From the IMG/VR virus record IMGVR_UViG_3300030390_002309, positions 58,409 through 122,408 of that record: a stretch of 64,000 nucleotides of DNA; one strand, 5' to 3'. The notes beneath the pieces were generated by a model that was not told where the DNA came from, made no database searches, and was given only the letters and a program-made list of their open reading frames with translations. Both the position numbers and the translations under genes were made by a program. The stretch's first letter is position 1. Each line of letters begins with the position of its first letter. Of the stretch, positions 1 to 64,000 are shown piece after piece. Origin of the DNA: a virus.

Positions 1-101
1 GGTGCTTAATTAAGCAGCCATCGCCATGTTAACATGTTCGCCTGTTATTGCGTTGATCTTCATTATATCCTTATCATCATGTCAAATACCTGTTCATCCC
101 C
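1..101 (-). ncRNA. ssrA: tmRNA coding piece (permuted two-piece tmRNA), cut by the window edge
   Basis: The mature 5' end is at 101 and reads GGGGATG, followed by a D-loop-like segment (AACAGGTATTTGAC) that aligns with the 5' end of bacterial tmRNAs. GGGGATG pairs over 7 bp with CATCTCC of the acceptor piece (200-194), including a G3-U70 wobble. A P2-like helix is possible: 79-75 with 228-224 and 68-62 with 241-235. A tag reading frame follows (51-10). Its stop codon lies in a self-complementary stem (about 19-1) like helix P5 of E. coli tmRNA. The piece continues past base 1, so its 3' end is unknown. Because the acceptor piece lies upstream, the gene order is circularly permuted. Confidence 0.88.
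10..51 (-). other. tmRNA proteolysis-tag reading frame
   Basis: Resume codon GCA at 51-49. The frame encodes AITGEHVNMAMAA and ends with TAA at 12-10. The C-terminal Ala-Ala and hydrophobic last residues fit SsrA degrons read by ClpXP, which usually end in LAA, VAA or AAA. The resume codon is chosen by analogy with GCA in E. coli. The preceding AUG-AAG-AUC-AAC codons are in frame but are probably not translated as tag. Confidence 0.75.
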
Positions 102-106
102 ATTTG

Positions 107-178
107 TAGCCCGACGGAGAATCGAACTCCGGTTACATGGATGAAAACCATGCGTCCTAACCACTAGACGACCGGGCC
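107..178 (-). tRNA. tRNA-Glu (anticodon UUC)
   Basis: A complete cloverleaf of 72 bases: acceptor GGCCCGG with TCGGGCT (two G-U pairs), anticodon stem CATGG/CCATG with loop TTTTCAT (anticodon TTC at 145-143), and T arm CGGAG/CTCCG with TTCGATT. Discriminator A107. No CCA is encoded. It sits in the intervening segment of the permuted tmRNA, 14 bases after the acceptor piece and 5 bases before the coding piece. Its 5' and 3' maturation would therefore also help to separate the two tmRNA pieces. Confidence 0.95.
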
Positions 179-189
179 AATTTCCTACT

Positions 190-248
190 TAGTGGAGATG
201 GTGGGAGTCGAACCCACGTCCATTAATGCAGCTAATATAACTACTAAC
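190..248 (-). ncRNA. ssrA: tmRNA acceptor piece (permuted two-piece tmRNA)
   Basis: The segment 221-190 reads GGACGTGGGTTCGACT then CCCACCATCTCCACTA, which matches the 3' end of tmRNA almost base for base: T stem GTGGG/CCCAC, T loop TTCGACT, acceptor strand CATCTCC, discriminator A193. CTA is encoded instead of CCA, so CCA must be added. The 5' part supplies the 3' strands of the P2-like helix (241-235 and 228-224). The 5' boundary is estimated from the -10-type promoter at 256-264. Only about 75 bases separate this piece from the stop codon at 266, so a normal one-piece tmRNA cannot fit upstream. Confidence 0.88.
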
Positions 249-255
249 GATCATT

Positions 256-265
256 TATAAATATG
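256..265 (-). promoter_or_regulatory. late-type promoter for the tmRNA/tRNA locus
   Basis: Minus strand CATATTTATA lies directly after the stop codon of the gene ending at 266. The same CATATTTATA core precedes the genes starting at 12090, 15494 and 39999. No -33 box is seen at the spacing used by the replication promoters. It would start transcription near 248, just ahead of the acceptor piece. Confidence 0.55.
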
Positions 266-829
266 CTACTTCAATCGTATATACTTCTTACCACCTTTAA
301 AATATATTGTACCAATTGGTATTTCATCTGTCAATGCCTTTCCTAACATATCATATGCTATATCATTATACCATCTAATACCATCTTCTTCAATTACAAA
401 TCCAGGAATTCCTGTAGGAGTATTTCTCAACATTACAACCCATGTAAATAAATTGAAATCATATACTACCGAGTCACAGTAATTACACATCATTATTGTT
501 GAATCTAATTGATATATAAAAGCATCATAACATAATTTAACTGTATCTGATATTTGTATTAATGGAAATGAGTATGGATTATTTCCTTGACCTACATAAC
601 ATGCAACATCATTACATGCAGTGAAGCTCCAATCTATTGCACCTACCATATTACCTATACCACCTGAACTTGGAGTTACAGTTAATGTTGTATTTGGAAA
701 TATTGAATATGATAAAGAGTCACACCAATTATTAGTTTGTGCCTGTGACCTTGTTGACCATAATGTCAATACTGCTAGCCAAAATATAGCTACTATAAAA
801 TAGCCTTTGTTCTTGTTAATTTTTTTCAT
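266..829 (-). CDS. secreted protein with a short T9SS-like C-terminal tail
   Basis: 187 residues. The N-terminus (about 1-31) is a signal peptide: Lys-rich start, hydrophobic stretch, cut near SQAQ. The body is rich in Cys and aromatic residues and has no recognised domain. The last about 30 residues read YDMLGKAL...IPIGTIYF...KKYIRLK. They closely resemble the end of the Omp28-like protein at 63539-64000 (YDMLGRE...LPKGMYI...KKYIKLK) and the Por secretion tail of Bacteroidota. I infer export through Sec and then possibly the host T9SS. Start chosen at the Met before the signal peptide. Confidence 0.7.
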   Translation of the reverse strand: MKKINKNKGYFIVAIFWLAVLTLWSTRSQAQTNNWCDSLSYSIFPNTTLTVTPSSGGIGNMVGAIDWSFTACNDVACYVGQGNNPYSFPLIQISDTVKLCYDAFIYQLDSTIMMCNYCDSVVYDFNLFTWVVMLRNTPTGIPGFVIEEDGIRWYNDIAYDMLGKALTDEIPIGTIYFKGGKKYIRLK

Positions 830-837
830 TTTTTCTT

Positions 838-1185
838 TTAAATAAATATTTCTGCCCCATTTTCATTATCTTCAAATACCGAGACATAGTTGCATTTGAA
901 CTCTTCTAATATTTCCTTCGCCAACATTTCACATGACTTGGCTCCGAACTCATGAGTTCTAGATTCAGAGTTAAAATATTCATGTTCTAGATATTGTATA
1001 ATATCTCGTTTGAACATAATAAACTCTACATCTCTATCATCATGATGTACTTCTTTCTTAGCAGTTATAAACCATTTATGTCTATGCATGTTTGCTAAGA
1101 ATCCTACTTCAGGAAATACAGCTTCAGCATCTGGCCAATTATGTAATCCTTCTATTTCTAATTTTGCTATAACGTTTGTTTTCAT
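838..1185 (-). CDS. conserved phage protein, possibly 6-pyruvoyl-tetrahydropterin-synthase-like fold
   Basis: 115 residues. It carries GLHNWPDA, FLANMHRHKWF, a DR-EF-M segment and a C-terminal SCEMLA...VFEDNENGA block. I recall similar small proteins in cyanophages and other T4-like phages, but no firm function. The His-rich HRH motif with a later SCE and ED-ENGA pattern is reminiscent of QueD/PTPS proteins. This is resemblance only. A TTTG-N20 promoter ends 4 bases before the ATG, so the mRNA is probably leaderless. Confidence 0.7.
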   Translation of the reverse strand: MKTNVIAKLEIEGLHNWPDAEAVFPEVGFLANMHRHKWFITAKKEVHHDDRDVEFIMFKRDIIQYLEHEYFNSESRTHEFGAKSCEMLAKEILEEFKCNYVSVFEDNENGAEIFI

Positions 1186-1189
1186 ATAC

Positions 1190-1221
1190 TTAATATAATA
1201 AATTTATTTCAACTATCCAAA
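1190..1221 (-). promoter_or_regulatory. N20 promoter, TTTG class
   Basis: TTTG (1221-1218), exactly 20 bases, then TATATTAA (1197-1190). The internal TGAAA seen in most family members is present. The ATG at 1185 follows after 4 bases. Confidence 0.6.
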
Positions 1222-1763
1222 TAATCTTGAACTTTATTCCAATAATATGTTGTTGCATTTTTATTCATGCCTCGAGGGCCGCCATTCCAACATCTTGCAA
1301 TCTCTTCATCTGACGTTAAATTATAATGGTTACAATAAATTTCAAACATCTGTATTGATTTATATCTCATCCATCGATCATGATATACAAATCTTGCCAT
1401 CTTACCCTTTCGTTTTAATATCCTATTGACATCATCAACCATTGTCTTTCTTATCTGTAAACACCCTACTGCATCTTCACCTCTTGCATGTGCAGAATCA
1501 TTACCCAAACTCTCTACCATTATAAGAGCTGATAATAAATTGGTGGCATTGTATTGTATATCTATAGTATGTTCCCATATCTCTCGATCCCATATTAATG
1601 TATCAATTTCTAATAGTAAACTATCAATCTTATAATTTAAACTATCTGTTCGTATTTCTAAACTTTCAATTTGTTTTTCATAGTGAACTAAAGATGATAT
1701 TGTCCATACTGAACCTAAGAATATTAAGGCAATGTATAAAAATACTTGTACTGAATTTTTCAT
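1209..1763 (-). CDS. membrane-anchored lytic transglycosylase / lysozyme-like endolysin
   Basis: About 184 residues. A single N-terminal membrane segment (about 5-25 from the chosen start) is followed by a short coiled coil, then an SLT-like domain. That domain shows MVES (candidate catalytic Glu), the GCLQI motif and RCWNGG, which together typify soluble-lytic-transglycosylase folds. It likely cuts peptidoglycan during lysis, with the signal anchor delivering it to the inner membrane. An upstream in-frame Met at 1805 would overlap the preceding gene, so I chose the ATG at 1763, one base after that gene's stop. A two-TM holin candidate lies at 3004-3231. Confidence 0.75.
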   Translation of the reverse strand: MKNSVQVFLYIALIFLGSVWTISSLVHYEKQIESLEIRTDSLNYKIDSLLLEIDTLIWDREIWEHTIDIQYNATNLLSALIMVESLGNDSAHARGEDAVGCLQIRKTMVDDVNRILKRKGKMARFVYHDRWMRYKSIQMFEIYCNHYNLTSDEEIARCWNGGPRGMNKNATTYYWNKVQDYLDS

Positions 1764-1764
1764 A

Positions 1765-2055
1765 TTATTTACGTTTTGTTTTATATTGTCTGATTTGTAC
1801 TTCAAATCCTAATTTTTGAAAGTTTGCATATAAAATATATATCTCCGGAGCAAATCCTGAATATATTTGACATTCACCTTTACCGTCAGTTAGTAATACT
1901 ATCTGATGAGCCCGTAGTGAATTACACATAGGTAGAAGTGACTTCAATGCTTCTGTAGCATATTTGAATGAATTTACCTCATCATTGATAAGATATAACT
2001 CCATACGTTTTCTTCTACGCCTTGGTATATTCCCAAATAACTCTGATATCTCCAT
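1765..2055 (-). CDS. clpS: ClpS-like adaptor of the Clp protease
   Basis: 96 residues, the usual ClpS length. LINDEVNSF (about 22-30) matches the ClpS signature L-NDDxxxF, in the N-E-V-N form typical of Bacteroidota. A helical stretch and a small-residue loop (DGKGECQIY) follow, then a final G-E-V-I strand as in ClpS. ClpS binds the N-domain of ClpA/ClpC and delivers N-degron substrates. A phage copy could redirect host proteolysis. It lies close to the tmRNA locus, whose products are also Clp substrates. Family call from motifs only. Confidence 0.72.
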   Translation of the reverse strand: MEISELFGNIPRRRRKRMELYLINDEVNSFKYATEALKSLLPMCNSLRAHQIVLLTDGKGECQIYSGFAPEIYILYANFQKLGFEVQIRQYKTKRK

Positions 2056-2087
2056 AGGTGGTGGTTGTTGTCCAATATGTCATAACT

Positions 2088-2300
2088 TTATTCTTGATGT
2101 TCTATTTTGTTAATTCCATAAGCTTGATACTTATGAATAAATTCTTTTGTAACCTCTGTTCTATGACCAATGCCATATGCTACTTTAGCTTCTATATTAT
2201 CGCCATTGTCATCTTGAACATATACTAAATATATATCTTGATGATCAGTTTGGCTCAACTCCGCTACATCTGTCTTCTTGCTTACTATTTTCCAGTTCAT
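2088..2300 (-). CDS. small hypothetical protein
   Basis: 70 residues, not recognised. The start at 2300 is preferred over an upstream Met at 2348 because AAAGGA lies 6 bases upstream and it shortens the overlap with the preceding gene (2245-2487) from 104 to 56 bases. Predicted soluble and mixed alpha/beta, with a DIYLVYVQDDNG strand pair. Confidence 0.6.
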   Translation of the reverse strand: MNWKIVSKKTDVAELSQTDHQDIYLVYVQDDNGDNIEAKVAYGIGHRTEVTKEFIHKYQAYGINKIEHQE

Positions 2301-2487
2301 CGACGATCCTTTGTAAAATTGCACATTTTTCATATTCTTCTTTTTCAATAAAATATTTAATCATGGAGTTTATGAATTTCATCTTTTTACCTGTATCAAA
2401 ACTTGGTGGCCATACATTGATCTTAGATATAACATCGTATACCTCTTCAATTGTAAGATCTAGATAATTCTCCACTAGTAACTCCAT
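2245..2487 (-). CDS. small protein with UVR-motif-like helix
   Basis: 80 residues. The C-terminal part, YFIEKEEYEKCAILQRIVDELE, is a helical segment resembling the UVR motif of UvrB/UvrC and ClpC (E-Y-E-A...L-I--L). A similar YFES-EDYEKC helix occurs in the 64-residue protein at 21521-21715. It could mediate protein-protein contact. Function unknown. It has its own TTTG-N20-TATATTTA promoter. Confidence 0.65.
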   Translation of the reverse strand: MELLVENYLDLTIEEVYDVISKINVWPPSFDTGKKMKFINSMIKYFIEKEEYEKCAILQRIVDELENSKQEDRCSGVEPN

Positions 2488-2504
2488 ATTCTTTTTATTT
2501 AATA

Positions 2505-2536
2505 TAAATATAAGAAAAATTTAGCGTACTAACAAA
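2505..2536 (-). promoter_or_regulatory. N20 promoter, TTTG class
   Basis: TTTG (2536-2533), 20 bases, TATATTTA (2512-2505). The gene start at 2487 lies 17 bases downstream of the -10 box. Confidence 0.65.
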
Positions 2537-2549
2537 TATTTGAGATGCT

Positions 2550-2687
2550 TTATTTGCCTTGCCCTCTATACTTTTTCTTGTAGTTTTTTGACTTCTTTGA
2601 ATTCGAAGTATTATTTTTTGAATGGATGCCTGGACGTTTCCTTTTTTTAGCATCTGTATGTGAAAATGTATTTACTCCTCTAGCCAT
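2550..2687 (-). CDS. small basic protein (45 residues)
   Basis: The ORF starts MARGVNTFSHTDAKKRKRPG and ends YRGQGK, with about one third Lys/Arg. The ATG overlaps the stop of the upstream gene (TAATG), which supports translational coupling. I recall near-identical small ARGVNT-K proteins in other Bacteroidota phages. Nucleic-acid binding is an inference from the charge. Confidence 0.75.
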   Translation of the reverse strand: MARGVNTFSHTDAKKRKRPGIHSKNNTSNSKKSKNYKKKYRGQGK

Positions 2688-3007
2688 TATGAAACATCCA
2701 TATTATCATTATGACTTGCGTCAATACCCTTGTCTTGTAATTTTTTAACTATCATGTCAAGTTTATCGTCATCTCCAGAATTATATCTCATTGGTAAACC
2801 ATTTGGCCAAATGTTTATGCCCAATTCCTTCATTAACTCTTCTGTCTCTTTTATACTTAGTTTTGAATCGTGGCTTTTTTTAGCATCTGAATATACATAT
2901 GTGCCATAAAATCTACCACCTTGTTCTGTATATACTATAGTTATTTTTTCTGGTAATGGTGCCATTCTTATTGGAATCTCAGATAATATGTCTTTCAATT
3001 TCATCAT
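2687..3007 (-). CDS. late protein with capsid-targeting-like N-terminus
   Basis: 106 residues. It begins MMKLKDILSE, the N-terminal element shared by five genes between 2.7 and 15.5 kb. The element ends in a (I/L)xE site like that cut by the T4 prohead protease. The rest is not recognised; it has a strand-rich start (ITIVYTEQGGRFYGTY) and a helical C-terminal half. Start may be either of two tandem ATGs (3007 or 3004), which overlap the upstream stop. Confidence 0.65.
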   Translation of the reverse strand: MMKLKDILSEIPIRMAPLPEKITIVYTEQGGRFYGTYVYSDAKKSHDSKLSIKETEELMKELGINIWPNGLPMRYNSGDDDKLDMIVKKLQDKGIDASHNDNMDVS

Positions 3008-3231
3008 TTCTTATTTCCTGCAAATTTTTCTAATCCTGCAATTCCAAAACAACCTAATACGATAAGTGTGAATGAGTCATATATTGTTTCATTGATTACT
3101 AAGTCCTTTCCCAAATAACCTGTAAACAAGTCTAACAAGGCAAATAATACCATTACTAGGAACGCAATAAATCCTACCACATTCTTTTCATTCCACTCAT
3201 TATCATTTTTAAATATATTAAACATACCCAT
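3004..3231 (-). CDS. two-helix membrane protein, holin candidate
   Basis: 75 residues with two hydrophobic helices (about 18-40 and 50-66) separated by a short charged loop, and a Lys-rich C-terminus. This matches small phage holins in size and topology. The lysozyme-like gene at 1209-1763 is about 1.2 kb downstream. No sequence signature proves a holin role. Confidence 0.55.
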   Translation of the reverse strand: MGMFNIFKNDNEWNEKNVVGFIAFLVMVLFALLDLFTGYLGKDLVINETIYDSFTLIVLGCFGIAGLEKFAGNKK

Positions 3232-3233
3232 AT

Positions 3234-3539
3234 CTATCCTCTAGATTCGCCTTCTGCGAAATTCATTAATAGTTTTAATGTATCTGCTAATTCTTTACCC
3301 ATATCAGGTCCACTTGCTGCAACTGCTGCGCCAATGTATTGTCTCATATCATCTAGCATTGTTTCTGTACTATCCCATTTCTGGTCGATGTTAGATTTAA
3401 GTCTCATTGTTGAATAATCAACTTCATTAACTTGTTTAGCTTGATGTGCTGCAGTTACGCTACTTAATGTAGGTAACTTATCTCCGAACTTTCTATTTTC
3501 AAATCCCGGTGTACTTTCTAATAATTTTTTTAATTTCAT
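3234..3539 (-). CDS. late protein with capsid-targeting-like N-terminus
   Basis: 101 residues, starting MKLKKLLES. After the leader the protein is low-complexity and then helical (about 50-95), ending in acidic GESRG. LLE fits the T4 prohead protease rule. No known domain. It is closely spaced with its neighbours (4 bases from the upstream stop). Confidence 0.6.
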   Translation of the reverse strand: MKLKKLLESTPGFENRKFGDKLPTLSSVTAAHQAKQVNEVDYSTMRLKSNIDQKWDSTETMLDDMRQYIGAAVAASGPDMGKELADTLKLLMNFAEGESRG

Positions 3540-3543
3540 AATA

Positions 3544-3960
3544 TTACCTCTGTATATCTTTTAATGTTTTAGCTGCTGATTTAATATGAGATTCTAAGAA
3601 CTCTTGAGCTTTTTCTAATTCCATTCTCATTTTTTGTACATCATCTCTTTTGACTGCATCTTGGATCCAATCAATTGCATTACCTAAATCTCGTGCTTCC
3701 GTATGGTAATTAACATCTGTATATGATTCATATAAATCATTAAGAATTTGTATAAACTCTGGACTTGAAAATTTTGATAAATCTTCCGGTATTTTCATTT
3801 CAGCACTAAATCTTAACATGCCAACGTAGTCAAACTCGTTACTGTACATATCACCAGGTGTAAAGGCCTCTCTAATACTTGTCTTCTTTTGATGGCTAGT
3901 AACTTCATTTACTTTACTGTATTTGAAGTCTTTTATCCATTTGTGTGCGTTAAATTTCAT
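3544..3960 (-). CDS. hypothetical helical late protein
   Basis: 138 residues, mostly alpha-helical (about 60-138). The N-terminus (MKFNAHKWIKDFKYSKVNE) is basic and ends in VNE. It is longer than, but reminiscent of, the capsid-targeting leader of neighbouring genes. Function unknown. A late-type promoter lies 18 bases upstream. Confidence 0.6.
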   Translation of the reverse strand: MKFNAHKWIKDFKYSKVNEVTSHQKKTSIREAFTPGDMYSNEFDYVGMLRFSAEMKIPEDLSKFSSPEFIQILNDLYESYTDVNYHTEARDLGNAIDWIQDAVKRDDVQKMRMELEKAQEFLESHIKSAAKTLKDIQR

Positions 3961-3977
3961 TGTTCTTTCCTCTTTTA

Positions 3978-3987
3978 TATAAATATT
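3978..3987 (-). promoter_or_regulatory. late-type promoter
   Basis: Minus strand AATATTTATA, 18 bases before the ATG at 3960. It overlaps the stop codon of the thioredoxin-like gene. Confidence 0.45.
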
Positions 3988-4351
3988 AGAAGCTATCCAT
4001 TAATACTTCATCTATGGCACCCTGAACATCTTTTTTTGTTGCTGCCATATGAAAACTAATATCTGCTTGGAATCTTTTTACTTCTTCTCCGTTATTAAAA
4101 ATAATAATTGTAGGTACAACTACTATTTTCCACTTTTGTTGTAGTTCTTTATCTACAGCTATATCAGCAGTTAATTTTGCTGCATCGCCTAATTTTGAAA
4201 ACCATTCTACATCATTTGCAGAATTCCATCCAGCATTAAAATGAACTACTGTTAGGTCATTGGTTATCTTTATAGTCTGTGCTGTTATACCACTGCTACA
4301 TAGTAATACTAATAAGTATCCACCAAATAATTTCCATATTGTATTCTTCAT
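3986..4351 (-). CDS. exported thioredoxin-fold protein lacking the CxxC pair
   Basis: 121 residues. A signal peptide (about 1-25, cut near TAQ) precedes a thioredoxin fold: VVHFNAGW at the strand where WCGPC normally follows, then the cis-Pro segment VVPTIIIFNNGEEV. The active-site Cys residues are replaced (GWNSAND), so it cannot act as a disulfide reductase. It more likely binds a partner in the periplasm. The fold is clear from the motifs; the role is unknown. Confidence 0.72.
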   Translation of the reverse strand: MKNTIWKLFGGYLLVLLCSSGITAQTIKITNDLTVVHFNAGWNSANDVEWFSKLGDAAKLTADIAVDKELQQKWKIVVVPTIIIFNNGEEVKRFQADISFHMAATKKDVQGAIDEVLMDSF

Positions 4352-4363
4352 AACTTGCTCTCC

Positions 4364-4648
4364 TTATCTAAGTCTATCAATTTTTTCTTCTAATCGTTTA
4401 ATATCTTCTTTGATCTCAGCAACATCATCTGCCGTTGTCTGAATTGTTTGTCTAATCAATTGATCTTTCATATCATATTCCATACGTGATATTTCTGGAC
4501 TAGGTGGTACTGGTAATTCTTTTGCTTCTTGTATATCTGCTTGAAGCGCAAACCACATACCTACCACAGTTGCTATAGCTACTGCAATTCCTGCTAATGT
4601 TTTTATACTTACATTTAAACTCGTATCCTCATTTAATTCTTTTGCCAT
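4364..4648 (-). CDS. membrane protein with C-terminal coiled coil
   Basis: 94 residues. One membrane helix (about 16-36) is followed by a Pro-rich hinge (ELPVPPSPE) and a charged coiled coil (about 60-94, DVAEIKEDIKRLEEKIDRL). The layout resembles phage lysis accessory proteins (holin or i-spanin type), but no family signature is seen. Confidence 0.55.
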   Translation of the reverse strand: MAKELNEDTSLNVSIKTLAGIAVAIATVVGMWFALQADIQEAKELPVPPSPEISRMEYDMKDQLIRQTIQTTADDVAEIKEDIKRLEEKIDRLR

Positions 4649-4664
4649 TGTCTCTTCCCTGTTA

Positions 4665-5726
4665 CTAAAATATTATATAGTTAACGCCTACACTAAAATC
4701 GTGCCAATTACGATTCCAGTACTTATTATATTTCCCTTCTAAAAATATACCTAAACTTTTATTAAACTTATGTCCAAATATTAAACCACCACTATAATCA
4801 AACCACTGACCGCCATTGTATTTATGGTATGAGAACTGGCTATTGTCATTATAATGAAATGGTAATAAATTACCCCATGAATGTAACCAAAATGTTTTTG
4901 TATAATGATAAAAGTCAAATCCAATTACTAATGAATGTTGCAAAGTATTATCTTGACCATCTCTTTTTCTTTCCGTGTAATCTGCTAACATTTTAGGTAT
5001 GACTACACCTTCCCAAATTTCCGAACTTGTTGCAACTGAATTACCTGATGGGTCTAAATATTCAACTCCACCCTGTCCATCAAATTCTACACTATATCCT
5101 TCTTGTATAGCTAAGAATGTATAATGTAAGTTGCCATTATCTAATAACCATTCTTCTAATGGATTATATCCATATGGTTCTGATAATCTCTGTGCTGCTC
5201 CTATATTAAAAGATAACTTACTGCCTACATTATATCTATATCTCTCTGATGCCTCAAAGTATCTAATATCAGCAAACCCATCTTCTAAATATTCTACCTT
5301 TGCAATCCAATCATCAGCAACATATCTTAAAAAATGATGTTGATTTAAAAAAGATTGTCCTTGTTGTCGTTTCCAATCAACTTCAAATAGAAATTCAAAT
5401 CCTTTAACCTTTCCAATAGTTGCTGCATCTGAATATGAATTTTCTGTACCATCATAAAATACATCTGCTCTATTTTCATATCCTAGTCTAGCTATCTTCC
5501 TTAAACCTAATGTCATTGAATAATCAAATGGAGTTTCAATTGTTGTTGTAGTTAATCCATTTGTAACACTATATACATCTAAATCTGATACTGAATTACC
5601 TCCATTTATTGCTCCATAAAATGTTGCAAATTTGAATGTCTTTTTAAGATCAATCTGACCACAGCATTTCTTTGGAGCTGCACATCCAACTAAAACAACT
5701 AATAATAAAACTAATATTTTTTTCAT
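4665..5726 (-). CDS. outer-membrane beta-barrel-like lipoprotein
   Basis: 353 residues. A signal peptide with a lipobox (LVGC, Cys at about 15) is followed by a body of alternating polar/aromatic strands and a C-terminal aromatic residue (SVGVNYIIF). These are typical of outer-membrane barrels. GHKFNKSLGIFLEGKYN and similar strand pairs support the barrel reading. A phage copy could alter the infected cell surface, for example for superinfection exclusion. That role is inference. It lies next to the T9SS repeat protein. Confidence 0.6.
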   Translation of the reverse strand: MKKILVLLLVVLVGCAAPKKCCGQIDLKKTFKFATFYGAINGGNSVSDLDVYSVTNGLTTTTIETPFDYSMTLGLRKIARLGYENRADVFYDGTENSYSDAATIGKVKGFEFLFEVDWKRQQGQSFLNQHHFLRYVADDWIAKVEYLEDGFADIRYFEASERYRYNVGSKLSFNIGAAQRLSEPYGYNPLEEWLLDNGNLHYTFLAIQEGYSVEFDGQGGVEYLDPSGNSVATSSEIWEGVVIPKMLADYTERKRDGQDNTLQHSLVIGFDFYHYTKTFWLHSWGNLLPFHYNDNSQFSYHKYNGGQWFDYSGGLIFGHKFNKSLGIFLEGKYNKYWNRNWHDFSVGVNYIIF

Positions 5727-5745
5727 CTTACTCTTTCCCTTTTAC

Positions 5746-8700
5746 TTATTGTTTAACAACCCTTTTACTGTATCTAACATCCTTATAAAGTATAGACATA
5801 TTATATATACCATTCGGTAACTTAGATAAATCTAACCTTGTTGGATTAGACTCATTAATTATTAACTTACCAGTCATATCATATAATTCAAGATCTATTT
5901 CTAATCTAGTATCTATATTTAATACATTTTCTGTTGGATTAGGATATACATGAATTCCTAATGCTGATATATTATCAATACCTACTGGCCACCCATCTTG
6001 ACAATAGTTATACATTGACTGACAATTTGCATCCCAATCACTAGTACAACAATAATTGTCTATATCTATCACCCAAGCATAACACCCGTCATTCAACCAA
6101 TAAGGTATCCCTGGTCCTCCATAACATCCGGCATCATATAAACATGCAGATGAATCAGAAACATTGGCGGCTGGATTGTAATTATATGCACTTACATCTG
6201 TACATCCTGGGACTGCAGTAATACAACTACCATCATCAAAACATGCATTAGGATTATAATTAACCGATGTTGGATCTGTACAACCTCCTATATAACAACA
6301 ACTATTATCTAATGTATTTGCCAATGGGTCAAAGTTCAATGCAGTATTATCTGTACACCCGTAAACAAATGGAATACAAGAACCATTGTCGGTATTGGCT
6401 AATGGGTCATAATTAAATGACGTTGAATCTGTACAACCAAATACTACAGAAATACAAGAACCATTATCTGTATTGGCTAATGGATTATAATTAAATGCTG
6501 TTGCATCCATACATCCATAAACAAATGGTACACAACTTCCATCATCTGTATTTGCTGCATTATTATAATTAAATGCTGTTACATCCATACATCCATAAAC
6601 AAATGGTACGCAACTTCCATCATCCAAGTTTGCAGTTGAGTCATAATTAAATGATAATGCATCTGTACAACCTAATACAATTGCAATACAAGATCCATCA
6701 TCTGTATTTGCAAGTGGATTGTAATTTAAAGAAGTTGAATCAGTACACCCTAATAATTGTGATATACATGAACCATCATTTGAATTTGCTAAAGGATTAT
6801 AATTGATTGCTAATATATCTGTACAACCATATATGAAAGGAATACAACTTCCGTTATCTGTATTTGCAAGTGGATTGTAATTAAATGATGTTGAATCAGT
6901 ACACCCATATACAACAGGAATACAACTTCCGTTATCCGTATTTGCTAAAGGATTGTAATTAAATGATAATGCATCAGTACAACCATTAATGATTGGTATA
7001 CAAGAATTGTTATCTGTATTTGCGTTAGAATCATAATTAAATGCTGTTGCATCCATACATCCATATATGATAGGGACACATGAGCCATCATCTACATTAG
7101 CACTTAAGTTATAATTAAATGCTGTTGGATCTGTACATCCATATATTGGATATACACACCCATTATTAACTGTTGCTGATGGGTCATAGTTTAATGCTAA
7201 TGTATCCGTACAACCTATATAATAACAAGAGCCATCATCTGTATTTGCTAAACTATTATAGTTATCAGCTGTAGAATCAGTACATCCATTAATAATAGGA
7301 ATACAACTTCCATCATCTAGATTAGCAGTTGAATCATAATTAAATGCCAAATCATTTGTACATCCAAATATAAAAGGTATACAACTTCCGTCATCAACAT
7401 TAGCTAATGAATCATAATTAAATGATAATTGATCCATACATCCTAATACTGTTGGTATACAATAATCTCCACAAAAAGGTATTCCTGTATATTTTACCCA
7501 AAATGGAGCAGCAAAAGATTGAAGAGCTCCTTGACCATTATTAGCAAAAGGATTTTGACCTTCATGCATTAATACAACACCATCTGCATTTGTTAGTTTA
7601 AATGAATTATGCCAAGTTTGAAATTGTACTTCTTCTGGTGGCTGTTGTGGTCCACCTACTTCAAAATAATATATTTCAACAGGCACTCCTGCATCTAATA
7701 TTAAAGGAAATGTATCTTGATAACTTCCTGGCCCCATTGTGAATGTACCAAAGTTAATTCCATTTTGATAAACACCTATATAAGAATTACCCCATCCATC
7801 TCCACCTGCATCTCCAATCCATAATTGATACTGGCAATCAGGAACAAGATCATTAATTGTTGCTGTTGGATCATAATTAAAAGCTGTTGAATCTGTACAT
7901 CCGTAGATATGAAGATTAGTACAAGTTGAATCATCTATTGTAGCTAATGGATTGTACTCTTGATAATCATCATCCATACAACCAAATACATCAGCATAAG
8001 TATTACAAGGAACTCCAAATTGTTGTCCTGAATATAAAGTATACCCAAATCCTGGATTGTCCATATACCATATTGTATCTCCATTACAATCATATATTAC
8101 TACCATACCATCCATGGATCCACCTGAAGTAGAACCTGCCATACCATCACCATAATCATCACTTAGTATGAATTCGAATCCTATAGTTTGATCTATACAA
8201 AAAGTGTATGTATATGTTTGACCTACATCATTAAAGTTATATGTTCCAACAACAGCAGAATCAATTACACCTCCACTATTCATTATCCATGATGTTTCAT
8301 TTGGCCAATTGTCAAATGTTATCTCCATTGTTATTTGATATTCTGTGTAATCACATGTTGTTCCGGAACATGACCCATCATCTATTGTTGCCCATGGATT
8401 ATAAGTTGGCTGAGATGGATCTGTACATCCTTCTATACATGATGTCGGTGTATATGTTATTGTATCAGAAAAACTACCATCTGCAAATTCTACTACACCA
8501 TAATGTTCTACGCTCCAATTAGGTGGCATTTGACCATTACCTGCATATACTGCAAAGTCGGTTGCATTAGGTCCAAGCCCATATTGAAATGGTCCTACTC
8601 CATTTGCATTAGAATACCAAAATCTAACTATATCACAACTTATGTTTGTTGTATCTACCTCCCAATTAAATGATACTAATGTTTGTCCACCAGGTAAGCA

Positions 8701-9201
8701 TTGTTGTGATGCTCCAGATGTTAAAAATCCACCGCAGGGTGGAAAGATACATGAACCATCATCTACTAAAGCAGTTGAATCATAGTTAAGAGCGAAAGGA
8801 TTTGTACAACCAAATGATGGAGGTGCACAAGGAAGTATTGTTACTGTAGTATCTCTTAAGAAAAATGAACCTAAAACCGGATCCCAATTAATTATAAGAC
8901 CTTGACAAATGTTTTTCATCTTAAATGAAGCAGGTTGCTGAGATATCCATCCATCTCCAAAATTGTCTGTTAAAGATATTGTATAGTCTCCAGACATTAA
9001 ATTAATAATTGTATCTAGATATTCATATGGTTGAGTTGGTTGATAATAAAATGTAGAGTCTAGTGTACTATCACTAACCATAAAGAAATTAGATTCAGTT
9101 GGAGCATAGAAGTCAAATTGAACTTGAAACCTAACCCATGAATCGTTTTGTCCAAATAATAATATTGGAATTAATGCTATTAATACTATTAACTTTTTCA
9201 T
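5746..9201 (-). CDS. giant secreted Cys-rich repeat protein with T9SS type A sorting domain
   Basis: 1151 residues. Signal peptide at about 1-17. I count 21 copies of a repeat of about 22 residues with the pattern GC(T/M)D-xx-A/S-F-NY-xx-A-N-xDDGSC. Four are spaced out in the N-terminal half between beta-rich domains, and 17 run in tandem (about residues 585-1025). The last about 75 residues form a classic T9SS C-terminal sorting domain: VYPNPTENVLNI, LELYDMTGKLI, LPNGIYNMSI, KRVVKQ. Such proteins are secreted and anchored by Bacteroidota T9SS. Finding one among phage late genes suggests it is displayed on the host surface or used as an adhesin or fibre. The role is inference. Confidence 0.9.
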   Translation of the reverse strand: MKKLIVLIALIPILLFGQNDSWVRFQVQFDFYAPTESNFFMVSDSTLDSTFYYQPTQPYEYLDTIINLMSGDYTISLTDNFGDGWISQQPASFKMKNICQGLIINWDPVLGSFFLRDTTVTILPCAPPSFGCTNPFALNYDSTALVDDGSCIFPPCGGFLTSGASQQCLPGGQTLVSFNWEVDTTNISCDIVRFWYSNANGVGPFQYGLGPNATDFAVYAGNGQMPPNWSVEHYGVVEFADGSFSDTITYTPTSCIEGCTDPSQPTYNPWATIDDGSCSGTTCDYTEYQITMEITFDNWPNETSWIMNSGGVIDSAVVGTYNFNDVGQTYTYTFCIDQTIGFEFILSDDYGDGMAGSTSGGSMDGMVVIYDCNGDTIWYMDNPGFGYTLYSGQQFGVPCNTYADVFGCMDDDYQEYNPLATIDDSTCTNLHIYGCTDSTAFNYDPTATINDLVPDCQYQLWIGDAGGDGWGNSYIGVYQNGINFGTFTMGPGSYQDTFPLILDAGVPVEIYYFEVGGPQQPPEEVQFQTWHNSFKLTNADGVVLMHEGQNPFANNGQGALQSFAAPFWVKYTGIPFCGDYCIPTVLGCMDQLSFNYDSLANVDDGSCIPFIFGCTNDLAFNYDSTANLDDGSCIPIINGCTDSTADNYNSLANTDDGSCYYIGCTDTLALNYDPSATVNNGCVYPIYGCTDPTAFNYNLSANVDDGSCVPIIYGCMDATAFNYDSNANTDNNSCIPIINGCTDALSFNYNPLANTDNGSCIPVVYGCTDSTSFNYNPLANTDNGSCIPFIYGCTDILAINYNPLANSNDGSCISQLLGCTDSTSLNYNPLANTDDGSCIAIVLGCTDALSFNYDSTANLDDGSCVPFVYGCMDVTAFNYNNAANTDDGSCVPFVYGCMDATAFNYNPLANTDNGSCISVVFGCTDSTSFNYDPLANTDNGSCIPFVYGCTDNTALNFDPLANTLDNSCCYIGGCTDPTSVNYNPNACFDDGSCITAVPGCTDVSAYNYNPAANVSDSSACLYDAGCYGGPGIPYWLNDGCYAWVIDIDNYCCTSDWDANCQSMYNYCQDGWPVGIDNISALGIHVYPNPTENVLNIDTRLEIDLELYDMTGKLIINESNPTRLDLSKLPNGIYNMSILYKDVRYSKRVVKQ
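6120..7450 (-). repeat. tandem Cys-rich 22-residue repeat block
   Basis: Seventeen in-frame copies of about 66-69 bases encode GC-D-xx-A-F-NYN-xLANTDDGSC units. Neighbouring copies are similar but not identical at DNA level, which suggests old duplication with drift or frequent recombination. Boundaries are approximate. Confidence 0.85.
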
Positions 9202-9347
9202 ATTTCAAATCCCAAATTAAATATCATAAATCTAAACTTAGACTTTTCCCATTTTAATTCTAATATTGTAAAAGTACCTAACCTAAATTGTAAGTAATAC
9301 TTTTCTTTTTTATTGCCGGCATCAAAACCGTTAATCCAATTAATCAT
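9198..9347 (-). CDS. small hypothetical protein (49 residues)
   Basis: The ORF starts MINWINGFDAGNKKEKYYLQ and ends FNLGFEI. Its TGA overlaps the ATG of the giant repeat protein (ATGA), so translation may be coupled. Beta-rich and not recognised. Confidence 0.6.
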   Translation of the reverse strand: MINWINGFDAGNKKEKYYLQFRLGTFTILELKWEKSKFRFMIFNLGFEI

Positions 9348-9350
9348 AAC

Positions 9351-9740
9351 TTATCCCTTAAATATTTGTTTTTTACCTCCATGGTATTCATAGGCATGAC
9401 CTTCAATCTTCAGTTGTTCATTTACACACATCTGCTCACCATTTACATCTTCTATAAAGATCTCTCCTAGTACTCTACCATATTTACCTACGCCATGAGA
9501 CTTAAGTCTAAAGTAGCCAGGTTTAGAACTTACTGTTTCAATAAGTTCTTTGTTTCTTGCTTTTGCTGCTAAGCCTTTTTTCTTTTCATCTAAATCTCTA
9601 GTTCTAGACTCCCAAGTATCAATTCCCATATATCTGATTCTTCTCTTTATCCAGATATCGAAACCTACATCAATCATAGCATCGATAGTATCACCATCAA
9701 CAACTCGATCTAATTTTGCTCTATAAATATACTTGTCCAT
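9351..9740 (-). CDS. thermonuclease-like (SNase) protein
   Basis: 129 residues, a Staphylococcal-nuclease (OB) fold. VVDGDTIDAMID near the N-terminus carries the Asp pair. RRIRYMGIDTWESR holds the catalytic Arg/Glu region, and the later GKYGRVLGEIF holds the second Arg. It likely degrades DNA or RNA with Ca2+. The start at 9740 is chosen because an upstream Met (9776) lies inside the preceding gene. No signal peptide is seen. Confidence 0.8.
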   Translation of the reverse strand: MDKYIYRAKLDRVVDGDTIDAMIDVGFDIWIKRRIRYMGIDTWESRTRDLDEKKKGLAAKARNKELIETVSSKPGYFRLKSHGVGKYGRVLGEIFIEDVNGEQMCVNEQLKIEGHAYEYHGGKKQIFKG

Positions 9741-9741
9741 G

Positions 9742-10083
9742 TTAACAGCAACTCCCATCTGGAGAACATGTTGCACTATTTACTTTACAAGCTTTACATT
9801 TACATACTTGCCAATATGCCCATGCCGCTGCTGCTAAAAGAAATGCTGTACCTGCTATAACATTAATGCCAAATAAACATCCAGCACCTATTGCTAATAC
9901 ATATCCACCATAACATTTGATATAACATAATATCATATCATACAATGATTTATTTTCTTTATACTCTGCTACAATCTTTTCATCTAATTGTGTTTTATCT
10001 AAAACTTTCTTAACAACTTTCTTTGCAGTCTTTTTAACCGCTGCTTTTTTAGTTGTTGCCTTTTTTGTTATTTTCTTAGCCAT
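9742..10083 (-). CDS. histone-H1-like tail fused to membrane helices and Cys-rich end
   Basis: 113 residues of unusual layout. The first about 30 residues are nearly all Lys, Ala and Thr (KKATTKKAAVKKTAKKVVKK), like H1/AlgP-type DNA-binding tails. Two hydrophobic helices follow (about 53-70 and 73-90). The last 22 residues hold seven Cys (CKCKACK...CSPDGSCC). A membrane protein with a cytoplasmic DNA-binding tail is possible. No family recognised. Confidence 0.6.
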   Translation of the reverse strand: MAKKITKKATTKKAAVKKTAKKVVKKVLDKTQLDEKIVAEYKENKSLYDMILCYIKCYGGYVLAIGAGCLFGINVIAGTAFLLAAAAWAYWQVCKCKACKVNSATCSPDGSCC

Positions 10084-10106
10084 TTTAATTTTCCGTTATA
10101 TTAATA

Positions 10107-10472
10107 TTAATCTTCAGGTTCATAATGATACTTCAATGTAACCTTTTTTACTGCTTTTCCTTTTGATGTACCGTCTGCTAACAATTCTGATGGCACAATG
10201 TTATCTGGAGTTTCATACCAATATGCTATTTCATATCCCTTTCCATCTGTCCATGTAACTGTTAATCCTCTTGTATCTTCTGCATCTGCTTGCAATACTA
10301 TAGTTTCTTTTGCTGGTAATATCATGTCAATAGCTTTCTTGCCAGCCTTTTCTGAATTACCTGTTTCTTGATTAAATACTTTCTTTGGAATTTCTTCCCA
10401 CCCTGAGCCTTTAAGTAAGTCTTTTAGTTTTGGTGTTTTGTATTTTAGTGAATTTTTATTTGCGTCTGCCAT
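10107..10472 (-). CDS. hypothetical late protein
   Basis: 121 residues. Near the N-terminus PKLKDLLKGSGWEEIP resembles the KLKDIL leader of neighbouring genes but lies at about residue 14 and lacks LxE at the end. The rest appears beta-rich (TVTWTDGKGYEIAYWYE). Function unknown. Confidence 0.55.
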   Translation of the reverse strand: MADANKNSLKYKTPKLKDLLKGSGWEEIPKKVFNQETGNSEKAGKKAIDMILPAKETIVLQADAEDTRGLTVTWTDGKGYEIAYWYETPDNIVPSELLADGTSKGKAVKKVTLKYHYEPED

Positions 10473-10473
10473 T

Positions 10474-11232
10474 TTATTCCTCTTCTGAACTGCCTATTGC
10501 AGTTATTGGTTCTAATTGATCTGTTGTTTTAGTTAAACTATCTCCGGGTCTATATGTTGATCCTGAATTCATTACTGTATAAATTGCAACTGTACCCATA
10601 TCATTAGGCAATTCCATTACCTTTTTAACTACTCCTATTGACCCATGATGTGGACATGATGAATTTTTATTCTTAACTATATCACCTACGCCAAATGTAT
10701 AATGATGATCTTCATTAACCATTTCTTCTACAGGTTGTGCCTTAGCTGCTTTAATTTTTTCTTTTGATTTCTTGATAGTATTCTTCATTGCTGCTTGAGC
10801 GGCTTTAAATTTAGCTTTTGCTGAATCTATTTCTGCATTAGCCGAATCCATCTCTGCATCTACTTCTTCTTGACTAATTTCTGCAAGTATATCTTTAATA
10901 GATGGCATTACAGATTCTTTTGGTAATTTATCTGACTCTTTATCCTCTTCTGCATCTGCCTCATCTGATTCAGGTTCATCTGTAGCACCCATTCCTTTAT
11001 TATATTGATCTAATTCTATAACATTATTATTTACTAGTAAATGTTCAACTGCAAAATAATCAAACTGTTGCATTTCACTATCTTCATCCATACCAAAACC
11101 ATATGTAGGATCTTCTACATCCTCTGATTCAGTTATGATTAGATATCTACCATTAACATACACTTTAACTGGTACGCCTGTTAGAACAAATTGTCCTATT
11201 ATAACATTATTAAATACTTTTGCTGGTTCCAT
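10474..11232 (-). CDS. hypothetical acidic coiled-coil late protein
   Basis: 252 residues. A beta-rich N-terminal part (about 1-75) is followed by a very acidic linker (DEPESDEADAEEDKESD). Then comes an internal MPSIKDILAE (about 108) that matches the capsid-targeting leader, a coiled coil (about 120-165) and a C-terminal SH3/KOW-like segment (GVGDIVKNK...GSIGVVKKVM). The internal leader could mark a second start or an old fusion. Function unknown. Confidence 0.55.
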   Translation of the reverse strand: MEPAKVFNNVIIGQFVLTGVPVKVYVNGRYLIITESEDVEDPTYGFGMDEDSEMQQFDYFAVEHLLVNNNVIELDQYNKGMGATDEPESDEADAEEDKESDKLPKESVMPSIKDILAEISQEEVDAEMDSANAEIDSAKAKFKAAQAAMKNTIKKSKEKIKAAKAQPVEEMVNEDHHYTFGVGDIVKNKNSSCPHHGSIGVVKKVMELPNDMGTVAIYTVMNSGSTYRPGDSLTKTTDQLEPITAIGSSEEE

Positions 11233-12090
11233 TTATTTCCCTATTATCTTACTTAATTTAATTCTTCCTTCTCCAAAAGGTTCATCAAAATTAATTGTTC
11301 CTTGTGATAAAGCTTTATTAACATCTCCTTGTGGTGCTCCGGAAAAATCTGCTTGTGGCATTATCTTTCTAGGAAATGTACCTTTCATTGATTTAATTTC
11401 CTTATGGGCTACACCTATTTCAATTGCAATCTCAGCTGCATCTGGTAAAGCTCCGTTAGTATATTTATTAAACTTTTCTATTGCTGATTCAATCATATTA
11501 TCTGCTACATAATTTTCAACTTCATCTGTACCTGTTGCCATTAAATCTTGTCCTTCAAAGTCTTTAGTAAGTACTTTACCTGCCTTTGCTGCAATAGCCA
11601 TTTGCATTATTCTCAAAGCACCTTCTGCACCTTGACCTGTAGGTACTTCCATAATATCACACATCATTTTTGCATTTCTATTTGTCATAAAACATGAAGA
11701 CCATCTATGATGTCCATCTAATATAAAAATCTTTCCTCCTACTTTTGCACACAATACTGGTGAACCTGGAGGTGGACCTAATTTAACTGGTGACTTAAAA
11801 CATGAATCAATTACTTTAAATTTATCATATACTAAATCATCTAAACTATTGCCAAATCCTATTTCTGCCTGAGTTGGAAACATTTTAGTACATGACATAT
11901 TTGCTGTTGAAAATTTAACTACTTCATCTTTAGGTTGGCCATCTTCTGCACCTTTAGATAATAAAGATTGCATATCCTCATCTGACGCTAATTTTTTTAA
12001 CATACTAACTGATTGAGCTAGATTTGCAGACGCAACCTTTTTTATATCGTCAGCAGGTGCTTCTGATAATAATGATTTTAATTTTAACAT
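11233..12090 (-). CDS. ParB/sulfiredoxin-like protein with capsid-targeting N-terminus
   Basis: 285 residues. It starts MLKLKSLLSE, the shared leader ending in LxE. Centrally, IFILDGHHRWSSCF is the ParB-like nuclease/Srx motif (DGHHR), flanked by CDIMEVP. ParB-like domains bind nucleotide and can act as nucleases or phosphotransferases. With the packaging leader it may be carried in the head and injected. The late-type promoter at 12117-12126 precedes it. Confidence 0.68.
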   Translation of the reverse strand: MLKLKSLLSEAPADDIKKVASANLAQSVSMLKKLASDEDMQSLLSKGAEDGQPKDEVVKFSTANMSCTKMFPTQAEIGFGNSLDDLVYDKFKVIDSCFKSPVKLGPPPGSPVLCAKVGGKIFILDGHHRWSSCFMTNRNAKMMCDIMEVPTGQGAEGALRIMQMAIAAKAGKVLTKDFEGQDLMATGTDEVENYVADNMIESAIEKFNKYTNGALPDAAEIAIEIGVAHKEIKSMKGTFPRKIMPQADFSGAPQGDVNKALSQGTINFDEPFGEGRIKLSKIIGK

Positions 12091-12116
12091 GATATATCCC
12101 TTAGTCTTTATTTTAA

Positions 12117-12126
12117 TATAAATATG
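12117..12126 (-). promoter_or_regulatory. late-type promoter
   Basis: Minus strand CATATTTATA within AGCATATTTATATTAAAA, 26 bases before the ATG at 12090. It matches the motif before the tmRNA and the genes at 15494 and 39999. Confidence 0.55.
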
Positions 12127-12136
12127 CTATTGCTAC

Positions 12137-12487
12137 TTATTTCCAAAGAATTTGTATGGCAACTAATGCTATGGCTAATATTAATGAAACTATTGTTTTA
12201 GCCGAAAATGATTCTCCTAACATGAGCCAAGTTAATATTGCAAATACTATCATTCCTAAACTAAATCCTACTAATCTTCCAGGCCATAATAATCCTCCAA
12301 AACCAGCTACCATATATTTGGTTGATAATATTAACAAATAGGATACCGGTGCTCCTAGGAGTGCTAATAACATTGGATTGTCCGAAAACCATTTCCATAT
12401 AAATTGTCCATTGATTTGAAACCATATGAATATATGTGTTACAAAAAATAACAACATACCTACTACTAAACTATATACATTTACCAT
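12137..12487 (-). CDS. four-helix membrane protein, SMR/EamA-like half transporter
   Basis: About 116 residues with four hydrophobic helices. The last two (GFSLGMIVFAILTWLMLGES and IVSLILAIALVAIQILW) carry the LGE...K---S-ILA--LVAIQI pattern common to EamA/SMR drug-metabolite families. The start at 12487 avoids overlap with the gene ending at 12492. Substrate unknown. Confidence 0.55.
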   Translation of the reverse strand: MVNVYSLVVGMLLFFVTHIFIWFQINGQFIWKWFSDNPMLLALLGAPVSYLLILSTKYMVAGFGGLLWPGRLVGFSLGMIVFAILTWLMLGESFSAKTIVSLILAIALVAIQILWK

Positions 12488-12491
12488 AACT

Positions 12492-13049
12492 TTATCTTTT
12501 CCAGTTTCTGAAGGCATGTACTATTTCTTCATCTACTGATTCTTGTTTAACTTCTTTTTTTACTCTCACTTCCGTTGGACTCATTACTTCTAATATCTCT
12601 AATATTTGTCTATACTGGCTACCTGATATTGATTCATTATCTAATGCTGTAGTAACTTTTTCTATAGCATATTGTTTATCATGGTCTAACCAAATTACAG
12701 CTTCTCTTAAAGCCTTTTCAAAGTGTTCTTTGGTATATAATGGTATCTGTCTTATATTGGAATCTAATGATATTTTACTCGAAGATCCTTCATTTCTACT
12801 ACCTCTATATAACATAGAACCAAATCCTGTTCTACCCTTGCCTTCTAATCGTTGTAAATACTCTTTTGTATCTTTATTCTTAATAACTTCTATTTCTGAA
12901 TATGTTGTTTTACCTGTGATGATTGTTCTTACCATATTTTGTTCCGTAGAAGAACATTCTACACATTCTATAGTTTCAGGTAATATTTTTAATCTAGCAA
13001 TTGGAATTGGAGTATTACATTTGTGACAATCTCGTTGCATCTTTCTCAT
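12492..13049 (-). CDS. DksA/TraR-type zinc-finger protein
   Basis: 185 residues. Near the N-terminus CHKC-NTPIPIARLKILPETIE-CVEC (about 8-32) is a CX2C-X17-CX2C finger of DksA/TraR form, including the IP-ARL--LP hallmark. In DksA the finger is C-terminal; here it is N-terminal and followed by an unrecognised helical domain (about 100-185). It might bind RNA polymerase and tune transcription. It has its own N20 promoter. Confidence 0.68.
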   Translation of the reverse strand: MRKMQRDCHKCNTPIPIARLKILPETIECVECSSTEQNMVRTIITGKTTYSEIEVIKNKDTKEYLQRLEGKGRTGFGSMLYRGSRNEGSSSKISLDSNIRQIPLYTKEHFEKALREAVIWLDHDKQYAIEKVTTALDNESISGSQYRQILEILEVMSPTEVRVKKEVKQESVDEEIVHAFRNWKR

Positions 13050-13063
13050 TTTTTAATTATATA

Positions 13064-13095
13064 TAAAAATAAGAAATTTATTTCAATTAGGCAAA
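13064..13095 (-). promoter_or_regulatory. N20 promoter, TTTG class
   Basis: TTTG (13095-13092), 20 bases, TATTTTTA (13071-13064). A segment of about 33 bases around it (TTCAATTAGGCAAATCTTTT on the plus strand, then TGAAGCTTTTTTAC) is repeated at 56262-56295. Confidence 0.65.
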
Positions 13096-13111
13096 TCTTT
13101 TTGAAGCTTTT

Positions 13112-13912
13112 TTACTTCTTTTTTCCTCGCCTCATATTCAATTGCCATCTAGCCATCCGTCCTTTTTCTCCTTTTGACTTTGCTAATTTAGCTAATTGAG
13201 TTAATGTAGCTCCTTTTGGAATGCCTACTCTTTTAGATATACCCTTTCTGCCAGGATTCTTTCCATCTGCAAAGTTTTCATTAACCGGTGTATTATCATG
13301 ACCACATTTATGGCAGTTATATAAATCATTCCCCCCAGATGCTATAGTCCATGCCCATTTACAATTATCGCAAATAATATGAGTATCTGTTTTAAGCTCA
13401 TCTAATTCATCAAATGGTTTGAACTCTGAAGTTCCTAATTGATAATGATCCGGTTTATGTCCTCTTGATAGTTTTGAATGGTAATCTATTTCGTTCATTG
13501 ATGAATATTTTTTCCAATCCTTTTCTGCATTCCTAGCTTCTATCTCATGAGGATTGTTATCATAACCCTTTTCTCTATATCTTATATATTCATTATGATC
13601 TTGATGAGTATGTTCAAATTCATGTAGTACACTTCTGATAACATCTTCTTCGTTTTTCATATTAGTGTAATATATGTAAATTATATTATCTTCATACACC
13701 CATTGTGCTTTTGTTGTATCACTATCTTCGCCTGTCATATCATCAATACCACTTAATCTAGCATAAATATCATGATGTAATTGTATTTTTGGAATTCCTT
13801 GTTTGCCCTTCCCTCTATCTTGAACAATTTGAGGAAATATTTTATCTACAATTGACTGTACTTTGTTTTTAGATAATCCTTCTGATAATATGTCTTTTAA
13901 TTTTATCGCCAT
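13112..13912 (-). CDS. zinc metallopeptidase-like protein with capsid-targeting N-terminus
   Basis: 266 residues. The leader AIKLKDILSE comes first. A peptidase-like domain follows with VLHEFEHTHQDH (HExxH, about 96-107) and a downstream HEIEAR Glu helix. A CX2C...CX2C zinc ribbon (about 180-205) comes next. A basic tail (PGRKGISKRVGIPKGATL..., about 220-266) is a module I have seen at the end of other phage proteins. The leader suggests packaging in the head. Protease activity is inferred from the motif. Confidence 0.7.
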   Translation of the reverse strand: MAIKLKDILSEGLSKNKVQSIVDKIFPQIVQDRGKGKQGIPKIQLHHDIYARLSGIDDMTGEDSDTTKAQWVYEDNIIYIYYTNMKNEEDVIRSVLHEFEHTHQDHNEYIRYREKGYDNNPHEIEARNAEKDWKKYSSMNEIDYHSKLSRGHKPDHYQLGTSEFKPFDELDELKTDTHIICDNCKWAWTIASGGNDLYNCHKCGHDNTPVNENFADGKNPGRKGISKRVGIPKGATLTQLAKLAKSKGEKGRMARWQLNMRRGKKK

Positions 13913-14148
13913 GGTAACATTGTCAATCCTACTTTATTTAATACGAACTCCATAATCACTACAAAGGTTATTCCGCCTACTATTTGCCAACACCAATACT
14001 TCCAACCAGTTAAACCTTCTTGCCATTTACGAAACTTAGTTTTCTTTGACCATTCGTAAACTCCTAACTTGGTATTAATTTTATTAGCATACCAACCTGG
14101 ATCGAATAGGTTACCAAACATTATTAATAATTTACGTATCATTCCCAT
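13903..14148 (-). CDS. small membrane protein
   Basis: 81 residues with one clear membrane helix (WCWQIVGGITFVVIMEFVL, about 52-70) after a Trp/Lys-rich amphipathic region. It overlaps both neighbours by about 10 bases, which supports coupled translation. Not recognised. Confidence 0.6.
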   Translation of the reverse strand: MGMIRKLLIMFGNLFDPGWYANKINTKLGVYEWSKKTKFRKWQEGLTGWKYWCWQIVGGITFVVIMEFVLNKVGLTMLPWR

Positions 14149-14327
14149 TGCCTATTGAATCTATCTCTTTGGTCTTGTATAACATATTCTACTATATCAT
14201 GTTTACCACAATGAGGACATGTAAGTTTTTCTATGTTTGATGCTTCATTTATTTTCCATTCACCCGCACATTTATTATTACTACATTTGTAGATATATGT
14301 ATGGCGTATGAAAATTTTATGAGGCAT
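14139..14327 (-). CDS. zinc-ribbon small protein
   Basis: 62 residues with CSNNKC...CPHCGKHD, a CX4C-X17-CX2C metal site. Otherwise basic and not recognised. It is coupled to the neighbouring genes by overlaps. Confidence 0.65.
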   Translation of the reverse strand: MPHKIFIRHTYIYKCSNNKCAGEWKINEASNIEKLTCPHCGKHDIVEYVIQDQRDRFNRQWE

Positions 14328-14752
14328 TATTTTTTTAACATATTCTTAACCGAATCAGGCCCTGCCCACATTCTACATGACCAATATCCTGCTTTAGTTC
14401 TATCCTTTTTTTGATCACATTTATGTCTTGCTTTGAAAGATTTTCTTTTCTCTGGATCTTTTGTTTTAATACTTAAACCTGTACCATCACCAAATGTTAC
14501 TTTCTTTACCTTATCTCCATCTTTAACATATACTTGGAATTTCTTATCTCCGGATATTCTAGATACTTTACCAATCTTTACTTTTCTTCCTTGGTATTCT
14601 GCTTCTAGGAACATTACTGGCTGACTATGTTCCCACATTTCAATTCCTAATGATTCACTCACCTTAACACATTTATCCTTACCATTTTCAGTACCGGCGT
14701 ATCTATAACCGTTCCAACATGCTTTTCCATCTATACCTTTTTTCTTTGCCAT
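14327..14752 (-). CDS. DUF5872-like protein
   Basis: 141 residues. The C-terminal half shows VTFGDGTGLSIKTKDPEKRKSFKARHKCD and YWSCRMW, the pattern I associate with DUF5872, common in large phages and giant viruses. The start, KGIDGKACWNGYRY-GTENGKDKCVKV, is also a recurrent phage module. Highly basic. Function unknown. Confidence 0.68.
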   Translation of the reverse strand: MAKKKGIDGKACWNGYRYAGTENGKDKCVKVSESLGIEMWEHSQPVMFLEAEYQGRKVKIGKVSRISGDKKFQVYVKDGDKVKKVTFGDGTGLSIKTKDPEKRKSFKARHKCDQKKDRTKAGYWSCRMWAGPDSVKNMLKK

Positions 14753-14756
14753 AGTA

Positions 14757-15494
14757 TTACCTTATTAATTTTGTTATAAATTTAACTCTAGGATATCTTC
14801 TTAACATATTATTTACGGCTCTAATATTTTTAGGACTATCATCCATAAAATATACTGTATCATATCCTTTTTTAATTTGTTTTTCTATCCAATCTGCTTT
14901 ATGAATTGGGTTTGAACTTCCTAATGGAACTACATACGCATCCATGCCAATTGTTTTTAAGAAACTAGTAACTGGAAGTCCTATTCTTCTTGCAGTTAAT
15001 ATAGTTACCTTTCTAGCTCCTTTTGCAGAACGACTAGCTTTATCTAATTGCTTCCTTAACAAAGCTGCATTTTGTTTTATTAGTCTAGGATTTTGTAATT
15101 TCTTATCAAAATCTTTAAAATCAAATTGTTCGTCTGGTTTGGGTGTATATGTTGCAAACTCCGCAGGATCTAATTTTTTAATCGTACGACCATTACGTGT
15201 TACATATATCCAAGCATCAGACTTAGCTAATGTATCATCAAAATCAAATACCGATAATACTTTACGTTCCTTTAATATTTTTGTATTACTTTCTTTGATA
15301 TCCGATGGGCTAATATAAAACGTATTACCGTCATGTGTTACGGTATATGAATTAAACATGGGAGTTGGCCCTTGTGTGACAGATAGTATTTTTACAGTCT
15401 CACCAGATTCTTTTAATTTTACCATATCACCAGATTTATATATACTGGCTTTATGTATAACTACTTCGTTTAATATGTTTTTTAGTTTAATCAT
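14757..15494 (-). CDS. HAD-superfamily phosphatase-like protein with capsid-targeting N-terminus
   Basis: 245 residues. The leader MIKLKNILNE is followed by an SH3-like stretch (about 20-70). The HAD domain then shows motif I VFDFDDTLA (about 83), motif II TILTAR and motif IV YFMDDSPKN. The nucleophile and general acid Asp are both present. It may dephosphorylate nucleic-acid ends or nucleotides. The leader suggests packaging and injection. A late-type promoter ends 4 bases before the ATG. Confidence 0.72.
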   Translation of the reverse strand: MIKLKNILNEVVIHKASIYKSGDMVKLKESGETVKILSVTQGPTPMFNSYTVTHDGNTFYISPSDIKESNTKILKERKVLSVFDFDDTLAKSDAWIYVTRNGRTIKKLDPAEFATYTPKPDEQFDFKDFDKKLQNPRLIKQNAALLRKQLDKASRSAKGARKVTILTARRIGLPVTSFLKTIGMDAYVVPLGSSNPIHKADWIEKQIKKGYDTVYFMDDSPKNIRAVNNMLRRYPRVKFITKLIR

Positions 15495-15498
15495 TTTA

Positions 15499-15508
15499 TA
15501 TAAATATG
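15499..15508 (-). promoter_or_regulatory. late-type promoter, probable leaderless start
   Basis: Minus strand CATATTTATA, with the ATG at 15494 only 4 bases downstream. If used, the mRNA would start at or next to the AUG. Confidence 0.5.
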
Positions 15509-15518
15509 ATATTAGTCA

Positions 15519-15728
15519 TTAATCATGGCTGCAATGATCACAATAACATTTCTCTCTAGGACCTGTTCTTGTAACTTCATTTCCCTTAGTATCTTTAACA
15601 GTAACTCCTGCTAAGGTTTTTGGTTTAACTATTATATCATCTATAGTTAAATCATTTATTTTACAATTGCAAGTTTCACAATGTTCTGTGATTGTTTGTA
15701 CACCCTTTTTTATGACCAAACGAATCAT
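15519..15728 (-). CDS. small Cys-rich protein
   Basis: 69 residues. CETCNCK near residue 17 and CYCDHCSH at the C-terminus could form a zinc-binding site around a beta-rich middle. Not recognised. The start overlaps the stop of the upstream cell-wall gene by one base. Confidence 0.6.
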   Translation of the reverse strand: MIRLVIKKGVQTITEHCETCNCKINDLTIDDIIVKPKTLAGVTVKDTKGNEVTRTGPREKCYCDHCSHD

Positions 15729-16342
15729 TATGATATATCTTTACTTTCAATCAACGTATATGAAAATGAATTACCATGAATCTCACGAGCTGCTTGACAT
15801 ATATCTAAAAACTCATGCCAATCATCATTGCTACCAATTACTTGACAACCTGCCGACCATTTATCTACTCTGGAAGATTTTCCTCCTGCTCTGGAAGTTG
15901 CTCTATGAATATTAATTCCATATACTCCTTCTTTAACACTCTCCTCGATAAGATCATATTTGCCATCTAAGTTTGCATCTCTATAAACTTTAACTGGTTT
16001 CTTTTGTCCTAATGCTAAATATTTACCTTGATGTAGTCTCAATTTATGAGATCCTCTATATTGACCAGGCTTTAATATTGCAACACCATCCGGATTCAAT
16101 ATATTTTCTACCCAATGTGTTCCTGGATCTGTTGTGCATTTATATTCATGATACATCCATTCTCCATCTGCATTTTTATATGAAATAGTCATTAAGTCAT
16201 CGAATGCATTTGTGACTCTTCCATTCGATTTGGAATTTCTAATCCCTATGATATTAACATCATATGATTTATTGTTATTATCATGAAAATATTTATAGCC
16301 CATTCCTTCGACTATGTTCATGACATCTTCTCTTGTATACAT
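15728..16342 (-). CDS. L,D-transpeptidase/endopeptidase-like cell-wall enzyme
   Basis: About 204 residues. YGINIHRA followed by SSRVDKWSAGCQVIG resembles the YkuD active site (H...S-GC). The Cys in AGCQV is the candidate nucleophile. The upstream region GTHW...GVAILKPGQYRGSHKLRLHQGKYLAL is beta-rich. Similar proteins occur as phage lysis or tail-associated cell-wall enzymes. The start is the ATG at 16342, with a strong Shine-Dalgarno (AAAGGAGAG); the TTG just upstream is not needed. Confidence 0.65.
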   Translation of the reverse strand: MYTREDVMNIVEGMGYKYFHDNNNKSYDVNIIGIRNSKSNGRVTNAFDDLMTISYKNADGEWMYHEYKCTTDPGTHWVENILNPDGVAILKPGQYRGSHKLRLHQGKYLALGQKKPVKVYRDANLDGKYDLIEESVKEGVYGINIHRATSRAGGKSSRVDKWSAGCQVIGSNDDWHEFLDICQAAREIHGNSFSYTLIESKDIS

Positions 16343-16370
16343 CAAAACTCTCCTTTATTAATTTGGTTTA

Positions 16371-16380
16371 TAATAAATAT
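16371..16380 (-). promoter_or_regulatory. late-type promoter, weak match
   Basis: Minus strand ATATTTATTA, about 30 bases before the ATG at 16342. It differs from the core motif at one position. Confidence 0.35.
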
Positions 16381-16381
16381 C

Positions 16382-16534
16382 CTATGAGCGCTGATCTAAT
16401 GGATTTTTTTTGTTTCGTTTGTTTCTTTTTCTAGAATCTCTTTGAAACTCTTCATTATGGTTATCTTTACGTTTAGGAAACTTCTCCTTATAAGGCTTAT
16501 ATTCTTCTAGCCTGTCTATTCTAATCTTTGGCAT
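16382..16534 (-). CDS. small basic protein (50 residues)
   Basis: The ORF starts MPKIRIDRLEEYKPYKEKFP and ends NPLDQRS. It is rich in Lys, Arg and Asn and probably disordered. Similar PK-R-KEKFPKRK peptides are familiar to me from other phages, without known role. Confidence 0.6.
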   Translation of the reverse strand: MPKIRIDRLEEYKPYKEKFPKRKDNHNEEFQRDSRKRNKRNKKNPLDQRS

Positions 16535-16551
16535 TACTCTTATATCTTAAT

Positions 16552-16950
16552 TTAACTTACTTTTTCCCACTTACCATTATTTAATAACTTAAAGGTTGCA
16601 ATATATTTTTGTTTCCATTGGTCTGGTTCTATAAGGCTTAAGAATATTTTTTTATTTTTGTTTTCATATAGATAATATGACTTACCAACTATTGGCTGAA
16701 AACTATAGTTTGCTGCATATACTAGACTTGTCCAATTATATTCATCAATAAGTTTCTTATACTCTTCCTTCAACTCATTTAATTTAGATTCAAAATAGTG
16801 ATTTGCATCAGATGCCGAACTCTTGTCTACTTTTAAAGGTTCAAACTTTTGCCCATTTACAGAAGTAGGATATGATTTTTTATGCGCATCAAACTCACCT
16901 GTATCATAATTATATACTATATTATCTGGATATTTCTTTTTTATAGACAT
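16552..16950 (-). CDS. DUF2452 protein
   Basis: 132 residues. PDNIVYNYDTGEFDA, PTSVNGQKFEP and the C-terminal PIVGKSYYLYENKNKKIFLSLIEPDQW match DUF2452, a family I know mainly from Bacteroidota. A short coiled coil (about 50-70) links the parts. Function unknown. It supports a Bacteroidota host. Confidence 0.75.
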   Translation of the reverse strand: MSIKKKYPDNIVYNYDTGEFDAHKKSYPTSVNGQKFEPLKVDKSSASDANHYFESKLNELKEEYKKLIDEYNWTSLVYAANYSFQPIVGKSYYLYENKNKKIFLSLIEPDQWKQKYIATFKLLNNGKWEKVS

Positions 16951-16960
16951 CTACTTTGTT

Positions 16961-17095
16961 TTATAAACTATTTCTTTTATACATTTCAATATCTTCCATT
17001 AGATAGTGCATATACAATACAGCCTTTTGATCATCACCTGCTTTAATAAATGTAATAACTTCTTTCATGCGGTCAATTATTTCTTTACCATCCAT
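16961..17095 (-). CDS. small hypothetical protein (44 residues)
   Basis: The ORF starts MDGKEIIDRMKEVITFIKAG and ends MYKRNSL. Strongly helical and amphipathic. It starts just after the stop of the gene ending at 17097. Confidence 0.55.
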   Translation of the reverse strand: MDGKEIIDRMKEVITFIKAGDDQKAVLYMHYLMEDIEMYKRNSL

Positions 17096-17096
17096 A

Positions 17097-17345
17097 TTAC
17101 TCTTGTATTCTAACTTTAAGTTTTTTAATTTTTCCTAAAAATCCTTCAATTGAATGGGACTTTGCTTTTTCATCTTTAATAATAATATGTCCTAGGACTT
17201 CATGATTCTGATCTACTGCATTTAATAATATGTTAAAGCCTTTACGTGCCCAAAATACTCCAAAGCCATTATCATCACCTAATTGATTTATATCATTAAC
17301 TGTATCGGCTTCTGTATTGCCTGGGTATAAAATATAATATCTCAT
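17097..17345 (-). CDS. small hypothetical protein
   Basis: 82 residues from the ATG at 17345, which overlaps the stop of the dehydrogenase gene (ATGA). A longer in-frame version would run into that gene. Start MRYYILYPGNTEADT, then NDINQLGDDNGFGVFWARKGFNIL. I recall this WARKGF protein as a conserved small gene in phage sugar or structural regions. No function known. Confidence 0.6.
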   Translation of the reverse strand: MRYYILYPGNTEADTVNDINQLGDDNGFGVFWARKGFNILLNAVDQNHEVLGHIIIKDEKAKSHSIEGFLGKIKKLKVRIQE

Positions 17346-18187
17346 ATTACTGCACGCCCTTCTAACTTCTCCCAATCTTTTTCTGACCGTACTTGGCAAT
17401 TAGTTTCCCAAGCACCTTTCAATGTATTCATTTCTATACCATACACATCTCCTAATGATATAATTGCTTGTATATCCTTTGGAAAACAAGATCCTCCAAA
17501 ACCCATTTTCCCATCCGGTCCTGGTACTGATAAATGACTATGTCCTACTCTTCCATCTCTAACAAATCCATCAACTGCAGTTTGCCAATCAACATTACAT
17601 TTATCTGATAACATTTTCATTTCATTCATAAATGAAACTTTTGTAGCAAAAAAACAATTATTCATATACTTGATCATTTCTGCTGTTTCAAAATTAGTTT
17701 CGATACATGGAACTGATTGACCAAATCTCCATTTATAGAGTTCAGCTATTTTATTAGTAAATTTAGATTCTCCTCCTAATATAAATCTAGATTGATTGAT
17801 AAAATCAAACTTGGCAGATCTCTCTGTTAAAAACTCCGGATTAAACACTAATGGTAAATTAGAGTATGCTTTTTGTAAGGCTCTCGTTGTTCCTGGTGTT
17901 ACTGTAGACCTAATTAATATAATAGCATCATTTCTATATACATCGTCAATTGCATCCAGTGCCGATTTCAATATTCCTAGATGCATACTACCATCTGGGT
18001 TAGATGGTGTTGGCACTGATACAAATATAACATCTGAATTGTTAACTGTATCATCTAATGTATGTGTACTTTTTGCAGGATCTTTATCATAAGATCTTAA
18101 TTCTGCATCACAGCCAGTTTGTGGAGAGAACCCATACTCAACAGCTGTTCCTACAAATCCTCTACCTATTACTCCTATTCTTTTCAT
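17342..18187 (-). CDS. short UDP-sugar dehydrogenase (UDP-glucose/GDP-mannose family)
   Basis: 281 residues. Rossmann motif GRGFVG at about 8-13, SVPTPS at the middle of the NAD domain, FNPEFLTE, and GGSCFPKD with the catalytic Cys at about 234. The family is usually 390-450 residues. Here the C-terminal UDP-binding domain is absent and the ORF stops about 50 residues after the catalytic motif. It would oxidise an NDP-sugar to a uronic acid if still active. A full-length relative lies at 26731-27960. Confidence 0.8.
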   Translation of the reverse strand: MKRIGVIGRGFVGTAVEYGFSPQTGCDAELRSYDKDPAKSTHTLDDTVNNSDVIFVSVPTPSNPDGSMHLGILKSALDAIDDVYRNDAIILIRSTVTPGTTRALQKAYSNLPLVFNPEFLTERSAKFDFINQSRFILGGESKFTNKIAELYKWRFGQSVPCIETNFETAEMIKYMNNCFFATKVSFMNEMKMLSDKCNVDWQTAVDGFVRDGRVGHSHLSVPGPDGKMGFGGSCFPKDIQAIISLGDVYGIEMNTLKGAWETNCQVRSEKDWEKLEGRAVI

Positions 18188-18212
18188 GTTTATTCTTTAT
18201 ATTATTAATATT

Positions 18213-18608
18213 TTACTTCCACAATATACCTTCCTGTTTTAAAGTTTGGTATGCTAACTTTGGCAATACTTTTTGATTAAATAATTCACGTATTCTATCT
18301 TTATGGCTAGTTGGAGTTATCATATCATTAAATGATGAATCTGGATATCCTGTCAACTCTTTTAATGTATCCATATAATTAACATAACTTCCGACCTTTC
18401 TATCAAATTTATCTGATTCTGATATATTCTCCCAATATTCTAATTGATCCTTTAAAGGCCACATATCTATTGGAATATCTTTAGACTTTCTTCTATCTGA
18501 TAAATGTTCTTTGTGTTTATTTTTTCTCTCTTGTTTCTGGATATATTTGTCCATAATATCCATAGACCTGTCTTTCGGAGACATTCCAATTGTTGATTTT
18601 TTACTCAT
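18213..18608 (-). CDS. hypothetical protein
   Basis: 131 residues, charged and helical, with a basic coiled region (about 20-45) and no known motif. It lies 3 bases from the epimerase gene upstream. Function unknown; the context is the sugar cluster. Confidence 0.55.
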   Translation of the reverse strand: MSKKSTIGMSPKDRSMDIMDKYIQKQERKNKHKEHLSDRRKSKDIPIDMWPLKDQLEYWENISESDKFDRKVGSYVNYMDTLKELTGYPDSSFNDMITPTSHKDRIRELFNQKVLPKLAYQTLKQEGILWK

Positions 18609-18611
18609 TAT

Positions 18612-19469
18612 CTACCATTTTTGTTGTTTATATATGTAATCTGCTAAGTCTATCTTAGGCTCCCATGCTAATATCTCTGATGCTAGAGAATGATCAGCTA
18701 AAGTATTTTGTGCTTCACCTGGTTTATCGGGTTGGTACCATGGCACTATATCAAATATTTTTGCTACTTCATTTATAGAATAATTTTTACCTCTTCCAAA
18801 TTCAAAGTTATGTCCATATGCTTGTTGCTTCATTATTCTTATTAAACCATCTACAATATCACTTACATGGGTGAAGTCTCTACGCTTTTCTCCATCTCCG
18901 AATATATCACATGCTTTATCATTTTTAATATTATTCATCCAACGACCTATCAGTGTAGTGTATCCACCTTCAGTTAACTGATATGGTCCATATACATTAT
19001 AAAATCTAGCTATTGATGCCTTTAAGTTAAAATGAGTTTCATATAATTTAATTATTTCTTCTCCTACATCTTTAGTAAATGTATATGGATTTGAAAATTT
19101 ACCTGCATGATGTGATGACGATCCTGCATATATCAAAGGTATATTATTATTAGCACAATAATTTACAACATTTAAAGTTCCATTTGCATTAGTAGTAAAA
19201 TAATTCTTAGGATCTTCAAATGAAGGTTGTATCCTTGCAACAGCTGCCATATGGAATATTACATCTGGTTTAGAAATATCATTTACTAATCCATCATATC
19301 CATCTATATCTCTAATATCATAATTATGATACTCACATCCATCTATATGATTTTCTTTTTTACCGGTAGTGTAGTTATCTATTGATATTACATGATGTCC
19401 ATCTGATAATAATTTCTTGATTAAGTTTGTGCCTACAAAACCAGCTCCTCCTGTTACTAAGATATGCAT
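18612..19469 (-). CDS. NAD-dependent sugar epimerase/dehydratase (SDR)
   Basis: 285 residues. GGAGFVGT at 7-14 binds NAD. MAAVARIQPS and the catalytic YTFTK (Tyr/Lys) follow, then RFYNVYGPYQ and GEKRRDFTHVSD, all typical of extended SDRs acting on nucleotide sugars (GalE-like). The exact sugar cannot be told from sequence. It overlaps the upstream glycosyltransferase by 13 bases. Confidence 0.85.
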   Translation of the reverse strand: MHILVTGGAGFVGTNLIKKLLSDGHHVISIDNYTTGKKENHIDGCEYHNYDIRDIDGYDGLVNDISKPDVIFHMAAVARIQPSFEDPKNYFTTNANGTLNVVNYCANNNIPLIYAGSSSHHAGKFSNPYTFTKDVGEEIIKLYETHFNLKASIARFYNVYGPYQLTEGGYTTLIGRWMNNIKNDKACDIFGDGEKRRDFTHVSDIVDGLIRIMKQQAYGHNFEFGRGKNYSINEVAKIFDIVPWYQPDKPGEAQNTLADHSLASEILAWEPKIDLADYIYKQQKW

Positions 19470-20656
19470 ATTAATTCCTTTTCATATGTTTCTAATTTAA
19501 TTATTGTAATACGTAAATTTCCAAGATCAAAATTTCCTAGTTCTCCGCTATCATTAATAATAGCAGATATATTTTGAATATAATTAAGATCATCTTGACT
19601 AAATCTACTACCATCTATCTCAATAAGTATTCCATTTTGTTTTTCATTATCATATGGAAGTACTCTATCTGATAAATTATATGAAGTAAATGGCTGTTCT
19701 ATTGTAATATATTGCATCCTATTGTTATCTGTATACATTATACTACACCATGGTTCAAGAACTTTTAACAGTTCTAAATTAGCATTCTTTATAATGAATC
19801 CAATGTCATACTTGGGAGGAATCATAGGTTTTAAATATTTATCATGTAAACAAAAATGTCCCCATTTTCTAATAAATTCTCTTGTTGATTTTTGATTTTG
19901 CTTTAACCATTCATCTGTCTCTCTATTCTTCATAAACACCTCACCATTCGGATTTCTTTTAGCTCCGTCAGCAAACCTTGAACCTCTACATGTCATATGA
20001 TATACACATCCTCCCCATGTTTGTATAAATTTAATACCATTCAATTGAAACCTATTGAATATATCCGTATCTTCTTTTGATTGCGGAGCAAATAATGGGT
20101 CATGGCCTCCTATCTCTTGAAAGTCTTTTTTATAAAATGCCCATGGTGCAAATATACCTTCTGTTACTTTTGTTGCTTGATTCATTTGTACATCTTTGAA
20201 CCACTCTAACATCTCTTGTTCTTTGAACTCTTCAGGCTCAATTCCAAAATCCATCAACATTTTCTCAGGCCCATCAGGGTGTAATGGCGGCTCTATTCTT
20301 GTAAGAGATACAATTGTTTTTTCTGTTAATTTATGCTCTATTTGATCTATTGCTCCGGGCATTAAATACATATCAGCATGATAGATCATACAAACTTCAT
20401 GACTAGCAACTTCATTAACTAATCTATCATATAAAATTGTATGTCCTAATCTACTAGGTCCTTCATTTCTAATAGCTTTAAAATTAGAATCAATTTGCAT
20501 CATTTCTAAACACCAATCCCATGTTCCGTCATTTGAAAAATCATCTGCAACACAGATTTCTACTTCATGTTTACCTTGATTCTTTCTAATAGAATCATAT
20601 GACCATTTAAGATATTTTAAATTGTTTCTGCCAGGCTGAATTAAACTTATTTTCAT
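19457..20656 (-). CDS. family 2-like glycosyltransferase
   Basis: About 399 residues. GT-A fold: N-terminal MKISLIQPGRNN, EICVADDFSNDGTWDW (nucleotide-sugar binding) and MIYHADMYLMPGA (metal-binding region). A KEDTDIFNRFQLNG acceptor motif (ED) follows, then an extra C-terminal domain (about 290-399) of unknown role. The ATG at 20656 is chosen because it begins the GT fold; it overlaps the upstream gene by 50 bases. Confidence 0.8.
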   Translation of the reverse strand: MKISLIQPGRNNLKYLKWSYDSIRKNQGKHEVEICVADDFSNDGTWDWCLEMMQIDSNFKAIRNEGPSRLGHTILYDRLVNEVASHEVCMIYHADMYLMPGAIDQIEHKLTEKTIVSLTRIEPPLHPDGPEKMLMDFGIEPEEFKEQEMLEWFKDVQMNQATKVTEGIFAPWAFYKKDFQEIGGHDPLFAPQSKEDTDIFNRFQLNGIKFIQTWGGCVYHMTCRGSRFADGAKRNPNGEVFMKNRETDEWLKQNQKSTREFIRKWGHFCLHDKYLKPMIPPKYDIGFIIKNANLELLKVLEPWCSIMYTDNNRMQYITIEQPFTSYNLSDRVLPYDNEKQNGILIEIDGSRFSQDDLNYIQNISAIINDSGELGNFDLGNLRITIIKLETYEKELICIS

Positions 20657-21524
20657 GATAATGTTCTTTATAATTTTCTTTTGCTTTATTACTACAATAT
20701 AAGTAAAATTTTTCATCATTCCTAAGCTTTTCGGCTATTTGTTTGGCATGATGTATATCACCTACATTTACTGTACAATCTGGATGGCATATCATTTGAG
20801 TATCTAGTCCTTCATATCCAATACATGGAATTCCTAGATATGCACAATTCAATGCAAATGTTCCAGCTGCATGGGTTCTCATTAGATGAACACCATATTT
20901 TCTTTTACTCAATTCTGATATCCATTGTGTCCAATTCATATATGGTAAATGATTCAACGCCGGCATCTGTTCTTCACCTTCAATTTTTCTACCCATACTT
21001 GGAATATATATTTGTTCATTAAATTCTTGAGCAACTATATACGAATCAAACCCACCATACCAATGACAGAAATTTCCACCCATCATGACACCATCTCGGA
21101 GGTCATATGTATTACTAATATTATCTTCTATCATTAAACTACGCATAACCTTACAATCTTTTCCGGTCAGGCCACTAAAATACTTTTTATCAATTTCATT
21201 ATGGACAAATAAAAAGTCCATTTCCATTAATGTATTATAGAACCAAATTTGTTTATCTAATGGATAATCTTGGAAATACCAATGAGGTCCTTCTTGCATC
21301 GAAGATAGTTGGACACAATGTTTCTTAATATTATCAACATTAAACTTTGGATTCTTTTTTGGAATAATTACAATACCTAAGTCGTATTTTTTATTAATGT
21401 TATTGTCATGTATATTATAATGGTCTGCACCTAGAGTACACATCCATGCATATTCTGTTCTCATATTAACATGGCTGCGAGGTACCTTACCTCCACTACT
21501 TTCTGAAAAGAATGCTATCTTCAT
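20607..21524 (-). CDS. GT-B-like glycosyltransferase
   Basis: 305 residues. Two Rossmann-like halves. The C-terminal one contains GVHLMRTHAAGTFALNCAYLGIPCIGYEGLDTQ, a donor-binding arrangement of GT-B enzymes, then a helical tail with NYKEHYHENKFN. No signal peptide. Substrate unknown. Confidence 0.68.
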   Translation of the reverse strand: MKIAFFSESSGGKVPRSHVNMRTEYAWMCTLGADHYNIHDNNINKKYDLGIVIIPKKNPKFNVDNIKKHCVQLSSMQEGPHWYFQDYPLDKQIWFYNTLMEMDFLFVHNEIDKKYFSGLTGKDCKVMRSLMIEDNISNTYDLRDGVMMGGNFCHWYGGFDSYIVAQEFNEQIYIPSMGRKIEGEEQMPALNHLPYMNWTQWISELSKRKYGVHLMRTHAAGTFALNCAYLGIPCIGYEGLDTQMICHPDCTVNVGDIHHAKQIAEKLRNDEKFYLYCSNKAKENYKEHYHENKFNSAWQKQFKIS

Positions 21525-21715
21525 AATCTATTTTTCATTTTTACTATTTTACCACATTTTTCATAATCTTCGATACTCTCAAAATATTTTAATAACATTT
21601 TAGAGTTTTCATGATCATCGGGCAAATAAAATTTTACTTGTTTTGCTAATTCATTGTAAGTTGTTTCTCCTAACAATAATTTATAAGCATTATTATATGA
21701 CTCGTCTATATTCAT
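21521..21715 (-). CDS. small protein with UVR-like helix
   Basis: 64 residues. KMLLKYFESIEDYEKCGKIVKM resembles the helix in the protein at 2245-2487. Overlaps with both neighbours suggest coupling. Role unknown. Confidence 0.6.
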   Translation of the reverse strand: MNIDESYNNAYKLLLGETTYNELAKQVKFYLPDDHENSKMLLKYFESIEDYEKCGKIVKMKNRL

Positions 21716-23028
21716 ATTAAATTGCTGCTAGCCTGAAATCCTGTTTTCATTCCTTGTTGGAAAGGATATTTATTCTGTATCATATATTCATCTAATGGTG
21801 CTTTATATTTTCTGTTTTTCAAATAAGGATGTAGCCATAAAAATTCTTGTACAAGGGCTACGTCTAGAAATGGATATCTAGTTTCTATACCATATGCGCC
21901 AGCAACATATTCTTCTTTATTTAGATATTGTATTTGAGTTCCATCATAAAAACTATGCCATGGAAATATCTTAGATAGATCATTAGGAAATTTTCCTCCA
22001 AAAGAACTATGATCATATATTTTATGTCCATTATATCCGTAATCACTTATTATCTCATCTGCACCTTGCCCGGATAGATATATCCTTCTTCCTTCTAAAT
22101 TTGCCCTCGAACATATTGCACCTAATCCTACTGAAGCTTTATCATGTTTAATATTATAGTTTTTATATTGGTCATTATAAACAAAGTCTTCACATATAGA
22201 CTCTATATCAAGTTTAACATTATCAAACTCCGTTCTAGATAATCCTATTTTATCTCCTTCATTTAGTAATGCATGTCTTTGATCGATTATAGACCTATCT
22301 TCATTAGATAATATTGTATATGCCTTATAATCTATTTTTTGAATTGTTAATGCACATGATATAGCACCAGAGTCATATCCAGCACTAAGTCCTAAAAATA
22401 TTTTTTGAGATGTATGTTGTGTTCTTTTTCTAATAGAATTTTCAAATGCAATAATCCAATCATCATATGAGTCTTTATATTGTCTTAAATCAAATTCTTT
22501 AAGTTGTATTTGTTCTTTAATAGTAAAAGACTCTAAATCTAATATCGATGCATGATTGCCTGGTAATTTTTCTATTTCAGATAATCCACATCCTAATAAA
22601 GAACTTTCGTAAGACGCAATTCCCCATTCTTTACCATTAGTCCCCATCCATATAGGCTTTGTTGCAAAAACATCATTAATGACAATCAAATTTGATTGTT
22701 TAAAATCTACTATACATATTGCAAATTCTCCATCAAGTTTCTTAGCAAACTCTAACCCAAATTCTTTATATAAAGGTATTATACATTCACCATCTGATTG
22801 GTATGTACCAAATTCATTGAAGTTATATATTTCTCCATTGAGAACACATACTATATCATCTTCTACAAATGGCTGTATTTTCTTAGTGCCAGTAATATGT
22901 AATAAATTATGTAAAAATTGTATACCGTTTATTTCTTTAATTTCAGTATGGTCTGGACCTCTTCGTTTAGAAAATTCATTTCCCATCTTTAAATCCTTAG
23001 TACTATTTGTAACAGTAAAACTACACAT
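21712..23028 (-). CDS. asparagine-synthetase-like amidotransferase
   Basis: 438 residues. Met is followed by Cys2 (MCSF), the N-terminal nucleophile of class II glutaminases. RRGPDHTEI and LNGEIYNF complete that domain. The synthetase domain has the PP-loop GLSAGYDSGA (about 215) and LSGQGADEI. Typical AsnB is 520-600 residues, so this is short. Inside a sugar cluster with two sugar dehydrogenases it may amidate a uronic acid, as proposed for WbpS-type proteins. That substrate is inference. Confidence 0.82.
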   Translation of the reverse strand: MCSFTVTNSTKDLKMGNEFSKRRGPDHTEIKEINGIQFLHNLLHITGTKKIQPFVEDDIVCVLNGEIYNFNEFGTYQSDGECIIPLYKEFGLEFAKKLDGEFAICIVDFKQSNLIVINDVFATKPIWMGTNGKEWGIASYESSLLGCGLSEIEKLPGNHASILDLESFTIKEQIQLKEFDLRQYKDSYDDWIIAFENSIRKRTQHTSQKIFLGLSAGYDSGAISCALTIQKIDYKAYTILSNEDRSIIDQRHALLNEGDKIGLSRTEFDNVKLDIESICEDFVYNDQYKNYNIKHDKASVGLGAICSRANLEGRRIYLSGQGADEIISDYGYNGHKIYDHSSFGGKFPNDLSKIFPWHSFYDGTQIQYLNKEEYVAGAYGIETRYPFLDVALVQEFLWLHPYLKNRKYKAPLDEYMIQNKYPFQQGMKTGFQASSNLI

Positions 23029-23737
23029 ATCTTTTTACTTCTTGGCCAAATCCTCTTTCATATATACGTTTTTGGATTGATTCTTCAATTGTTTTATGTG
23101 CCGCACCCGATTTAAAATGAACTATTCGTACATCCTCATTCACATCTTCTTTTTTATAACATGAAACAATATGTTCTGGAATCAATCCTATAGATAAATG
23201 ATTTTTAAATTCTAGATAAGCTTTACTCAACGCTGGACTTTCTTTCCATGGAGTAGATATAGTCGGAATTATATTTATCCACCTATCCATAAAATTTGGA
23301 CATCTTCTATTAATAGATACATAACTTCCTAACATAGGAGTTTCATGTTCTGGCCTATTACATATCTGAATATCTTTGGTTTGATCAATCAATGATGATA
23401 TATCTTGTAACACTAGACAATCCGAATCTATCATAATGAGTGGTGTTATAAACCCGTATGTGTTTAATATTTCTCTCAATCCATATGTTTTAGCTACTAC
23501 TGTATCTGTCCAATCTGTTGATGTATTTCCATTTTTAAAACTAGTTTTAACATCACTTCCAATAATCTTTATTTTGTCAAATTGTTGCAACCACAGGATA
23601 TCATCTTCCTTCAATCCAGCATCTAGTACAAAAATATAATTACATTTTTCTGAATTATGTTCTAGATATGATTGAATAAATATTTTACCGAATATCATAT
23701 AAGCAGAGTTTAGTACAGTATATATAGAATGTTTCAT
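23021..23737 (-). CDS. GT-A glycosyltransferase-like protein
   Basis: 238 residues. YIFVLDAGL and PLIMIDSDCLVLQD give a DxD-type metal site at about 100, with a C-terminal VRIVHFKSGAAHK His region, as in GT8-like enzymes. Substrate unknown. It overlaps both neighbours. Confidence 0.65.
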   Translation of the reverse strand: MKHSIYTVLNSAYMIFGKIFIQSYLEHNSEKCNYIFVLDAGLKEDDILWLQQFDKIKIIGSDVKTSFKNGNTSTDWTDTVVAKTYGLREILNTYGFITPLIMIDSDCLVLQDISSLIDQTKDIQICNRPEHETPMLGSYVSINRRCPNFMDRWINIIPTISTPWKESPALSKAYLEFKNHLSIGLIPEHIVSCYKKEDVNEDVRIVHFKSGAAHKTIEESIQKRIYERGFGQEVKRYV

Positions 23738-24405
23738 ATTAACTCTCCTAAGGTTTTAAACTCAATATTGATCTCAGGTGTAGTAGTCAAATGATCTAGT
23801 GATAATCTCATTTGTTCATAGTTAGATTCATTCCAACAATTATCATTCCAGTCACCTGCTATATGAGATTGAAACATAATCCGGCCTTCATGTAACTCAA
23901 TATTTGATTCATGGATACCATCTGCTCCATATAACATTTTACAATCCCATTGTAAATTATGATTATGTTCGTAATGTACCGCCGCATATTTAAAATTTGG
24001 TCCTAAACATTTAACTGATTCTGGATGTGCTAACCATCCTGGATTTCTCCATCCAATTGGTTTATGTCCTACAGCATTCCATTCATCCATCATCATCTGT
24101 ATTCTAGACTTGACTTTATCAGCAGTATCTAATTCATAAAATTCACATTCACCTATGTCCTTTCTTTCACACATATGAAAATGTCCATGGGCTGCTAATT
24201 CAAAATATTTTTTAGACTTTAACCAATCAATCCATTGTTTGTTTTCTGAAATAGGAAAACAGTTATGATAATTTGATGGTATGAATAATGTAAACTTAGC
24301 TCCAAATTCTTTATTAAGTTCTTCTAAATATGCCATACAATCGTCGCCTGGAATACCCCATCCCTTTTCTGGATGTATATCATCTATTGCAATAGTTACT
24401 TCCAT
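23734..24405 (-). CDS. polysaccharide deacetylase-like (NodB/CE4) protein
   Basis: About 223 residues. VTIAIDDIH (catalytic Asp/metal Asp), AAHGHFH (HxxxH metal motif) and IGWRNPGW (R-PxxW) are the three CE4 motifs. It likely removes N-acetyl groups from a sugar or acts on a related substrate. No signal peptide, so it works in the cytoplasm. The start at 24405 has GGAAG upstream. Confidence 0.75.
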   Translation of the reverse strand: MEVTIAIDDIHPEKGWGIPGDDCMAYLEELNKEFGAKFTLFIPSNYHNCFPISENKQWIDWLKSKKYFELAAHGHFHMCERKDIGECEFYELDTADKVKSRIQMMMDEWNAVGHKPIGWRNPGWLAHPESVKCLGPNFKYAAVHYEHNHNLQWDCKMLYGADGIHESNIELHEGRIMFQSHIAGDWNDNCWNESNYEQMRLSLDHLTTTPEINIEFKTLGELI

Positions 24406-25358
24406 ACGTCTTCCCATGTATATGATTTGTAATTAGTATTAAACATATTAAGATAATTTTGTTCACACATCTTATTTGCTTTTACATACCATTCATTACT
24501 TCTTCTTTTTTCATTCATTGTACCATCTACTCGTTCGCCTTTAATATACATTCGTTTATTAGGATGATTTCTGTTATGTACTAATAAAATATTTTTAATA
24601 ACATACTGAGGTATATTACCTAATACTTTATTTGTCATATGCATGAATGCAGAATCTTCATGAACAAAGAAAACAGATTTAGGTATATTAACTCCTGACT
24701 TGACAACTTCTGCTGATATAACTAATCCACAGCCGTTAAATTTATGTCGAGGTAATATTTTTACATCTAAATCTTCTGTCTTGCTATTTATCTTATTCAT
24801 CTCATCTTTAGACATTGTGTACCTTAAACTCCACCAATGATCTGGTTTGAATTGTTCTGGTTTATCATAGAATGGTTTATCTGTAAAGTCTGGATGTTCT
24901 AGTTGTAGCCAACTATTATCCCACATCTTACATGTTCCAAAGAATGCTAAATATTTTGGATTGTTATTTGATAAAGATGTAGTATGAAGTTGATCTAATA
25001 TAACAAATTGCATTTTTGGTAATATGGCATCTGACTCGCCCCATATAAGAACATCTACATCTTCACAGTAGTTAGTATTAAATAATCTTCTATAGTCGGC
25101 TATTGTATGCATTTTATTTTCAAATCTAACATTATCAAAATCTAATAAACAACTTCCTATTTTTTCAATACATTTATTTTTTTGTTCTGCACTAATACAA
25201 CTTTCTAACTGTTCATTGGTTACAATAGTAAAATCAACTACTACTTCTCCATCATATGATTTTATAGCATCCTTTAATGAATCTACATATTCCTCTATAA
25301 TATCACATTCATACCATTGTACTAGACATCCTATTGCAAATTTAGTCTTCAAGTTCAA
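24396..25358 (-). CDS. putative glycosyltransferase
   Basis: 320 residues. FAIGCLVQWYECDIIEEYVDSL at the start and DVLIWGESDAILP (about 100) resemble GT-A nucleotide-binding and acidic metal sites. HKFNGCGLVISAEV follows. No clear family assignment. Operon overlaps on both sides. Confidence 0.55.
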   Translation of the reverse strand: MNLKTKFAIGCLVQWYECDIIEEYVDSLKDAIKSYDGEVVVDFTIVTNEQLESCISAEQKNKCIEKIGSCLLDFDNVRFENKMHTIADYRRLFNTNYCEDVDVLIWGESDAILPKMQFVILDQLHTTSLSNNNPKYLAFFGTCKMWDNSWLQLEHPDFTDKPFYDKPEQFKPDHWWSLRYTMSKDEMNKINSKTEDLDVKILPRHKFNGCGLVISAEVVKSGVNIPKSVFFVHEDSAFMHMTNKVLGNIPQYVIKNILLVHNRNHPNKRMYIKGERVDGTMNEKRRSNEWYVKANKMCEQNYLNMFNTNYKSYTWEDVWK

Positions 25359-26091
25359 ATCTCTTTTTTATTATATCCCATGTATCACGCATTAAATTAT
25401 TTCTTAATGTTTTATCGAATCCATTAAAATGCCATAACCAAGCACAATCAATAAATAATGCTCCTTGCAAAACACCTCTCTGATGTAGTTGAGTAAAGTT
25501 CCATTTCTTGTTTAGATGTGTAATTGGATATCCTTCTCTACGTACTAAATAGTTAACAGGTGTCTGGTCCGATCCTTTTTTTAATGTATTATGTTGTCTA
25601 TTTCTTAACTCATCTTCATTTGCATAATAAAAATCTGTTATGGCCTTACATAATTCTTTATGTTTAGGTGACATCACTATAAATCCATTATTCATATATG
25701 TTGTCCAATCTAATTCTGTATTTGGAAACATATCTTTATAACCTACAATACTATTATGTACCCATTCTACCATCAAGTCATCATTTACTCCGGAGTATTC
25801 TCCATTTGTCTCATCAAAGAAATTTGGAGCTTCTGGGTGTATCATTGTATCAACATCTACTAATGCTACTTGATTATACTCAATATTATTTGCTTCTAAA
25901 ATTTCAAATACATGCCATCTTTGCCAAGTAGGTTTCATAAATAATTTATCACGTAGCTCTTCTGATAAAATAAATAATTCGACATCATACTTCTTACACC
26001 ATACTTGCCATGATTTAAGACACCATTCTTTATAATCTAATACATCCGGTGCTTCTTCAAAGCACGTCATAAATACTATATTTTTCTTCAT
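25342..26091 (-). CDS. GT-A glycosyltransferase-like protein
   Basis: 249 residues. NIVFMTCFE at the start, QVALVDVDTMIHPEAPN with the DxD site at about 80, YMNNGFIVMSP and SDQTPVNYL fit nucleotide-diphospho-sugar transferases (GT8/GT77-like). The ATG at 26091 is chosen; the longer frame overlaps the gene upstream. Confidence 0.7.
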   Translation of the reverse strand: MKKNIVFMTCFEEAPDVLDYKEWCLKSWQVWCKKYDVELFILSEELRDKLFMKPTWQRWHVFEILEANNIEYNQVALVDVDTMIHPEAPNFFDETNGEYSGVNDDLMVEWVHNSIVGYKDMFPNTELDWTTYMNNGFIVMSPKHKELCKAITDFYYANEDELRNRQHNTLKKGSDQTPVNYLVRREGYPITHLNKKWNFTQLHQRGVLQGALFIDCAWLWHFNGFDKTLRNNLMRDTWDIIKKRFELED

Positions 26092-26101
26092 ATAAACTTC
26101 T

Positions 26102-26731
26102 TTAGTGAAACGTACGTTTCCCATTAATATTAGTTGATGCCCAATCTCTGCCAACATCTTTAAATAAATCTAAAACACGCATATTGATACCAAATGTTGC
26201 TTCTGGCGAATCTCCTTTGAAACAACAAGCACGTTCTGCATTACCGCCATTATCAGGCATTACTTCATTATTTATTTTTTTATACATATACTTTTCAAAT
26301 AAATCATTTGACCAAATTGATGGATTAAAGTTTAATTCATTTCTATTTACCAAACTTATATATGTACCATTACCTAAATCATTTATAGATAATTTTTCTG
26401 TTGTAGTAAGTTTCCAATCATCTTCTAACCAAAAATATCCAATTCTTGGTTTAAATTTAAATCCTTCATTAATACACCATTTTACAGACTTGAACCAAGA
26501 GATTCTTCCGGCGGTTCTATCAGATGATGATACTTCTAGATCGATATTATCGCTATCTAAAATATTATATAAATTCTTTTTAGTTATCTCCGGATCTTCG
26601 TTTAGTTTATCAATACTAATAATCCATTTACATTTATAATTAGATATAAACTTTGGAATTTCTGATAATACCTGAGTATGTAACTCTGATCTAGAACATG
26701 CTGTAGTCAATATTACAAAATCATATTCCAT
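26102..26731 (-). CDS. GT-A-like protein
   Basis: 209 residues. FVILTTACSRSELH at the start, KWIISIDKLNEDPE and YFWLEDDWKL (acidic metal-like site, about 103) suggest a GT-A fold. No closer family. One-base coupling with the dehydrogenase upstream. Confidence 0.55.
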   Translation of the reverse strand: MEYDFVILTTACSRSELHTQVLSEIPKFISNYKCKWIISIDKLNEDPEITKKNLYNILDSDNIDLEVSSSDRTAGRISWFKSVKWCINEGFKFKPRIGYFWLEDDWKLTTTEKLSINDLGNGTYISLVNRNELNFNPSIWSNDLFEKYMYKKINNEVMPDNGGNAERACCFKGDSPEATFGINMRVLDLFKDVGRDWASTNINGKRTFH

Positions 26732-27960
26732 TATCGTCCAATTCTAATAACTTCTACATTGTCTTGATCTTGAATCATTCCCCATGGATCTAATACTACT
26801 GAACCAGCTGGAAATTTGTAATCTAAAAATTTATCATGATTAGTTCCAATGAAATAACATCTTGTATCTAATTCAAGTACATACTCATCTACCCATGGGT
26901 CATACATATCAACTTGTTCTGACCTTTCTTCTAATAAATTTTTAAGAAGAATTGAAGGACTACCTACTGTAAGATTTGTTTCTTTTTTGAAACACTTACC
27001 TAGAATAGTTAATAACAAATCTCCTCTATGTTCTTGAATTAAATCAGCTAGCCAATCTGTTTGGTCTTCCCTACATATCATCAAGTTTTCATACCAATCA
27101 TAACTCATATCTAATTTTTGAGCTAACCATGATAAAGCAATATTATCTCTTGGATGACATCCTCCTCCATCGCCCATACCTCCTAAAAGATATTTTGGAC
27201 TCATCAATCTCTCATTAGCCAAAAACAATCCTTTCATAACATTATCACAATTTACATTTTCTAATTTATGTGCAGCCTCCATAACAACATTTGCTAAACA
27301 TATCTTCATTGTAATATAAGTATTATATGTTACCTTAATCATTTCAGCTTCTTCTATAGAACATTTATAAACTGGTTTACTATGTATTGTAGCATAAAAT
27401 TCTTTTGCTTTATTATATGCATCTTCATCATCCATTCCAAATAGTACAAACTCAGGATTTTCAAAATCATTTCTAGTAGTACCCATTGCTATAAAGAATG
27501 GATTATAACATAACTTAACATGTTCATTAAGTAATGGCTTAATTTCATTACGAATTGTCCCGGGCAAAACTGTTGATATAATTACAACTATTTTGTCCTC
27601 ACCTTGTTTTTTAATTTCTTTTGATAATGTATCCATACCTGCTTTAAGATATGAATAATCAAAGTCAACTCTTTCTTCTGGTATTCTTGTGGTACCTTCA
27701 AATCTTTCATCATGAGGTGTTTGAATAGGTACAAATATAATATCTGAGTTAGATACTACTTCTGATACACTAGACCAAGCAATGTTATGATCTTTTAGTA
27801 ACTCTGGCGAACCTTCTTCTCGGTACGGCATATGTTTTGTATCTAAAATATCCTTTACTGCTGGACTAATGTCATATCCAAAAACCTCATGACCTTTACT
27901 ATCAGCTACTAATGCACATGGCAGGCCTAATTTTCCTAAGCCTATAAATCCTATTTTCAT
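26731..27960 (-). CDS. UDP-glucose/GDP-mannose dehydrogenase family protein
   Basis: 409 residues, near full length. GLGKLGLP binds NAD. PIQTPHDERFEG and STVLPGTIRNE follow, then CYNPFFIAMG, and GGGCHPRD with the catalytic Cys at about 268. The C-terminal domain (about 310-409) is present but divergent. It likely oxidises an NDP-sugar at C6. A TTAGG-class promoter lies just upstream. Confidence 0.85.
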   Translation of the reverse strand: MKIGFIGLGKLGLPCALVADSKGHEVFGYDISPAVKDILDTKHMPYREEGSPELLKDHNIAWSSVSEVVSNSDIIFVPIQTPHDERFEGTTRIPEERVDFDYSYLKAGMDTLSKEIKKQGEDKIVVIISTVLPGTIRNEIKPLLNEHVKLCYNPFFIAMGTTRNDFENPEFVLFGMDDEDAYNKAKEFYATIHSKPVYKCSIEEAEMIKVTYNTYITMKICLANVVMEAAHKLENVNCDNVMKGLFLANERLMSPKYLLGGMGDGGGCHPRDNIALSWLAQKLDMSYDWYENLMICREDQTDWLADLIQEHRGDLLLTILGKCFKKETNLTVGSPSILLKNLLEERSEQVDMYDPWVDEYVLELDTRCYFIGTNHDKFLDYKFPAGSVVLDPWGMIQDQDNVEVIRIGR

Positions 27961-27987
27961 TTGTTTTCCTTTTTATTTTTATTAATA

Positions 27988-28019
27988 TTAATATAATAAT
28001 TTATTTTCATTATTCCTAA
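27988..28019 (-). promoter_or_regulatory. N20 promoter, TTAGG class
   Basis: TTAG (28019-28016), 20 bases, TATATTAA (27995-27988), with ATGAAAA in the spacer. The gene start at 27960 is 27 bases downstream. It is the only N20 promoter found inside the sugar cluster. Confidence 0.65.
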
Positions 28020-28020
28020 T

Positions 28021-29025
28021 TTATAATTGACTATTTATCCAATCATAAGTTTTTCTCATGCCTTCAATTAATGGCTGAGACACTGACCATCCTATCTTTT
28101 CTTTGTACAATGTATTATCAGAATTTCTACCATTAACACCAATTGGACATTTATGGCCATATGTATCGATAAAATCTTGACCATCAATATTATATATTCC
28201 TAATTCTTTTCCTGATACTTCAATTGCCATTTTTGCAAAATCATTAATCGATAACATCTCTTCTGAGCCAATATTAACAGGCCCAACAAAATCTGACCTC
28301 ATTAATTTAATAGTTGCTTCAATACACTCATCGATATAAAGAAATGACCTTGTTTGATTTCCTGGTCCCCATACTTCAATATTTTCATGTTCTTTTGCAG
28401 CCGCCGCCTTTCTACATAGTGCCGCAGGTGCTTTTTCTCTCCCACCTTTCCAAGTCCCTTCTGGTCCAAAGATATTATGGTATCTTGCAATTCTCACGTT
28501 CAATCCTTTATTTTTAGCAAAGGCTAGAAACAATCTTTCACTAAATAATTTCTCCCATCCATATTCAGAATCAGGTGCTGCAGGATATGCAGAATCTTCT
28601 GTACAATTAGGATTATCAGGGTCTAATTGATTATATTCTGGATACATACATGCGGATGATGAATAAAATATTTTTTTAATATTACTTTTAATACATTCTA
28701 ATGTTACATTTAGATTTATCAAAGCTGAGTTATGCATTATATCTGCATCATTTTCTCCCGTAAATATAAATCCTGCTCCACCCATATCTGCTGCAAACTG
28801 ATAAACTTCTGTCCATTGTTCATTTGGTTGAATAGGACATTGCATTACCTGTTTTACTAAGTTAGGATCTCTAAGATCTCCTTGTACAAAATCATCTGCT
28901 GCTGTATCTGCAAACTCTGGATATTTTAAATCAACTGCTCTTACCCAGAAACCTTCTTTTTTTAATCTCTTAACCATATGGCTTCCGATAAAACCTCCAC
29001 CGCCTAATACTAATGCTGTTTTCAT
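28021..29025 (-). CDS. GDP-mannose 3,5-epimerase-like SDR
   Basis: 334 residues. GGGGFIGSH binds NAD. AADMGGAGFI, SSACMYPEY and YPAAPDSEYGWEKL hold the catalytic Tyr/Lys. RYHNIFGPEGTWKGGREKAPAALCRK and GNQTRSFLYIDEC follow. These segments are hallmarks of GDP-mannose 3,5-epimerase, which makes GDP-L-galactose and GDP-L-gulose. The motif match is strong; the in vivo substrate is not proven. Confidence 0.85.
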   Translation of the reverse strand: MKTALVLGGGGFIGSHMVKRLKKEGFWVRAVDLKYPEFADTAADDFVQGDLRDPNLVKQVMQCPIQPNEQWTEVYQFAADMGGAGFIFTGENDADIMHNSALINLNVTLECIKSNIKKIFYSSSACMYPEYNQLDPDNPNCTEDSAYPAAPDSEYGWEKLFSERLFLAFAKNKGLNVRIARYHNIFGPEGTWKGGREKAPAALCRKAAAAKEHENIEVWGPGNQTRSFLYIDECIEATIKLMRSDFVGPVNIGSEEMLSINDFAKMAIEVSGKELGIYNIDGQDFIDTYGHKCPIGVNGRNSDNTLYKEKIGWSVSQPLIEGMRKTYDWINSQL

Positions 29026-29867
29026 TATGACATCTCCTTTATAATCATTTGTATACCTTTTTCTAAACTAATCTTTGGTGTCCAAAAATTTAATATATAT
29101 TCATCGGCCTCATTACGTTTATCTAACTGTACTAAATCTTTTGATTTGCCTGGTATAATATCTATATCATCAAACTTAGTTTCTAATAGAATATTTTGAG
29201 CTACTATATTAGCTACATCTATAATAGAGTTCCATTTAAAATTAGTAATATGATATTCTCGATCTTTATCAAGTTTATCATAACACTGACTCAATTCTAA
29301 TAAACAATCTGAACAATCATCTGCATGGAGGAACTGTCTTTGTTCTGTACCGTCCGATAACATTTCTATTTTACCAGTATCTTTTGCTTTTAAAATAAAA
29401 TCAGTTATTACATGTGATTTTTCTAAATCTTTTTCTGGTCCATATACGTTCCAAAACTTTACAGTTAAGCCTTCTAATGAGTCTGTATATCTTTCTCCAA
29501 TTGCTTTTGCAACTCCATATGGCGAATGACTCATATTGGACATTTGACTAGATGCGAATATAAATTTCTTATTATACTTCTTTATTAGTTCAAATGTGTT
29601 ACTCATCAATCTAATATTATTATGTAAGAAATTAAATGTATGTTGATATTTAGCTAAATACCTCGACCCACCTACATCAAATGCTAAGAAATATATAAAG
29701 TCTGATTTATTAACTAAATCTTCTAATATTTTATTGTCATGTATCCTTAGGTCTTGAAACTGGTTATCTACTATATCAAATTTTAAAACTTCATGTCCCT
29801 TAAGTTGTAAATAATTACAGAGACAGTTGCCAATCTGGCCGGCCGATCCCAATACTAAATATTTCAT
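29025..29867 (-). CDS. NAD-dependent epimerase/dehydratase (SDR)
   Basis: 280 residues. GSAGQIGNCL at the N-terminus, FASSQMSNMSHSPYGVAKAIGE (catalytic YxxxK) and VKFWNVYGPEKD are SDR features. The ATG at 29867 overlaps the upstream stop (TAATG); an earlier Met lies within the methyltransferase gene. Sugar substrate unknown. Confidence 0.8.
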   Translation of the reverse strand: MKYLVLGSAGQIGNCLCNYLQLKGHEVLKFDIVDNQFQDLRIHDNKILEDLVNKSDFIYFLAFDVGGSRYLAKYQHTFNFLHNNIRLMSNTFELIKKYNKKFIFASSQMSNMSHSPYGVAKAIGERYTDSLEGLTVKFWNVYGPEKDLEKSHVITDFILKAKDTGKIEMLSDGTEQRQFLHADDCSDCLLELSQCYDKLDKDREYHITNFKWNSIIDVANIVAQNILLETKFDDIDIIPGKSKDLVQLDKRNEADEYILNFWTPKISLEKGIQMIIKEMS

Positions 29868-30559
29868 TATATTTTCCTCATTATTGTTAATCCATGGTTT
29901 ACTGGAATAGTACATAGTTCATATTTATGTGATCCATTTTCTTCAATAAATTTATTAACTCCTCCCCATGGACCTGTACCTTTAAATTCTCCATCTGTAA
30001 AAATAGTATCATTATATTCTGGAGTTGAATTAGAATGCATTAGATCATGTAATAGTATTACTGTTTTGTTTGTTATAAATGGTTTCAATAAAGTTAATTC
30101 ATTATATACATGTTCACTAGTATGCCAATCATCGATCATAATCAAATCATATCCGGATGATTGATTTTTTAAAAAGTCAATTGCATCAGCAATGATAAAG
30201 TTCCAATTATGTTTAAGATGTGATGGGCATTGAAATGTAGTATCTTCTATATCAACTGATGTTAATTTTGATTCAATTCCATATAAATTTAATAACTGAC
30301 ATCCTACTAATAAGCTATGTGTCGATCTGCCATCACGACATCCTAATTCTAATATATTATTTGGTTTGGTTGATAATATTATAGCTAATAATGTAGCTTG
30401 ATGGAAACTACTATCACCTGGGCCACTTATCGTATCATCAATTATTCTAACTATACTATTAATAACATCTCCATGGAGGTTTGATTTTGCTGTATTACTT
30501 AACCAATCAAAATTCATTGGTTTTGGTTTTTCATTACCATACATATCAGTGTTTGACAT
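29867..30559 (-). CDS. SAM-dependent methyltransferase
   Basis: 230 residues. NILELGCRDGRSTHSLL is motif I, LTSVDIED motif II, and YDLIMIDDWHTSEHVYNEL the product-side strand. It resembles Methyltransf_24/CmcI-type O-methyltransferases of sugar clusters. It probably methylates a glycan hydroxyl. Confidence 0.78.
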   Translation of the reverse strand: MSNTDMYGNEKPKPMNFDWLSNTAKSNLHGDVINSIVRIIDDTISGPGDSSFHQATLLAIILSTKPNNILELGCRDGRSTHSLLVGCQLLNLYGIESKLTSVDIEDTTFQCPSHLKHNWNFIIADAIDFLKNQSSGYDLIMIDDWHTSEHVYNELTLLKPFITNKTVILLHDLMHSNSTPEYNDTIFTDGEFKGTGPWGGVNKFIEENGSHKYELCTIPVNHGLTIMRKI

Positions 30560-30560
30560 T

Positions 30561-31634
30561 TTATCTTAATTTTAAGTGTGTTGTTAATTTTAAAAATTCA
30601 GCTTCATCGAATGGACTACTATTAATTGATATAACTGATTTATTAAATTTTTCTAAAACATGTTCTGCCCAAGATAGTTTTCTCTGCATATCATCTAACA
30701 AAACTAAATTTGTATTTGGACAATAATATAAAGACAAGTCTGCAAATCCTGTTGCTGCTGTAATAAATGTATTTGCATGATATATTATTTGTAATAATTT
30801 TTTAACATCTAAAAATCCTTTCATTGTTATTTTAGATACAAACTCATTATCCTTTATATTATATTCTACTAGATCATCTATCACTAATAATCTTCTTTTG
30901 TTTGATATATAATATTCACATATCCTTTCAAAGAGATTTTTATCTAAATGTCCAAATCCTGGCTTATCTTCATTTGTCCTCGTCTTCCAAGAATTTTTAA
31001 CAAAAATTACATCATATTCGCCTTCGATGGTTCTAGAAATATTTCTAAGCATATGTTTTGATTTGTCCCAGCCATATGTCCATTTTCCGTTGCCATGAAA
31101 CTTTCCATATTCACATGTGTTTGGTAAAATTAAATCTCCTATCTCCCCAGTTGCATATTTATATTCAATCTGTGGATTAGGAAACATTATATAGTCCCAA
31201 GTTTTAGTTTTACCGATTGGATATATAATGTTTTTAAATTGGTATTTGTTTAGTATAGATTCAAATTCATCTTCATTAAAGTTTCTTATTGTTTTCCAAA
31301 ATGCAATTCCTTTATCTTTTATACTAGACATATTTTGTTTAAGTAAATCTGTTTCTTTACTTTCTAAATATGCATTTGAGGTATCAATAAAAGTATCTAG
31401 TACAATTAGTTCGTCAACTTTATCTTCATAAAAAAATTCATGTCCAGGAAAGCATGTTGCTATAATAGGACTTTGATTTTTTTCAAAGAATTCAGAAAAT
31501 AGTTCATTAAAATAAAAAGGAAACCAACCATATTCATGCCATATATATCCAATAAAACTATACTGATTAGTATCTAGCTTGTTAAGATATAAATCTAATT
31601 CTTTACATGATGATATATGTTGTATCTTAGCCAT
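30561..31634 (-). CDS. putative GT-B glycosyltransferase
   Basis: 357 residues. A two-domain layout with FIGYIWHEYGWFPFYFNELF at the start, an EYDVIFVKNSWKTR linker, and a C-terminal part with ANTFITAATGFADLSLYYCPNTNLVLLDD. The last element recalls the donor site of GT9-like enzymes. No direct family match. Confidence 0.5.
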   Translation of the reverse strand: MAKIQHISSCKELDLYLNKLDTNQYSFIGYIWHEYGWFPFYFNELFSEFFEKNQSPIIATCFPGHEFFYEDKVDELIVLDTFIDTSNAYLESKETDLLKQNMSSIKDKGIAFWKTIRNFNEDEFESILNKYQFKNIIYPIGKTKTWDYIMFPNPQIEYKYATGEIGDLILPNTCEYGKFHGNGKWTYGWDKSKHMLRNISRTIEGEYDVIFVKNSWKTRTNEDKPGFGHLDKNLFERICEYYISNKRRLLVIDDLVEYNIKDNEFVSKITMKGFLDVKKLLQIIYHANTFITAATGFADLSLYYCPNTNLVLLDDMQRKLSWAEHVLEKFNKSVISINSSPFDEAEFLKLTTHLKLR

Positions 31635-32407
31635 TATTTTTTTATTTTACAGATCGGTATATCTATCATCTTATGTTGATTCTGTTTATTAAATTTATTG
31701 TATATATTTAAAACTTCTTGTTGTCGATTTGTTAATGTAAATCCTTCTTCATATCCCATTGCCCATTCCAACTCATCATATGTTGCCCCTAATTGATCTT
31801 CATCGGTTCTATCATCATCCCATAAGCCATCAGTAGGTTTTGCTGTAATTATGTTATCAATGACTCCTAAGTCTTTTGCAGCTTCTCGGACCTCTGATTT
31901 CATTAGATCTGCTATTGGTGAAATATCTACGCCGCCATCACCATATTTGGTATAAAACCCAACACCAAAGTCTTCAACTTTATTTCCTGTGCCTACAACG
32001 AGGCCATTATTTGTTTGAGCAATTTGATATAATGTTGTCATTCTTAATCTAGCTCTAGAGTTTGCTAATGCAAGTTTATTAAGTTCAACCGTCTTAGGGT
32101 CATTATCATGGTCTGCAAACAACATCTCAAATGTATCATATACATGAGTTAGCGGAAGTCTTATATTAGAAATATTATTATATTTAGCCTTTAACCATTT
32201 AATATGTTCATTGGCTCTTTCTTCTTGATCTGAATGTTGATGTATTGGCATTGATACTACAATTGTATTGATTCCCGTTTCTGCACATAATGTAGATGTT
32301 AGTGCCGAATCAATTCCACCTGATATTCCTATAACGAATGAATTAATTTTACTAGACTCTGAATACGAAGTTAACCAATTTGTAATTTGTTCTATATGTT
32401 TATTCAT
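31634..32407 (-). CDS. nadE: NAD synthetase (ammonia-dependent type)
   Basis: 257 residues, full length. GISGGIDSALT (PP-loop), ARLRMTTLY, VVGTGNKVEDFGVGFYTKYGDGG and DISPIADLMKSEVR are the NadE signatures, with DGLWDDDRTDEDQLG near the end. It makes NAD+ from nicotinic acid adenine dinucleotide. Inside a cluster rich in NAD-using enzymes it may keep NAD+ up, or counter NAD-depleting defences. Those roles are inference. Confidence 0.92.
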   Translation of the reverse strand: MNKHIEQITNWLTSYSESSKINSFVIGISGGIDSALTSTLCAETGINTIVVSMPIHQHSDQEERANEHIKWLKAKYNNISNIRLPLTHVYDTFEMLFADHDNDPKTVELNKLALANSRARLRMTTLYQIAQTNNGLVVGTGNKVEDFGVGFYTKYGDGGVDISPIADLMKSEVREAAKDLGVIDNIITAKPTDGLWDDDRTDEDQLGATYDELEWAMGYEEGFTLTNRQQEVLNIYNKFNKQNQHKMIDIPICKIKK

Positions 32408-33326
32408 GTGTATCTTTTATATAATTTTCTACATGCATAAGTTGCATATCTGGATTAAAATTTGCTGCTCCTATTGCTAATAATGAGTCATGGTGAAACA
32501 TAATATCACATTTTGATAATAGTTGTGATTCTATTAATGCCTCTTCTCCTATCAATGCCCGATACTCTGGCATAAACTGTTTCCCTGCAGGATTCCATCC
32601 TACTTCCTGTACTTTATGATATGGCACATCATTTATATAATAATCATCCGTACGGTGACATGGATATGATTTTACATTCTCAAAGTTATCTGATATAAAA
32701 TTGATTGCTTCATTTGAATCTGATGCGACAAATATACAATAGTCAGTAATATTATGTTCTAATATCCATTTGTTAACATACTCTTTATAATATTCTAAAC
32801 GTACATTATCTTTATGATATAATTCCTTTGCACCTCTCCCGCCTCGTAAATGAATACCTATTTTAGTTTTAGTAACAAGTGTATTATTTAATAAATGTTC
32901 TTTGACAAAGTTATTTATTTTCATTTCAACATTTGGTTTGATAGAAATATACTTAGTGATAACTCTATTAGCTTCTCTCCTCCAATAATCATCGACAATA
33001 TTCCAATCTGGTTTTACTCTTAAACCACTAGTTTGTATATTCCTATGACCAAAATTTTGTGGAATTTCTTTTAAAAGAAAAGAATTATGATTATCCTTAA
33101 TTATATCATCATCTGATAATGTCGTTGGTAATTGTTCAAAATAATATTCCCATACATTAGTACTATCATTATAGCCGTTATTTGAGTAATATTGTGAATC
33201 ACTTCCCCATTTTATTATTGCTTGATGATCATTTTGTTCACACCAACGTAGATTATCTAATACTTGCATGAATGCAGAAAAGAACCCCCATTGATTACAT
33301 CGTTCAATTAATATCTTCTTACCCAT
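32400..33326 (-). CDS. fucosyltransferase-like glycosyltransferase
   Basis: 308 residues. KTKIGIHLRGGRGAKE is the H-R-G type donor motif shared by GT11/GT23 fucosyltransferases. CIFVASDSNEAINF and a final acidic segment support a GT-B fold. With a GDP-mannose 3,5-epimerase nearby, a GDP-L-sugar donor is plausible. Confidence 0.68.
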   Translation of the reverse strand: MGKKILIERCNQWGFFSAFMQVLDNLRWCEQNDHQAIIKWGSDSQYYSNNGYNDSTNVWEYYFEQLPTTLSDDDIIKDNHNSFLLKEIPQNFGHRNIQTSGLRVKPDWNIVDDYWRREANRVITKYISIKPNVEMKINNFVKEHLLNNTLVTKTKIGIHLRGGRGAKELYHKDNVRLEYYKEYVNKWILEHNITDYCIFVASDSNEAINFISDNFENVKSYPCHRTDDYYINDVPYHKVQEVGWNPAGKQFMPEYRALIGEEALIESQLLSKCDIMFHHDSLLAIGAANFNPDMQLMHVENYIKDTHE

Positions 33327-34014
33327 TATATTCCTCTATAAATTTTAATAATTTTTTACAATCCATATCACGTTCATTTTCTTTACTATTATATAATGAT
33401 CTTACATTATCACGATCACCCCTTTTAATACGTTCTTGATGTGTTATATCTAATTCATGTTTACCAACTGCAGGATGTAAATGTTCTGTGTATATATTTA
33501 CCTTTACCAACCTTTTAATATTTCTAGCAACAGTTGTTAACCAATAATCATTCATGTCAGATGAAAAATACGGCGGCAAAAAGTATCCTACAGTTTCAAC
33601 CCAGTTCTTATGCAAAAATGAATGAGTTGCTAAATCATCTTGACGTATGCCATCGCTGCCGTAAATTAATACTATTTTATCTTTATATTTATCAAATTCA
33701 TCGAGTACTACTTTGTCCCAAAGTGGAGTTCTGAATCTAATATCATCTCCACAATGCATTACTATATCAGCTGATGATTTTTCGTAACAACGATTCCACA
33801 TCACACTTAGATTCCCATCACCTCTTTCATCTATAATCGCATGTACATTTGCTCCCAATGACTCACACATTTTTATTGATTCGATATCATCTGAGTCAAT
33901 ATAAAATATTAATTCTATATCTTCTTTAAAGTGAGCATTTAAGTGAGCAGACTCCCATAATTCTTTCATGAAAGTTGGTCTTTTTCTAGTTGGGCAAAGT
34001 AAACTAATCTTCAT
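33319..34014 (-). CDS. family 2-like glycosyltransferase
   Basis: 231 residues. MKISLLCPTRKRP, ELIFYIDSDD (about 36) and ADIVMHCGDDIRFRTPLWD (about 85) form the GT-A nucleotide and metal sites. A WLTTVARN acceptor region follows. Substrate unknown. Confidence 0.75.
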   Translation of the reverse strand: MKISLLCPTRKRPTFMKELWESAHLNAHFKEDIELIFYIDSDDIESIKMCESLGANVHAIIDERGDGNLSVMWNRCYEKSSADIVMHCGDDIRFRTPLWDKVVLDEFDKYKDKIVLIYGSDGIRQDDLATHSFLHKNWVETVGYFLPPYFSSDMNDYWLTTVARNIKRLVKVNIYTEHLHPAVGKHELDITHQERIKRGDRDNVRSLYNSKENERDMDCKKLLKFIEEYNG

Positions 34015-34843
34015 ATCTTGTTATCCATTTTTTTAATTTATAGCTTGGCATCCATTTTAATTTTTTATATGTCTCTTCATAATCAGTTGAACTCGAATCT
34101 CTATCTCCTAATCTTTCTGGTATAAGTTCATATTCATGGTCAAATAGTTCTGCTAATTCAAACATATCAAAACTTTCATTACTACTTAATTGATACTCAT
34201 CATTATCATTCCTAGCGGCTGCTAATATCAAACCATTAATAGTATCACCTACATATGTAAAATTCCTTCGTTGCGTTCCTGGTTTCACAATTGTTAAAGG
34301 CTCTCCACGTTTCTTTTGTTTTTCAAAAATACTAATTACTGTTTCCCATCCATTATCACATGTATCATGATATGGCCCATAATTGTTATAAAAGTAACAT
34401 ATAGCATATTTTAGGCCAAACCATTTGCTATAATTTTTAATCAACTCTGTATTCTGTGCTTTGGAAAACGCATATGGAGACTCATTTGCTCCATTTGATG
34501 CAAATTTAGAACTTGATCCGGCATATACTATTTTAACATTATTTTTTCTACAATACTCAATAACTTTAGCAGTTGAATACATATTAGTTTCAATTATCTT
34601 ATCTGTATCATTAAAACTTGGTGCTATCTTTGAATACTCTCCTAAATGATATACTATTTCAGGTACTTCAGGTAACTGATCAATATACATACAATCTGCA
34701 GAAATATATTGTACACCTTCAATATGGTTATTAATTTTACCGGAGGAATAATCATCCATAGAAATAACGTCCTTTCCTAATTCGACTAATCGTTTGCATA
34801 AGTTAGTACCTATAAATCCGGCTCCTCCTGTAACTAATATCAT
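34004..34843 (-). CDS. NAD-dependent epimerase/dehydratase (SDR)
   Basis: 279 residues. VTGGAGFIGTNLCK, SMDDYSSG, AGSSSKFA, YAFSKAQNTE (catalytic YxxxK) and GTQRRNFTYVGDTI match extended SDR nucleotide-sugar epimerases. A second GalE-like enzyme lies at 18612-19469; the two share the same segment order. Confidence 0.85.
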   Translation of the reverse strand: MILVTGGAGFIGTNLCKRLVELGKDVISMDDYSSGKINNHIEGVQYISADCMYIDQLPEVPEIVYHLGEYSKIAPSFNDTDKIIETNMYSTAKVIEYCRKNNVKIVYAGSSSKFASNGANESPYAFSKAQNTELIKNYSKWFGLKYAICYFYNNYGPYHDTCDNGWETVISIFEKQKKRGEPLTIVKPGTQRRNFTYVGDTINGLILAAARNDNDEYQLSSNESFDMFELAELFDHEYELIPERLGDRDSSSTDYEETYKKLKWMPSYKLKKWITRYED

Positions 34844-35391
34844 AACTTAATTATTACTCCTTCCCAATCTACTAATGGACGTCCTATTCTAGGCTCATCT
34901 CCTGCAGCTTCTCCTATATAAATAATGTCTGATGTATTGTTATTTTTAATAAACTCATCTACTGCATCTTTTACTGCCGGACTTTTTTCCGGTAACCCAT
35001 AATCATCAAACACTAAATATTTAACTCCTTGTTTCAAACAATTTTGAATATCTTGTTTAACATAATGATATGAATGTATACAATCAATCATTGCAACATC
35101 TATATCTACATCTATACCCCAATCTGAACTATATACATCTCCATGTAAATATTCGATATTAGTACGATCATTATTATTCTTTTGTGCCTTTAATACTAAT
35201 TCATGACTATTTTCTATTGTGATTATACGATCAAATATCATACTCAGTATTCTTGTTGTCCATCCTTCATTAGTTCCTAATTCTATACACGATTGTAATT
35301 TTTTTGGTTTAAAATAATTAATCAAATCTTGTTTGAATTTTAGAGATGTTGTATTTTTGTCTTGTCTTTTATCTGGTATTCCTTCTAGCAT
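34840..35391 (-). CDS. SAM-dependent methyltransferase-like protein
   Basis: 183 residues. SCIELGTNEGWTTRIL (motif I), RIITIENSHELV (motif II) and VDVAMIDCIHSYHYVKQD fit a class I methyltransferase. Likely a sugar O-methyltransferase by context. Confidence 0.72.
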   Translation of the reverse strand: MLEGIPDKRQDKNTTSLKFKQDLINYFKPKKLQSCIELGTNEGWTTRILSMIFDRIITIENSHELVLKAQKNNNDRTNIEYLHGDVYSSDWGIDVDIDVAMIDCIHSYHYVKQDIQNCLKQGVKYLVFDDYGLPEKSPAVKDAVDEFIKNNNTSDIIYIGEAAGDEPRIGRPLVDWEGVIIKL

Positions 35392-36113
35392 GATATTTTA
35401 TGTTTTTTAAATATATCTAATAATTCTGACGATACCAAATTTTTATCAATAAATTTATTGATGCCATCTGATTCATCAGGTTTGAATGCACCTACATTGA
35501 TAGGCTTTGTTGCTGAATTATATCTTTGTTCGAATTGGGTACATCCAACATTGTATTGATTATTTAGTAATGAAAATCTAAATTGCAAAAATGGATATAG
35601 TTTATAAACTAAATTAACTACATTTTCATCACCTTTATTATCAACTGCAGGATCCTGTCTATATTCTTTCATAAAGTCTATGATAAATTTCCATACATCG
35701 ATACTCTCAGGCTTTACAAAAATTGAACCAGTATTCCATTCTCGGCCATCGATATATCTACACATTCCTATATCACCTTCAAATTCAGGAAACTCAAAAA
35801 GATTCAATGCCCAATCATCAAAATCATGAAACCAAAAAGGTTCTGTAATTAGTCCTTTATCTAATAATTCCCATATACCATATTGTTTATTAAAATATTT
35901 GTTAAACTTACATTCATGTTCTAATCTAACAATTTGTATATCTTTATATTCAAAGTCTAAATTAGTACATATGATAATATCTTTTGGGTTCCAGCCTATA
36001 CTAAGATTATTATCTATTTGAGCTCTAAAATATCTAAATAGTTCTTCTTGTTGCCATTGATGGCCATATGTTACGTTGTTAACAAAGTCTTGGAATATAA
36101 CTACATTTTTCAT
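35385..36113 (-). CDS. putative GT-A glycosyltransferase
   Basis: 242 residues. NVVIFQDFVNNVTYGHQWQQEELFRYF at the start and EPFWFHDFDDWALNLFEFP with a DxD-like site (about 96), then WNTGSIFVKPES. This fits a small GT-A transferase. Family unclear. Confidence 0.58.
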   Translation of the reverse strand: MKNVVIFQDFVNNVTYGHQWQQEELFRYFRAQIDNNLSIGWNPKDIIICTNLDFEYKDIQIVRLEHECKFNKYFNKQYGIWELLDKGLITEPFWFHDFDDWALNLFEFPEFEGDIGMCRYIDGREWNTGSIFVKPESIDVWKFIIDFMKEYRQDPAVDNKGDENVVNLVYKLYPFLQFRFSLLNNQYNVGCTQFEQRYNSATKPINVGAFKPDESDGINKFIDKNLVSSELLDIFKKHKISC

Positions 36114-36739
36114 ATCGTGTCGTAAAATGCATTTTGTTTTTCTTGTCTACCAATATCTTTTGGATGATATATTGCAAACTTTTCTTCTGGTGGAAGGTTT
36201 GCAAATTTTGTATAACCTTTCAATTGTTCATGAACAGGCTTTACCCAATATATGTTTTCATTATTTTTATATATTCTCATTTGCCAATCTGGAAAGTTTA
36301 CCCATCCGTCTTCAGTTAATTTCCATCCCCATTTTGCAATATGTGTATCTGTTATACCTGCTACTGTATTTACTCTCGGTACCCAATATGCTTCTACATC
36401 TGAATTTGTTTCTAAAATAAATGGCAATGCTTCAATCAAATATTCATTAGGTATTTCATCTGCATCTATTTGAAATATCCAATCGCCATCACAATTTTTA
36501 TTCAAGTTGTTTTTATATTGTGCAAAGTTCTTATCTAACTTAAATTGTATAAGTTTATATTCATTAGATAATTTTGATTCCCATCTCTCACATGCTTTAA
36601 CTACCTCAGTAGTAGAATTATCAAAATCCATTTGGACTACTACTTGGTCCTCTTTTCTCTTATGTTCAAATAAGAATGTTAATAATTTTTCTATCTCTTT
36701 ATGCTCATTGCATACTGTTATCGCGTAACTTATTTTCAT
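36110..36739 (-). CDS. family 2 glycosyltransferase (WaaE-like)
   Basis: 209 residues. SYAITVCNEHKEIEKLL, GDWIFQIDADEIPNEYL (about 88, DxD-type) and WQMRIYKNNENIYWVKPVHEQL resemble the SunS/WaaE subgroup of GT2. It would add a hexose or heptose from an NDP-sugar. It overlaps the upstream gene by 35 bases. Confidence 0.82.
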   Translation of the reverse strand: MKISYAITVCNEHKEIEKLLTFLFEHKRKEDQVVVQMDFDNSTTEVVKACERWESKLSNEYKLIQFKLDKNFAQYKNNLNKNCDGDWIFQIDADEIPNEYLIEALPFILETNSDVEAYWVPRVNTVAGITDTHIAKWGWKLTEDGWVNFPDWQMRIYKNNENIYWVKPVHEQLKGYTKFANLPPEEKFAIYHPKDIGRQEKQNAFYDTI

Positions 36740-37211
36740 TGTCTATTGTCTCTTTTACTATAGAATATAGGTCTTCTAAGGCATTCTTAAAGTCACCCAT
36801 ATTATATGAATTAGCATTATCTACATCCAACTTAGACGTAAAGTATTCACCCTCCTTTCCTGGTATAGGGTATTGTAACCGTTCTTCTCCAAATATTGAA
36901 ATTACCTTAGCTACCTTCCATTCAAACTTTTTCGGCTCTCCTTCAGGATATAACATACCACCAGGCATTTGCATAAATGTTGGATACCATACTAAATTAG
37001 TTTCTTTATCTGTAAATTTAACATCTATCATTAATGAAGTTAATTCTGCTTCATGTTTTTCCAAATAAGCACCGTCACTAATTAATTGATCTGTTGTCGT
37101 ATATCCAGATTCCATACAAAGGTATGATATAACATTATTATCTGGTTCTGCTTCTACTACAACACATTTGTTACCAGTGATAGGTGATATTTCATCAAAA
37201 TCTATATTCAT
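36705..37211 (-). CDS. conserved hypothetical phage protein
   Basis: 168 residues. PITGNKCVVVEAEPDNN...CMESGYTT at the start, then TNLVWYPTFMQMPGGMLYPEGE and a WKVAKV strand. I recall this layout in marine phages next to glycosyltransferases, without function. The Cys residues could bind metal. Confidence 0.6.
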   Translation of the reverse strand: MNIDFDEISPITGNKCVVVEAEPDNNVISYLCMESGYTTTDQLISDGAYLEKHEAELTSLMIDVKFTDKETNLVWYPTFMQMPGGMLYPEGEPKKFEWKVAKVISIFGEERLQYPIPGKEGEYFTSKLDVDNANSYNMGDFKNALEDLYSIVKETIDNENKLRDNSMQ

Positions 37212-37213
37212 AA

Positions 37214-38545
37214 TTAAACCTTTTTAAGTTTTGGTAATTTTAGTTTAGGCATTTCCATACTAGCCTTTTTAAGTTTTGGTAATGTCAATCCTACTTGTGT
37301 TGGTACACTATTTAATCCCTCATCTACAATATTTTTAAATATTTCAGACATTTTCTCTAAACTAAAATTGTCCTTAACATATTGAGTTTGTTTTCTAGAA
37401 TTATTAGAATATGTTTTATAATTTTTATATACATCTTGTAATACTGCGGCTGCATATCCATAATCAGTTGTAAACCATTGTGTGTTTTCTAAAATAAATT
37501 TATCTGCGGCTGATTTATGTACATTTGTTAAATGACCTGGTAACATCACACAATTATTAGGATGTAAAAAGTCTACATGGCCTGACCAATTCGATGCAAT
37601 CACTGGTTTTCCAGTTACACTAAATTCTAATAAAGGTCGTCCAAATCCTTCTCCTTTAGTAAAACTAATCATAGACTTAATTTTTGGATGATTGTATAAC
37701 GAATTCATTTCTTTATCAGATAAGTCTCCATGAAGTAAATATATATCTGGCATCTTTTCACCATACTGTGCAATAATTTGCTGAATTTTATCTGTTATCG
37801 AGTCTCGGTCTTTAATTGAAAATGTCGCATGTGAAGTCTTAAGAATTAAAGCTGGCATATTCCTTTTTGATTTACGTTTAAATGCTTCACAAAATGTTTT
37901 TATCATCATGCCGATATCTTTCCTATCTTGTCCTATGTCACCTCTCAACCAATGTCCTACAAATAAATAACAAAATTCATTTTCAATACCTTCAAGTTCA
38001 TCAATTATAGTTGGTTCAATATCAGATGGTGGAATTTTGCAATACATAGATAAATCTAATCCTTCAAATAACACTTTAACTGGAACTTCTAACTTTAAGA
38101 TGCCGGTTTTTTTCTTTGTTTTATTATCCATGGCATCATATGTTATTTCAGTAAATCCTTTTTTAGAATGTTCTGATGTAACAACTAGTAAATCCATCTT
38201 ATTAGCACCTTGTATAAATTCATGGGGCACAGCTGTTGTTTCTATACCTGCCGTTACACCTATATTATATTTTCCAACCTTTTGAAATTCATTTGGAACA
38301 CTAACCTGAATAAATACATCTGGCTGTTTTGTTATATTCTGACCAACAATTCTTTTTGAAATTGCTTGATGTTCCTTATTATCTGATTCTAATGCATTCA
38401 TTGGAGTTGTTCCCCATGGCAATGAAACTATATCAATATCATATTTGTCATGAGATATAAGAGCTGTTACTAAATCTCTTGTATGATTGCCGTATCCAGA
38501 TCTTGTCGCGACTGGTCCTTGTACTACTATGTATGGTTTTATCAT
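37214..38545 (-). CDS. family 4-like (group 1) glycosyltransferase
   Basis: About 443 residues. GPVATRSGYGNHTRDLVTAL near the start and FTKGEGFGRPLLEFSVTGKPVIASNWSGHVDFL (donor-binding E-x7-E) define a GT-B group 1 enzyme. The C-terminus ends with two LPKLKK repeats, echoed in the N-terminus of the gene upstream. The ATG at 38545 overlaps the upstream stop (ATGA); an earlier start would lie inside that gene. Confidence 0.85.
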   Translation of the reverse strand: MIKPYIVVQGPVATRSGYGNHTRDLVTALISHDKYDIDIVSLPWGTTPMNALESDNKEHQAISKRIVGQNITKQPDVFIQVSVPNEFQKVGKYNIGVTAGIETTAVPHEFIQGANKMDLLVVTSEHSKKGFTEITYDAMDNKTKKKTGILKLEVPVKVLFEGLDLSMYCKIPPSDIEPTIIDELEGIENEFCYLFVGHWLRGDIGQDRKDIGMMIKTFCEAFKRKSKRNMPALILKTSHATFSIKDRDSITDKIQQIIAQYGEKMPDIYLLHGDLSDKEMNSLYNHPKIKSMISFTKGEGFGRPLLEFSVTGKPVIASNWSGHVDFLHPNNCVMLPGHLTNVHKSAADKFILENTQWFTTDYGYAAAVLQDVYKNYKTYSNNSRKQTQYVKDNFSLEKMSEIFKNIVDEGLNSVPTQVGLTLPKLKKASMEMPKLKLPKLKKV

Positions 38546-39999
38546 ATTATTACTCCTGGATTTTCTATTTGTTTTTTCTGTTCTATCTTGAATGCTGTAA
38601 ATTTCTTTCTTGGTGTCCATTTTTCTAAACACTCCTCTACACATTCTACTATTCTTTTAGTCATTCCTAATGCTGACATATTTGATTCATCTCCACATAC
38701 CCAATCTTTTCCTGCCATACCACGTGCATTTCTTGATTCTATATCCATATCATACCAATATCTAATAGCATTTGCAACATCTCTAAAATCACATCGATCA
38801 TCAAATATATAAGGTGTCATTGGAGATCCTTGTATTGATCTATTACTTGGAAATACTGGCTTACACCATTCTCCATGTATTCTATATGTCCCATCATGAT
38901 TTGAAGGAAAGTTAGTATCAAATTCAATCCAACGTCCATATTCATCTTCAAACCTACAACCATCTTGTAATCCTCCGGTCACATTATTAATAATAGGAGT
39001 TCCTGCATGTAATGATTCATTCCAAGAAATACCAAAACCTTCATTACTTGCAATATTTGCAGTTACATCTGCTATATTATAATAAAAATTCAATATCTTT
39101 TGATCAACTGGCTTATCAGAAAACAAAACTTTATATTTAGGACAAACTGCATTCTTCACTGATAATAAATTTGTTCCATTATCATCACTAATCTGTGTAT
39201 GCATTAATAATGCACATTTTTGTGCCTTTTCAGGTGGCAATGTGTCACAGAATGTATTAAATGCTAAAATTAAATCGGCTGGATTCTTTCTTCTTATATT
39301 TCTATTATTCCAAAAAATAATAAAATCAACATCATTTGCTTCTTTTAATTCTGTTGACCATTTAGTGTATTCAATCCAATCTTTCGACTCATTATTGATT
39401 GGATAAAATGACTTCCTATTAGAACCATGAGGTACCCATTGTACTGCCCAATCTGGTTTTGGATGTTTCTGTAATACATTTTTTACTATATTATTTGTCT
39501 GTCTTGAGATATTCATTAATAAATCGCATGACTCATAATATGGTTCATTCCAATGAGGATAAGGTAAATCATCCCAAATATTATAATACATTAATGGAGT
39601 TTGTTGTCTTACTTCATGTTCAATATCATATAACCATTGCCAAAATCTTGGATCTGTAAAATGTATAATTGCATCTGGTTTTTCAATATGCATTATTTGT
39701 GATAATACTTTAGGATTGCCATATCCACTATTTGGATATATCTTAAGATATGCATCATCTACACCAGATGTCTTAGCAGCTTCCTGACACATATCAATTA
39801 CTTTACCATGATCTGGATGTTTAATTGCTGCACCTAATTGTACCCAATCATACTTATCTAATGAATTCATTACAAATTCTTTAGACATTGTCCCAATACC
39901 AGAATGCATACGCATATCATCTGATAATAGTAAAATTTTCTTTTTCTTTGCCTTGTTAGGATCAATTTTCCTTAACTTAGGTAACTTAATTTGATTCAT
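38542..39999 (-). CDS. family 4-like (group 1) glycosyltransferase
   Basis: 485 residues. A basic N-terminal tail (IKLPKLRKIDPNKAKKKK) precedes a GT-B fold: LLLSDDMRMHSGIGTMSKEF, WVPHGSNRKSFYP, and SNEGFGISWNESLHAGTPIINNVTGG with the two donor-site Glu. It is preceded by the late-type motif at 40022-40031 and an AAGGGG ribosome site. Substrate unknown. Confidence 0.85.
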   Translation of the reverse strand: MNQIKLPKLRKIDPNKAKKKKILLLSDDMRMHSGIGTMSKEFVMNSLDKYDWVQLGAAIKHPDHGKVIDMCQEAAKTSGVDDAYLKIYPNSGYGNPKVLSQIMHIEKPDAIIHFTDPRFWQWLYDIEHEVRQQTPLMYYNIWDDLPYPHWNEPYYESCDLLMNISRQTNNIVKNVLQKHPKPDWAVQWVPHGSNRKSFYPINNESKDWIEYTKWSTELKEANDVDFIIFWNNRNIRRKNPADLILAFNTFCDTLPPEKAQKCALLMHTQISDDNGTNLLSVKNAVCPKYKVLFSDKPVDQKILNFYYNIADVTANIASNEGFGISWNESLHAGTPIINNVTGGLQDGCRFEDEYGRWIEFDTNFPSNHDGTYRIHGEWCKPVFPSNRSIQGSPMTPYIFDDRCDFRDVANAIRYWYDMDIESRNARGMAGKDWVCGDESNMSALGMTKRIVECVEECLEKWTPRKKFTAFKIEQKKQIENPGVII

Positions 40000-40021
40000 C
40001 TAAAACCCCTTATAACTTTAT

Positions 40022-40031
40022 TATAAATATG
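40022..40031 (-). promoter_or_regulatory. late-type promoter
   Basis: Minus strand CATATTTATA in AAGCATATTTATAATAAAG, 22 bases before the ATG at 39999. It may open a late transcript through the sugar cluster. Confidence 0.5.
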
Positions 40032-40032
40032 C

Positions 40033-40275
40033 TTATGACCGTTTATCACCGCCTTTTTGCATTCTTTTTATGTTGTAAATTCCATATATATTTAATACAA
40101 TTATAATAGAACTCAACGCTAAATGACTGAAATTACTTATATAGATATCATAAGTAATCCATCCCACATCTCCTACTATCCACGCAATCATTGCATATCG
40201 AAAATTACCTTTTGCATTTAACGTATATCCTATTAATATTAATACTGTACTTAACCATCCTATTGCTTCTATCAT
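40033..40275 (-). CDS. small three-helix membrane protein
   Basis: 80 residues, three hydrophobic helices (about 3-20, 27-45, 50-68) and a Lys-rich end. IGWLSTVLILIGYTLNAKGN resembles the first helix of small PQ-loop or YgjV-like proteins. Transport role uncertain. Confidence 0.55.
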   Translation of the reverse strand: MIEAIGWLSTVLILIGYTLNAKGNFRYAMIAWIVGDVGWITYDIYISNFSHLALSSIIIVLNIYGIYNIKRMQKGGDKRS

Positions 40276-40676
40276 GATATTATTGTTACTGGTTTATTTA
40301 ATTTCTTTGCTTGTTTAATTGCACTCATACTACCCGATGACTTTTCATCTCCGTTAGATATAAAAGCTATCATCACATCACAATCTCTAGCAATAAGCAT
40401 ATTCCTATGATGGAACTGAGATACGTGATATGGTTTTTCATAATATATTTCAGACATTGCAGAGTATAAATTCTTTATTGTATGTGCTGGATTGAATTCT
40501 TTATATTTAATTCCAAATTCTAATGAATATTTTCTTGCAAATTTATCAGCACCATCTTTAGCGCCACCGGATATGATAATTAATTTATCTCCAAATTTAC
40601 GTTTCAATTGGAATAAAGTATCTTTCATCTTCCTTGTATTTTCATACATCCTACTGCCTATTATTGCTACTTTCAT
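40272..40676 (-). CDS. SLOG-domain protein (DUF2493/YspA-like)
   Basis: 134 residues. VAIIGSRMYEN at the start and IIISGGAKDGADKFARKYSLE are SLOG signatures. FHHRNMLIARDCDVMIAFI and a final AIKQAKKLNKPV strand complete the fold. SLOG proteins bind nucleotides or ligands such as NAD-derived signals. Role in the phage unknown. Confidence 0.75.
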   Translation of the reverse strand: MKVAIIGSRMYENTRKMKDTLFQLKRKFGDKLIIISGGAKDGADKFARKYSLEFGIKYKEFNPAHTIKNLYSAMSEIYYEKPYHVSQFHHRNMLIARDCDVMIAFISNGDEKSSGSMSAIKQAKKLNKPVTIIS

Positions 40677-41608
40677 CCTTTAATTCGTTCAGCTTTAATA
40701 CATAGGTCTGGTTGGTCTTTGAATTCACACCATTTACAATGTTTATTATTTTTGCCGGCAATTGCTGGATATTTTCTATCTAAGTTAAAGGATCCATCTT
40801 CTTTGAAAGCTGATTCAACAAATCCTTTAATCTCTCTTGCTAGTTTATTTCTGGTTGGCTTACCTGATGCTGGAGCAAATTCTGTAATACGTTTCTGAGG
40901 AAACATTGCTCCTGCAATCAACTTACGTTTTACTATCATATATTTAACATCAATATTTTCTACGTCATAACCATATTGTTCTGCAAAGTATTTTTTATAT
41001 AATACCAATTGAGATGTCTTTGTTTTATCAGCCTTTTGCCATTTATTCCATCCCATTGTTGAAGTTTTGATATCAATAATTGTTATCTTATTATCACGCT
41101 TATCTCTCATGACAATATCTAAATAACCTAACATCATTACTTTATCATTACCTTCTTCGACTGGATGATATATTGGAACCTCAATGCCTATTAATTCTTC
41201 ATTCTTTCTAGAAAAATATTGACCTCTCTTTTTCTTGAACCAATCTATAATTGCAACGCCGTCTTCATAGAACTCACCCAATTCAAATTTATTTGAAAAG
41301 TGACTATCCATTTTATCTACTGCTTCTTTATATAGATTATACATCTGATCTTTTAAGTATTTATTCAAATCAATTTTATCTGCTGCTGTTGCTGTCTCAT
41401 TAAACATTACCGTGAGATAATGTTGTAATGTCTCATGCATTGCAGTACCAAATATTGTATGAATTGATTGACTAAATGTTCTCAAACCTTTTGCATATGC
41501 CAACTCCCAATGTTTGGGACAAGTTGAATACATAGAAAATTGAGAATAAGATATTTTGCGCTCGTCTGGTAACGGCTCTCTAATACTATATTTTAAAAAT
41601 TTATTCAT
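40673..41608 (-). CDS. PD-(D/E)XK nuclease with four-Cys cluster (RecB/Cas4/AddB-like)
   Basis: 311 residues. SYSQFSMYSTCPKHWEL with TIFGTAMHETLQHYL, then YLDIVMRDKRDNKITIIDIKTS (D...DxK catalytic core, about 165-185). KTSQLVLYKKYF supplies motif QxxxY. HCKWCEFKDQPDLC at the end, together with the N-terminal Cys, can bind an iron-sulfur cluster as in Cas4 and AddB. No CRISPR is present, so a DNA-end exonuclease in phage recombination is more likely. The -10 box of its promoter ends 3 bases before the ATG. Confidence 0.82.
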   Translation of the reverse strand: MNKFLKYSIREPLPDERKISYSQFSMYSTCPKHWELAYAKGLRTFSQSIHTIFGTAMHETLQHYLTVMFNETATAADKIDLNKYLKDQMYNLYKEAVDKMDSHFSNKFELGEFYEDGVAIIDWFKKKRGQYFSRKNEELIGIEVPIYHPVEEGNDKVMMLGYLDIVMRDKRDNKITIIDIKTSTMGWNKWQKADKTKTSQLVLYKKYFAEQYGYDVENIDVKYMIVKRKLIAGAMFPQKRITEFAPASGKPTRNKLAREIKGFVESAFKEDGSFNLDRKYPAIAGKNNKHCKWCEFKDQPDLCIKAERIKG

Positions 41609-41611
41609 ATA

Positions 41612-41643
41612 TAAATATAAGAAATATTATTCGTAAAACCTAA
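41612..41643 (-). promoter_or_regulatory. N20 promoter, TTAGG class
   Basis: TTAG (41643-41640), 20 bases, TATATTTA (41619-41612). The ATG at 41608 follows after 3 bases, so the message should be leaderless. Confidence 0.65.
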
Positions 41644-42048
41644 TTATTTACCCCATTTTTTAGCAGCAACTATCTGCGCTATAATACCATATATTGATAG
41701 ATCTTGAAATGTATCTTGTTCAGATTCTCCTACTTCATCTTTATGACCTAATACAATTAATTGTTTTAATCTTTGAATTTTATCATTCATTCTAAACCAA
41801 AGGCCTGTCAATGATAATTTAATATCATCTGATGTTTCTAAATTTGTTCCTACTGATATATTGCCTGGTCCATAATTTTTCTGTTTCTTACAAAACATTT
41901 CATATTGGTCATCTAATATCTTTTTGAACTCATTACAAGTTTGTGGATAATGTTTTTCGCAATAATTTATTGCATGGTGGGACGCTGCGGTATGATCTAC
42001 TTCTTGAAATTTTACCGTTCTTCCTGGAGTGTCTTTTATTGTTTTCAT
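41644..42048 (-). CDS. nucleotide-modification-associated domain 1 (DUF1599)-like protein
   Basis: 134 residues. QKNYGPGNISVG, LWFRMNDKIQRLKQLI and ESEQDTFQDLSIYGIIAQI follow the DUF1599/Nmad1 pattern, linked in databases to phage DNA hypermodification. It may help make or place a modified base together with the 7-deazaguanine genes in the window. Function inferred from family. Confidence 0.72.
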   Translation of the reverse strand: MKTIKDTPGRTVKFQEVDHTAASHHAINYCEKHYPQTCNEFKKILDDQYEMFCKKQKNYGPGNISVGTNLETSDDIKLSLTGLWFRMNDKIQRLKQLIVLGHKDEVGESEQDTFQDLSIYGIIAQIVAAKKWGK

Positions 42049-42068
42049 CTTCTTTTATTTTTATAATA

Positions 42069-42100
42069 TAAAGATAAGAAAAATATTTCAATTAGGCAAA
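42069..42100 (-). promoter_or_regulatory. N20 promoter, TTTG class
   Basis: TTTG (42100-42097), 20 bases, TATCTTTA (42076-42069). The TTTG box lies in the 3' arm of an 8-bp hairpin (TAGGCAAA/TTTGCCTA), which may mark the end of the upstream transcript. Confidence 0.65.
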
Positions 42101-42109
42101 TCTTTTTGC

Positions 42110-42550
42110 CTATTTTTTCAGTAAACTTTTTATTTCTTTTTCAGTCTTACCATACTTCTTAAGAATAGAAATAATCTCTTGTTTATCTAATAAACTAATA
42201 TATTCTTCTGCTTCATCTTTACGTACTTCATAATGACCTGCTATAAGTTTAACAAGATCTTTATTATACTTACCCGACTTCTTTCCTTTAATATACTTAT
42301 TGAATGATTTTTGTTTAGGCAAGAAATCAAAATATAATTGATATACATGTTTCTTACTTAATGGTCCTATTGTATATTGTTGAAACATATCAACTATTTC
42401 TATATAATCTGGATTCATTGATAACCATCTGTTTATCAGATATGGAGAGAAAGTCTTTTGGGATGCCTCATCTAAAGTATCCCAAGGAGTCTTCTTCCAT
42501 GTTATATTTGCTAAATGATCAAATATTGTAGCTGGTTTCTTTACCTTCAT
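42110..42550 (-). CDS. gp62: clamp-loader small subunit (T4 gp62-like)
   Basis: 146 residues. FDHLANITWKKTPWDTLDE, FSPYLINRWLSMNPDYIEIVDMFQQY and YQLYFDFLPKQKSFNKYIKGKK match the gp62 layout known from T4-like and cyanophages. It partners with the gp44-like ATPase at 44462-45388. It overlaps GroEL by one base. Confidence 0.75.
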   Translation of the reverse strand: MKVKKPATIFDHLANITWKKTPWDTLDEASQKTFSPYLINRWLSMNPDYIEIVDMFQQYTIGPLSKKHVYQLYFDFLPKQKSFNKYIKGKKSGKYNKDLVKLIAGHYEVRKDEAEEYISLLDKQEIISILKKYGKTEKEIKSLLKK

Positions 42551-44166
42551 TACATCATTGGCATTTGTGGTTGAACTGGCTCATCTTTTGGAATATCTGT
42601 AATAACACATTCTGTTGTTAACATTGTTCCTGCTACTGAAGCTGCTTTTTCTAAAGCAATTCTTGTTACTTTAACTGGGTCAATAATTCCTACATCAACC
42701 ATATCTTCTAATACTGTTTCTGTTCTTACATCATATCCTGAACTAGTACCATCTCCTGTAGTTACTACCTTATTCCAAACCACCTCAGCATTAAGTCCAG
42801 CATTTTCCAAAATGGACTCAAATGGAGCCTTACAAGCTTTAAGAACAATATCTCTTCCCAATACCTGATCTTCATTTTCATATATATCATCTTCAAAATG
42901 TTGATATCCTCTTAATATAGTTCCACCACCAGCAATAATTCCTTCTTCAACTGCTGCTTTAGTTGCATTTAATGCATCATCCAATCTATCTTTCTTTTCT
43001 TTCATTTCAATCTCAGACCCAGCACCTATTCTAATTACTGCTACACCGCCTGATAATTTTGCTAACCTAGATTGTAACTGTTCTTTATCATATTCAGAAT
43101 CTGAACTATCTATTTGAGATGCTACATCTTTAATACGTTCTTGAACTGCTTCTTCACTACCATGACCATTAACAATTGTTGTATCATTTTTTGTAATAAT
43201 AACTCTTCCTGCTGTTCCTAGATGTTCTAATGTAGCATCTTCTAATCCTAATCCAACTTTTTGAGTTATAACCGTTGCACCAATTAATACAGCCATATCT
43301 TCTAACTGCTCAATTCTCTTTGCACCAAATCCTGGAGCTTTTACTGTTGCAACTTTTAATGTACCTCTAACTTTATTAACTACCAATGTTGATAAAGCTT
43401 CTCCTTCTACATCCTCTGCAATAATTAACATTGTTCTATCCATTCCCATTGTTTGTTCTAATAATGGTAATATATCTTTCATGTTAGAAATTTTTCTATC
43501 ATATAATAATATAAATGGATCATCTAACTCTGCAGTCATTTTTTCTGAATTGGTTACAAAATACGGAGATGCATATCCTCTATCAAATCTCATTCCTTCA
43601 ACTACATCTAATTGTGTTTCTGATGTCTTTCCTTCTTCAACTGTAATTACTCCATTCTGCCCTACCTTATCCATTGCCTCTGCAATCATCTTTCCAATAG
43701 ACGAATCATTATTAGCTGATATAGTTCCTATTTGTGCAATTTCATCATTTCCAGATACTGGTCTAGACTCTTCTTTCAGATATTCAACAACTTTATTTAC
43801 TGTCTTGTCAATACCTCTTTTCAATTCAATTGGATTAGCTCCATTTGCAATCTTTTTATATCCTTCTTTCAATATTGCATGTGCTAATACAGTTGATGTA
43901 GTTGTTCCGTCACCTGCCTCATCATTTGTTTTAGATGCAGCTTCTTTAACCATTTGTGCACCGGCATTTTCAATTGGATCTTCTAATTCAATTTCTTTTG
44001 CAACAGTCACACCATCTTTTGTTATATGAGGTCCTCCAAAGGACTTTTCAATTACTACTGTTCTACCTTTCGGTCCTAATGTTGATTTTACAGCATTATT
44101 TAACTGTTCAACACCTTTCATCAATTCTAATCGAGCATCTGCTCCAAATATTAATTTTTTTGCCAT
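42550..44166 (-). CDS. groL: GroEL chaperonin
   Basis: 538 residues, full length. Starts AKKLIFGADARLELMKGVEQL; GPKGRTVVIEKSFG and DGTTTSTVLA (ATP site) follow; IIAGGGTIL and TECVITDIPK sit near the end. The usual GGM tail is replaced by PQMPMM. With the phage GroES at 53348-53668 it could fold the phage's own capsid proteins. The whole frame looks intact. Confidence 0.97.
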   Translation of the reverse strand: MAKKLIFGADARLELMKGVEQLNNAVKSTLGPKGRTVVIEKSFGGPHITKDGVTVAKEIELEDPIENAGAQMVKEAASKTNDEAGDGTTTSTVLAHAILKEGYKKIANGANPIELKRGIDKTVNKVVEYLKEESRPVSGNDEIAQIGTISANNDSSIGKMIAEAMDKVGQNGVITVEEGKTSETQLDVVEGMRFDRGYASPYFVTNSEKMTAELDDPFILLYDRKISNMKDILPLLEQTMGMDRTMLIIAEDVEGEALSTLVVNKVRGTLKVATVKAPGFGAKRIEQLEDMAVLIGATVITQKVGLGLEDATLEHLGTAGRVIITKNDTTIVNGHGSEEAVQERIKDVASQIDSSDSEYDKEQLQSRLAKLSGGVAVIRIGAGSEIEMKEKKDRLDDALNATKAAVEEGIIAGGGTILRGYQHFEDDIYENEDQVLGRDIVLKACKAPFESILENAGLNAEVVWNKVVTTGDGTSSGYDVRTETVLEDMVDVGIIDPVKVTRIALEKAASVAGTMLTTECVITDIPKDEPVQPQMPMM

Positions 44167-44169
44167 AAC

Positions 44170-44451
44170 TTATTTTGTTTTTTGTTCAATTGGTCTAAAC
44201 TCTTTGTTAATAAATCCACATTCATCACATCTGAATGTTGGTACTGGAACTATTTGTTCCTTACCGGTCGGCGATACCAATGCCGATATTCTTTTAAATG
44301 AATTCACTTGTCTAAAATACTTACATCCACAATTCTCACATGCGATATCCTTTAAATCTTCTGGCTTAATACTAAGTCCAGGATTATCACGCTTTGGTCC
44401 TTGATTAGAATTCATTCCTATTACTTTACCTTTGTTATAATTTTTTGACAT
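44170..44451 (-). CDS. zinc-ribbon phage protein
   Basis: 93 residues. CENCGCKYFRQV and FRCDECG give a CX2C...CX2C zinc site around FKRISALVSPTGKEQIVPVPT. I recall this protein in several T4-like phages. DNA or RNA polymerase binding is possible but not shown. Confidence 0.68.
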   Translation of the reverse strand: MSKNYNKGKVIGMNSNQGPKRDNPGLSIKPEDLKDIACENCGCKYFRQVNSFKRISALVSPTGKEQIVPVPTFRCDECGFINKEFRPIEQKTK

Positions 44452-44461
44452 AACTTTTACT

Positions 44462-45388
44462 CTACTTTAATTCGTTCAACATCTTAACAATTGTTGACAT
44501 TATATGTAACTCTTTATCTACTGCAAATGAATCTTGATATTGTGATTCAGCTAATATCAATATAATGCCTGCAATATGTCCTTTAGCATAATTATCTACT
44601 TCCTCGAAAAGATACTTATGTAATGCCGAGAAATCTTTTACTTTACTATCATTAATTAATTGTCTAATGTCTTTGAATGCAGTTTTCTTATCTGCCTTAT
44701 CTAAGATTTCAATTAATTTAGTCATATAATTTGCTTGTATAACACTAGTATCATCTACTCTCAACTTTCCATCGATAACCTGCCTCTGACAGCTATTTAA
44801 TACCCTTCTAATATCAGGATAGCCGGCGTTTATAATTGTAACAAGGTCTTTATTATCATATGACACTTGGAGTTCATCTAATATAGATACTATTCTTTTA
44901 GCTACCTCTTTTTTATTAGGAGGAGTGATGCCAAATACTTGACATCTTGACTGAATAGGATCGATAATTTTTTCAACATAATTACATGTTAATATAAATC
45001 TAGTTGTCTTACTAAATGTTTCCATTAGATTCCTTAAAGCGGCTTGTCCATTAGGAGTCATATAATCCGCTTCATCTAATATAACAATTTTCCATCTTTT
45101 GAATCCAACTGTACTAGCATAACTCTTAATTTTAGTACGTACTGTTTCGATATTATTCTCATCAGATGCATTTACATACATTAAATCTGCATCAACATTA
45201 TTTGCAATAATCTTTGCTAATGTTGTCTTACCTGTACCTGCTCCTCCGTAGAATAATAAATGAGGCACGTCGCCTGATTCAATATATAATTTTACTTTAT
45301 CTATGATATGTTCATTTCCTACATATCCATCTAATGTTCCTGGGCGAAACTTTTCTACCCATAATGTATGTTCTTGGTTTCCGTACAT
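44462..45388 (-). CDS. gp44: clamp-loader ATPase (T4 gp44/RFC-small-like)
   Basis: 308 residues. Walker A GGAGTGKTT, Walker B VILDEAD, arginine-finger region IQSRCQ, and an LWVEKFRP start typical of RFC small subunits. It loads the gp45-like clamp at 45992-46708. The ATG at 45388 is chosen (AGGAA upstream, 1 base after the dUTPase stop). Confidence 0.93.
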   Translation of the reverse strand: MYGNQEHTLWVEKFRPGTLDGYVGNEHIIDKVKLYIESGDVPHLLFYGGAGTGKTTLAKIIANNVDADLMYVNASDENNIETVRTKIKSYASTVGFKRWKIVILDEADYMTPNGQAALRNLMETFSKTTRFILTCNYVEKIIDPIQSRCQVFGITPPNKKEVAKRIVSILDELQVSYDNKDLVTIINAGYPDIRRVLNSCQRQVIDGKLRVDDTSVIQANYMTKLIEILDKADKKTAFKDIRQLINDSKVKDFSALHKYLFEEVDNYAKGHIAGIILILAESQYQDSFAVDKELHIMSTIVKMLNELK

Positions 45389-45389
45389 A

Positions 45390-45827
45390 TTAATTTCCTG
45401 TTGATCCATAACCGCCTTCACCTCTTTCAGTATCTGATAATGTATCTGATTCTGACATTTCGATTTGCGGATATGGCATTATTACTAATTGGCCTACTCT
45501 ATCTCCATCTTGAAATCTTTTTAGTTTTGCAAAGAACGAATCTTTAGCAAATTTATATCTAAAAGAAATTTCTCCTCTATAACCTGAATCAACTACACCT
45601 ACACAATTTGCTAATCGTAAATCTGTTTTAGATGTTGATGATCTAGGAAATAATAATCCTACATATCCTGCAGGAACTTCTAATGCAATACCTGTAAAAT
45701 ATTCTATAAAATTATTTTCAGTATCTATTCTATGACCTATAGCTGTCATATCTAATCCTGCATCTCCTGATTTTGCATAACTCGGAGTAACTGCCTTATC
45801 AACTAACTTTTTGAATCTAACTTCCAT
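45390..45827 (-). CDS. dut: dUTP diphosphatase
   Basis: 145 residues. All five motifs are visible: AGLDMTA, PRSSTS, GVVDSGYRGEI, DGDRVGQLVI and RGEGGYGSTG. It lowers dUTP and supplies dUMP for thymidylate. Embedded in the replication operon. Confidence 0.95.
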   Translation of the reverse strand: MEVRFKKLVDKAVTPSYAKSGDAGLDMTAIGHRIDTENNFIEYFTGIALEVPAGYVGLLFPRSSTSKTDLRLANCVGVVDSGYRGEISFRYKFAKDSFFAKLKRFQDGDRVGQLVIMPYPQIEMSESDTLSDTERGEGGYGSTGN

Positions 45828-45828
45828 A

Positions 45829-45990
45829 TTAATTTAATATACTTTTACCTAATATTAAGGGAGAACCATCTTCATGAATTAAAATATGAAAACAGCTGTC
45901 CATTTCTTTAATAATTAGTTGTTTATTTTTATGCGTTTTATAATTTGTATAAACGTATTCTGTTACTTGTTGTTTAATTTCGTCGTTCAT
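45829..45990 (-). CDS. small hypothetical protein (53 residues)
   Basis: The ORF starts MNDEIKQQVTEYVYTNYKTH and ends LGKSILN. It fits exactly between the dUTPase and clamp genes with 1-base gaps. Mixed helix and strand; not recognised. Confidence 0.6.
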   Translation of the reverse strand: MNDEIKQQVTEYVYTNYKTHKNKQLIIKEMDSCFHILIHEDGSPLILGKSILN

Positions 45991-45991
45991 A

Positions 45992-46708
45992 TTATGATGC
46001 TTGTAATTGTACTAAATAATAAGTAGATGTAAATGTTTTACCTGTAAATGATACTCTTGCAAGACCTGCTTCAGAAACTTCAATTTTACCAGTTTCAGCA
46101 TCTTTATTTGCTTGAAGAATTTCTTTAAACAATGTAGATGAAAAACAAATAACGCCCATATCTTTACTACCTGGAGCATCTAATTGAAATGTAATTCTAT
46201 TAGTATTGATTGATGAATAATTCATTATCATATCAACTGTACCACCTGTACACTTAATTCCAAAGTTTTCTGATTCAGGCAATGCATTTTTTGCTTTAAT
46301 AAACTTAGTTCTAACAGAATCTGTTATGTCTATTGATGCATTCCAATCAGGTGTATTCTTAAGATCTGGAACTTGTCTAATTACTGATAAATCTGCTAAC
46401 ATAAATGTCATATCTACATCTTTATCTTTTACTCCAATGCTAACAGCTGTGCCGCCTACATCGTTTACATTAACTATTAGGTCTTCACCTGTTGCAGTTA
46501 ACATTTTTACTAATTGAGGCGTTGCATAAACACCTAATTCATTCTCACCTAAGTCTAAGTTAGAAGCATTAATATGTCCAATTACATTCTGATCATCTGT
46601 TATAAATTCAGTTTGTAATGTACCATCTTTTGCATCCCACTTTACTGATGTTGTCGCTCCGGCCAAATGATATCGGCCTACGAAATTTAATAAGTCGCTT
46701 TTTTTCAT
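45992..46708 (-). CDS. gp45: sliding clamp (T4 gp45-like)
   Basis: 238 residues, the gp45 size. LNFVGRYHLAGATTSVKWDAKDGTL, TEFITDDQNVIGHI and the final SFTGKTFTSTYYLVQLQAS fit the phage clamp. It tethers the polymerase, and in T4 also activates late transcription. Lies beside the clamp-loader genes. Confidence 0.82.
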   Translation of the reverse strand: MKKSDLLNFVGRYHLAGATTSVKWDAKDGTLQTEFITDDQNVIGHINASNLDLGENELGVYATPQLVKMLTATGEDLIVNVNDVGGTAVSIGVKDKDVDMTFMLADLSVIRQVPDLKNTPDWNASIDITDSVRTKFIKAKNALPESENFGIKCTGGTVDMIMNYSSINTNRITFQLDAPGSKDMGVICFSSTLFKEILQANKDAETGKIEVSEAGLARVSFTGKTFTSTYYLVQLQAS

Positions 46709-47958
46709 AGTTCTTCTTTTTCTTCAAAAAATTGATTAAATATATCTTTGTTAATAGTTGTAATACTTTGTCCTCCAAACTTTTGATAGTATTGCTTATA
46801 CTTCTCATAAGTAGTGATCGCTGCATCTGGATCTTCGAACATCTCGTATATACTTTTTAATACTGCAGCTAAATTATTAGGAACAACATATTGAGCAACT
46901 TCTCTATGAGCAGCTACTATCTTGTTCACTTCTTTTATTGTATGATCAAATACATGTACATTATGTAATACCATTCTAGGAACTGCTGATTTGTTATAAT
47001 CATTCAACATATCCCATGTAAAGTCCTCACAAGCTGGACAATCTAAACTACATGGCACTAACTGATCAGGTGCATCTAATAAATCTAGTTTTGCTATATT
47101 ACCATCTTCATCTTTTGCACCTTTTGGCATATATACATCTGTAAACGATAATTTCTTAAAGTTATGTGAATGTAAATAAGTACCATATACAGGATATTGA
47201 CCAGGCGAACTTGAATCAGTTGTTACTACAATCCTATTTCCATAATGTTTATTCAAACATTTTTGTATCGTTGATAATATAAAAAAATCTGATATTTTAG
47301 AAATACCTAATAAATGTAGATACTCTAAATTTACCTTTTCAAATTCTCTATTCTTTAACATTAATGCTAAAGCCCACATAAAATCAACTAACTTTTGTGG
47401 ACCTCCAATTGCCCATCCTTGGAATTCAAAATGCTTAAATTTCTGATACCACCAATCATACTCCTGTGGATTAGATCCTTGTAACATGTTTAAGAATTTA
47501 GTTTTACCAGATTGGTGTTTTTCAAAATATGCAAAGTTATCATAACTAATATCTGCACATTCATAAAATTTATTTTCATAAACTGTCTTAGGTGGTATAT
47601 CTAAATTAGCTGCTACATCTGAATTGGCTTCTAACCAATGAAATATCTTTTCACGTAAGTCATCTGTATATTTTAATGCACCAGTTGCAATCTGATATCC
47701 TCCGGAATCACCAAATACTAATGAATCTTTACCTAAACCAAATTGGTCACGTATATCCATTTTTTTATAATAATGTCCTGCTGTTATTAGAAAATTCTTA
47801 TGTCTAAACTTCTCTGGATAACTATCATCATAAAATCTACATGTAGTTCCATTTGTTAGTTTAGTATCTTTGATCAACGATGACGCAAATCCTCCGGCCG
47901 ATAAAGACGGGAAGTAAATAAACTCTTTTTGTTTTTCTTTGTTTTCTTTTTTATCCAT
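46705..47958 (-). CDS. dpdA: TGT-family DNA 7-deazaguanine insertase (DpdA-like)
   Basis: 417 residues. SLVFGDSGGYQIATG (TGT catalytic region with Asp), ANLDIPPKTVY, FLNMLQGSNPQEYDWWY, GWAIGG and VVTTDSSSPG follow phage DpdA proteins. CSLDCPACEDFTWD holds Cys residues. DpdA swaps guanine in DNA for a 7-deazaguanine. With FolE, QueD and QueE in the window this supports DNA modification against host restriction. Confidence 0.82.
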   Translation of the reverse strand: MDKKENKEKQKEFIYFPSLSAGGFASSLIKDTKLTNGTTCRFYDDSYPEKFRHKNFLITAGHYYKKMDIRDQFGLGKDSLVFGDSGGYQIATGALKYTDDLREKIFHWLEANSDVAANLDIPPKTVYENKFYECADISYDNFAYFEKHQSGKTKFLNMLQGSNPQEYDWWYQKFKHFEFQGWAIGGPQKLVDFMWALALMLKNREFEKVNLEYLHLLGISKISDFFILSTIQKCLNKHYGNRIVVTTDSSSPGQYPVYGTYLHSHNFKKLSFTDVYMPKGAKDEDGNIAKLDLLDAPDQLVPCSLDCPACEDFTWDMLNDYNKSAVPRMVLHNVHVFDHTIKEVNKIVAAHREVAQYVVPNNLAAVLKSIYEMFEDPDAAITTYEKYKQYYQKFGGQSITTINKDIFNQFFEEKEEL

Positions 47959-49003
47959 TAAATAATACCTTTTTTAATCCATTACATGAAAAATAATTCT
48001 CATGTAAACTATTTGCTAGTTGTTCTATCTTGCCTGATTCGGCTATTATATCATACCTATCCATCCAAATACGAATTTCTCTAATTAAATGAGTTTTATA
48101 TTTTTGATATGACTCCCATGACTCTGTCCATTCACTTGGATATTTAAAATCATCTGAATACATCTCTGTATAACTTAATCTATCTGGTACCATTGGAACT
48201 GCTCCTGATAATGCTCCTTCATAACATGAAATACCTAAAGTCTCTTGTAGGTTTGCAGAAAATACCATTTTAGACCTTTCTAATAAATCATGATATTCTT
48301 TTTTAGTAAAATTATGCTCTTGACATATAATAAATTTATACTCAGGCATTTCTTTAGCTAAATCTTTAAATATCTCTGGCTGCTTTTCTGGTGCAATCCT
48401 ATGAGGAAATAATATGATATCTTCTTTTTTCTTAGGTGTAAACATTTTATTCAAGTATTCCATTGGCCATCCTGTCCTAAAACATTCTATATCATCATAT
48501 CCAAAGTTATCTCTAAACATTTTCAAATGATCATCTGATGCAAACCAATTATAATCTATTGCTTGTGCTAATGACTTTTCAAATGTCTTAACCCATTGAT
48601 CATCTATCAATCTACCAAGGAAATCATTAGGATCATAATTACCTGCATGCCATAAACCATGTATCTTAACAGGCACTTGTAATAATTGACTCATATACTT
48701 AAGTTGAATGATACTTGGATTCCATGCATCAGTATAAATAAAATGGTCACCTGGTTTAACTTTATTATCACAAAACAACCTACCAATAGTAACCATTTGA
48801 GCACTCTTGTAAATATTAGTACCACCAAAGTTTAAAAATGCACCAGGAGTAGTTGCAGCAGGAATATCTGTAGGACCTTCTATAACTTCTACATTGTATT
48901 CACCAAATGCCATTACTTTCATCAACTCTGGAAAATGTTGTTTCCATTGACCAGTATATCTTGTTTCAACTGCTTCTAAATCTACTATCCAAATATTATT
49001 CAT
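47951..49003 (-). CDS. GT-B glycosyltransferase-like protein next to dpdA
   Basis: About 350 residues. IWIVDLEAVETRYTGQW at the start, FPHRIAPEKQPEIF and FSANLQETLGISCYEGALSGAVPMVPD (donor-site E-x7-E) define a group 1 GT-B fold. It stands apart from the sugar cluster and overlaps dpdA by 8 bases. It may therefore act on DNA or another replication-linked target. That is inference. The ATG at 49003 begins the fold. Confidence 0.72.
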   Translation of the reverse strand: MNNIWIVDLEAVETRYTGQWKQHFPELMKVMAFGEYNVEVIEGPTDIPAATTPGAFLNFGGTNIYKSAQMVTIGRLFCDNKVKPGDHFIYTDAWNPSIIQLKYMSQLLQVPVKIHGLWHAGNYDPNDFLGRLIDDQWVKTFEKSLAQAIDYNWFASDDHLKMFRDNFGYDDIECFRTGWPMEYLNKMFTPKKKEDIILFPHRIAPEKQPEIFKDLAKEMPEYKFIICQEHNFTKKEYHDLLERSKMVFSANLQETLGISCYEGALSGAVPMVPDRLSYTEMYSDDFKYPSEWTESWESYQKYKTHLIREIRIWMDRYDIIAESGKIEQLANSLHENYFSCNGLKKVLFNG

Positions 49004-49439
49004 ATATATCGTATTTATAATTGTCTGGTGTAACTTTTTGCATATTTTGTATACTTGCACAATATAAACTATATGGAGCATGTATAACCTTTATACTATC
49101 ATTTTGTTTTAGTAATCCTACTTCTTCTTCTTCTAACATATACATAATATGAGTCCTAATTCTAATCATAGGTGGAATATTTTTTAACATACCAGGCACA
49201 CATTCTAAACTAATTGTTGTACCTGTTCTATCAATAAACTTATTCATCCAATCCCAATTTAATTTAGAATCTATATCATTTGCTATCAATTGTTCTACTG
49301 CTCCGGAGCAAAAGTATATATGAGGAGCTCTATCCATATTAAGACCTTTAACATTTATATCTGCTAAAAATAAGGTCTCTATATCTGTTAATCTACCTTC
49401 ACATTCTTTACCGTACCAGTATTTTCTAAATCCTATCAT
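48996..49439 (-). CDS. hypothetical protein
   Basis: 147 residues. Shows HIYFCSGAVEQLIANDIDSKLNWDWM and ISLECVPGMLKNIPPMIRIRTHIMYMLEEEE. No family recognised. It heads an operon with the glycosyltransferase and dpdA, under a TTAGG-class promoter, so it may belong to the DNA-modification path. Confidence 0.6.
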   Translation of the reverse strand: MIGFRKYWYGKECEGRLTDIETLFLADINVKGLNMDRAPHIYFCSGAVEQLIANDIDSKLNWDWMNKFIDRTGTTISLECVPGMLKNIPPMIRIRTHIMYMLEEEEVGLLKQNDSIKVIHAPYSLYCASIQNMQKVTPDNYKYDIYE

Positions 49440-49455
49440 ATCTTTTTATTATATT

Positions 49456-49487
49456 ATAATATAAGAAATCTTTTTCATCTATCCTAA
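49456..49487 (-). promoter_or_regulatory. N20 promoter, TTAGG class
   Basis: TTAG (49487-49484), 20 bases, TATATTAT (49463-49456), with ATGAAAA in the spacer. It abuts the polymerase stop codon and drives the gene at 49439. Confidence 0.65.
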
Positions 49488-51965
49488 TTAAAATTGAAAA
49501 AACTTTCCTAAGTTATTATTTTCTGGAATTGATCCCCATTTCATTGCAGCATAAAAATCATTTAACTTATTTGAAAATGCTGACTTGAATATCTTTTCAT
49601 AATCTATATTATCTTGCACAAACTTTTCAATCGGTGCAGGATCTTCAAACCCCTTTAAAGCCATAGTATCTAAATTCATTGAATTTGGTTTAAGATATGT
49701 CCATTTAATTTTTTCTCCATTAATAATACCTCTGATGGTTTTTATTTTATGGTGTTTTAACATATCATTGTAATTTAATGCTGACTTAACATGTACTGGC
49801 GTTCCTTTCATTCTTATTGAAAATGGAGAATCACCTTTCCTTGTATATTTCTTAACATTTTTTACGCCAATCGGAAACATTACTTCCATTAACTCTAATG
49901 TTTTCATATGTTCTTTGAAAGCTAAAATCTTACCATCTAATGTTACCTTATCAATATCATTTAGCATATCTTCTAATACTTCGGCCATAAATCTTCTAAA
50001 TGAAGGCGGAAATGATGATCTTACAACATCAAGGCCTTTTACATCTAATTTTGATACAGTATGGCCTTCAACATTAATAATCCATTGGGCATATCGTTTC
50101 TTTGCAATCCATAGACCAGCTTTAGCAACATTCTCTTGTTTGATATCAAATCTATGAATATCTACATTATGAAATCGTTTGCCATATATATCATACGACC
50201 TATTCATAAAGTCTTGTACTTCATCTGCAATTTCAATTGTTTTATTAGCCATCCACTTTTCATCTGTTATATCATACTCTGGAAAGCGTTTTTCAATTAA
50301 TGGTAATGAAGAAAAGAATACTGAGTCTGTATCTATGTAAATGTTATAATCTTCTTTTTTACCTAATTCCTTTGCATAGAAATTATTTCCTACATCAGCT
50401 GTAAACTTAATTAACTGCTGACCTGTACTTGTAATGGCTGTTGCATTATCCGGGTCAAAAAATCTAAAACTAGGATTACCTAAAACTCCATAGAATGAAT
50501 TTAAAAGAATTTTAGTTACTAATTGCATTCTATCAAAATATTCTGCTTTAGCATGATTGCCTTCCTTTTCATATTTTTTTCTTAAATTCTTATACTCTAC
50601 ACGTTCTGCAAACCAATTATCTAAAATACTTGGAAGAAATCCTTTAATCTGTGTATCATATACAACTCCGTTAGCTGCTATAGAATATTTGTTAGATTCT
50701 AAATATTCTCGTAGGTCATGGCTAGTCTCCCATCCATTCCATTGATCAGAATAATGTTGTCCTGTATTCTTAATATATCCTTTACTATCAAAGTTCTCTA
50801 ATTTTGTAACTTTAGTCTCTGGTGATATGTTAAGTGTCATTATGATACTAGGATATAGTGATGTTAAGTCAAGGTCATATACCCATTTGTAACGGCCGGC
50901 ATTCGGTGCCTTAACATATGCTCCTAATAAGTTGAGTTCTTCGCTCGATCGGGGTGGTCTGCTCGGCGAAACAATATTCATTCGTTTCATATATGTTAAC
51001 GCCGCACCATCTAAATATCTTGTTGGAAATAAAAAGTCTTCATAAGGAACATGTCCTTTATGACATATACTTCTAGCTAAATCCATTAGTTTCATTTTTT
51101 GATCTATCTCCCATACCAGATCAACATCATTCATGTTATAATCAATATACCCTTGGATATCATTTTTCATTAAATCATCTAGGGTTCCTTCATACTTCAT
51201 CTTACCTTTACCTAATTCTTTTTGAGATATAGCCTCTAATGAATAACTAGATTCTTGATTATAAGTAAAGTTCTTATACAATGCCATATAATCTAAACAT
51301 GACACTCCGGAGATTCTATATCTATTTCTATGCTTTAACCATATTACATCTTTAATAGGAGATAATGTTCTTGCTTGAGTTTCTCCTAATATATGTACCA
51401 TTCTATTATAAAGGTATGGTATATCAAAAAAGTCAATATTCCACCCTGTAATTAATGTAGGTTGTATTTCATAATACTTGAATAAAAACTTACTTAACAA
51501 TGTATGTTCATCTCTACACGAAATTACTTCATATCCTGGTTTAGATAAATTTTCTACTACTTGATCTTTATCTAAAATCCATACGCATCTTTGATCTCCT
51601 GCTTCATCAAAAATTGCAATTGATGTTACTTCATTTTGAGCTTCTTCTGGAGTAGGAAATCCAGATGCTATGTCTACTTCAATATCAATAAATAATGGTC
51701 TATGTCCTACCGATGCTTCATCCGAATCAGTATACATATCAATCAATGTACGCATTTCTGGATTCAAATCATTTTCATATAAACCTCTTTCTTCCGAATC
51801 TGGATTATCTACTCTTTGAACTCTTTCGCCATCTAATGCAACCATATTACCATATGATGCTTTTCGATATGCATATGGTTTATAGTTTACAATTACATGA
51901 CCTTTCTTGTCATCCCAAATATGTACTTTATTAGTACGTCTATGATACGCTACTGCTTGATACAT
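49488..51965 (-). CDS. gp43: family B DNA polymerase (T4 gp43-like)
   Basis: 825 residues. Exonuclease motifs FIDIEVDI, GWNIDFFDIPYL and YNMNDVDLVWEID are intact, as are polymerase motifs DLDLTSLYPSIIM, KILLNSFYGVLGN and IYIDTDSVF. KKRYAQW supports the palm. It ends with the likely clamp-binding tail LGKFFQF. It replicates the phage genome and carries proofreading. A separate TTTG-class promoter lies in the small gene upstream. Confidence 0.97.
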   Translation of the reverse strand: MYQAVAYHRRTNKVHIWDDKKGHVIVNYKPYAYRKASYGNMVALDGERVQRVDNPDSEERGLYENDLNPEMRTLIDMYTDSDEASVGHRPLFIDIEVDIASGFPTPEEAQNEVTSIAIFDEAGDQRCVWILDKDQVVENLSKPGYEVISCRDEHTLLSKFLFKYYEIQPTLITGWNIDFFDIPYLYNRMVHILGETQARTLSPIKDVIWLKHRNRYRISGVSCLDYMALYKNFTYNQESSYSLEAISQKELGKGKMKYEGTLDDLMKNDIQGYIDYNMNDVDLVWEIDQKMKLMDLARSICHKGHVPYEDFLFPTRYLDGAALTYMKRMNIVSPSRPPRSSEELNLLGAYVKAPNAGRYKWVYDLDLTSLYPSIIMTLNISPETKVTKLENFDSKGYIKNTGQHYSDQWNGWETSHDLREYLESNKYSIAANGVVYDTQIKGFLPSILDNWFAERVEYKNLRKKYEKEGNHAKAEYFDRMQLVTKILLNSFYGVLGNPSFRFFDPDNATAITSTGQQLIKFTADVGNNFYAKELGKKEDYNIYIDTDSVFFSSLPLIEKRFPEYDITDEKWMANKTIEIADEVQDFMNRSYDIYGKRFHNVDIHRFDIKQENVAKAGLWIAKKRYAQWIINVEGHTVSKLDVKGLDVVRSSFPPSFRRFMAEVLEDMLNDIDKVTLDGKILAFKEHMKTLELMEVMFPIGVKNVKKYTRKGDSPFSIRMKGTPVHVKSALNYNDMLKHHKIKTIRGIINGEKIKWTYLKPNSMNLDTMALKGFEDPAPIEKFVQDNIDYEKIFKSAFSNKLNDFYAAMKWGSIPENNNLGKFFQF

Positions 51966-52141
51966 TAAACTAACTCTTCTATTATTCCTACTACTTCACT
52001 TAATATAAGAAAAAAAGTTGCAATAGGCAAATTAAATGGAATAAAACAATATCCTCCGATTCTAATTCCTGATTTGATAAAACTTATAATTTGATGTTTT
52101 CTTGCATCTGGTAATTGTTGTTTTGGTCTACCATCACTCAT
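51965..52141 (-). CDS. small membrane protein
   Basis: 58 residues from the ATG at 52141, chosen for the strong AGGAGGAATA site. SDGRPKQQLPDARKHQIISFIKSG is followed by one or two hydrophobic helices. A similar DARKxQIISFIKSG protein is familiar to me from T4-like phages. Role unknown. The polymerase promoter lies inside it. Confidence 0.65.
   Translation of the reverse strand: MSDGRPKQQLPDARKHQIISFIKSGIRIGGYCFIPFNLPIATFFLILSEVVGIIEELV
52000..52031 (-). promoter_or_regulatory. N20 promoter, TTTG class, for DNA polymerase
   Basis: TTTG (52031-52028), 20 bases, TATATTAA (52007-52000), inside the 58-residue gene. It would give the polymerase its own transcript. Confidence 0.6.
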
Positions 52142-52163
52142 TATTCCTCCTGTTCTTGTCATA

Positions 52164-52670
52164 TTAATTTATTTTGTAAATATTTCTATAATTTCTTTTT
52201 AATGAATTATCATCTAATCCATAACCTACCACCCATTCTTTATCAATTTCAAAACAAAAATGATCTACCGGTGGACTATCTTCTTTTCGTTTTAACAATG
52301 TAACAACTTTTACATCAGCTGGATGCATATCATTAACTTGTAATAATATTTCAAACATTGTAGCACCTGTATCGACTATATCATCTATAACATATACACG
52401 TTTACCTTTACAATGTATTTCTAAGTCTTTTGTAATTTTTACTCCTCCGGTGTTGTCTTTCCCATTATATGATTTTGCTCTAATAAAATCCATTTGTACA
52501 TCAATACCCATATCTTTCATTAAGTCTGCAAAAAATGCATATCCACCATTCAATACACAAATCATTACTGGAGGCAATAAGTTCCCAGAAGCTTTATGTT
52601 CTTCTGATATTGCATGTGCTAATGCTCTAACACGTCTTTCTATTTTATATTCCGGTATAAGTATTTCCAT
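52164..52670 (-). CDS. hypoxanthine/guanine phosphoribosyltransferase-like protein
   Basis: 168 residues. PPVMICVLNGGYAFFADL, the PRPP loop VYVIDDIVDTGATM, and LLKRKEDSPPVDHFCFEI with a final VVGYGLD match HPRT. It would salvage purines to GMP/IMP. Next to folE it may feed GTP into the 7-deazaguanine path. Inference. Confidence 0.87.
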   Translation of the reverse strand: MEILIPEYKIERRVRALAHAISEEHKASGNLLPPVMICVLNGGYAFFADLMKDMGIDVQMDFIRAKSYNGKDNTGGVKITKDLEIHCKGKRVYVIDDIVDTGATMFEILLQVNDMHPADVKVVTLLKRKEDSPPVDHFCFEIDKEWVVGYGLDDNSLKRNYRNIYKIN

Positions 52671-53329
52671 TAGTTATATCCTCTTATAAATTCATAATAC
52701 TCATTCCTTGTTGCCGGATCTTTTTTAAATGCACCAGTTAACTTACTTGTCTTCATACTTGCTCCTCCATGTTTAACTCCTCTACATTGTACACAATTAT
52801 GAGTTGCATCAATCATAACTGCAACGCCCATATTATCCTCAATAATTGCATCTACCGCATGATGAATGGCAACTGTTAATTGTTCTTGAATTGCGCCTCT
52901 TCTACCAAAATGTTCTACCAATCTATTTAATTTGGACAACCCAATTACATGACTATCTTTACCAGGAATATACGCAACATGTACTACACCCATAATAGTT
53001 TGATGATGATGAGAACACATACTTGTCAATGGAATACCACCTTCAAATACTATACCATCATATCCATCACTTGGAAATGTTGTTATTGCAGGCGGAGCTT
53101 CATATCTACCTGCCCATAAATCATTTACATATGCTTTAGCAACTCTAAATGGAGTTTTATCTGAATTAGGATCTTCTCTCCAATTCACTTTTAACGCATC
53201 TAAAAATTTACCAAATGCTAATTCTGCATCTGCAATCATTGCTAACTTTTCCTCTGCGGACAAAGGACGGCCTTCAGCTGCACCATTGGCATAACCTGCC
53301 TTTACTAATTCTATATTTACATCTTTCAT
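52670..53329 (-). CDS. folE: GTP cyclohydrolase I
   Basis: 219 residues. LTSMCSHHHQTIMGVVHVAYIPG (zinc Cys/His), GLSKLNRLVEHFGRR, QEQLT and CVQCRGVKHGGASM are FolE signatures. It makes dihydroneopterin triphosphate, the first step to preQ0 and relatives. One-base overlap with the HPRT gene. Confidence 0.95.
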   Translation of the reverse strand: MKDVNIELVKAGYANGAAEGRPLSAEEKLAMIADAELAFGKFLDALKVNWREDPNSDKTPFRVAKAYVNDLWAGRYEAPPAITTFPSDGYDGIVFEGGIPLTSMCSHHHQTIMGVVHVAYIPGKDSHVIGLSKLNRLVEHFGRRGAIQEQLTVAIHHAVDAIIEDNMGVAVMIDATHNCVQCRGVKHGGASMKTSKLTGAFKKDPATRNEYYEFIRGYN

Positions 53330-53347
53330 AATTCTTCAGTTTTATTA

Positions 53348-53668
53348 TTACGAATCACTTACTGATACCATTGCTATATCCGACTCTCGGACTAATACAT
53401 ATGCATCTTCTTCTAATTTAATTTGATTACCATTCTTACCACTCAATTTACTAACCGGAGCTAATACCACATCACCTTTTTTAATGGTCATTGGTATTCT
53501 ATCACCGGTTTGTGTAAATAAACCTGGACCTGCATCTATTACATCTGCATATCCATATACATCGTTTGTCGCTGTCAAGATAATACCTGACTTAGTTTTT
53601 GTTTGAGTTTCTTGTGCTTTTAATAAAAGCTGATCACCCATTGGTTTCATTTTCATTTTCTTCTCCAT
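53348..53668 (-). CDS. groES: GroES-like co-chaperonin
   Basis: 106 residues. MKPMGDQLLLKAQE, TKSGIILT, GYADVIDAGPG, IKKGDVVLAPVSK and AYVLVRESDI follow Cpn10. The mobile loop is T-KTKSGIIL. It pairs with the phage GroEL about 9 kb downstream. It overlaps the small gene upstream by 35 bases. Confidence 0.9.
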   Translation of the reverse strand: MEKKMKMKPMGDQLLLKAQETQTKTKSGIILTATNDVYGYADVIDAGPGLFTQTGDRIPMTIKKGDVVLAPVSKLSGKNGNQIKLEEDAYVLVRESDIAMVSVSDS

Positions 53669-53795
53669 TTTTTATTATTAAACGTAACTTATCAATTAAT
53701 ACTAATACATCATCTGGGTCCATTGTTATTGCACAACAAACTTCCACATTTTCTTCAATTATATCTAATATGTCTAATGCTTCTTTATACTCCAC
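53634..53795 (-). CDS. small hypothetical protein (53 residues), GTG start
   Basis: The ORF starts MEYKEALDILDIIEENVEVC with a GTG codon and ends NETNG. It bridges queE and groES, overlapping both. The helical acidic composition and good codon use argue for a real gene, but the GTG start and overlaps lower confidence. Confidence 0.45.
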   Translation of the reverse strand: MEYKEALDILDIIEENVEVCCAITMDPDDVLVLIDKLRLIIKNGEENENETNG

Positions 53796-54582
53796 GCTTT
53801 GTATCAAATGCTATTATATGATCTCTACCTGACATATTATATCCATGTACTGCTACCATTTCAAATACTAAAGGATACATTTCCATTAATGTATCTCTAG
53901 TATCACCAGCTGGCATTATATATGTTTTATTTTTAGGAATATCTAATTCAATTCTATAATCTTCTATTTCTTTAAGATTTTCAGCTGTACCATCCCATAC
54001 TGGCTTATAATGGTAATCATCATGAAATTCAATCATTTGTTTAATTGATTCTGTATTCAATCTATATCTATTATGAGTTTTAATCATTCTCTCATCTACC
54101 ACTTTACCACCAGGCGTAACAGCGCCCAATACAGGAACACTATTACTAAATTTCGGACTAATGGATAGTAAGCCCAATGGATAATCTGTTTCAACATATT
54201 TACTTCCTTCTGTTTCAATAGTAATTAATATTCCTCTTTCATTAGCAAAATGAGTTAATTCATTTACTAATGCAGCATGCATCGTAGGAGAACCACCAGT
54301 TAACATCATTTCTGTTATTTGTGGATTATCGTCATATATCTTAATAATATCATTAAAGGTAAATACACCTTTTTCTGGATGTATACTTGTATACCAACTA
54401 TCACACCAACCGCCTTCTCCAAAATAACATCTATGAGTACATCCTGTTGTTCTAACAGCTATTGTTGGTCTTCCAAACCTACTTCCTTCGGACTGGACAC
54501 ATCTATATACTTCTAATATAGGTAAGACCTTATCGTAATTTTCTATTCTTTTATTCACTATACATTGCACTATTTTTACCAT
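53785..54582 (-). CDS. queE: 7-carboxy-7-deazaguanine synthase (QueE-like radical SAM)
   Basis: 265 residues. EVYRCVQSEGSRFGRPTI and TTGCTHRCYFGEGGWCDSWY hold the cluster Cys residues, followed by MLTGGSPTMH (SAM binding) and IETEGSKY. The Cys spacing is CX3CX7C instead of the usual CX3CX2C, so the cluster loop has an insertion. It converts carboxytetrahydropterin to CDG. The start may instead be a GTG at 54558, nearer the fold. Confidence 0.88.
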   Translation of the reverse strand: MVKIVQCIVNKRIENYDKVLPILEVYRCVQSEGSRFGRPTIAVRTTGCTHRCYFGEGGWCDSWYTSIHPEKGVFTFNDIIKIYDDNPQITEMMLTGGSPTMHAALVNELTHFANERGILITIETEGSKYVETDYPLGLLSISPKFSNSVPVLGAVTPGGKVVDERMIKTHNRYRLNTESIKQMIEFHDDYHYKPVWDGTAENLKEIEDYRIELDIPKNKTYIMPAGDTRDTLMEMYPLVFEMVAVHGYNMSGRDHIIAFDTKRGV

Positions 54583-55012
54583 GCTCCATAAACTCTACTT
54601 GAGTTACCTTAACACGCTTATTAGTTTCTTCTTTTACAAAATTATTTAATTTGTTAAATAAAAATTCTGCAAACTTCTCTGCTCCTGTAGCATCTACTAT
54701 TCTTACTTGGGCAACTCCTGCCTGATCCATTATTTTAAATTCTTCTACATGTGGATCATCTGATGCTATAATCACAGTATGATCAAACATATAATCCATC
54801 CAAGTCTTTGGTTGCATGTCATCAATAAGAGTTTTGGCTCTTTTCATTCCTCCAAAATCCCAGACCCAATTTCTATGATCTAAATCTCCTTCGAATGTAA
54901 CTTTAAATGATACTCCATAACCATGTAAAAATCTACAATGGGTGTTTTTGGCTTTCCATTGTCTGAAACAACAACTAAATCCATCAAAAACTTTTGTACT
55001 TTTATATTTCAT
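54551..55012 (-). CDS. queD: 6-carboxy-tetrahydropterin synthase (QueD)
   Basis: 153 residues. CRFLHGYGVSFKV (zinc His and catalytic Cys region), WVWDFGGMK, MFDHTVII and FMEHGKNSAMYS match QueD. It makes the substrate of QueE. It overlaps queE by 32 bases and has a TTAGG-class promoter. Confidence 0.9.
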   Translation of the reverse strand: MKYKSTKVFDGFSCCFRQWKAKNTHCRFLHGYGVSFKVTFEGDLDHRNWVWDFGGMKRAKTLIDDMQPKTWMDYMFDHTVIIASDDPHVEEFKIMDQAGVAQVRIVDATGAEKFAEFLFNKLNNFVKEETNKRVKVTQVEFMEHGKNSAMYSE

Positions 55013-55030
55013 AACTTACCTTATTTTAAA

Positions 55031-55062
55031 TTAATATAAGAAATACTTTTCATATATCCTAA
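55031..55062 (-). promoter_or_regulatory. N20 promoter, TTAGG class
   Basis: TTAG (55062-55059), 20 bases, TATATTAA (55038-55031), with ATGAAAA in the spacer. It drives queD and probably queE, groES and folE. Confidence 0.65.
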
Positions 55063-55066
55063 TAAT

Positions 55067-55360
55067 TTAATGAGAATATGTCCAAGCAAAATAATATTTC
55101 TTGCCATGTAATAAATGTGATGCTGTATTATCATACTCTCCTGTAAAGTCTGACATATAATTTAACATCTCTGATTGGTCGTTAAATAATGTGAAGTTAT
55201 CCGGATATGGATATGCTTCTGCAAAAGGTTTACCTGAATTTTTTACCGACTTTTGACCTATGGTTTCAAATACCATTGTTCTTAAATATTCCTGATCATA
55301 TGAAGTTAACTTCTTCATATCAAATGTCAAATCTACTAATTTAAACTTAAAATTTCTCAT
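55067..55360 (-). CDS. hypothetical protein
   Basis: 97 residues. FKFKLVDLTFDMKKLTSYDQEYLRTMVFETIG at the start and LLHGKKYYFAWTYSH at the end. Not recognised. It stands alone between two promoters, which suggests a separately regulated early gene. Confidence 0.6.
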   Translation of the reverse strand: MRNFKFKLVDLTFDMKKLTSYDQEYLRTMVFETIGQKSVKNSGKPFAEAYPYPDNFTLFNDQSEMLNYMSDFTGEYDNTASHLLHGKKYYFAWTYSH

Positions 55361-55382
55361 ATAACTATTTTTTTATTTATTA

Positions 55383-55414
55383 TAAATATAACTAATTTTT
55401 TGCAAACGCACAAA
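55383..55414 (-). promoter_or_regulatory. N20 promoter, TTTG class
   Basis: TTTG (55414-55411), 20 bases, TATATTTA (55390-55383). The ATG at 55360 is 22 bases downstream. Confidence 0.6.
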
Positions 55415-55433
55415 TATTTATGCCTTTTTTTTT

Positions 55434-55904
55434 CTAAAAATCTCCTGGTGCTACTTGGAAACAATCTAGTCCATTTTCTCTCCACATCTTAACAACTTTA
55501 TCTCTATCATCAAAGACACATACAATATTATCCTTTTTATCATCAGGCCAAAGATCATCTAACCAACCTTGTTTTAACTTATCATCTGGCATGAATTTCC
55601 ATGGATGACTAGTTGGACGTAATTTTAAAACATCAAATGGAACATTATGTTTATTTAACCAATTTGTAGTTACTTGTTTTGTTGCTTTACTTCTTCCTGA
55701 TAATATTGCTATCTTATGTCCGGAAGATGATAATACACGAGCCATTTCTATTACAGATTCTTTTGGCTCATCTGTTTCGACTAATATAGATGAAAAGAAT
55801 ATATCCCAATCCATCTTACCGTTATCCTTAACTGCTAACTTTCTTCTGTTTTCGATGTCGGCTAATGTGCCGTCCAAATCGAATATAATCCATTTATCTT
55901 TCAT
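55434..55904 (-). CDS. polynucleotide 3'-phosphatase-like HAD protein (T4 Pnk C-domain)
   Basis: 156 residues. IIFDLDGTLADIENRR, ILSGRSKAT, FMPDDKLKQGWLDDL and CVFDDRDKVVKMWRENGLDCFQVAPGDF match the phosphatase half of T4 polynucleotide kinase. No kinase domain is present. It likely cleans 3'-phosphate ends in nucleic-acid repair. The ATG at 55904 follows the upstream stop. Confidence 0.85.
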   Translation of the reverse strand: MKDKWIIFDLDGTLADIENRRKLAVKDNGKMDWDIFFSSILVETDEPKESVIEMARVLSSSGHKIAILSGRSKATKQVTTNWLNKHNVPFDVLKLRPTSHPWKFMPDDKLKQGWLDDLWPDDKKDNIVCVFDDRDKVVKMWRENGLDCFQVAPGDF

Positions 55905-55905
55905 A

Positions 55906-56184
55906 TTATACAAATACTGGTTGAATCATTGTTTTTGGAACATTAAATGTACTACCATCAAATTTAACTTTACATTTAACATTATTTACTTTAAGTATCG
56001 TTCCAATCATTCCAGCTACTCTAGGCGAATCAACTTCACATTTCATACCTACTCTTAGGCCTGGTGCCTTCAATTGGATTAAGTTATTAATTGTTCCTTG
56101 TAATTCTCTTAACTCATCCATAGAAATACAAGAATGATTTAATTGCTTAATAATTTCTTGGATCATGTTCTTTTCTTTTATCAT
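55906..56184 (-). CDS. small KOW-like phage protein
   Basis: 92 residues. A helical start is followed by LRVGMKCEVDSPRVAGMIGTILKVNNVKCKVKF, a KOW/SH3-like strand set, then FNVPKTMIQPV. Seen in other phages as a hypothetical. An internal ATG at 56166 is an alternative start. Confidence 0.6.
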   Translation of the reverse strand: MIKEKNMIQEIIKQLNHSCISMDELRELQGTINNLIQLKAPGLRVGMKCEVDSPRVAGMIGTILKVNNVKCKVKFDGSTFNVPKTMIQPVFV

Positions 56185-56243
56185 TTTTTATTTTTTAATT
56201 TAGGTCATTTTATGGCTTGACCTCTTACCTTTTTATTCTTATA

Positions 56244-56275
56244 TAAAGATAAGAAAAATATTTCAATTAGGCAAA
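56244..56275 (-). promoter_or_regulatory. N20 promoter, TTTG class
   Basis: TTTG (56275-56272), 20 bases, TATCTTTA (56251-56244). Nearly identical to the copies at 13064, 42069 and 56773. Confidence 0.68.
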
Positions 56276-56291
56276 TCTTTTTGAAGCTTTT

Positions 56292-56516
56292 TTACCCATA
56301 TGCTTTAGGCGATGGCATGCCGGAGTAATGACACCAATCATCTACATTAAGCTCAACTTCTCTAGTTAATATAATTCCTTTCTTTGATAACTTTTCTTGC
56401 ATTTGTTTATACGTACCAGATATGTTATAGTATTTACCAACATCTTTCTTATAAGTAAATATTTCTTGACCTTTTTGATCAACAACATAATATGGACCAG
56501 AATAGCCTCTTTTCAT
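56292..56516 (-). CDS. small hypothetical protein
   Basis: 74 residues. GYSGPYYVVDQKGQEIFTYKKDVGKYYNISGT at the start, then a helical part ending VDDWCHYSGMPSPKAYG. Beta-rich; not recognised. Confidence 0.58.
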   Translation of the reverse strand: MKRGYSGPYYVVDQKGQEIFTYKKDVGKYYNISGTYKQMQEKLSKKGIILTREVELNVDDWCHYSGMPSPKAYG

Positions 56517-56749
56517 ATTTCTAATTGTTTTTCCATATTTTCTATAGATATAATTGATCTTTTAAAGGTATCATTGTCCATACTAGTCATTGCCTGGAAT
56601 GTTCCGGCTTGGGCCGGCCATTCATTTTCATATTTTTTAATTGTACCTTCGATATCATTTCCTTCCATTCTGAATTTTAAATCGCTCTTTAAAAACTTAA
56701 GATCCGTCTTTAAACTTTGAATCACATTTATTAGTTCGTTCTTTGTCAT
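56513..56749 (-). CDS. small coiled-coil protein
   Basis: 78 residues, almost fully helical with heptads at about 5-30 and 58-78. NEWPAQAGTFQAM links the two. Function unknown. It overlaps the next gene by 4 bases. Confidence 0.58.
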   Translation of the reverse strand: MTKNELINVIQSLKTDLKFLKSDLKFRMEGNDIEGTIKKYENEWPAQAGTFQAMTSMDNDTFKRSIISIENMEKQLEI

Positions 56750-56772
56750 ATTTTCTACTTTTTATTTATATA

Positions 56773-56804
56773 TAAAGATAAGGAAAATATTTCAATTAGG
56801 CAAA
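56773..56804 (-). promoter_or_regulatory. N20 promoter, TTTG class
   Basis: TTTG (56804-56801), 20 bases, TATCTTTA (56780-56773). The ATG at 56749 is 23 bases downstream. Confidence 0.68.
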
Positions 56805-56809
56805 TCTTT

Positions 56810-58820
<2,011 letters not shown>

Positions 58821-58850
58821 GTCTTCCTTTTTTTATTTAATTTATAATGT

Positions 58851-58873
58851 AAAAATGTAGCTCTTATGGCTAC
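58851..58873 (-). terminator. weak intrinsic-terminator-like or attenuator hairpin in the nrdJ leader
   Basis: GTAGC/GCTAC stem with a 7-base loop (58873-58857), followed by ATTTTT on the minus strand. The stem is only 5 bp. Its place between a -10-like box (58903-58896) and the ATG suggests an attenuator or a weak stop. Confidence 0.4.
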
Positions 58874-58895
58874 GTAAAACAACTAATTTCCTATA

Positions 58896-58903
58896 TAAAT
58901 ATA
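58896..58903 (-). promoter_or_regulatory. possible -10-only promoter for nrdJ
   Basis: TATATTTA on the minus strand without TTTG or TTAGG 20 bases upstream (CGAC there). It could be a late-type start or a chance AT match. Confidence 0.3.
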
Positions 58904-58951
58904 CACTGAGTGCATATGCAAGGGTCGTTTATGTAACTTTTTCTTATCTTT

Positions 58952-60307
58952 TTACTCAAAGCCTTCAGATTGTGTTTCTTGATACTTCCTAGCTAACATT
59001 TGTCTAGCCATATCATTACCATTATCCATTTGCTTTTGAGTATCTCTACCGCCTACTGACGTATCTGTATAAATATTAAATTGACCATTTGATGTATTCA
59101 TTTTACTTGGCAATGTAATTCCATCAGGTCCAAATCTATTTTTTATAACATGCCATCTTCCTGTACCTGCTAACTTGTCTTGAACCTTTCTAGATAATGA
59201 TAATACAAAATCAGCAACCATTACTTTACCATATGACTCAGATACTTTACTAGCATCAATTACATCTTCTTCTAAGGCCGATCTATTTGCTTGAGATGCT
59301 GTCCAAACTGGTATTTCATATTCTCCTGCCATACCTCTCAAGTCTTCATATATACCTTCAAGTTCATGTCGTTTTTCTTGTCCATGGCCTCTTAACAAAT
59401 CTGCATAGTCAACTATAATCACATCTGGTTTCTTATCTTGCATTATACATTTTTCAACATGTGCTCTAATACCCATTACTGATACAGATTTTGTTGGATA
59501 ATGTTTAATGATCAATTCACCTTTCAATTTAGATAACTGTTCTTTTATATCTTCTTGATAATGTTTTAAATTTTGATTTGCAATACCTGTAATAACTGAA
59601 TCATATCTCAATCCAACATATGCTTCATTTAGCTCTAATGTATAATGAACAACTGTTTTACCTTGTTTGATTAGATGAGCTCCAACATTCATTAATGCCC
59701 ATGACTTACCAATACCTGCAGGTGCCACCATTACCCCTAATTCGCCTTTACCTAAACCACCATCAGTTAATTCATTGATAACATCCCATGGAGTTTCTTG
59801 TACAAACCGTACGGCCTCTGTATACCTTGCGTCTATATCTGTCATATAATCATGACCAATATCTTTATCAGCTCCTGCTTTCAAAGCATTATCAACAGTT
59901 GCTTTAATGCCGTCATAATCACCTTGTTTAAGTAATTCAACTGATCCTAATATAGCTTTTTTGATTTCTTGATTCTTACAGAAATCCATTGCTTGATCTT
60001 TTATATATGTTAGATCACTTGACTCTGTATACTTCCATGCATCTTTTAAATGAGCTACTACCTGATCTTTTAGTACGTCTTGTTCAACCTTTTCAAGTTT
60101 CACTTTCATTACTTCTAATGTAGGCGAGGCATTGTATTCTTTTTGGTATTCTAATATTGTAGACACAATCCATTCATTTGCATCTGATTCAAAGTATTTC
60201 GGACTAAGTATATCTGAAATTTGTTGTAGAAATGATTTATCTACTAACAAACCTGTTATAACTTTAATCTGAAATGCGTATCCGTAACTACTTAATCTAT
60301 CTGTCAT
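58952..60307 (-). CDS. gp41: replicative DNA helicase (T4 gp41/DnaB-like)
   Basis: 451 residues. Helical N-terminal part (about 1-150), then a RecA-like domain with Walker A APAGIGKSW (about 205), VVHYTLELNE, Walker B VIIVDYADLLRG and WTASQANRSA. It unwinds DNA at the phage fork. The -10 box of its TTAGG promoter ends 3 bases before the ATG. Confidence 0.92.
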   Translation of the reverse strand: MTDRLSSYGYAFQIKVITGLLVDKSFLQQISDILSPKYFESDANEWIVSTILEYQKEYNASPTLEVMKVKLEKVEQDVLKDQVVAHLKDAWKYTESSDLTYIKDQAMDFCKNQEIKKAILGSVELLKQGDYDGIKATVDNALKAGADKDIGHDYMTDIDARYTEAVRFVQETPWDVINELTDGGLGKGELGVMVAPAGIGKSWALMNVGAHLIKQGKTVVHYTLELNEAYVGLRYDSVITGIANQNLKHYQEDIKEQLSKLKGELIIKHYPTKSVSVMGIRAHVEKCIMQDKKPDVIIVDYADLLRGHGQEKRHELEGIYEDLRGMAGEYEIPVWTASQANRSALEEDVIDASKVSESYGKVMVADFVLSLSRKVQDKLAGTGRWHVIKNRFGPDGITLPSKMNTSNGQFNIYTDTSVGGRDTQKQMDNGNDMARQMLARKYQETQSEGFE

Positions 60308-60310
60308 ATT

Positions 60311-60342
60311 TAATTATAATAAATCTTTTTCATATAACCTAA
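60311..60342 (-). promoter_or_regulatory. N20 promoter, TTAGG class
   Basis: TTAG (60342-60339), 20 bases, TATAATTA (60318-60311). The ATG at 60307 follows after 3 bases, so the mRNA is probably leaderless. Confidence 0.6.
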
Positions 60343-61397
60343 TCTTTACCCATCGAAGCAAACGCATTTAATGAATTGAATGAATTCTTTAACCATGAAT
60401 CTAAATCTTTTATTACTGTATACATTTTATCAGCCATAAACATTTTCTTAAATTCATAAGTATTAAGTTTGTCTATATTACGTTGCATTGCATCTAGAGT
60501 TACCATTTTAGCTCCTCCATGTATATCAACTTCTTGCAATTGCATAAGTTTATAATTAAGATCTAATAATTCTTCATTTTCTGAAACTAGTGTATGTACT
60601 TTATATTTCTTATCAACATTGTTAGCATGTTCAACTAATTCTCTAACTGTCAATACTCTATCTTCAGTAAACATAGGAAAATGTTTAAGTAGACTTTTAG
60701 GACCAACACCTTTAAGGCCTGGTATATTATCCGACTTATCACCAATAAAAGAACGATACAGTAAGTAATTCTTAGGACTAAACCCAAATTCTTCTAGCAT
60801 CACACTTGGGGTATACATCTTCTTTTTTACGGGGCTCCATACTGTAATTCTGTTATTTACTAATTGTAAAAAGTCTCTATCTGTTGAACAAATAGTAACT
60901 CTATTTTCATCCTTAGTATATATTTCATTTGCAATATAAGCCATTATATCATCCGCCTCTACATTGTCTATTGATAATGTAGTAATAGGCAAACAATTTA
61001 GATATTGTACCATCCTACCAAATTGCTTTTTCATAGATTCAGATTCGTCTTGCAATGTTGCAAACTCCTGATACCTATTAAATGCTGTTTTAGTAGCCCT
61101 ATTGGCTTTATATTCCGGAAACATTGCCTTCCTACGTACAGACCCACCTTTGCCATCAAATACAATTACACATCTAGTTGGCTTTATTTTACGGATAACG
61201 GCGGCAACAGATCTTAAAAAACCTGTTACGCCGCCAATATGTAATCCGTCGTCATTAAGAGCAGGGACGGCTGAAAACACTCTAATGAATGTATTCAGAC
61301 CGTCGATCACTAAAAGATGGCTGTCCTTACTTGATCCTTTACCTAACTCTCTTTCCCTTTCTACTTCTTGTAGTATATCAAAAAAACGTCCTTTCAT
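60339..61397 (-). CDS. 5'-3' exonuclease / RNase H (FEN-like)
   Basis: 352 residues. LLVIDGLNTFIRVF, CVIVFDGKGGSVRRKAMFPEYKANR, DNVEADDIMAYIA, ICSTDRDFLQLV and FIGDKSDNIPGLKGVGPKSLLK hold the metal Asp residues and helix-hairpin-helix. In T4 this enzyme removes RNA primers. Close spacing to uvsX. Confidence 0.9.
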   Translation of the reverse strand: MKGRFFDILQEVERERELGKGSSKDSHLLVIDGLNTFIRVFSAVPALNDDGLHIGGVTGFLRSVAAVIRKIKPTRCVIVFDGKGGSVRRKAMFPEYKANRATKTAFNRYQEFATLQDESESMKKQFGRMVQYLNCLPITTLSIDNVEADDIMAYIANEIYTKDENRVTICSTDRDFLQLVNNRITVWSPVKKKMYTPSVMLEEFGFSPKNYLLYRSFIGDKSDNIPGLKGVGPKSLLKHFPMFTEDRVLTVRELVEHANNVDKKYKVHTLVSENEELLDLNYKLMQLQEVDIHGGAKMVTLDAMQRNIDKLNTYEFKKMFMADKMYTVIKDLDSWLKNSFNSLNAFASMGKD

Positions 61398-61399
61398 TG

Positions 61400-62551
61400 T
61401 TAACTTTCTTCGTTAACAAAGTCCTCAGTAATCTCAACATCATCTATTCCAAAATCCTCGCCTGGTTTATATCTAAGAATATAAGCATCACATATCTGTG
61501 AATAGATTTCATCTTTAAGTCCATCTAGTTCTTCCATCTTCTTTTCAAAATCTTTTGATAAGAATTTTACTTCCGAACCATCTTTTCTTGTAAATGTATA
61601 CCATGCACCTGCAGTGCCTACTAACTTAAATTGCTTCATAACATTAAGCCAACCACCGTAATTATCAATTCCTGATTCAAAATAGATATCATAATCAATA
61701 GTTTTTAGTGGTGGACCCATTCTGTTTTTAACCACTTGGCATCTAGTCTTAATTCCGATAGCCTGATCGACACCGTCCTTTTTAACTTTAATTTGACCAA
61801 CTGATTTGAGTCGTAACCTTACCGAAGCGTGAAATGGAATTGCTTTACCACCTGATGTAGTATAAGGGTCTCCAAATGCTACCCCTAGTCTAGTTCGTAA
61901 TTGATTTGTGAATATTAAACAAATTTTGTTACGGCCAATCATATTGGTAAGCTTTCGCATACCTTTTGATAATATAATAGCTTTACTTGTCGCATAACCA
62001 TCCTTATCAAATTCTTTAGCCATTTCAATTTTTGTAGAAGCTCCCATTACAGAATCTACTACGATTGTTACCAATCTATCTTTGTTTGATTCACGAATCT
62101 TTACAACTATACTTTCGATAGCTTCGAAAATGTCTTCAATTGTTTCTAAAGGGACATATAACATCTTATTCAGATCAAGTCCTATTGCTTCTAAAAACTC
62201 TCTACTTATTGCATTTTCGGTATCTATATAAACAGCTAATCCGCCTGCCTTTTGACAATTGGCAAGTGCATGTGCTGCTAATAATGATTTTCCTGATGCT
62301 TCTAATCCTGTAATTTCAGATATTCTACCGATCGGAAATCCACCTTCTTCACGATTTGAAATTGCAAGATCAAGCATTGATGAGCCACTTCCAACCCATC
62401 CTTTTACTTCACTTGGGGCCTTAGTATCTCCGTCTAAGAAAAATGCAGTTTGATATCCTGTATTCTTAAACTTCTTATTAAGACCATCTGCTAGCTCAAC
62501 CGCTAGACTGTCTTGAAGCTCGCTTTTCGTATTTGCTTTTGCTTTCGCCAT
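61400..62551 (-). CDS. uvsX: RecA/UvsX recombinase
   Basis: 383 residues. Walker A GLEASGKSL (about 65), VYIDTENA, VTIVVDSVMG (Walker B), and FTNQLRTRLGVAFGDPYTTSGGKAIPFHAS with L2-type Gln. It drives strand exchange and replication restart. The acidic C-terminus (DDVEITEDFVNEES) is typical. Confidence 0.95.
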   Translation of the reverse strand: MAKAKANTKSELQDSLAVELADGLNKKFKNTGYQTAFFLDGDTKAPSEVKGWVGSGSSMLDLAISNREEGGFPIGRISEITGLEASGKSLLAAHALANCQKAGGLAVYIDTENAISREFLEAIGLDLNKMLYVPLETIEDIFEAIESIVVKIRESNKDRLVTIVVDSVMGASTKIEMAKEFDKDGYATSKAIILSKGMRKLTNMIGRNKICLIFTNQLRTRLGVAFGDPYTTSGGKAIPFHASVRLRLKSVGQIKVKKDGVDQAIGIKTRCQVVKNRMGPPLKTIDYDIYFESGIDNYGGWLNVMKQFKLVGTAGAWYTFTRKDGSEVKFLSKDFEKKMEELDGLKDEIYSQICDAYILRYKPGEDFGIDDVEITEDFVNEES

Positions 62552-62563
62552 ATGTAACTTTTT

Positions 62564-63343
62564 TTATTCGTTAAACAACTCGTCAAATGCAGCAGATACA
62601 TCATCTACTTTATTGACGCCGGCTGGTGCCGCTTCTACCTTCTTAGGTGCTTCTGTTGATGCAGGTCTTGCATCTGTTGATGTTCCATTATCACTATCAG
62701 GATTCAACCATTCTTCTAATGCTCCTTTAAGATCATCATATGATGGTTCTTTAAAGATATCATCTAAATTAGATTGATTATTTGCTGCTTGTTCAGCAAC
62801 ATTTTTATCCTCTGTCATTGGAGTAACATTTGGCTTTACTCTAATAGTAGTTTTTGGAAATGCTCCTGCTTCTGCTGGAGTAAATTCAACTAAGATATCT
62901 CTACCTCCCATTGGGTCTGATATATCACCGTAATCTGGATCTGAAATAATACCTAATAATTCAGTATATACTTGTTTTCCAAAACCCCAAAATTTAACAC
63001 CTTCTGATTCTGCACCTCTTACAAGGATCGGAACATATGTTCTCATTTTAGGTTCCATCTTCTTACCTAATTTCCATTCATCGGAATTACCAGATGCTTT
63101 AAGTTTTTCACAAAACTCAACAACTGGATCTGCTTTTCCGTTTGTAATAGGAGATAGATAATTTTTCTTACCTAAATCATAATGAAAATAAAGTTCTCTG
63201 AAAGGATTACTTCTGTCGTGCTGATAAGGCACTATTCTAACAATTTGTTTACCTGGTTCAGGTCTCCATAGATTGTTTCGGCGGGTGCCGGTCGTTTGTA
63301 ATTGATTAAGTTTAGCCTTAATCGCGTTTAAGTCAATTGCCAT
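62564..63343 (-). CDS. gp32: single-stranded DNA-binding protein (T4 gp32-like)
   Basis: 259 residues. LNAIKAKLNQLQTTGTRRNNLWRPEPGKQIVRIVPY is the gp32-like start; the OB-fold core follows with FWGFGKQVYTELLGI and PKTTIRVKPNV. A disordered acidic tail ends FDELFNE. It coats ssDNA and binds partners through the tail. An unusually AU-rich leader with a hairpin precedes it. Confidence 0.88.
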   Translation of the reverse strand: MAIDLNAIKAKLNQLQTTGTRRNNLWRPEPGKQIVRIVPYQHDRSNPFRELYFHYDLGKKNYLSPITNGKADPVVEFCEKLKASGNSDEWKLGKKMEPKMRTYVPILVRGAESEGVKFWGFGKQVYTELLGIISDPDYGDISDPMGGRDILVEFTPAEAGAFPKTTIRVKPNVTPMTEDKNVAEQAANNQSNLDDIFKEPSYDDLKGALEEWLNPDSDNGTSTDARPASTEAPKKVEAAPAGVNKVDDVSAAFDELFNE

Positions 63344-63381
63344 TTTTTTTCTTTCTTTTTTTAATGGTTAATAATTAATTA

Positions 63382-63413
63382 ATAATATAACAACTTTTAT
63401 TCATTTATCCTAA
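63382..63413 (-). promoter_or_regulatory. N20 promoter, TTAGG class
   Basis: TTAG (63413-63410), 20 bases, TATATTAT (63389-63382). Proximal promoter for the SSB gene at 63343. Confidence 0.65.
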
Positions 63414-63465
63414 TGATTATCGAAAAAAGTTGTAAAAAAGTTTTTATTTTTTATTTTTTAGTTTT

Positions 63466-63487
63466 GAGTTTAATTATGGCTAAACTC
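63466..63487 (-). promoter_or_regulatory. leader hairpin upstream of the SSB gene
   Basis: GAGTTTA/TAAACTC, a 7-bp stem with an 8-base loop, in the transcript from the distal promoter. About 120 very A/U-rich bases follow up to the ATG. This recalls the structured-plus-unstructured leader used for gp32 autoregulation in T4. Inference. Confidence 0.4.
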
Positions 63488-63506
63488 TAATCCTTTTTAT
63501 ATAATA

Positions 63507-63538
63507 TAAATATAATGAAAATATCTTTAATATCCTAA
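63507..63538 (-). promoter_or_regulatory. N20 promoter, TTAGG class (distal)
   Basis: TTAG (63538-63535), 20 bases, TATATTTA (63514-63507). TGAAA is less conserved here. No gene lies between it and the proximal promoter, so it would make a long SSB leader of about 155 bases. Confidence 0.55.
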
Positions 63539-64000
63539 TTATTTTAGCTTAATATACTTCTTTCTATTTTGAATATACATTCCTTTAGGTAAATCTCCAA
63601 ATTGTACTTTCCATTCTCTACCTAACATATCATATATCTTATTATAAGTATTTGATTTAGATAATATATCTACTACAGATACTGGTGGAGGAGCTGGTAG
63701 GGTTATGTCACAACCTGTACCTGTTACTATTTCTCCAAATTTATTTTCAGTTACATATGCAGTTACCTTTATATTATTAATATCAAATATAATATCATTA
63801 ATATTATTTGGAATGTAATATGTAAAAGTATTAGTAAAAAGATCACCAGGATATATAAGTGTATTCATATTATTTAACTGTACACCCCATTGTCCTGTAA
63901 TGTACTCTCTTACCATATGTTGATGTGAATAAGTTGGTTGCCAAGGACCATTAACAATAGCTCCAGGATTATATTGTGAACCACCTGTTTGAGGTCCTAA
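63539..64000 (-). CDS. Omp28-like secreted protein with T9SS-like tail (partial)
   Basis: The frame is open to the window edge, so the N-terminus is missing; the Met at 63916 is internal. YSHQHMVREYITGQWGVQL, GDLFTNTFTYYIP and IKVTAYVTENKFGEIV follow the Omp28 family. The last about 35 residues (KIYDMLGREWKVQFGDLPKG, then MYI...KKYIKLK) form a Por-secretion-like tail shared with the protein at 266-829. It probably reaches the host surface or envelope. A Bacteroidota-type gene carried by the phage. Confidence 0.72.
   Translation of the reverse strand, partial: LGPQTGGSQYNPGAIVNGPWQPTYSHQHMVREYITGQWGVQLNNMNTLIYPGDLFTNTFTYYIPNNINDIIFDINNIKVTAYVTENKFGEIVTGTGCDITLPAPPPVSVVDILSKSNTYNKIYDMLGREWKVQFGDLPKGMYIQNRKKYIKLK

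Follow-up and report, generated by a model that had tools for sequence, protein, structure and literature searches.

The start of a 64,000-nt stretch of viral DNA (hereafter, the window) raised the question of whether a phage encodes a circularly permuted, two-piece tmRNA and, if so, why a tRNA gene lies between its pieces; a sequence-only reading had proposed both features. We consider it highly likely that the locus is a permuted, functional-looking two-piece tmRNA whose intervening segment (IVS) is a permissive slot for tRNAs and hairpins. The window covers C1:58409-122408; the linear virus record to which it belongs is 129,594 bases long and may be incomplete. The window codes for T4-type functions in replication and the baseplate and also for ribonucleotide reductase, GroEL and RecA; the carrier is a large, uncultivated phage, kin to the T4-type phages. 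The phage GroEL (538 aa; window:42550-44166, (-); PHROG 5725) was approximately 57% identical to its best matches in an annotated phage collection, which were GroEL proteins of the enterobacterial type.

Identification and anatomy of the permuted tmRNA gene

Using cmscan, the permuted model RF04321 (tmRNA_permuted; gathering cut-off, 47 bits) matched window 252-10 on the (-) strand at 58.8 bits (E = 7e-9 for 64 kb), and the one-piece model RF00023 scored the locus at 28.2 bits, under its cut-off of 47. RF01849, RF01850 and RF01851 were absent from the matches listed for the window at the gathering threshold or at E up to 10, the latter list leaving out three matches from the same clan that overlapped and scored lower. 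ARAGORN did not detect the tmRNA in the window alone because the coding piece is cut off at base 1; once the left flank was added, it called a permuted tmRNA at record C1:58327-58692 with the tag GEHVNMAMAA*. The sequence-only reading had proposed such Rfam and ARAGORN searches with the sequence left of base 1, and both recovered the arrangement it had claimed, with the acceptor piece encoded ahead of the coding piece. Against its own proposal it had set a one-piece tmRNA elsewhere combined with a lack of covariance support at the locus. This record did not contain that combination; no second tmRNA was detected elsewhere in its 129.6 kb, which may be incomplete. When the tmRNA was compared with isolate phages at the DNA level, only T-arm matches were obtained.

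The acceptor piece (253-193, its mature 5' end being approximate) contains the P2 5' strands and the T arm and ends with CAUCUCC, the 3' strand of the acceptor, and discriminator A193 (Table 1). The coding piece extends beyond base 1 as far as a 3' pseudoknot at about 58408-58360 of record C1; there, just left of the window, ACGG pairs with CCGU and GAAGC with GCUUC. The piece order had been read correctly at the outset; the extent of the locus needed correction, as the IVS spans 192-102 (91 nt) and the tmRNA continues left of the window. CAUCUCC (200-194) and GGGGAUG (101-95) form the predicted 7-bp acceptor stem, including G3-U70. Both predicted P2 helices (228-224/75-79 and 241-234/62-69) were present, and a third helix, P2a (252-249/55-58), had been overlooked. 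CCA is encoded neither for the tmRNA, in which ACUAAG follows the acceptor piece, nor for the tRNA-Glu. A candidate promoter at 306..334 was not conserved among the tmRNA homologues.

Table 1. Features at and next to the permuted tmRNA locus (window coordinates)
Feature	Position	Strand	Description and basis
Coding piece (5' part, encoded second)	1..101	(-)	Begins GGGGAUG at 101; RF04321, ARAGORN, alignment, covariation
P5-like hairpin GCUUAAUUAAGC with tag stop codon	4..15	(-)	One compensatory pair in homologues
Tag reading frame	10..42	(-)	GGC GAA CAU GUU AAC AUG GCG AUG GCU GCU UAA = GEHVNMAMAA* (ARAGORN)
IVS	102..192	(-)	91 nt; bounds from acceptor stem; would be cut from the precursor in the model
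tRNA-Glu (UUC) in IVS	107..178	(-)	Intact; ARAGORN and RF00005 (59.3 bits)
Acceptor piece (3' part, encoded first)	193..253	(-)	RF04321 match, 10-homologue alignment, covariation
P2c 5' strand	221..228	(-)	Pairs with 81-75; both sides changed in four pairs
P2b 5' strand	234..241	(-)	Pairs with 69-62
P2a 5' strand	249..252	(-)	Pairs with 58-55; AU/CG/UA covariation
187-aa gene directly upstream of tmRNA	266..829	(-)	No Pfam match; missing with tmRNA from G033 empty site
Candidate sigma70-like promoter, TTGACA-N17-TACAAT with extended TG	306..334	(-)	Inside 3' end of upstream gene

Homologues, covariation and the compact 5' domain

A pattern search with the coding piece identified homologues on nine further viral contigs, which come from related uncultivated phages. 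All nine were called permuted by ARAGORN, with tags of the form GE[HQ]V[NE][ML]AMAA. The window and its homologues gave 10 loci and nine distinct rows in the covariation alignment. Standard pairing was found in 97.8% of the cells of 45 pairs and decreased to 41-45% when the partners were slid by 1-3 columns. Nine pairs carried changes on both sides (31 cells), a number that no shuffle reached (mean, 10.4). Compensatory changes were observed in the acceptor stem, T stem, P2 and P5; acceptor pair 5 was CG, UA or GC, and G3-U70 (U-G, columns 58/64) was unchanging. The acceptor stem and the two P2 helices noted from the sequence are therefore supported by covariation across the nine distinct homologue sequences.

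The related phage genomes have many genes in common. In the closest large relative (G033; DNA polymerase 89% identical), the flanking genes are adjacent, and both the tmRNA and the 187-aa gene are missing, indicating that the two were gained or lost as a unit within the group. An HNH endonuclease gene (C1:57497-58018, (-)) lies left of the window, one gene from the tmRNA insertion site, and its homologue in G033 is 86% identical; this endonuclease could take part in the gain or loss of the tmRNA. A more distant relative (G023; DNA polymerase 51% identical) carries a one-piece tmRNA (L193, C1:147488-147861, (-); RF00023, 101.8 bits) with an unusual 24-residue tag, ANEISDFTFEDALSFVSNEVAIAA, and the acceptor strand GGGCCCG with G3-U70.

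The distance from G1 to the tag was 59 nt in the window tmRNA and 58-64 nt across the family; for the 77 other permuted tmRNAs compared, the median was 85 nt, and a few of these, unrelated to the family, were equally short. The spacing from P2a to the tag was about 17 nt in the window tmRNA. The usual PK1 would not fit into the 58-64-nt stretch. In the window tmRNA, no PK1 was found ahead of the tag, and the resume codon is instead spanned by a hairpin; the tmRNAs of the family appear to lack PK1. PK1 is common in tmRNA but not universal, and we took its absence as compatible with membership of the permuted tmRNAs. The hairpin around the resume codon, UAAC[A/U]GGCGAACA[U/A]GUUA, occurs in the window and its homologues (alignment A2, columns 118-137) and has one compensatory change, which tracks whether the tag carries His or Gln.

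These features could be explained by a decaying tmRNA in which the tRNA-Glu alone is useful and the pieces are relics. Such decay would fit the short 5' domain without PK1, the absence of a phage SmpB from the window's record, which may be incomplete, and the loss or lack of the tmRNA in the close relative G033. However, the compensatory changes seen among the nine homologues in the acceptor and T stems, P2 and P5, the conserved tag and the retention of the tmRNA in 8 of 10 homologues with no tRNA inside all argue against decay, which we regard as very improbable.

Contents of the IVS and their exchange between relatives

The claim that a complete tRNA-Glu lies within the intervening segment held true, as the tRNA folds into an intact cloverleaf. 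It starts 14 nt past the tmRNA discriminator and ends 5 nt ahead of GGGG. In the minimum-free-energy fold of the precursor, the cloverleaf was nested within the tmRNA acceptor stem, with a z-score of only -1.7. The tRNA is identical at 73/73 positions to a free-standing tRNA-Glu in a related record (G051; L186:3929-4001); the flanks there are unrelated, and the tmRNA of G051 itself holds hairpins in its IVS.

The IVS differed among loci: it contained tRNA-Glu in the window, tRNA-Ala in L018 and twin AT-rich hairpins in L105, L186, L188 and L192, and it was only 18-22 nt long in L187, L189, L190 and L191. The pieces of the window and L018 were 84% alike, and the similarity ended at the tRNA. 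Between G053 and G057, the IVS was 97% identical and the pieces 77%, whereas between G052 and G054 the pieces were 100% identical and the IVS 57%. The divergence of the IVS is decoupled from that of the pieces, a pattern suggesting that the IVS is replaced as a whole. Because relatives have a different tRNA, paired hairpins or hardly any sequence in this slot, it looks like a site for interchangeable RNA cassettes. Eight of the 10 family members have an IVS that lacks a tRNA, which argues for the tRNA being a passenger and not a necessary part.

It is extremely improbable that the nested tRNA is an artefact of assembly or chance. The contig is metagenomic, and a tRNA identical to a separate gene on another contig could reflect a mis-join; however, L018 is a second contig with a different tRNA in the same slot and with matching boundaries, each of the two tRNAs sits precisely between its acceptor strands, and the Rfam E-value was 7e-9. 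We also considered whether the tRNA is functionally required, either by driving or timing the release of the tmRNA pieces or by coupling the dosage of tRNA and tmRNA. This requirement would suit the gaps of 14 and 5 nt that separate the ends of the tRNA from those of the tmRNA, and the cloverleaf-like IVS with a T arm seen elsewhere (L100), since tRNA-like folds may help processing. We nevertheless consider it unlikely, because the four homologues with an 18-22-nt IVS and the four with hairpins indicate that the tRNA is not needed in the family.

Among 88 viral loci with permuted spacing and a 78-108-nt IVS, an intact IVS tRNA was found in L018 only, and none was found in the 44 viral permuted-spacing loci with a 109-139-nt IVS (0/44). 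Three matches from genome contigs beyond the viral set proved to be tRNA arrays or one-piece tmRNAs lying next to other sequence, so this search did not recover the published case from an archaeal MAG (see below). A search for T-arm sequence in the IVS also picked out six permuted tmRNAs of the beta/alpha type with tRNA-like IVS sequence (L083, L096, L097, L098, L100 and L101). In these, a long closing stem accompanies the T-arm motif, and L100:10695-10971 folds as a full cloverleaf. The tRNA-like segments are perhaps decayed captured tRNAs.

We propose that the permissive slot operates as follows. A single transcript would contain the acceptor piece, tRNA-Glu and coding piece in this order; the tmRNA acceptor stem would close the loop, with tRNA-Glu folding inside as a normal cloverleaf. 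By analogy with established tRNA biology, host RNase P would cut 5' of the tRNA (178/179) and 5' of GGGG (101/102), and both 3' ends would be trimmed by host RNase Z or exonucleases. Since neither CCA is encoded, the CCA-adding enzyme would complete both 3' ends. Three RNAs would result, namely the acceptor piece, the coding piece and tRNA-Glu, of which the first two would stay joined through the acceptor stem and P2a-c. The coupling of tRNA and tmRNA processing suggested by the sequence-only reading is a sensible inference. The two-piece tmRNA would receive alanine by virtue of G3-U70 and, together with host SmpB, would rescue stalled ribosomes by adding a tag ending ...GEHVNMAMAA, and tRNA-Glu would supplement phage translation. 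The tRNA could sit in the IVS because the slot is permissive, any self-contained RNA being excised without harm, and tRNAs and hairpin cassettes would have been swapped in and out. Four observations count against this scheme: the compact 5' domain, the non-conserved promoter, the lack of an SmpB gene in the phage record and the precursor fold z-score of only -1.7.

The phage tmRNA might act instead as a decoy that competes with the host tmRNA for SmpB and ribosomes, its tag being handled differently by host proteases. We find this distinctly unlikely: the tag is unusual and the domain compact, as a decoy might have, but all charging and tagging determinants are retained and co-vary, and the tag end MAA resembles other tags. 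Starting again from a functional-looking tmRNA with a permissive slot, we give about equal credence and doubt to a broader idea, namely that mobile RNA cassettes use the IVS of permuted tmRNAs as a landing slot, with tRNA genes and hairpins moving as units. The cassettes would move freely because tRNA-processing enzymes guarantee their excision. If this idea is true, the slot has also left cloverleaf relics in other permuted tmRNAs, and the IVS is an intron-like refuge for nested RNA genes, without splicing.

Lineage and relation to known tmRNAs

The family shares with the RF04321 permuted tmRNAs (alpha, beta and cyano lineages) the order acceptor piece-IVS-coding piece, G3-U70, the T arm, the P2 pairing, the tag frame, the stop codon in a hairpin and the 3' pseudoknot. 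It differs from known permuted tmRNAs in having a Gly resume codon, a GE...AMAA tag, a 5' domain that is very short and an interchangeable IVS, and in usually encoding no CCA; its D-loop is TTTGACA, whereas almost all of the known-type permuted set have TTCGACN. Permuted tmRNAs with GE-type tags also occur on phage contigs outside the family, namely L270 and L292 (GENVYEYRVAA and GEQFNEYRIAA).

One-piece tmRNAs on viral contigs, some Bacteroidota-like, with GE..YALAA tags (L194-L218) also have a GGC resume codon, a GE...AA tag and, commonly, TTTGACA; they differ in being one-piece, in their longer 5' domain and in scoring above the RF00023 cut-off where tested. The D-loop TTTGACA was found in 18/20 GE-tag one-piece tmRNAs compared with 1-2/85 other permuted loci. 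The TTTGACA GE-tag one-piece tmRNAs are probably of the Bacteroidota type; one contig, that of L208, is linked to Flavobacterium, Cellulophaga and Olleya phages. The window tmRNA resembles the one-piece tmRNAs of Bacteroidota-like phages in its GE...AMAA tag, TTTGACA and absent CCA. Derivation of the family by independent permutation of a GE-tag one-piece tmRNA was also considered; a 65-nt alignment and tree, limited by the short sequence, did not resolve where the phage family falls relative to them. L215, L217 and L218 are tmRNA-like loci with the tag GETVYAMAA that ARAGORN overlooked (RF00023, 100 bits for L217 and L218), and L206:1243-1652 (-) is a GOLLD RNA (285 bits) with an array of tRNAs and a GEFNYAIAA-tagged one-piece tmRNA next to it.

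A Bacteroidota host, to which the sequence-only reading had pointed, was not supported. The tag and D-loop likeness is suggestive, but Shine-Dalgarno usage argues against it: the signal upstream of starts was 23% in G000 and 54% in G055, exceeding the 9% of a Cellulophaga phage. The nearest isolate by polymerase and RecA was Microcystis phage Mel-JY01, which was recorded from a cyanobacterium and has no tmRNA.

Permuted tmRNA is not new to phages. According to the main-text tmRNA passages of PMC9004378, phage Melnitz, pelagiphages and cyanophages encode permuted two-piece tmRNAs, and 53 among 133 phage tmRNA structures are two-piece. These tmRNAs form another sequence family, the passages mention no IVS tRNA, and the Melnitz gene carries a glutamine riboswitch. 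Nor is an IVS-nested tRNA unprecedented. The permuted tmRNA of GCA-2688965__sp002688965.2 holds a tRNA-Ala in its IVS, which its authors described as unique (PMC11915505). That tmRNA and the window's both contain an intact tRNA in a permuted IVS, the former coming from a nominally archaeal MAG. It might belong to the phage family, as the tRNA-Ala of L018 hints.

New relative to the openly licensed literature are the tmRNA family, the second kind of tRNA, the finding that this tRNA has an identical free-standing counterpart, and the signs that cassettes have been exchanged. A single reported oddity becomes a family with natural variants, in which two tRNAs, hairpins or nothing occupy one slot, and these variants make it possible to test whether, and in what way, RNase P and 3'-end enzymes process nested RNAs. 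The family adds a compact permuted tmRNA lineage with an unusual tag, so far found only in phages, and shows how an RNA gene could travel inside another.
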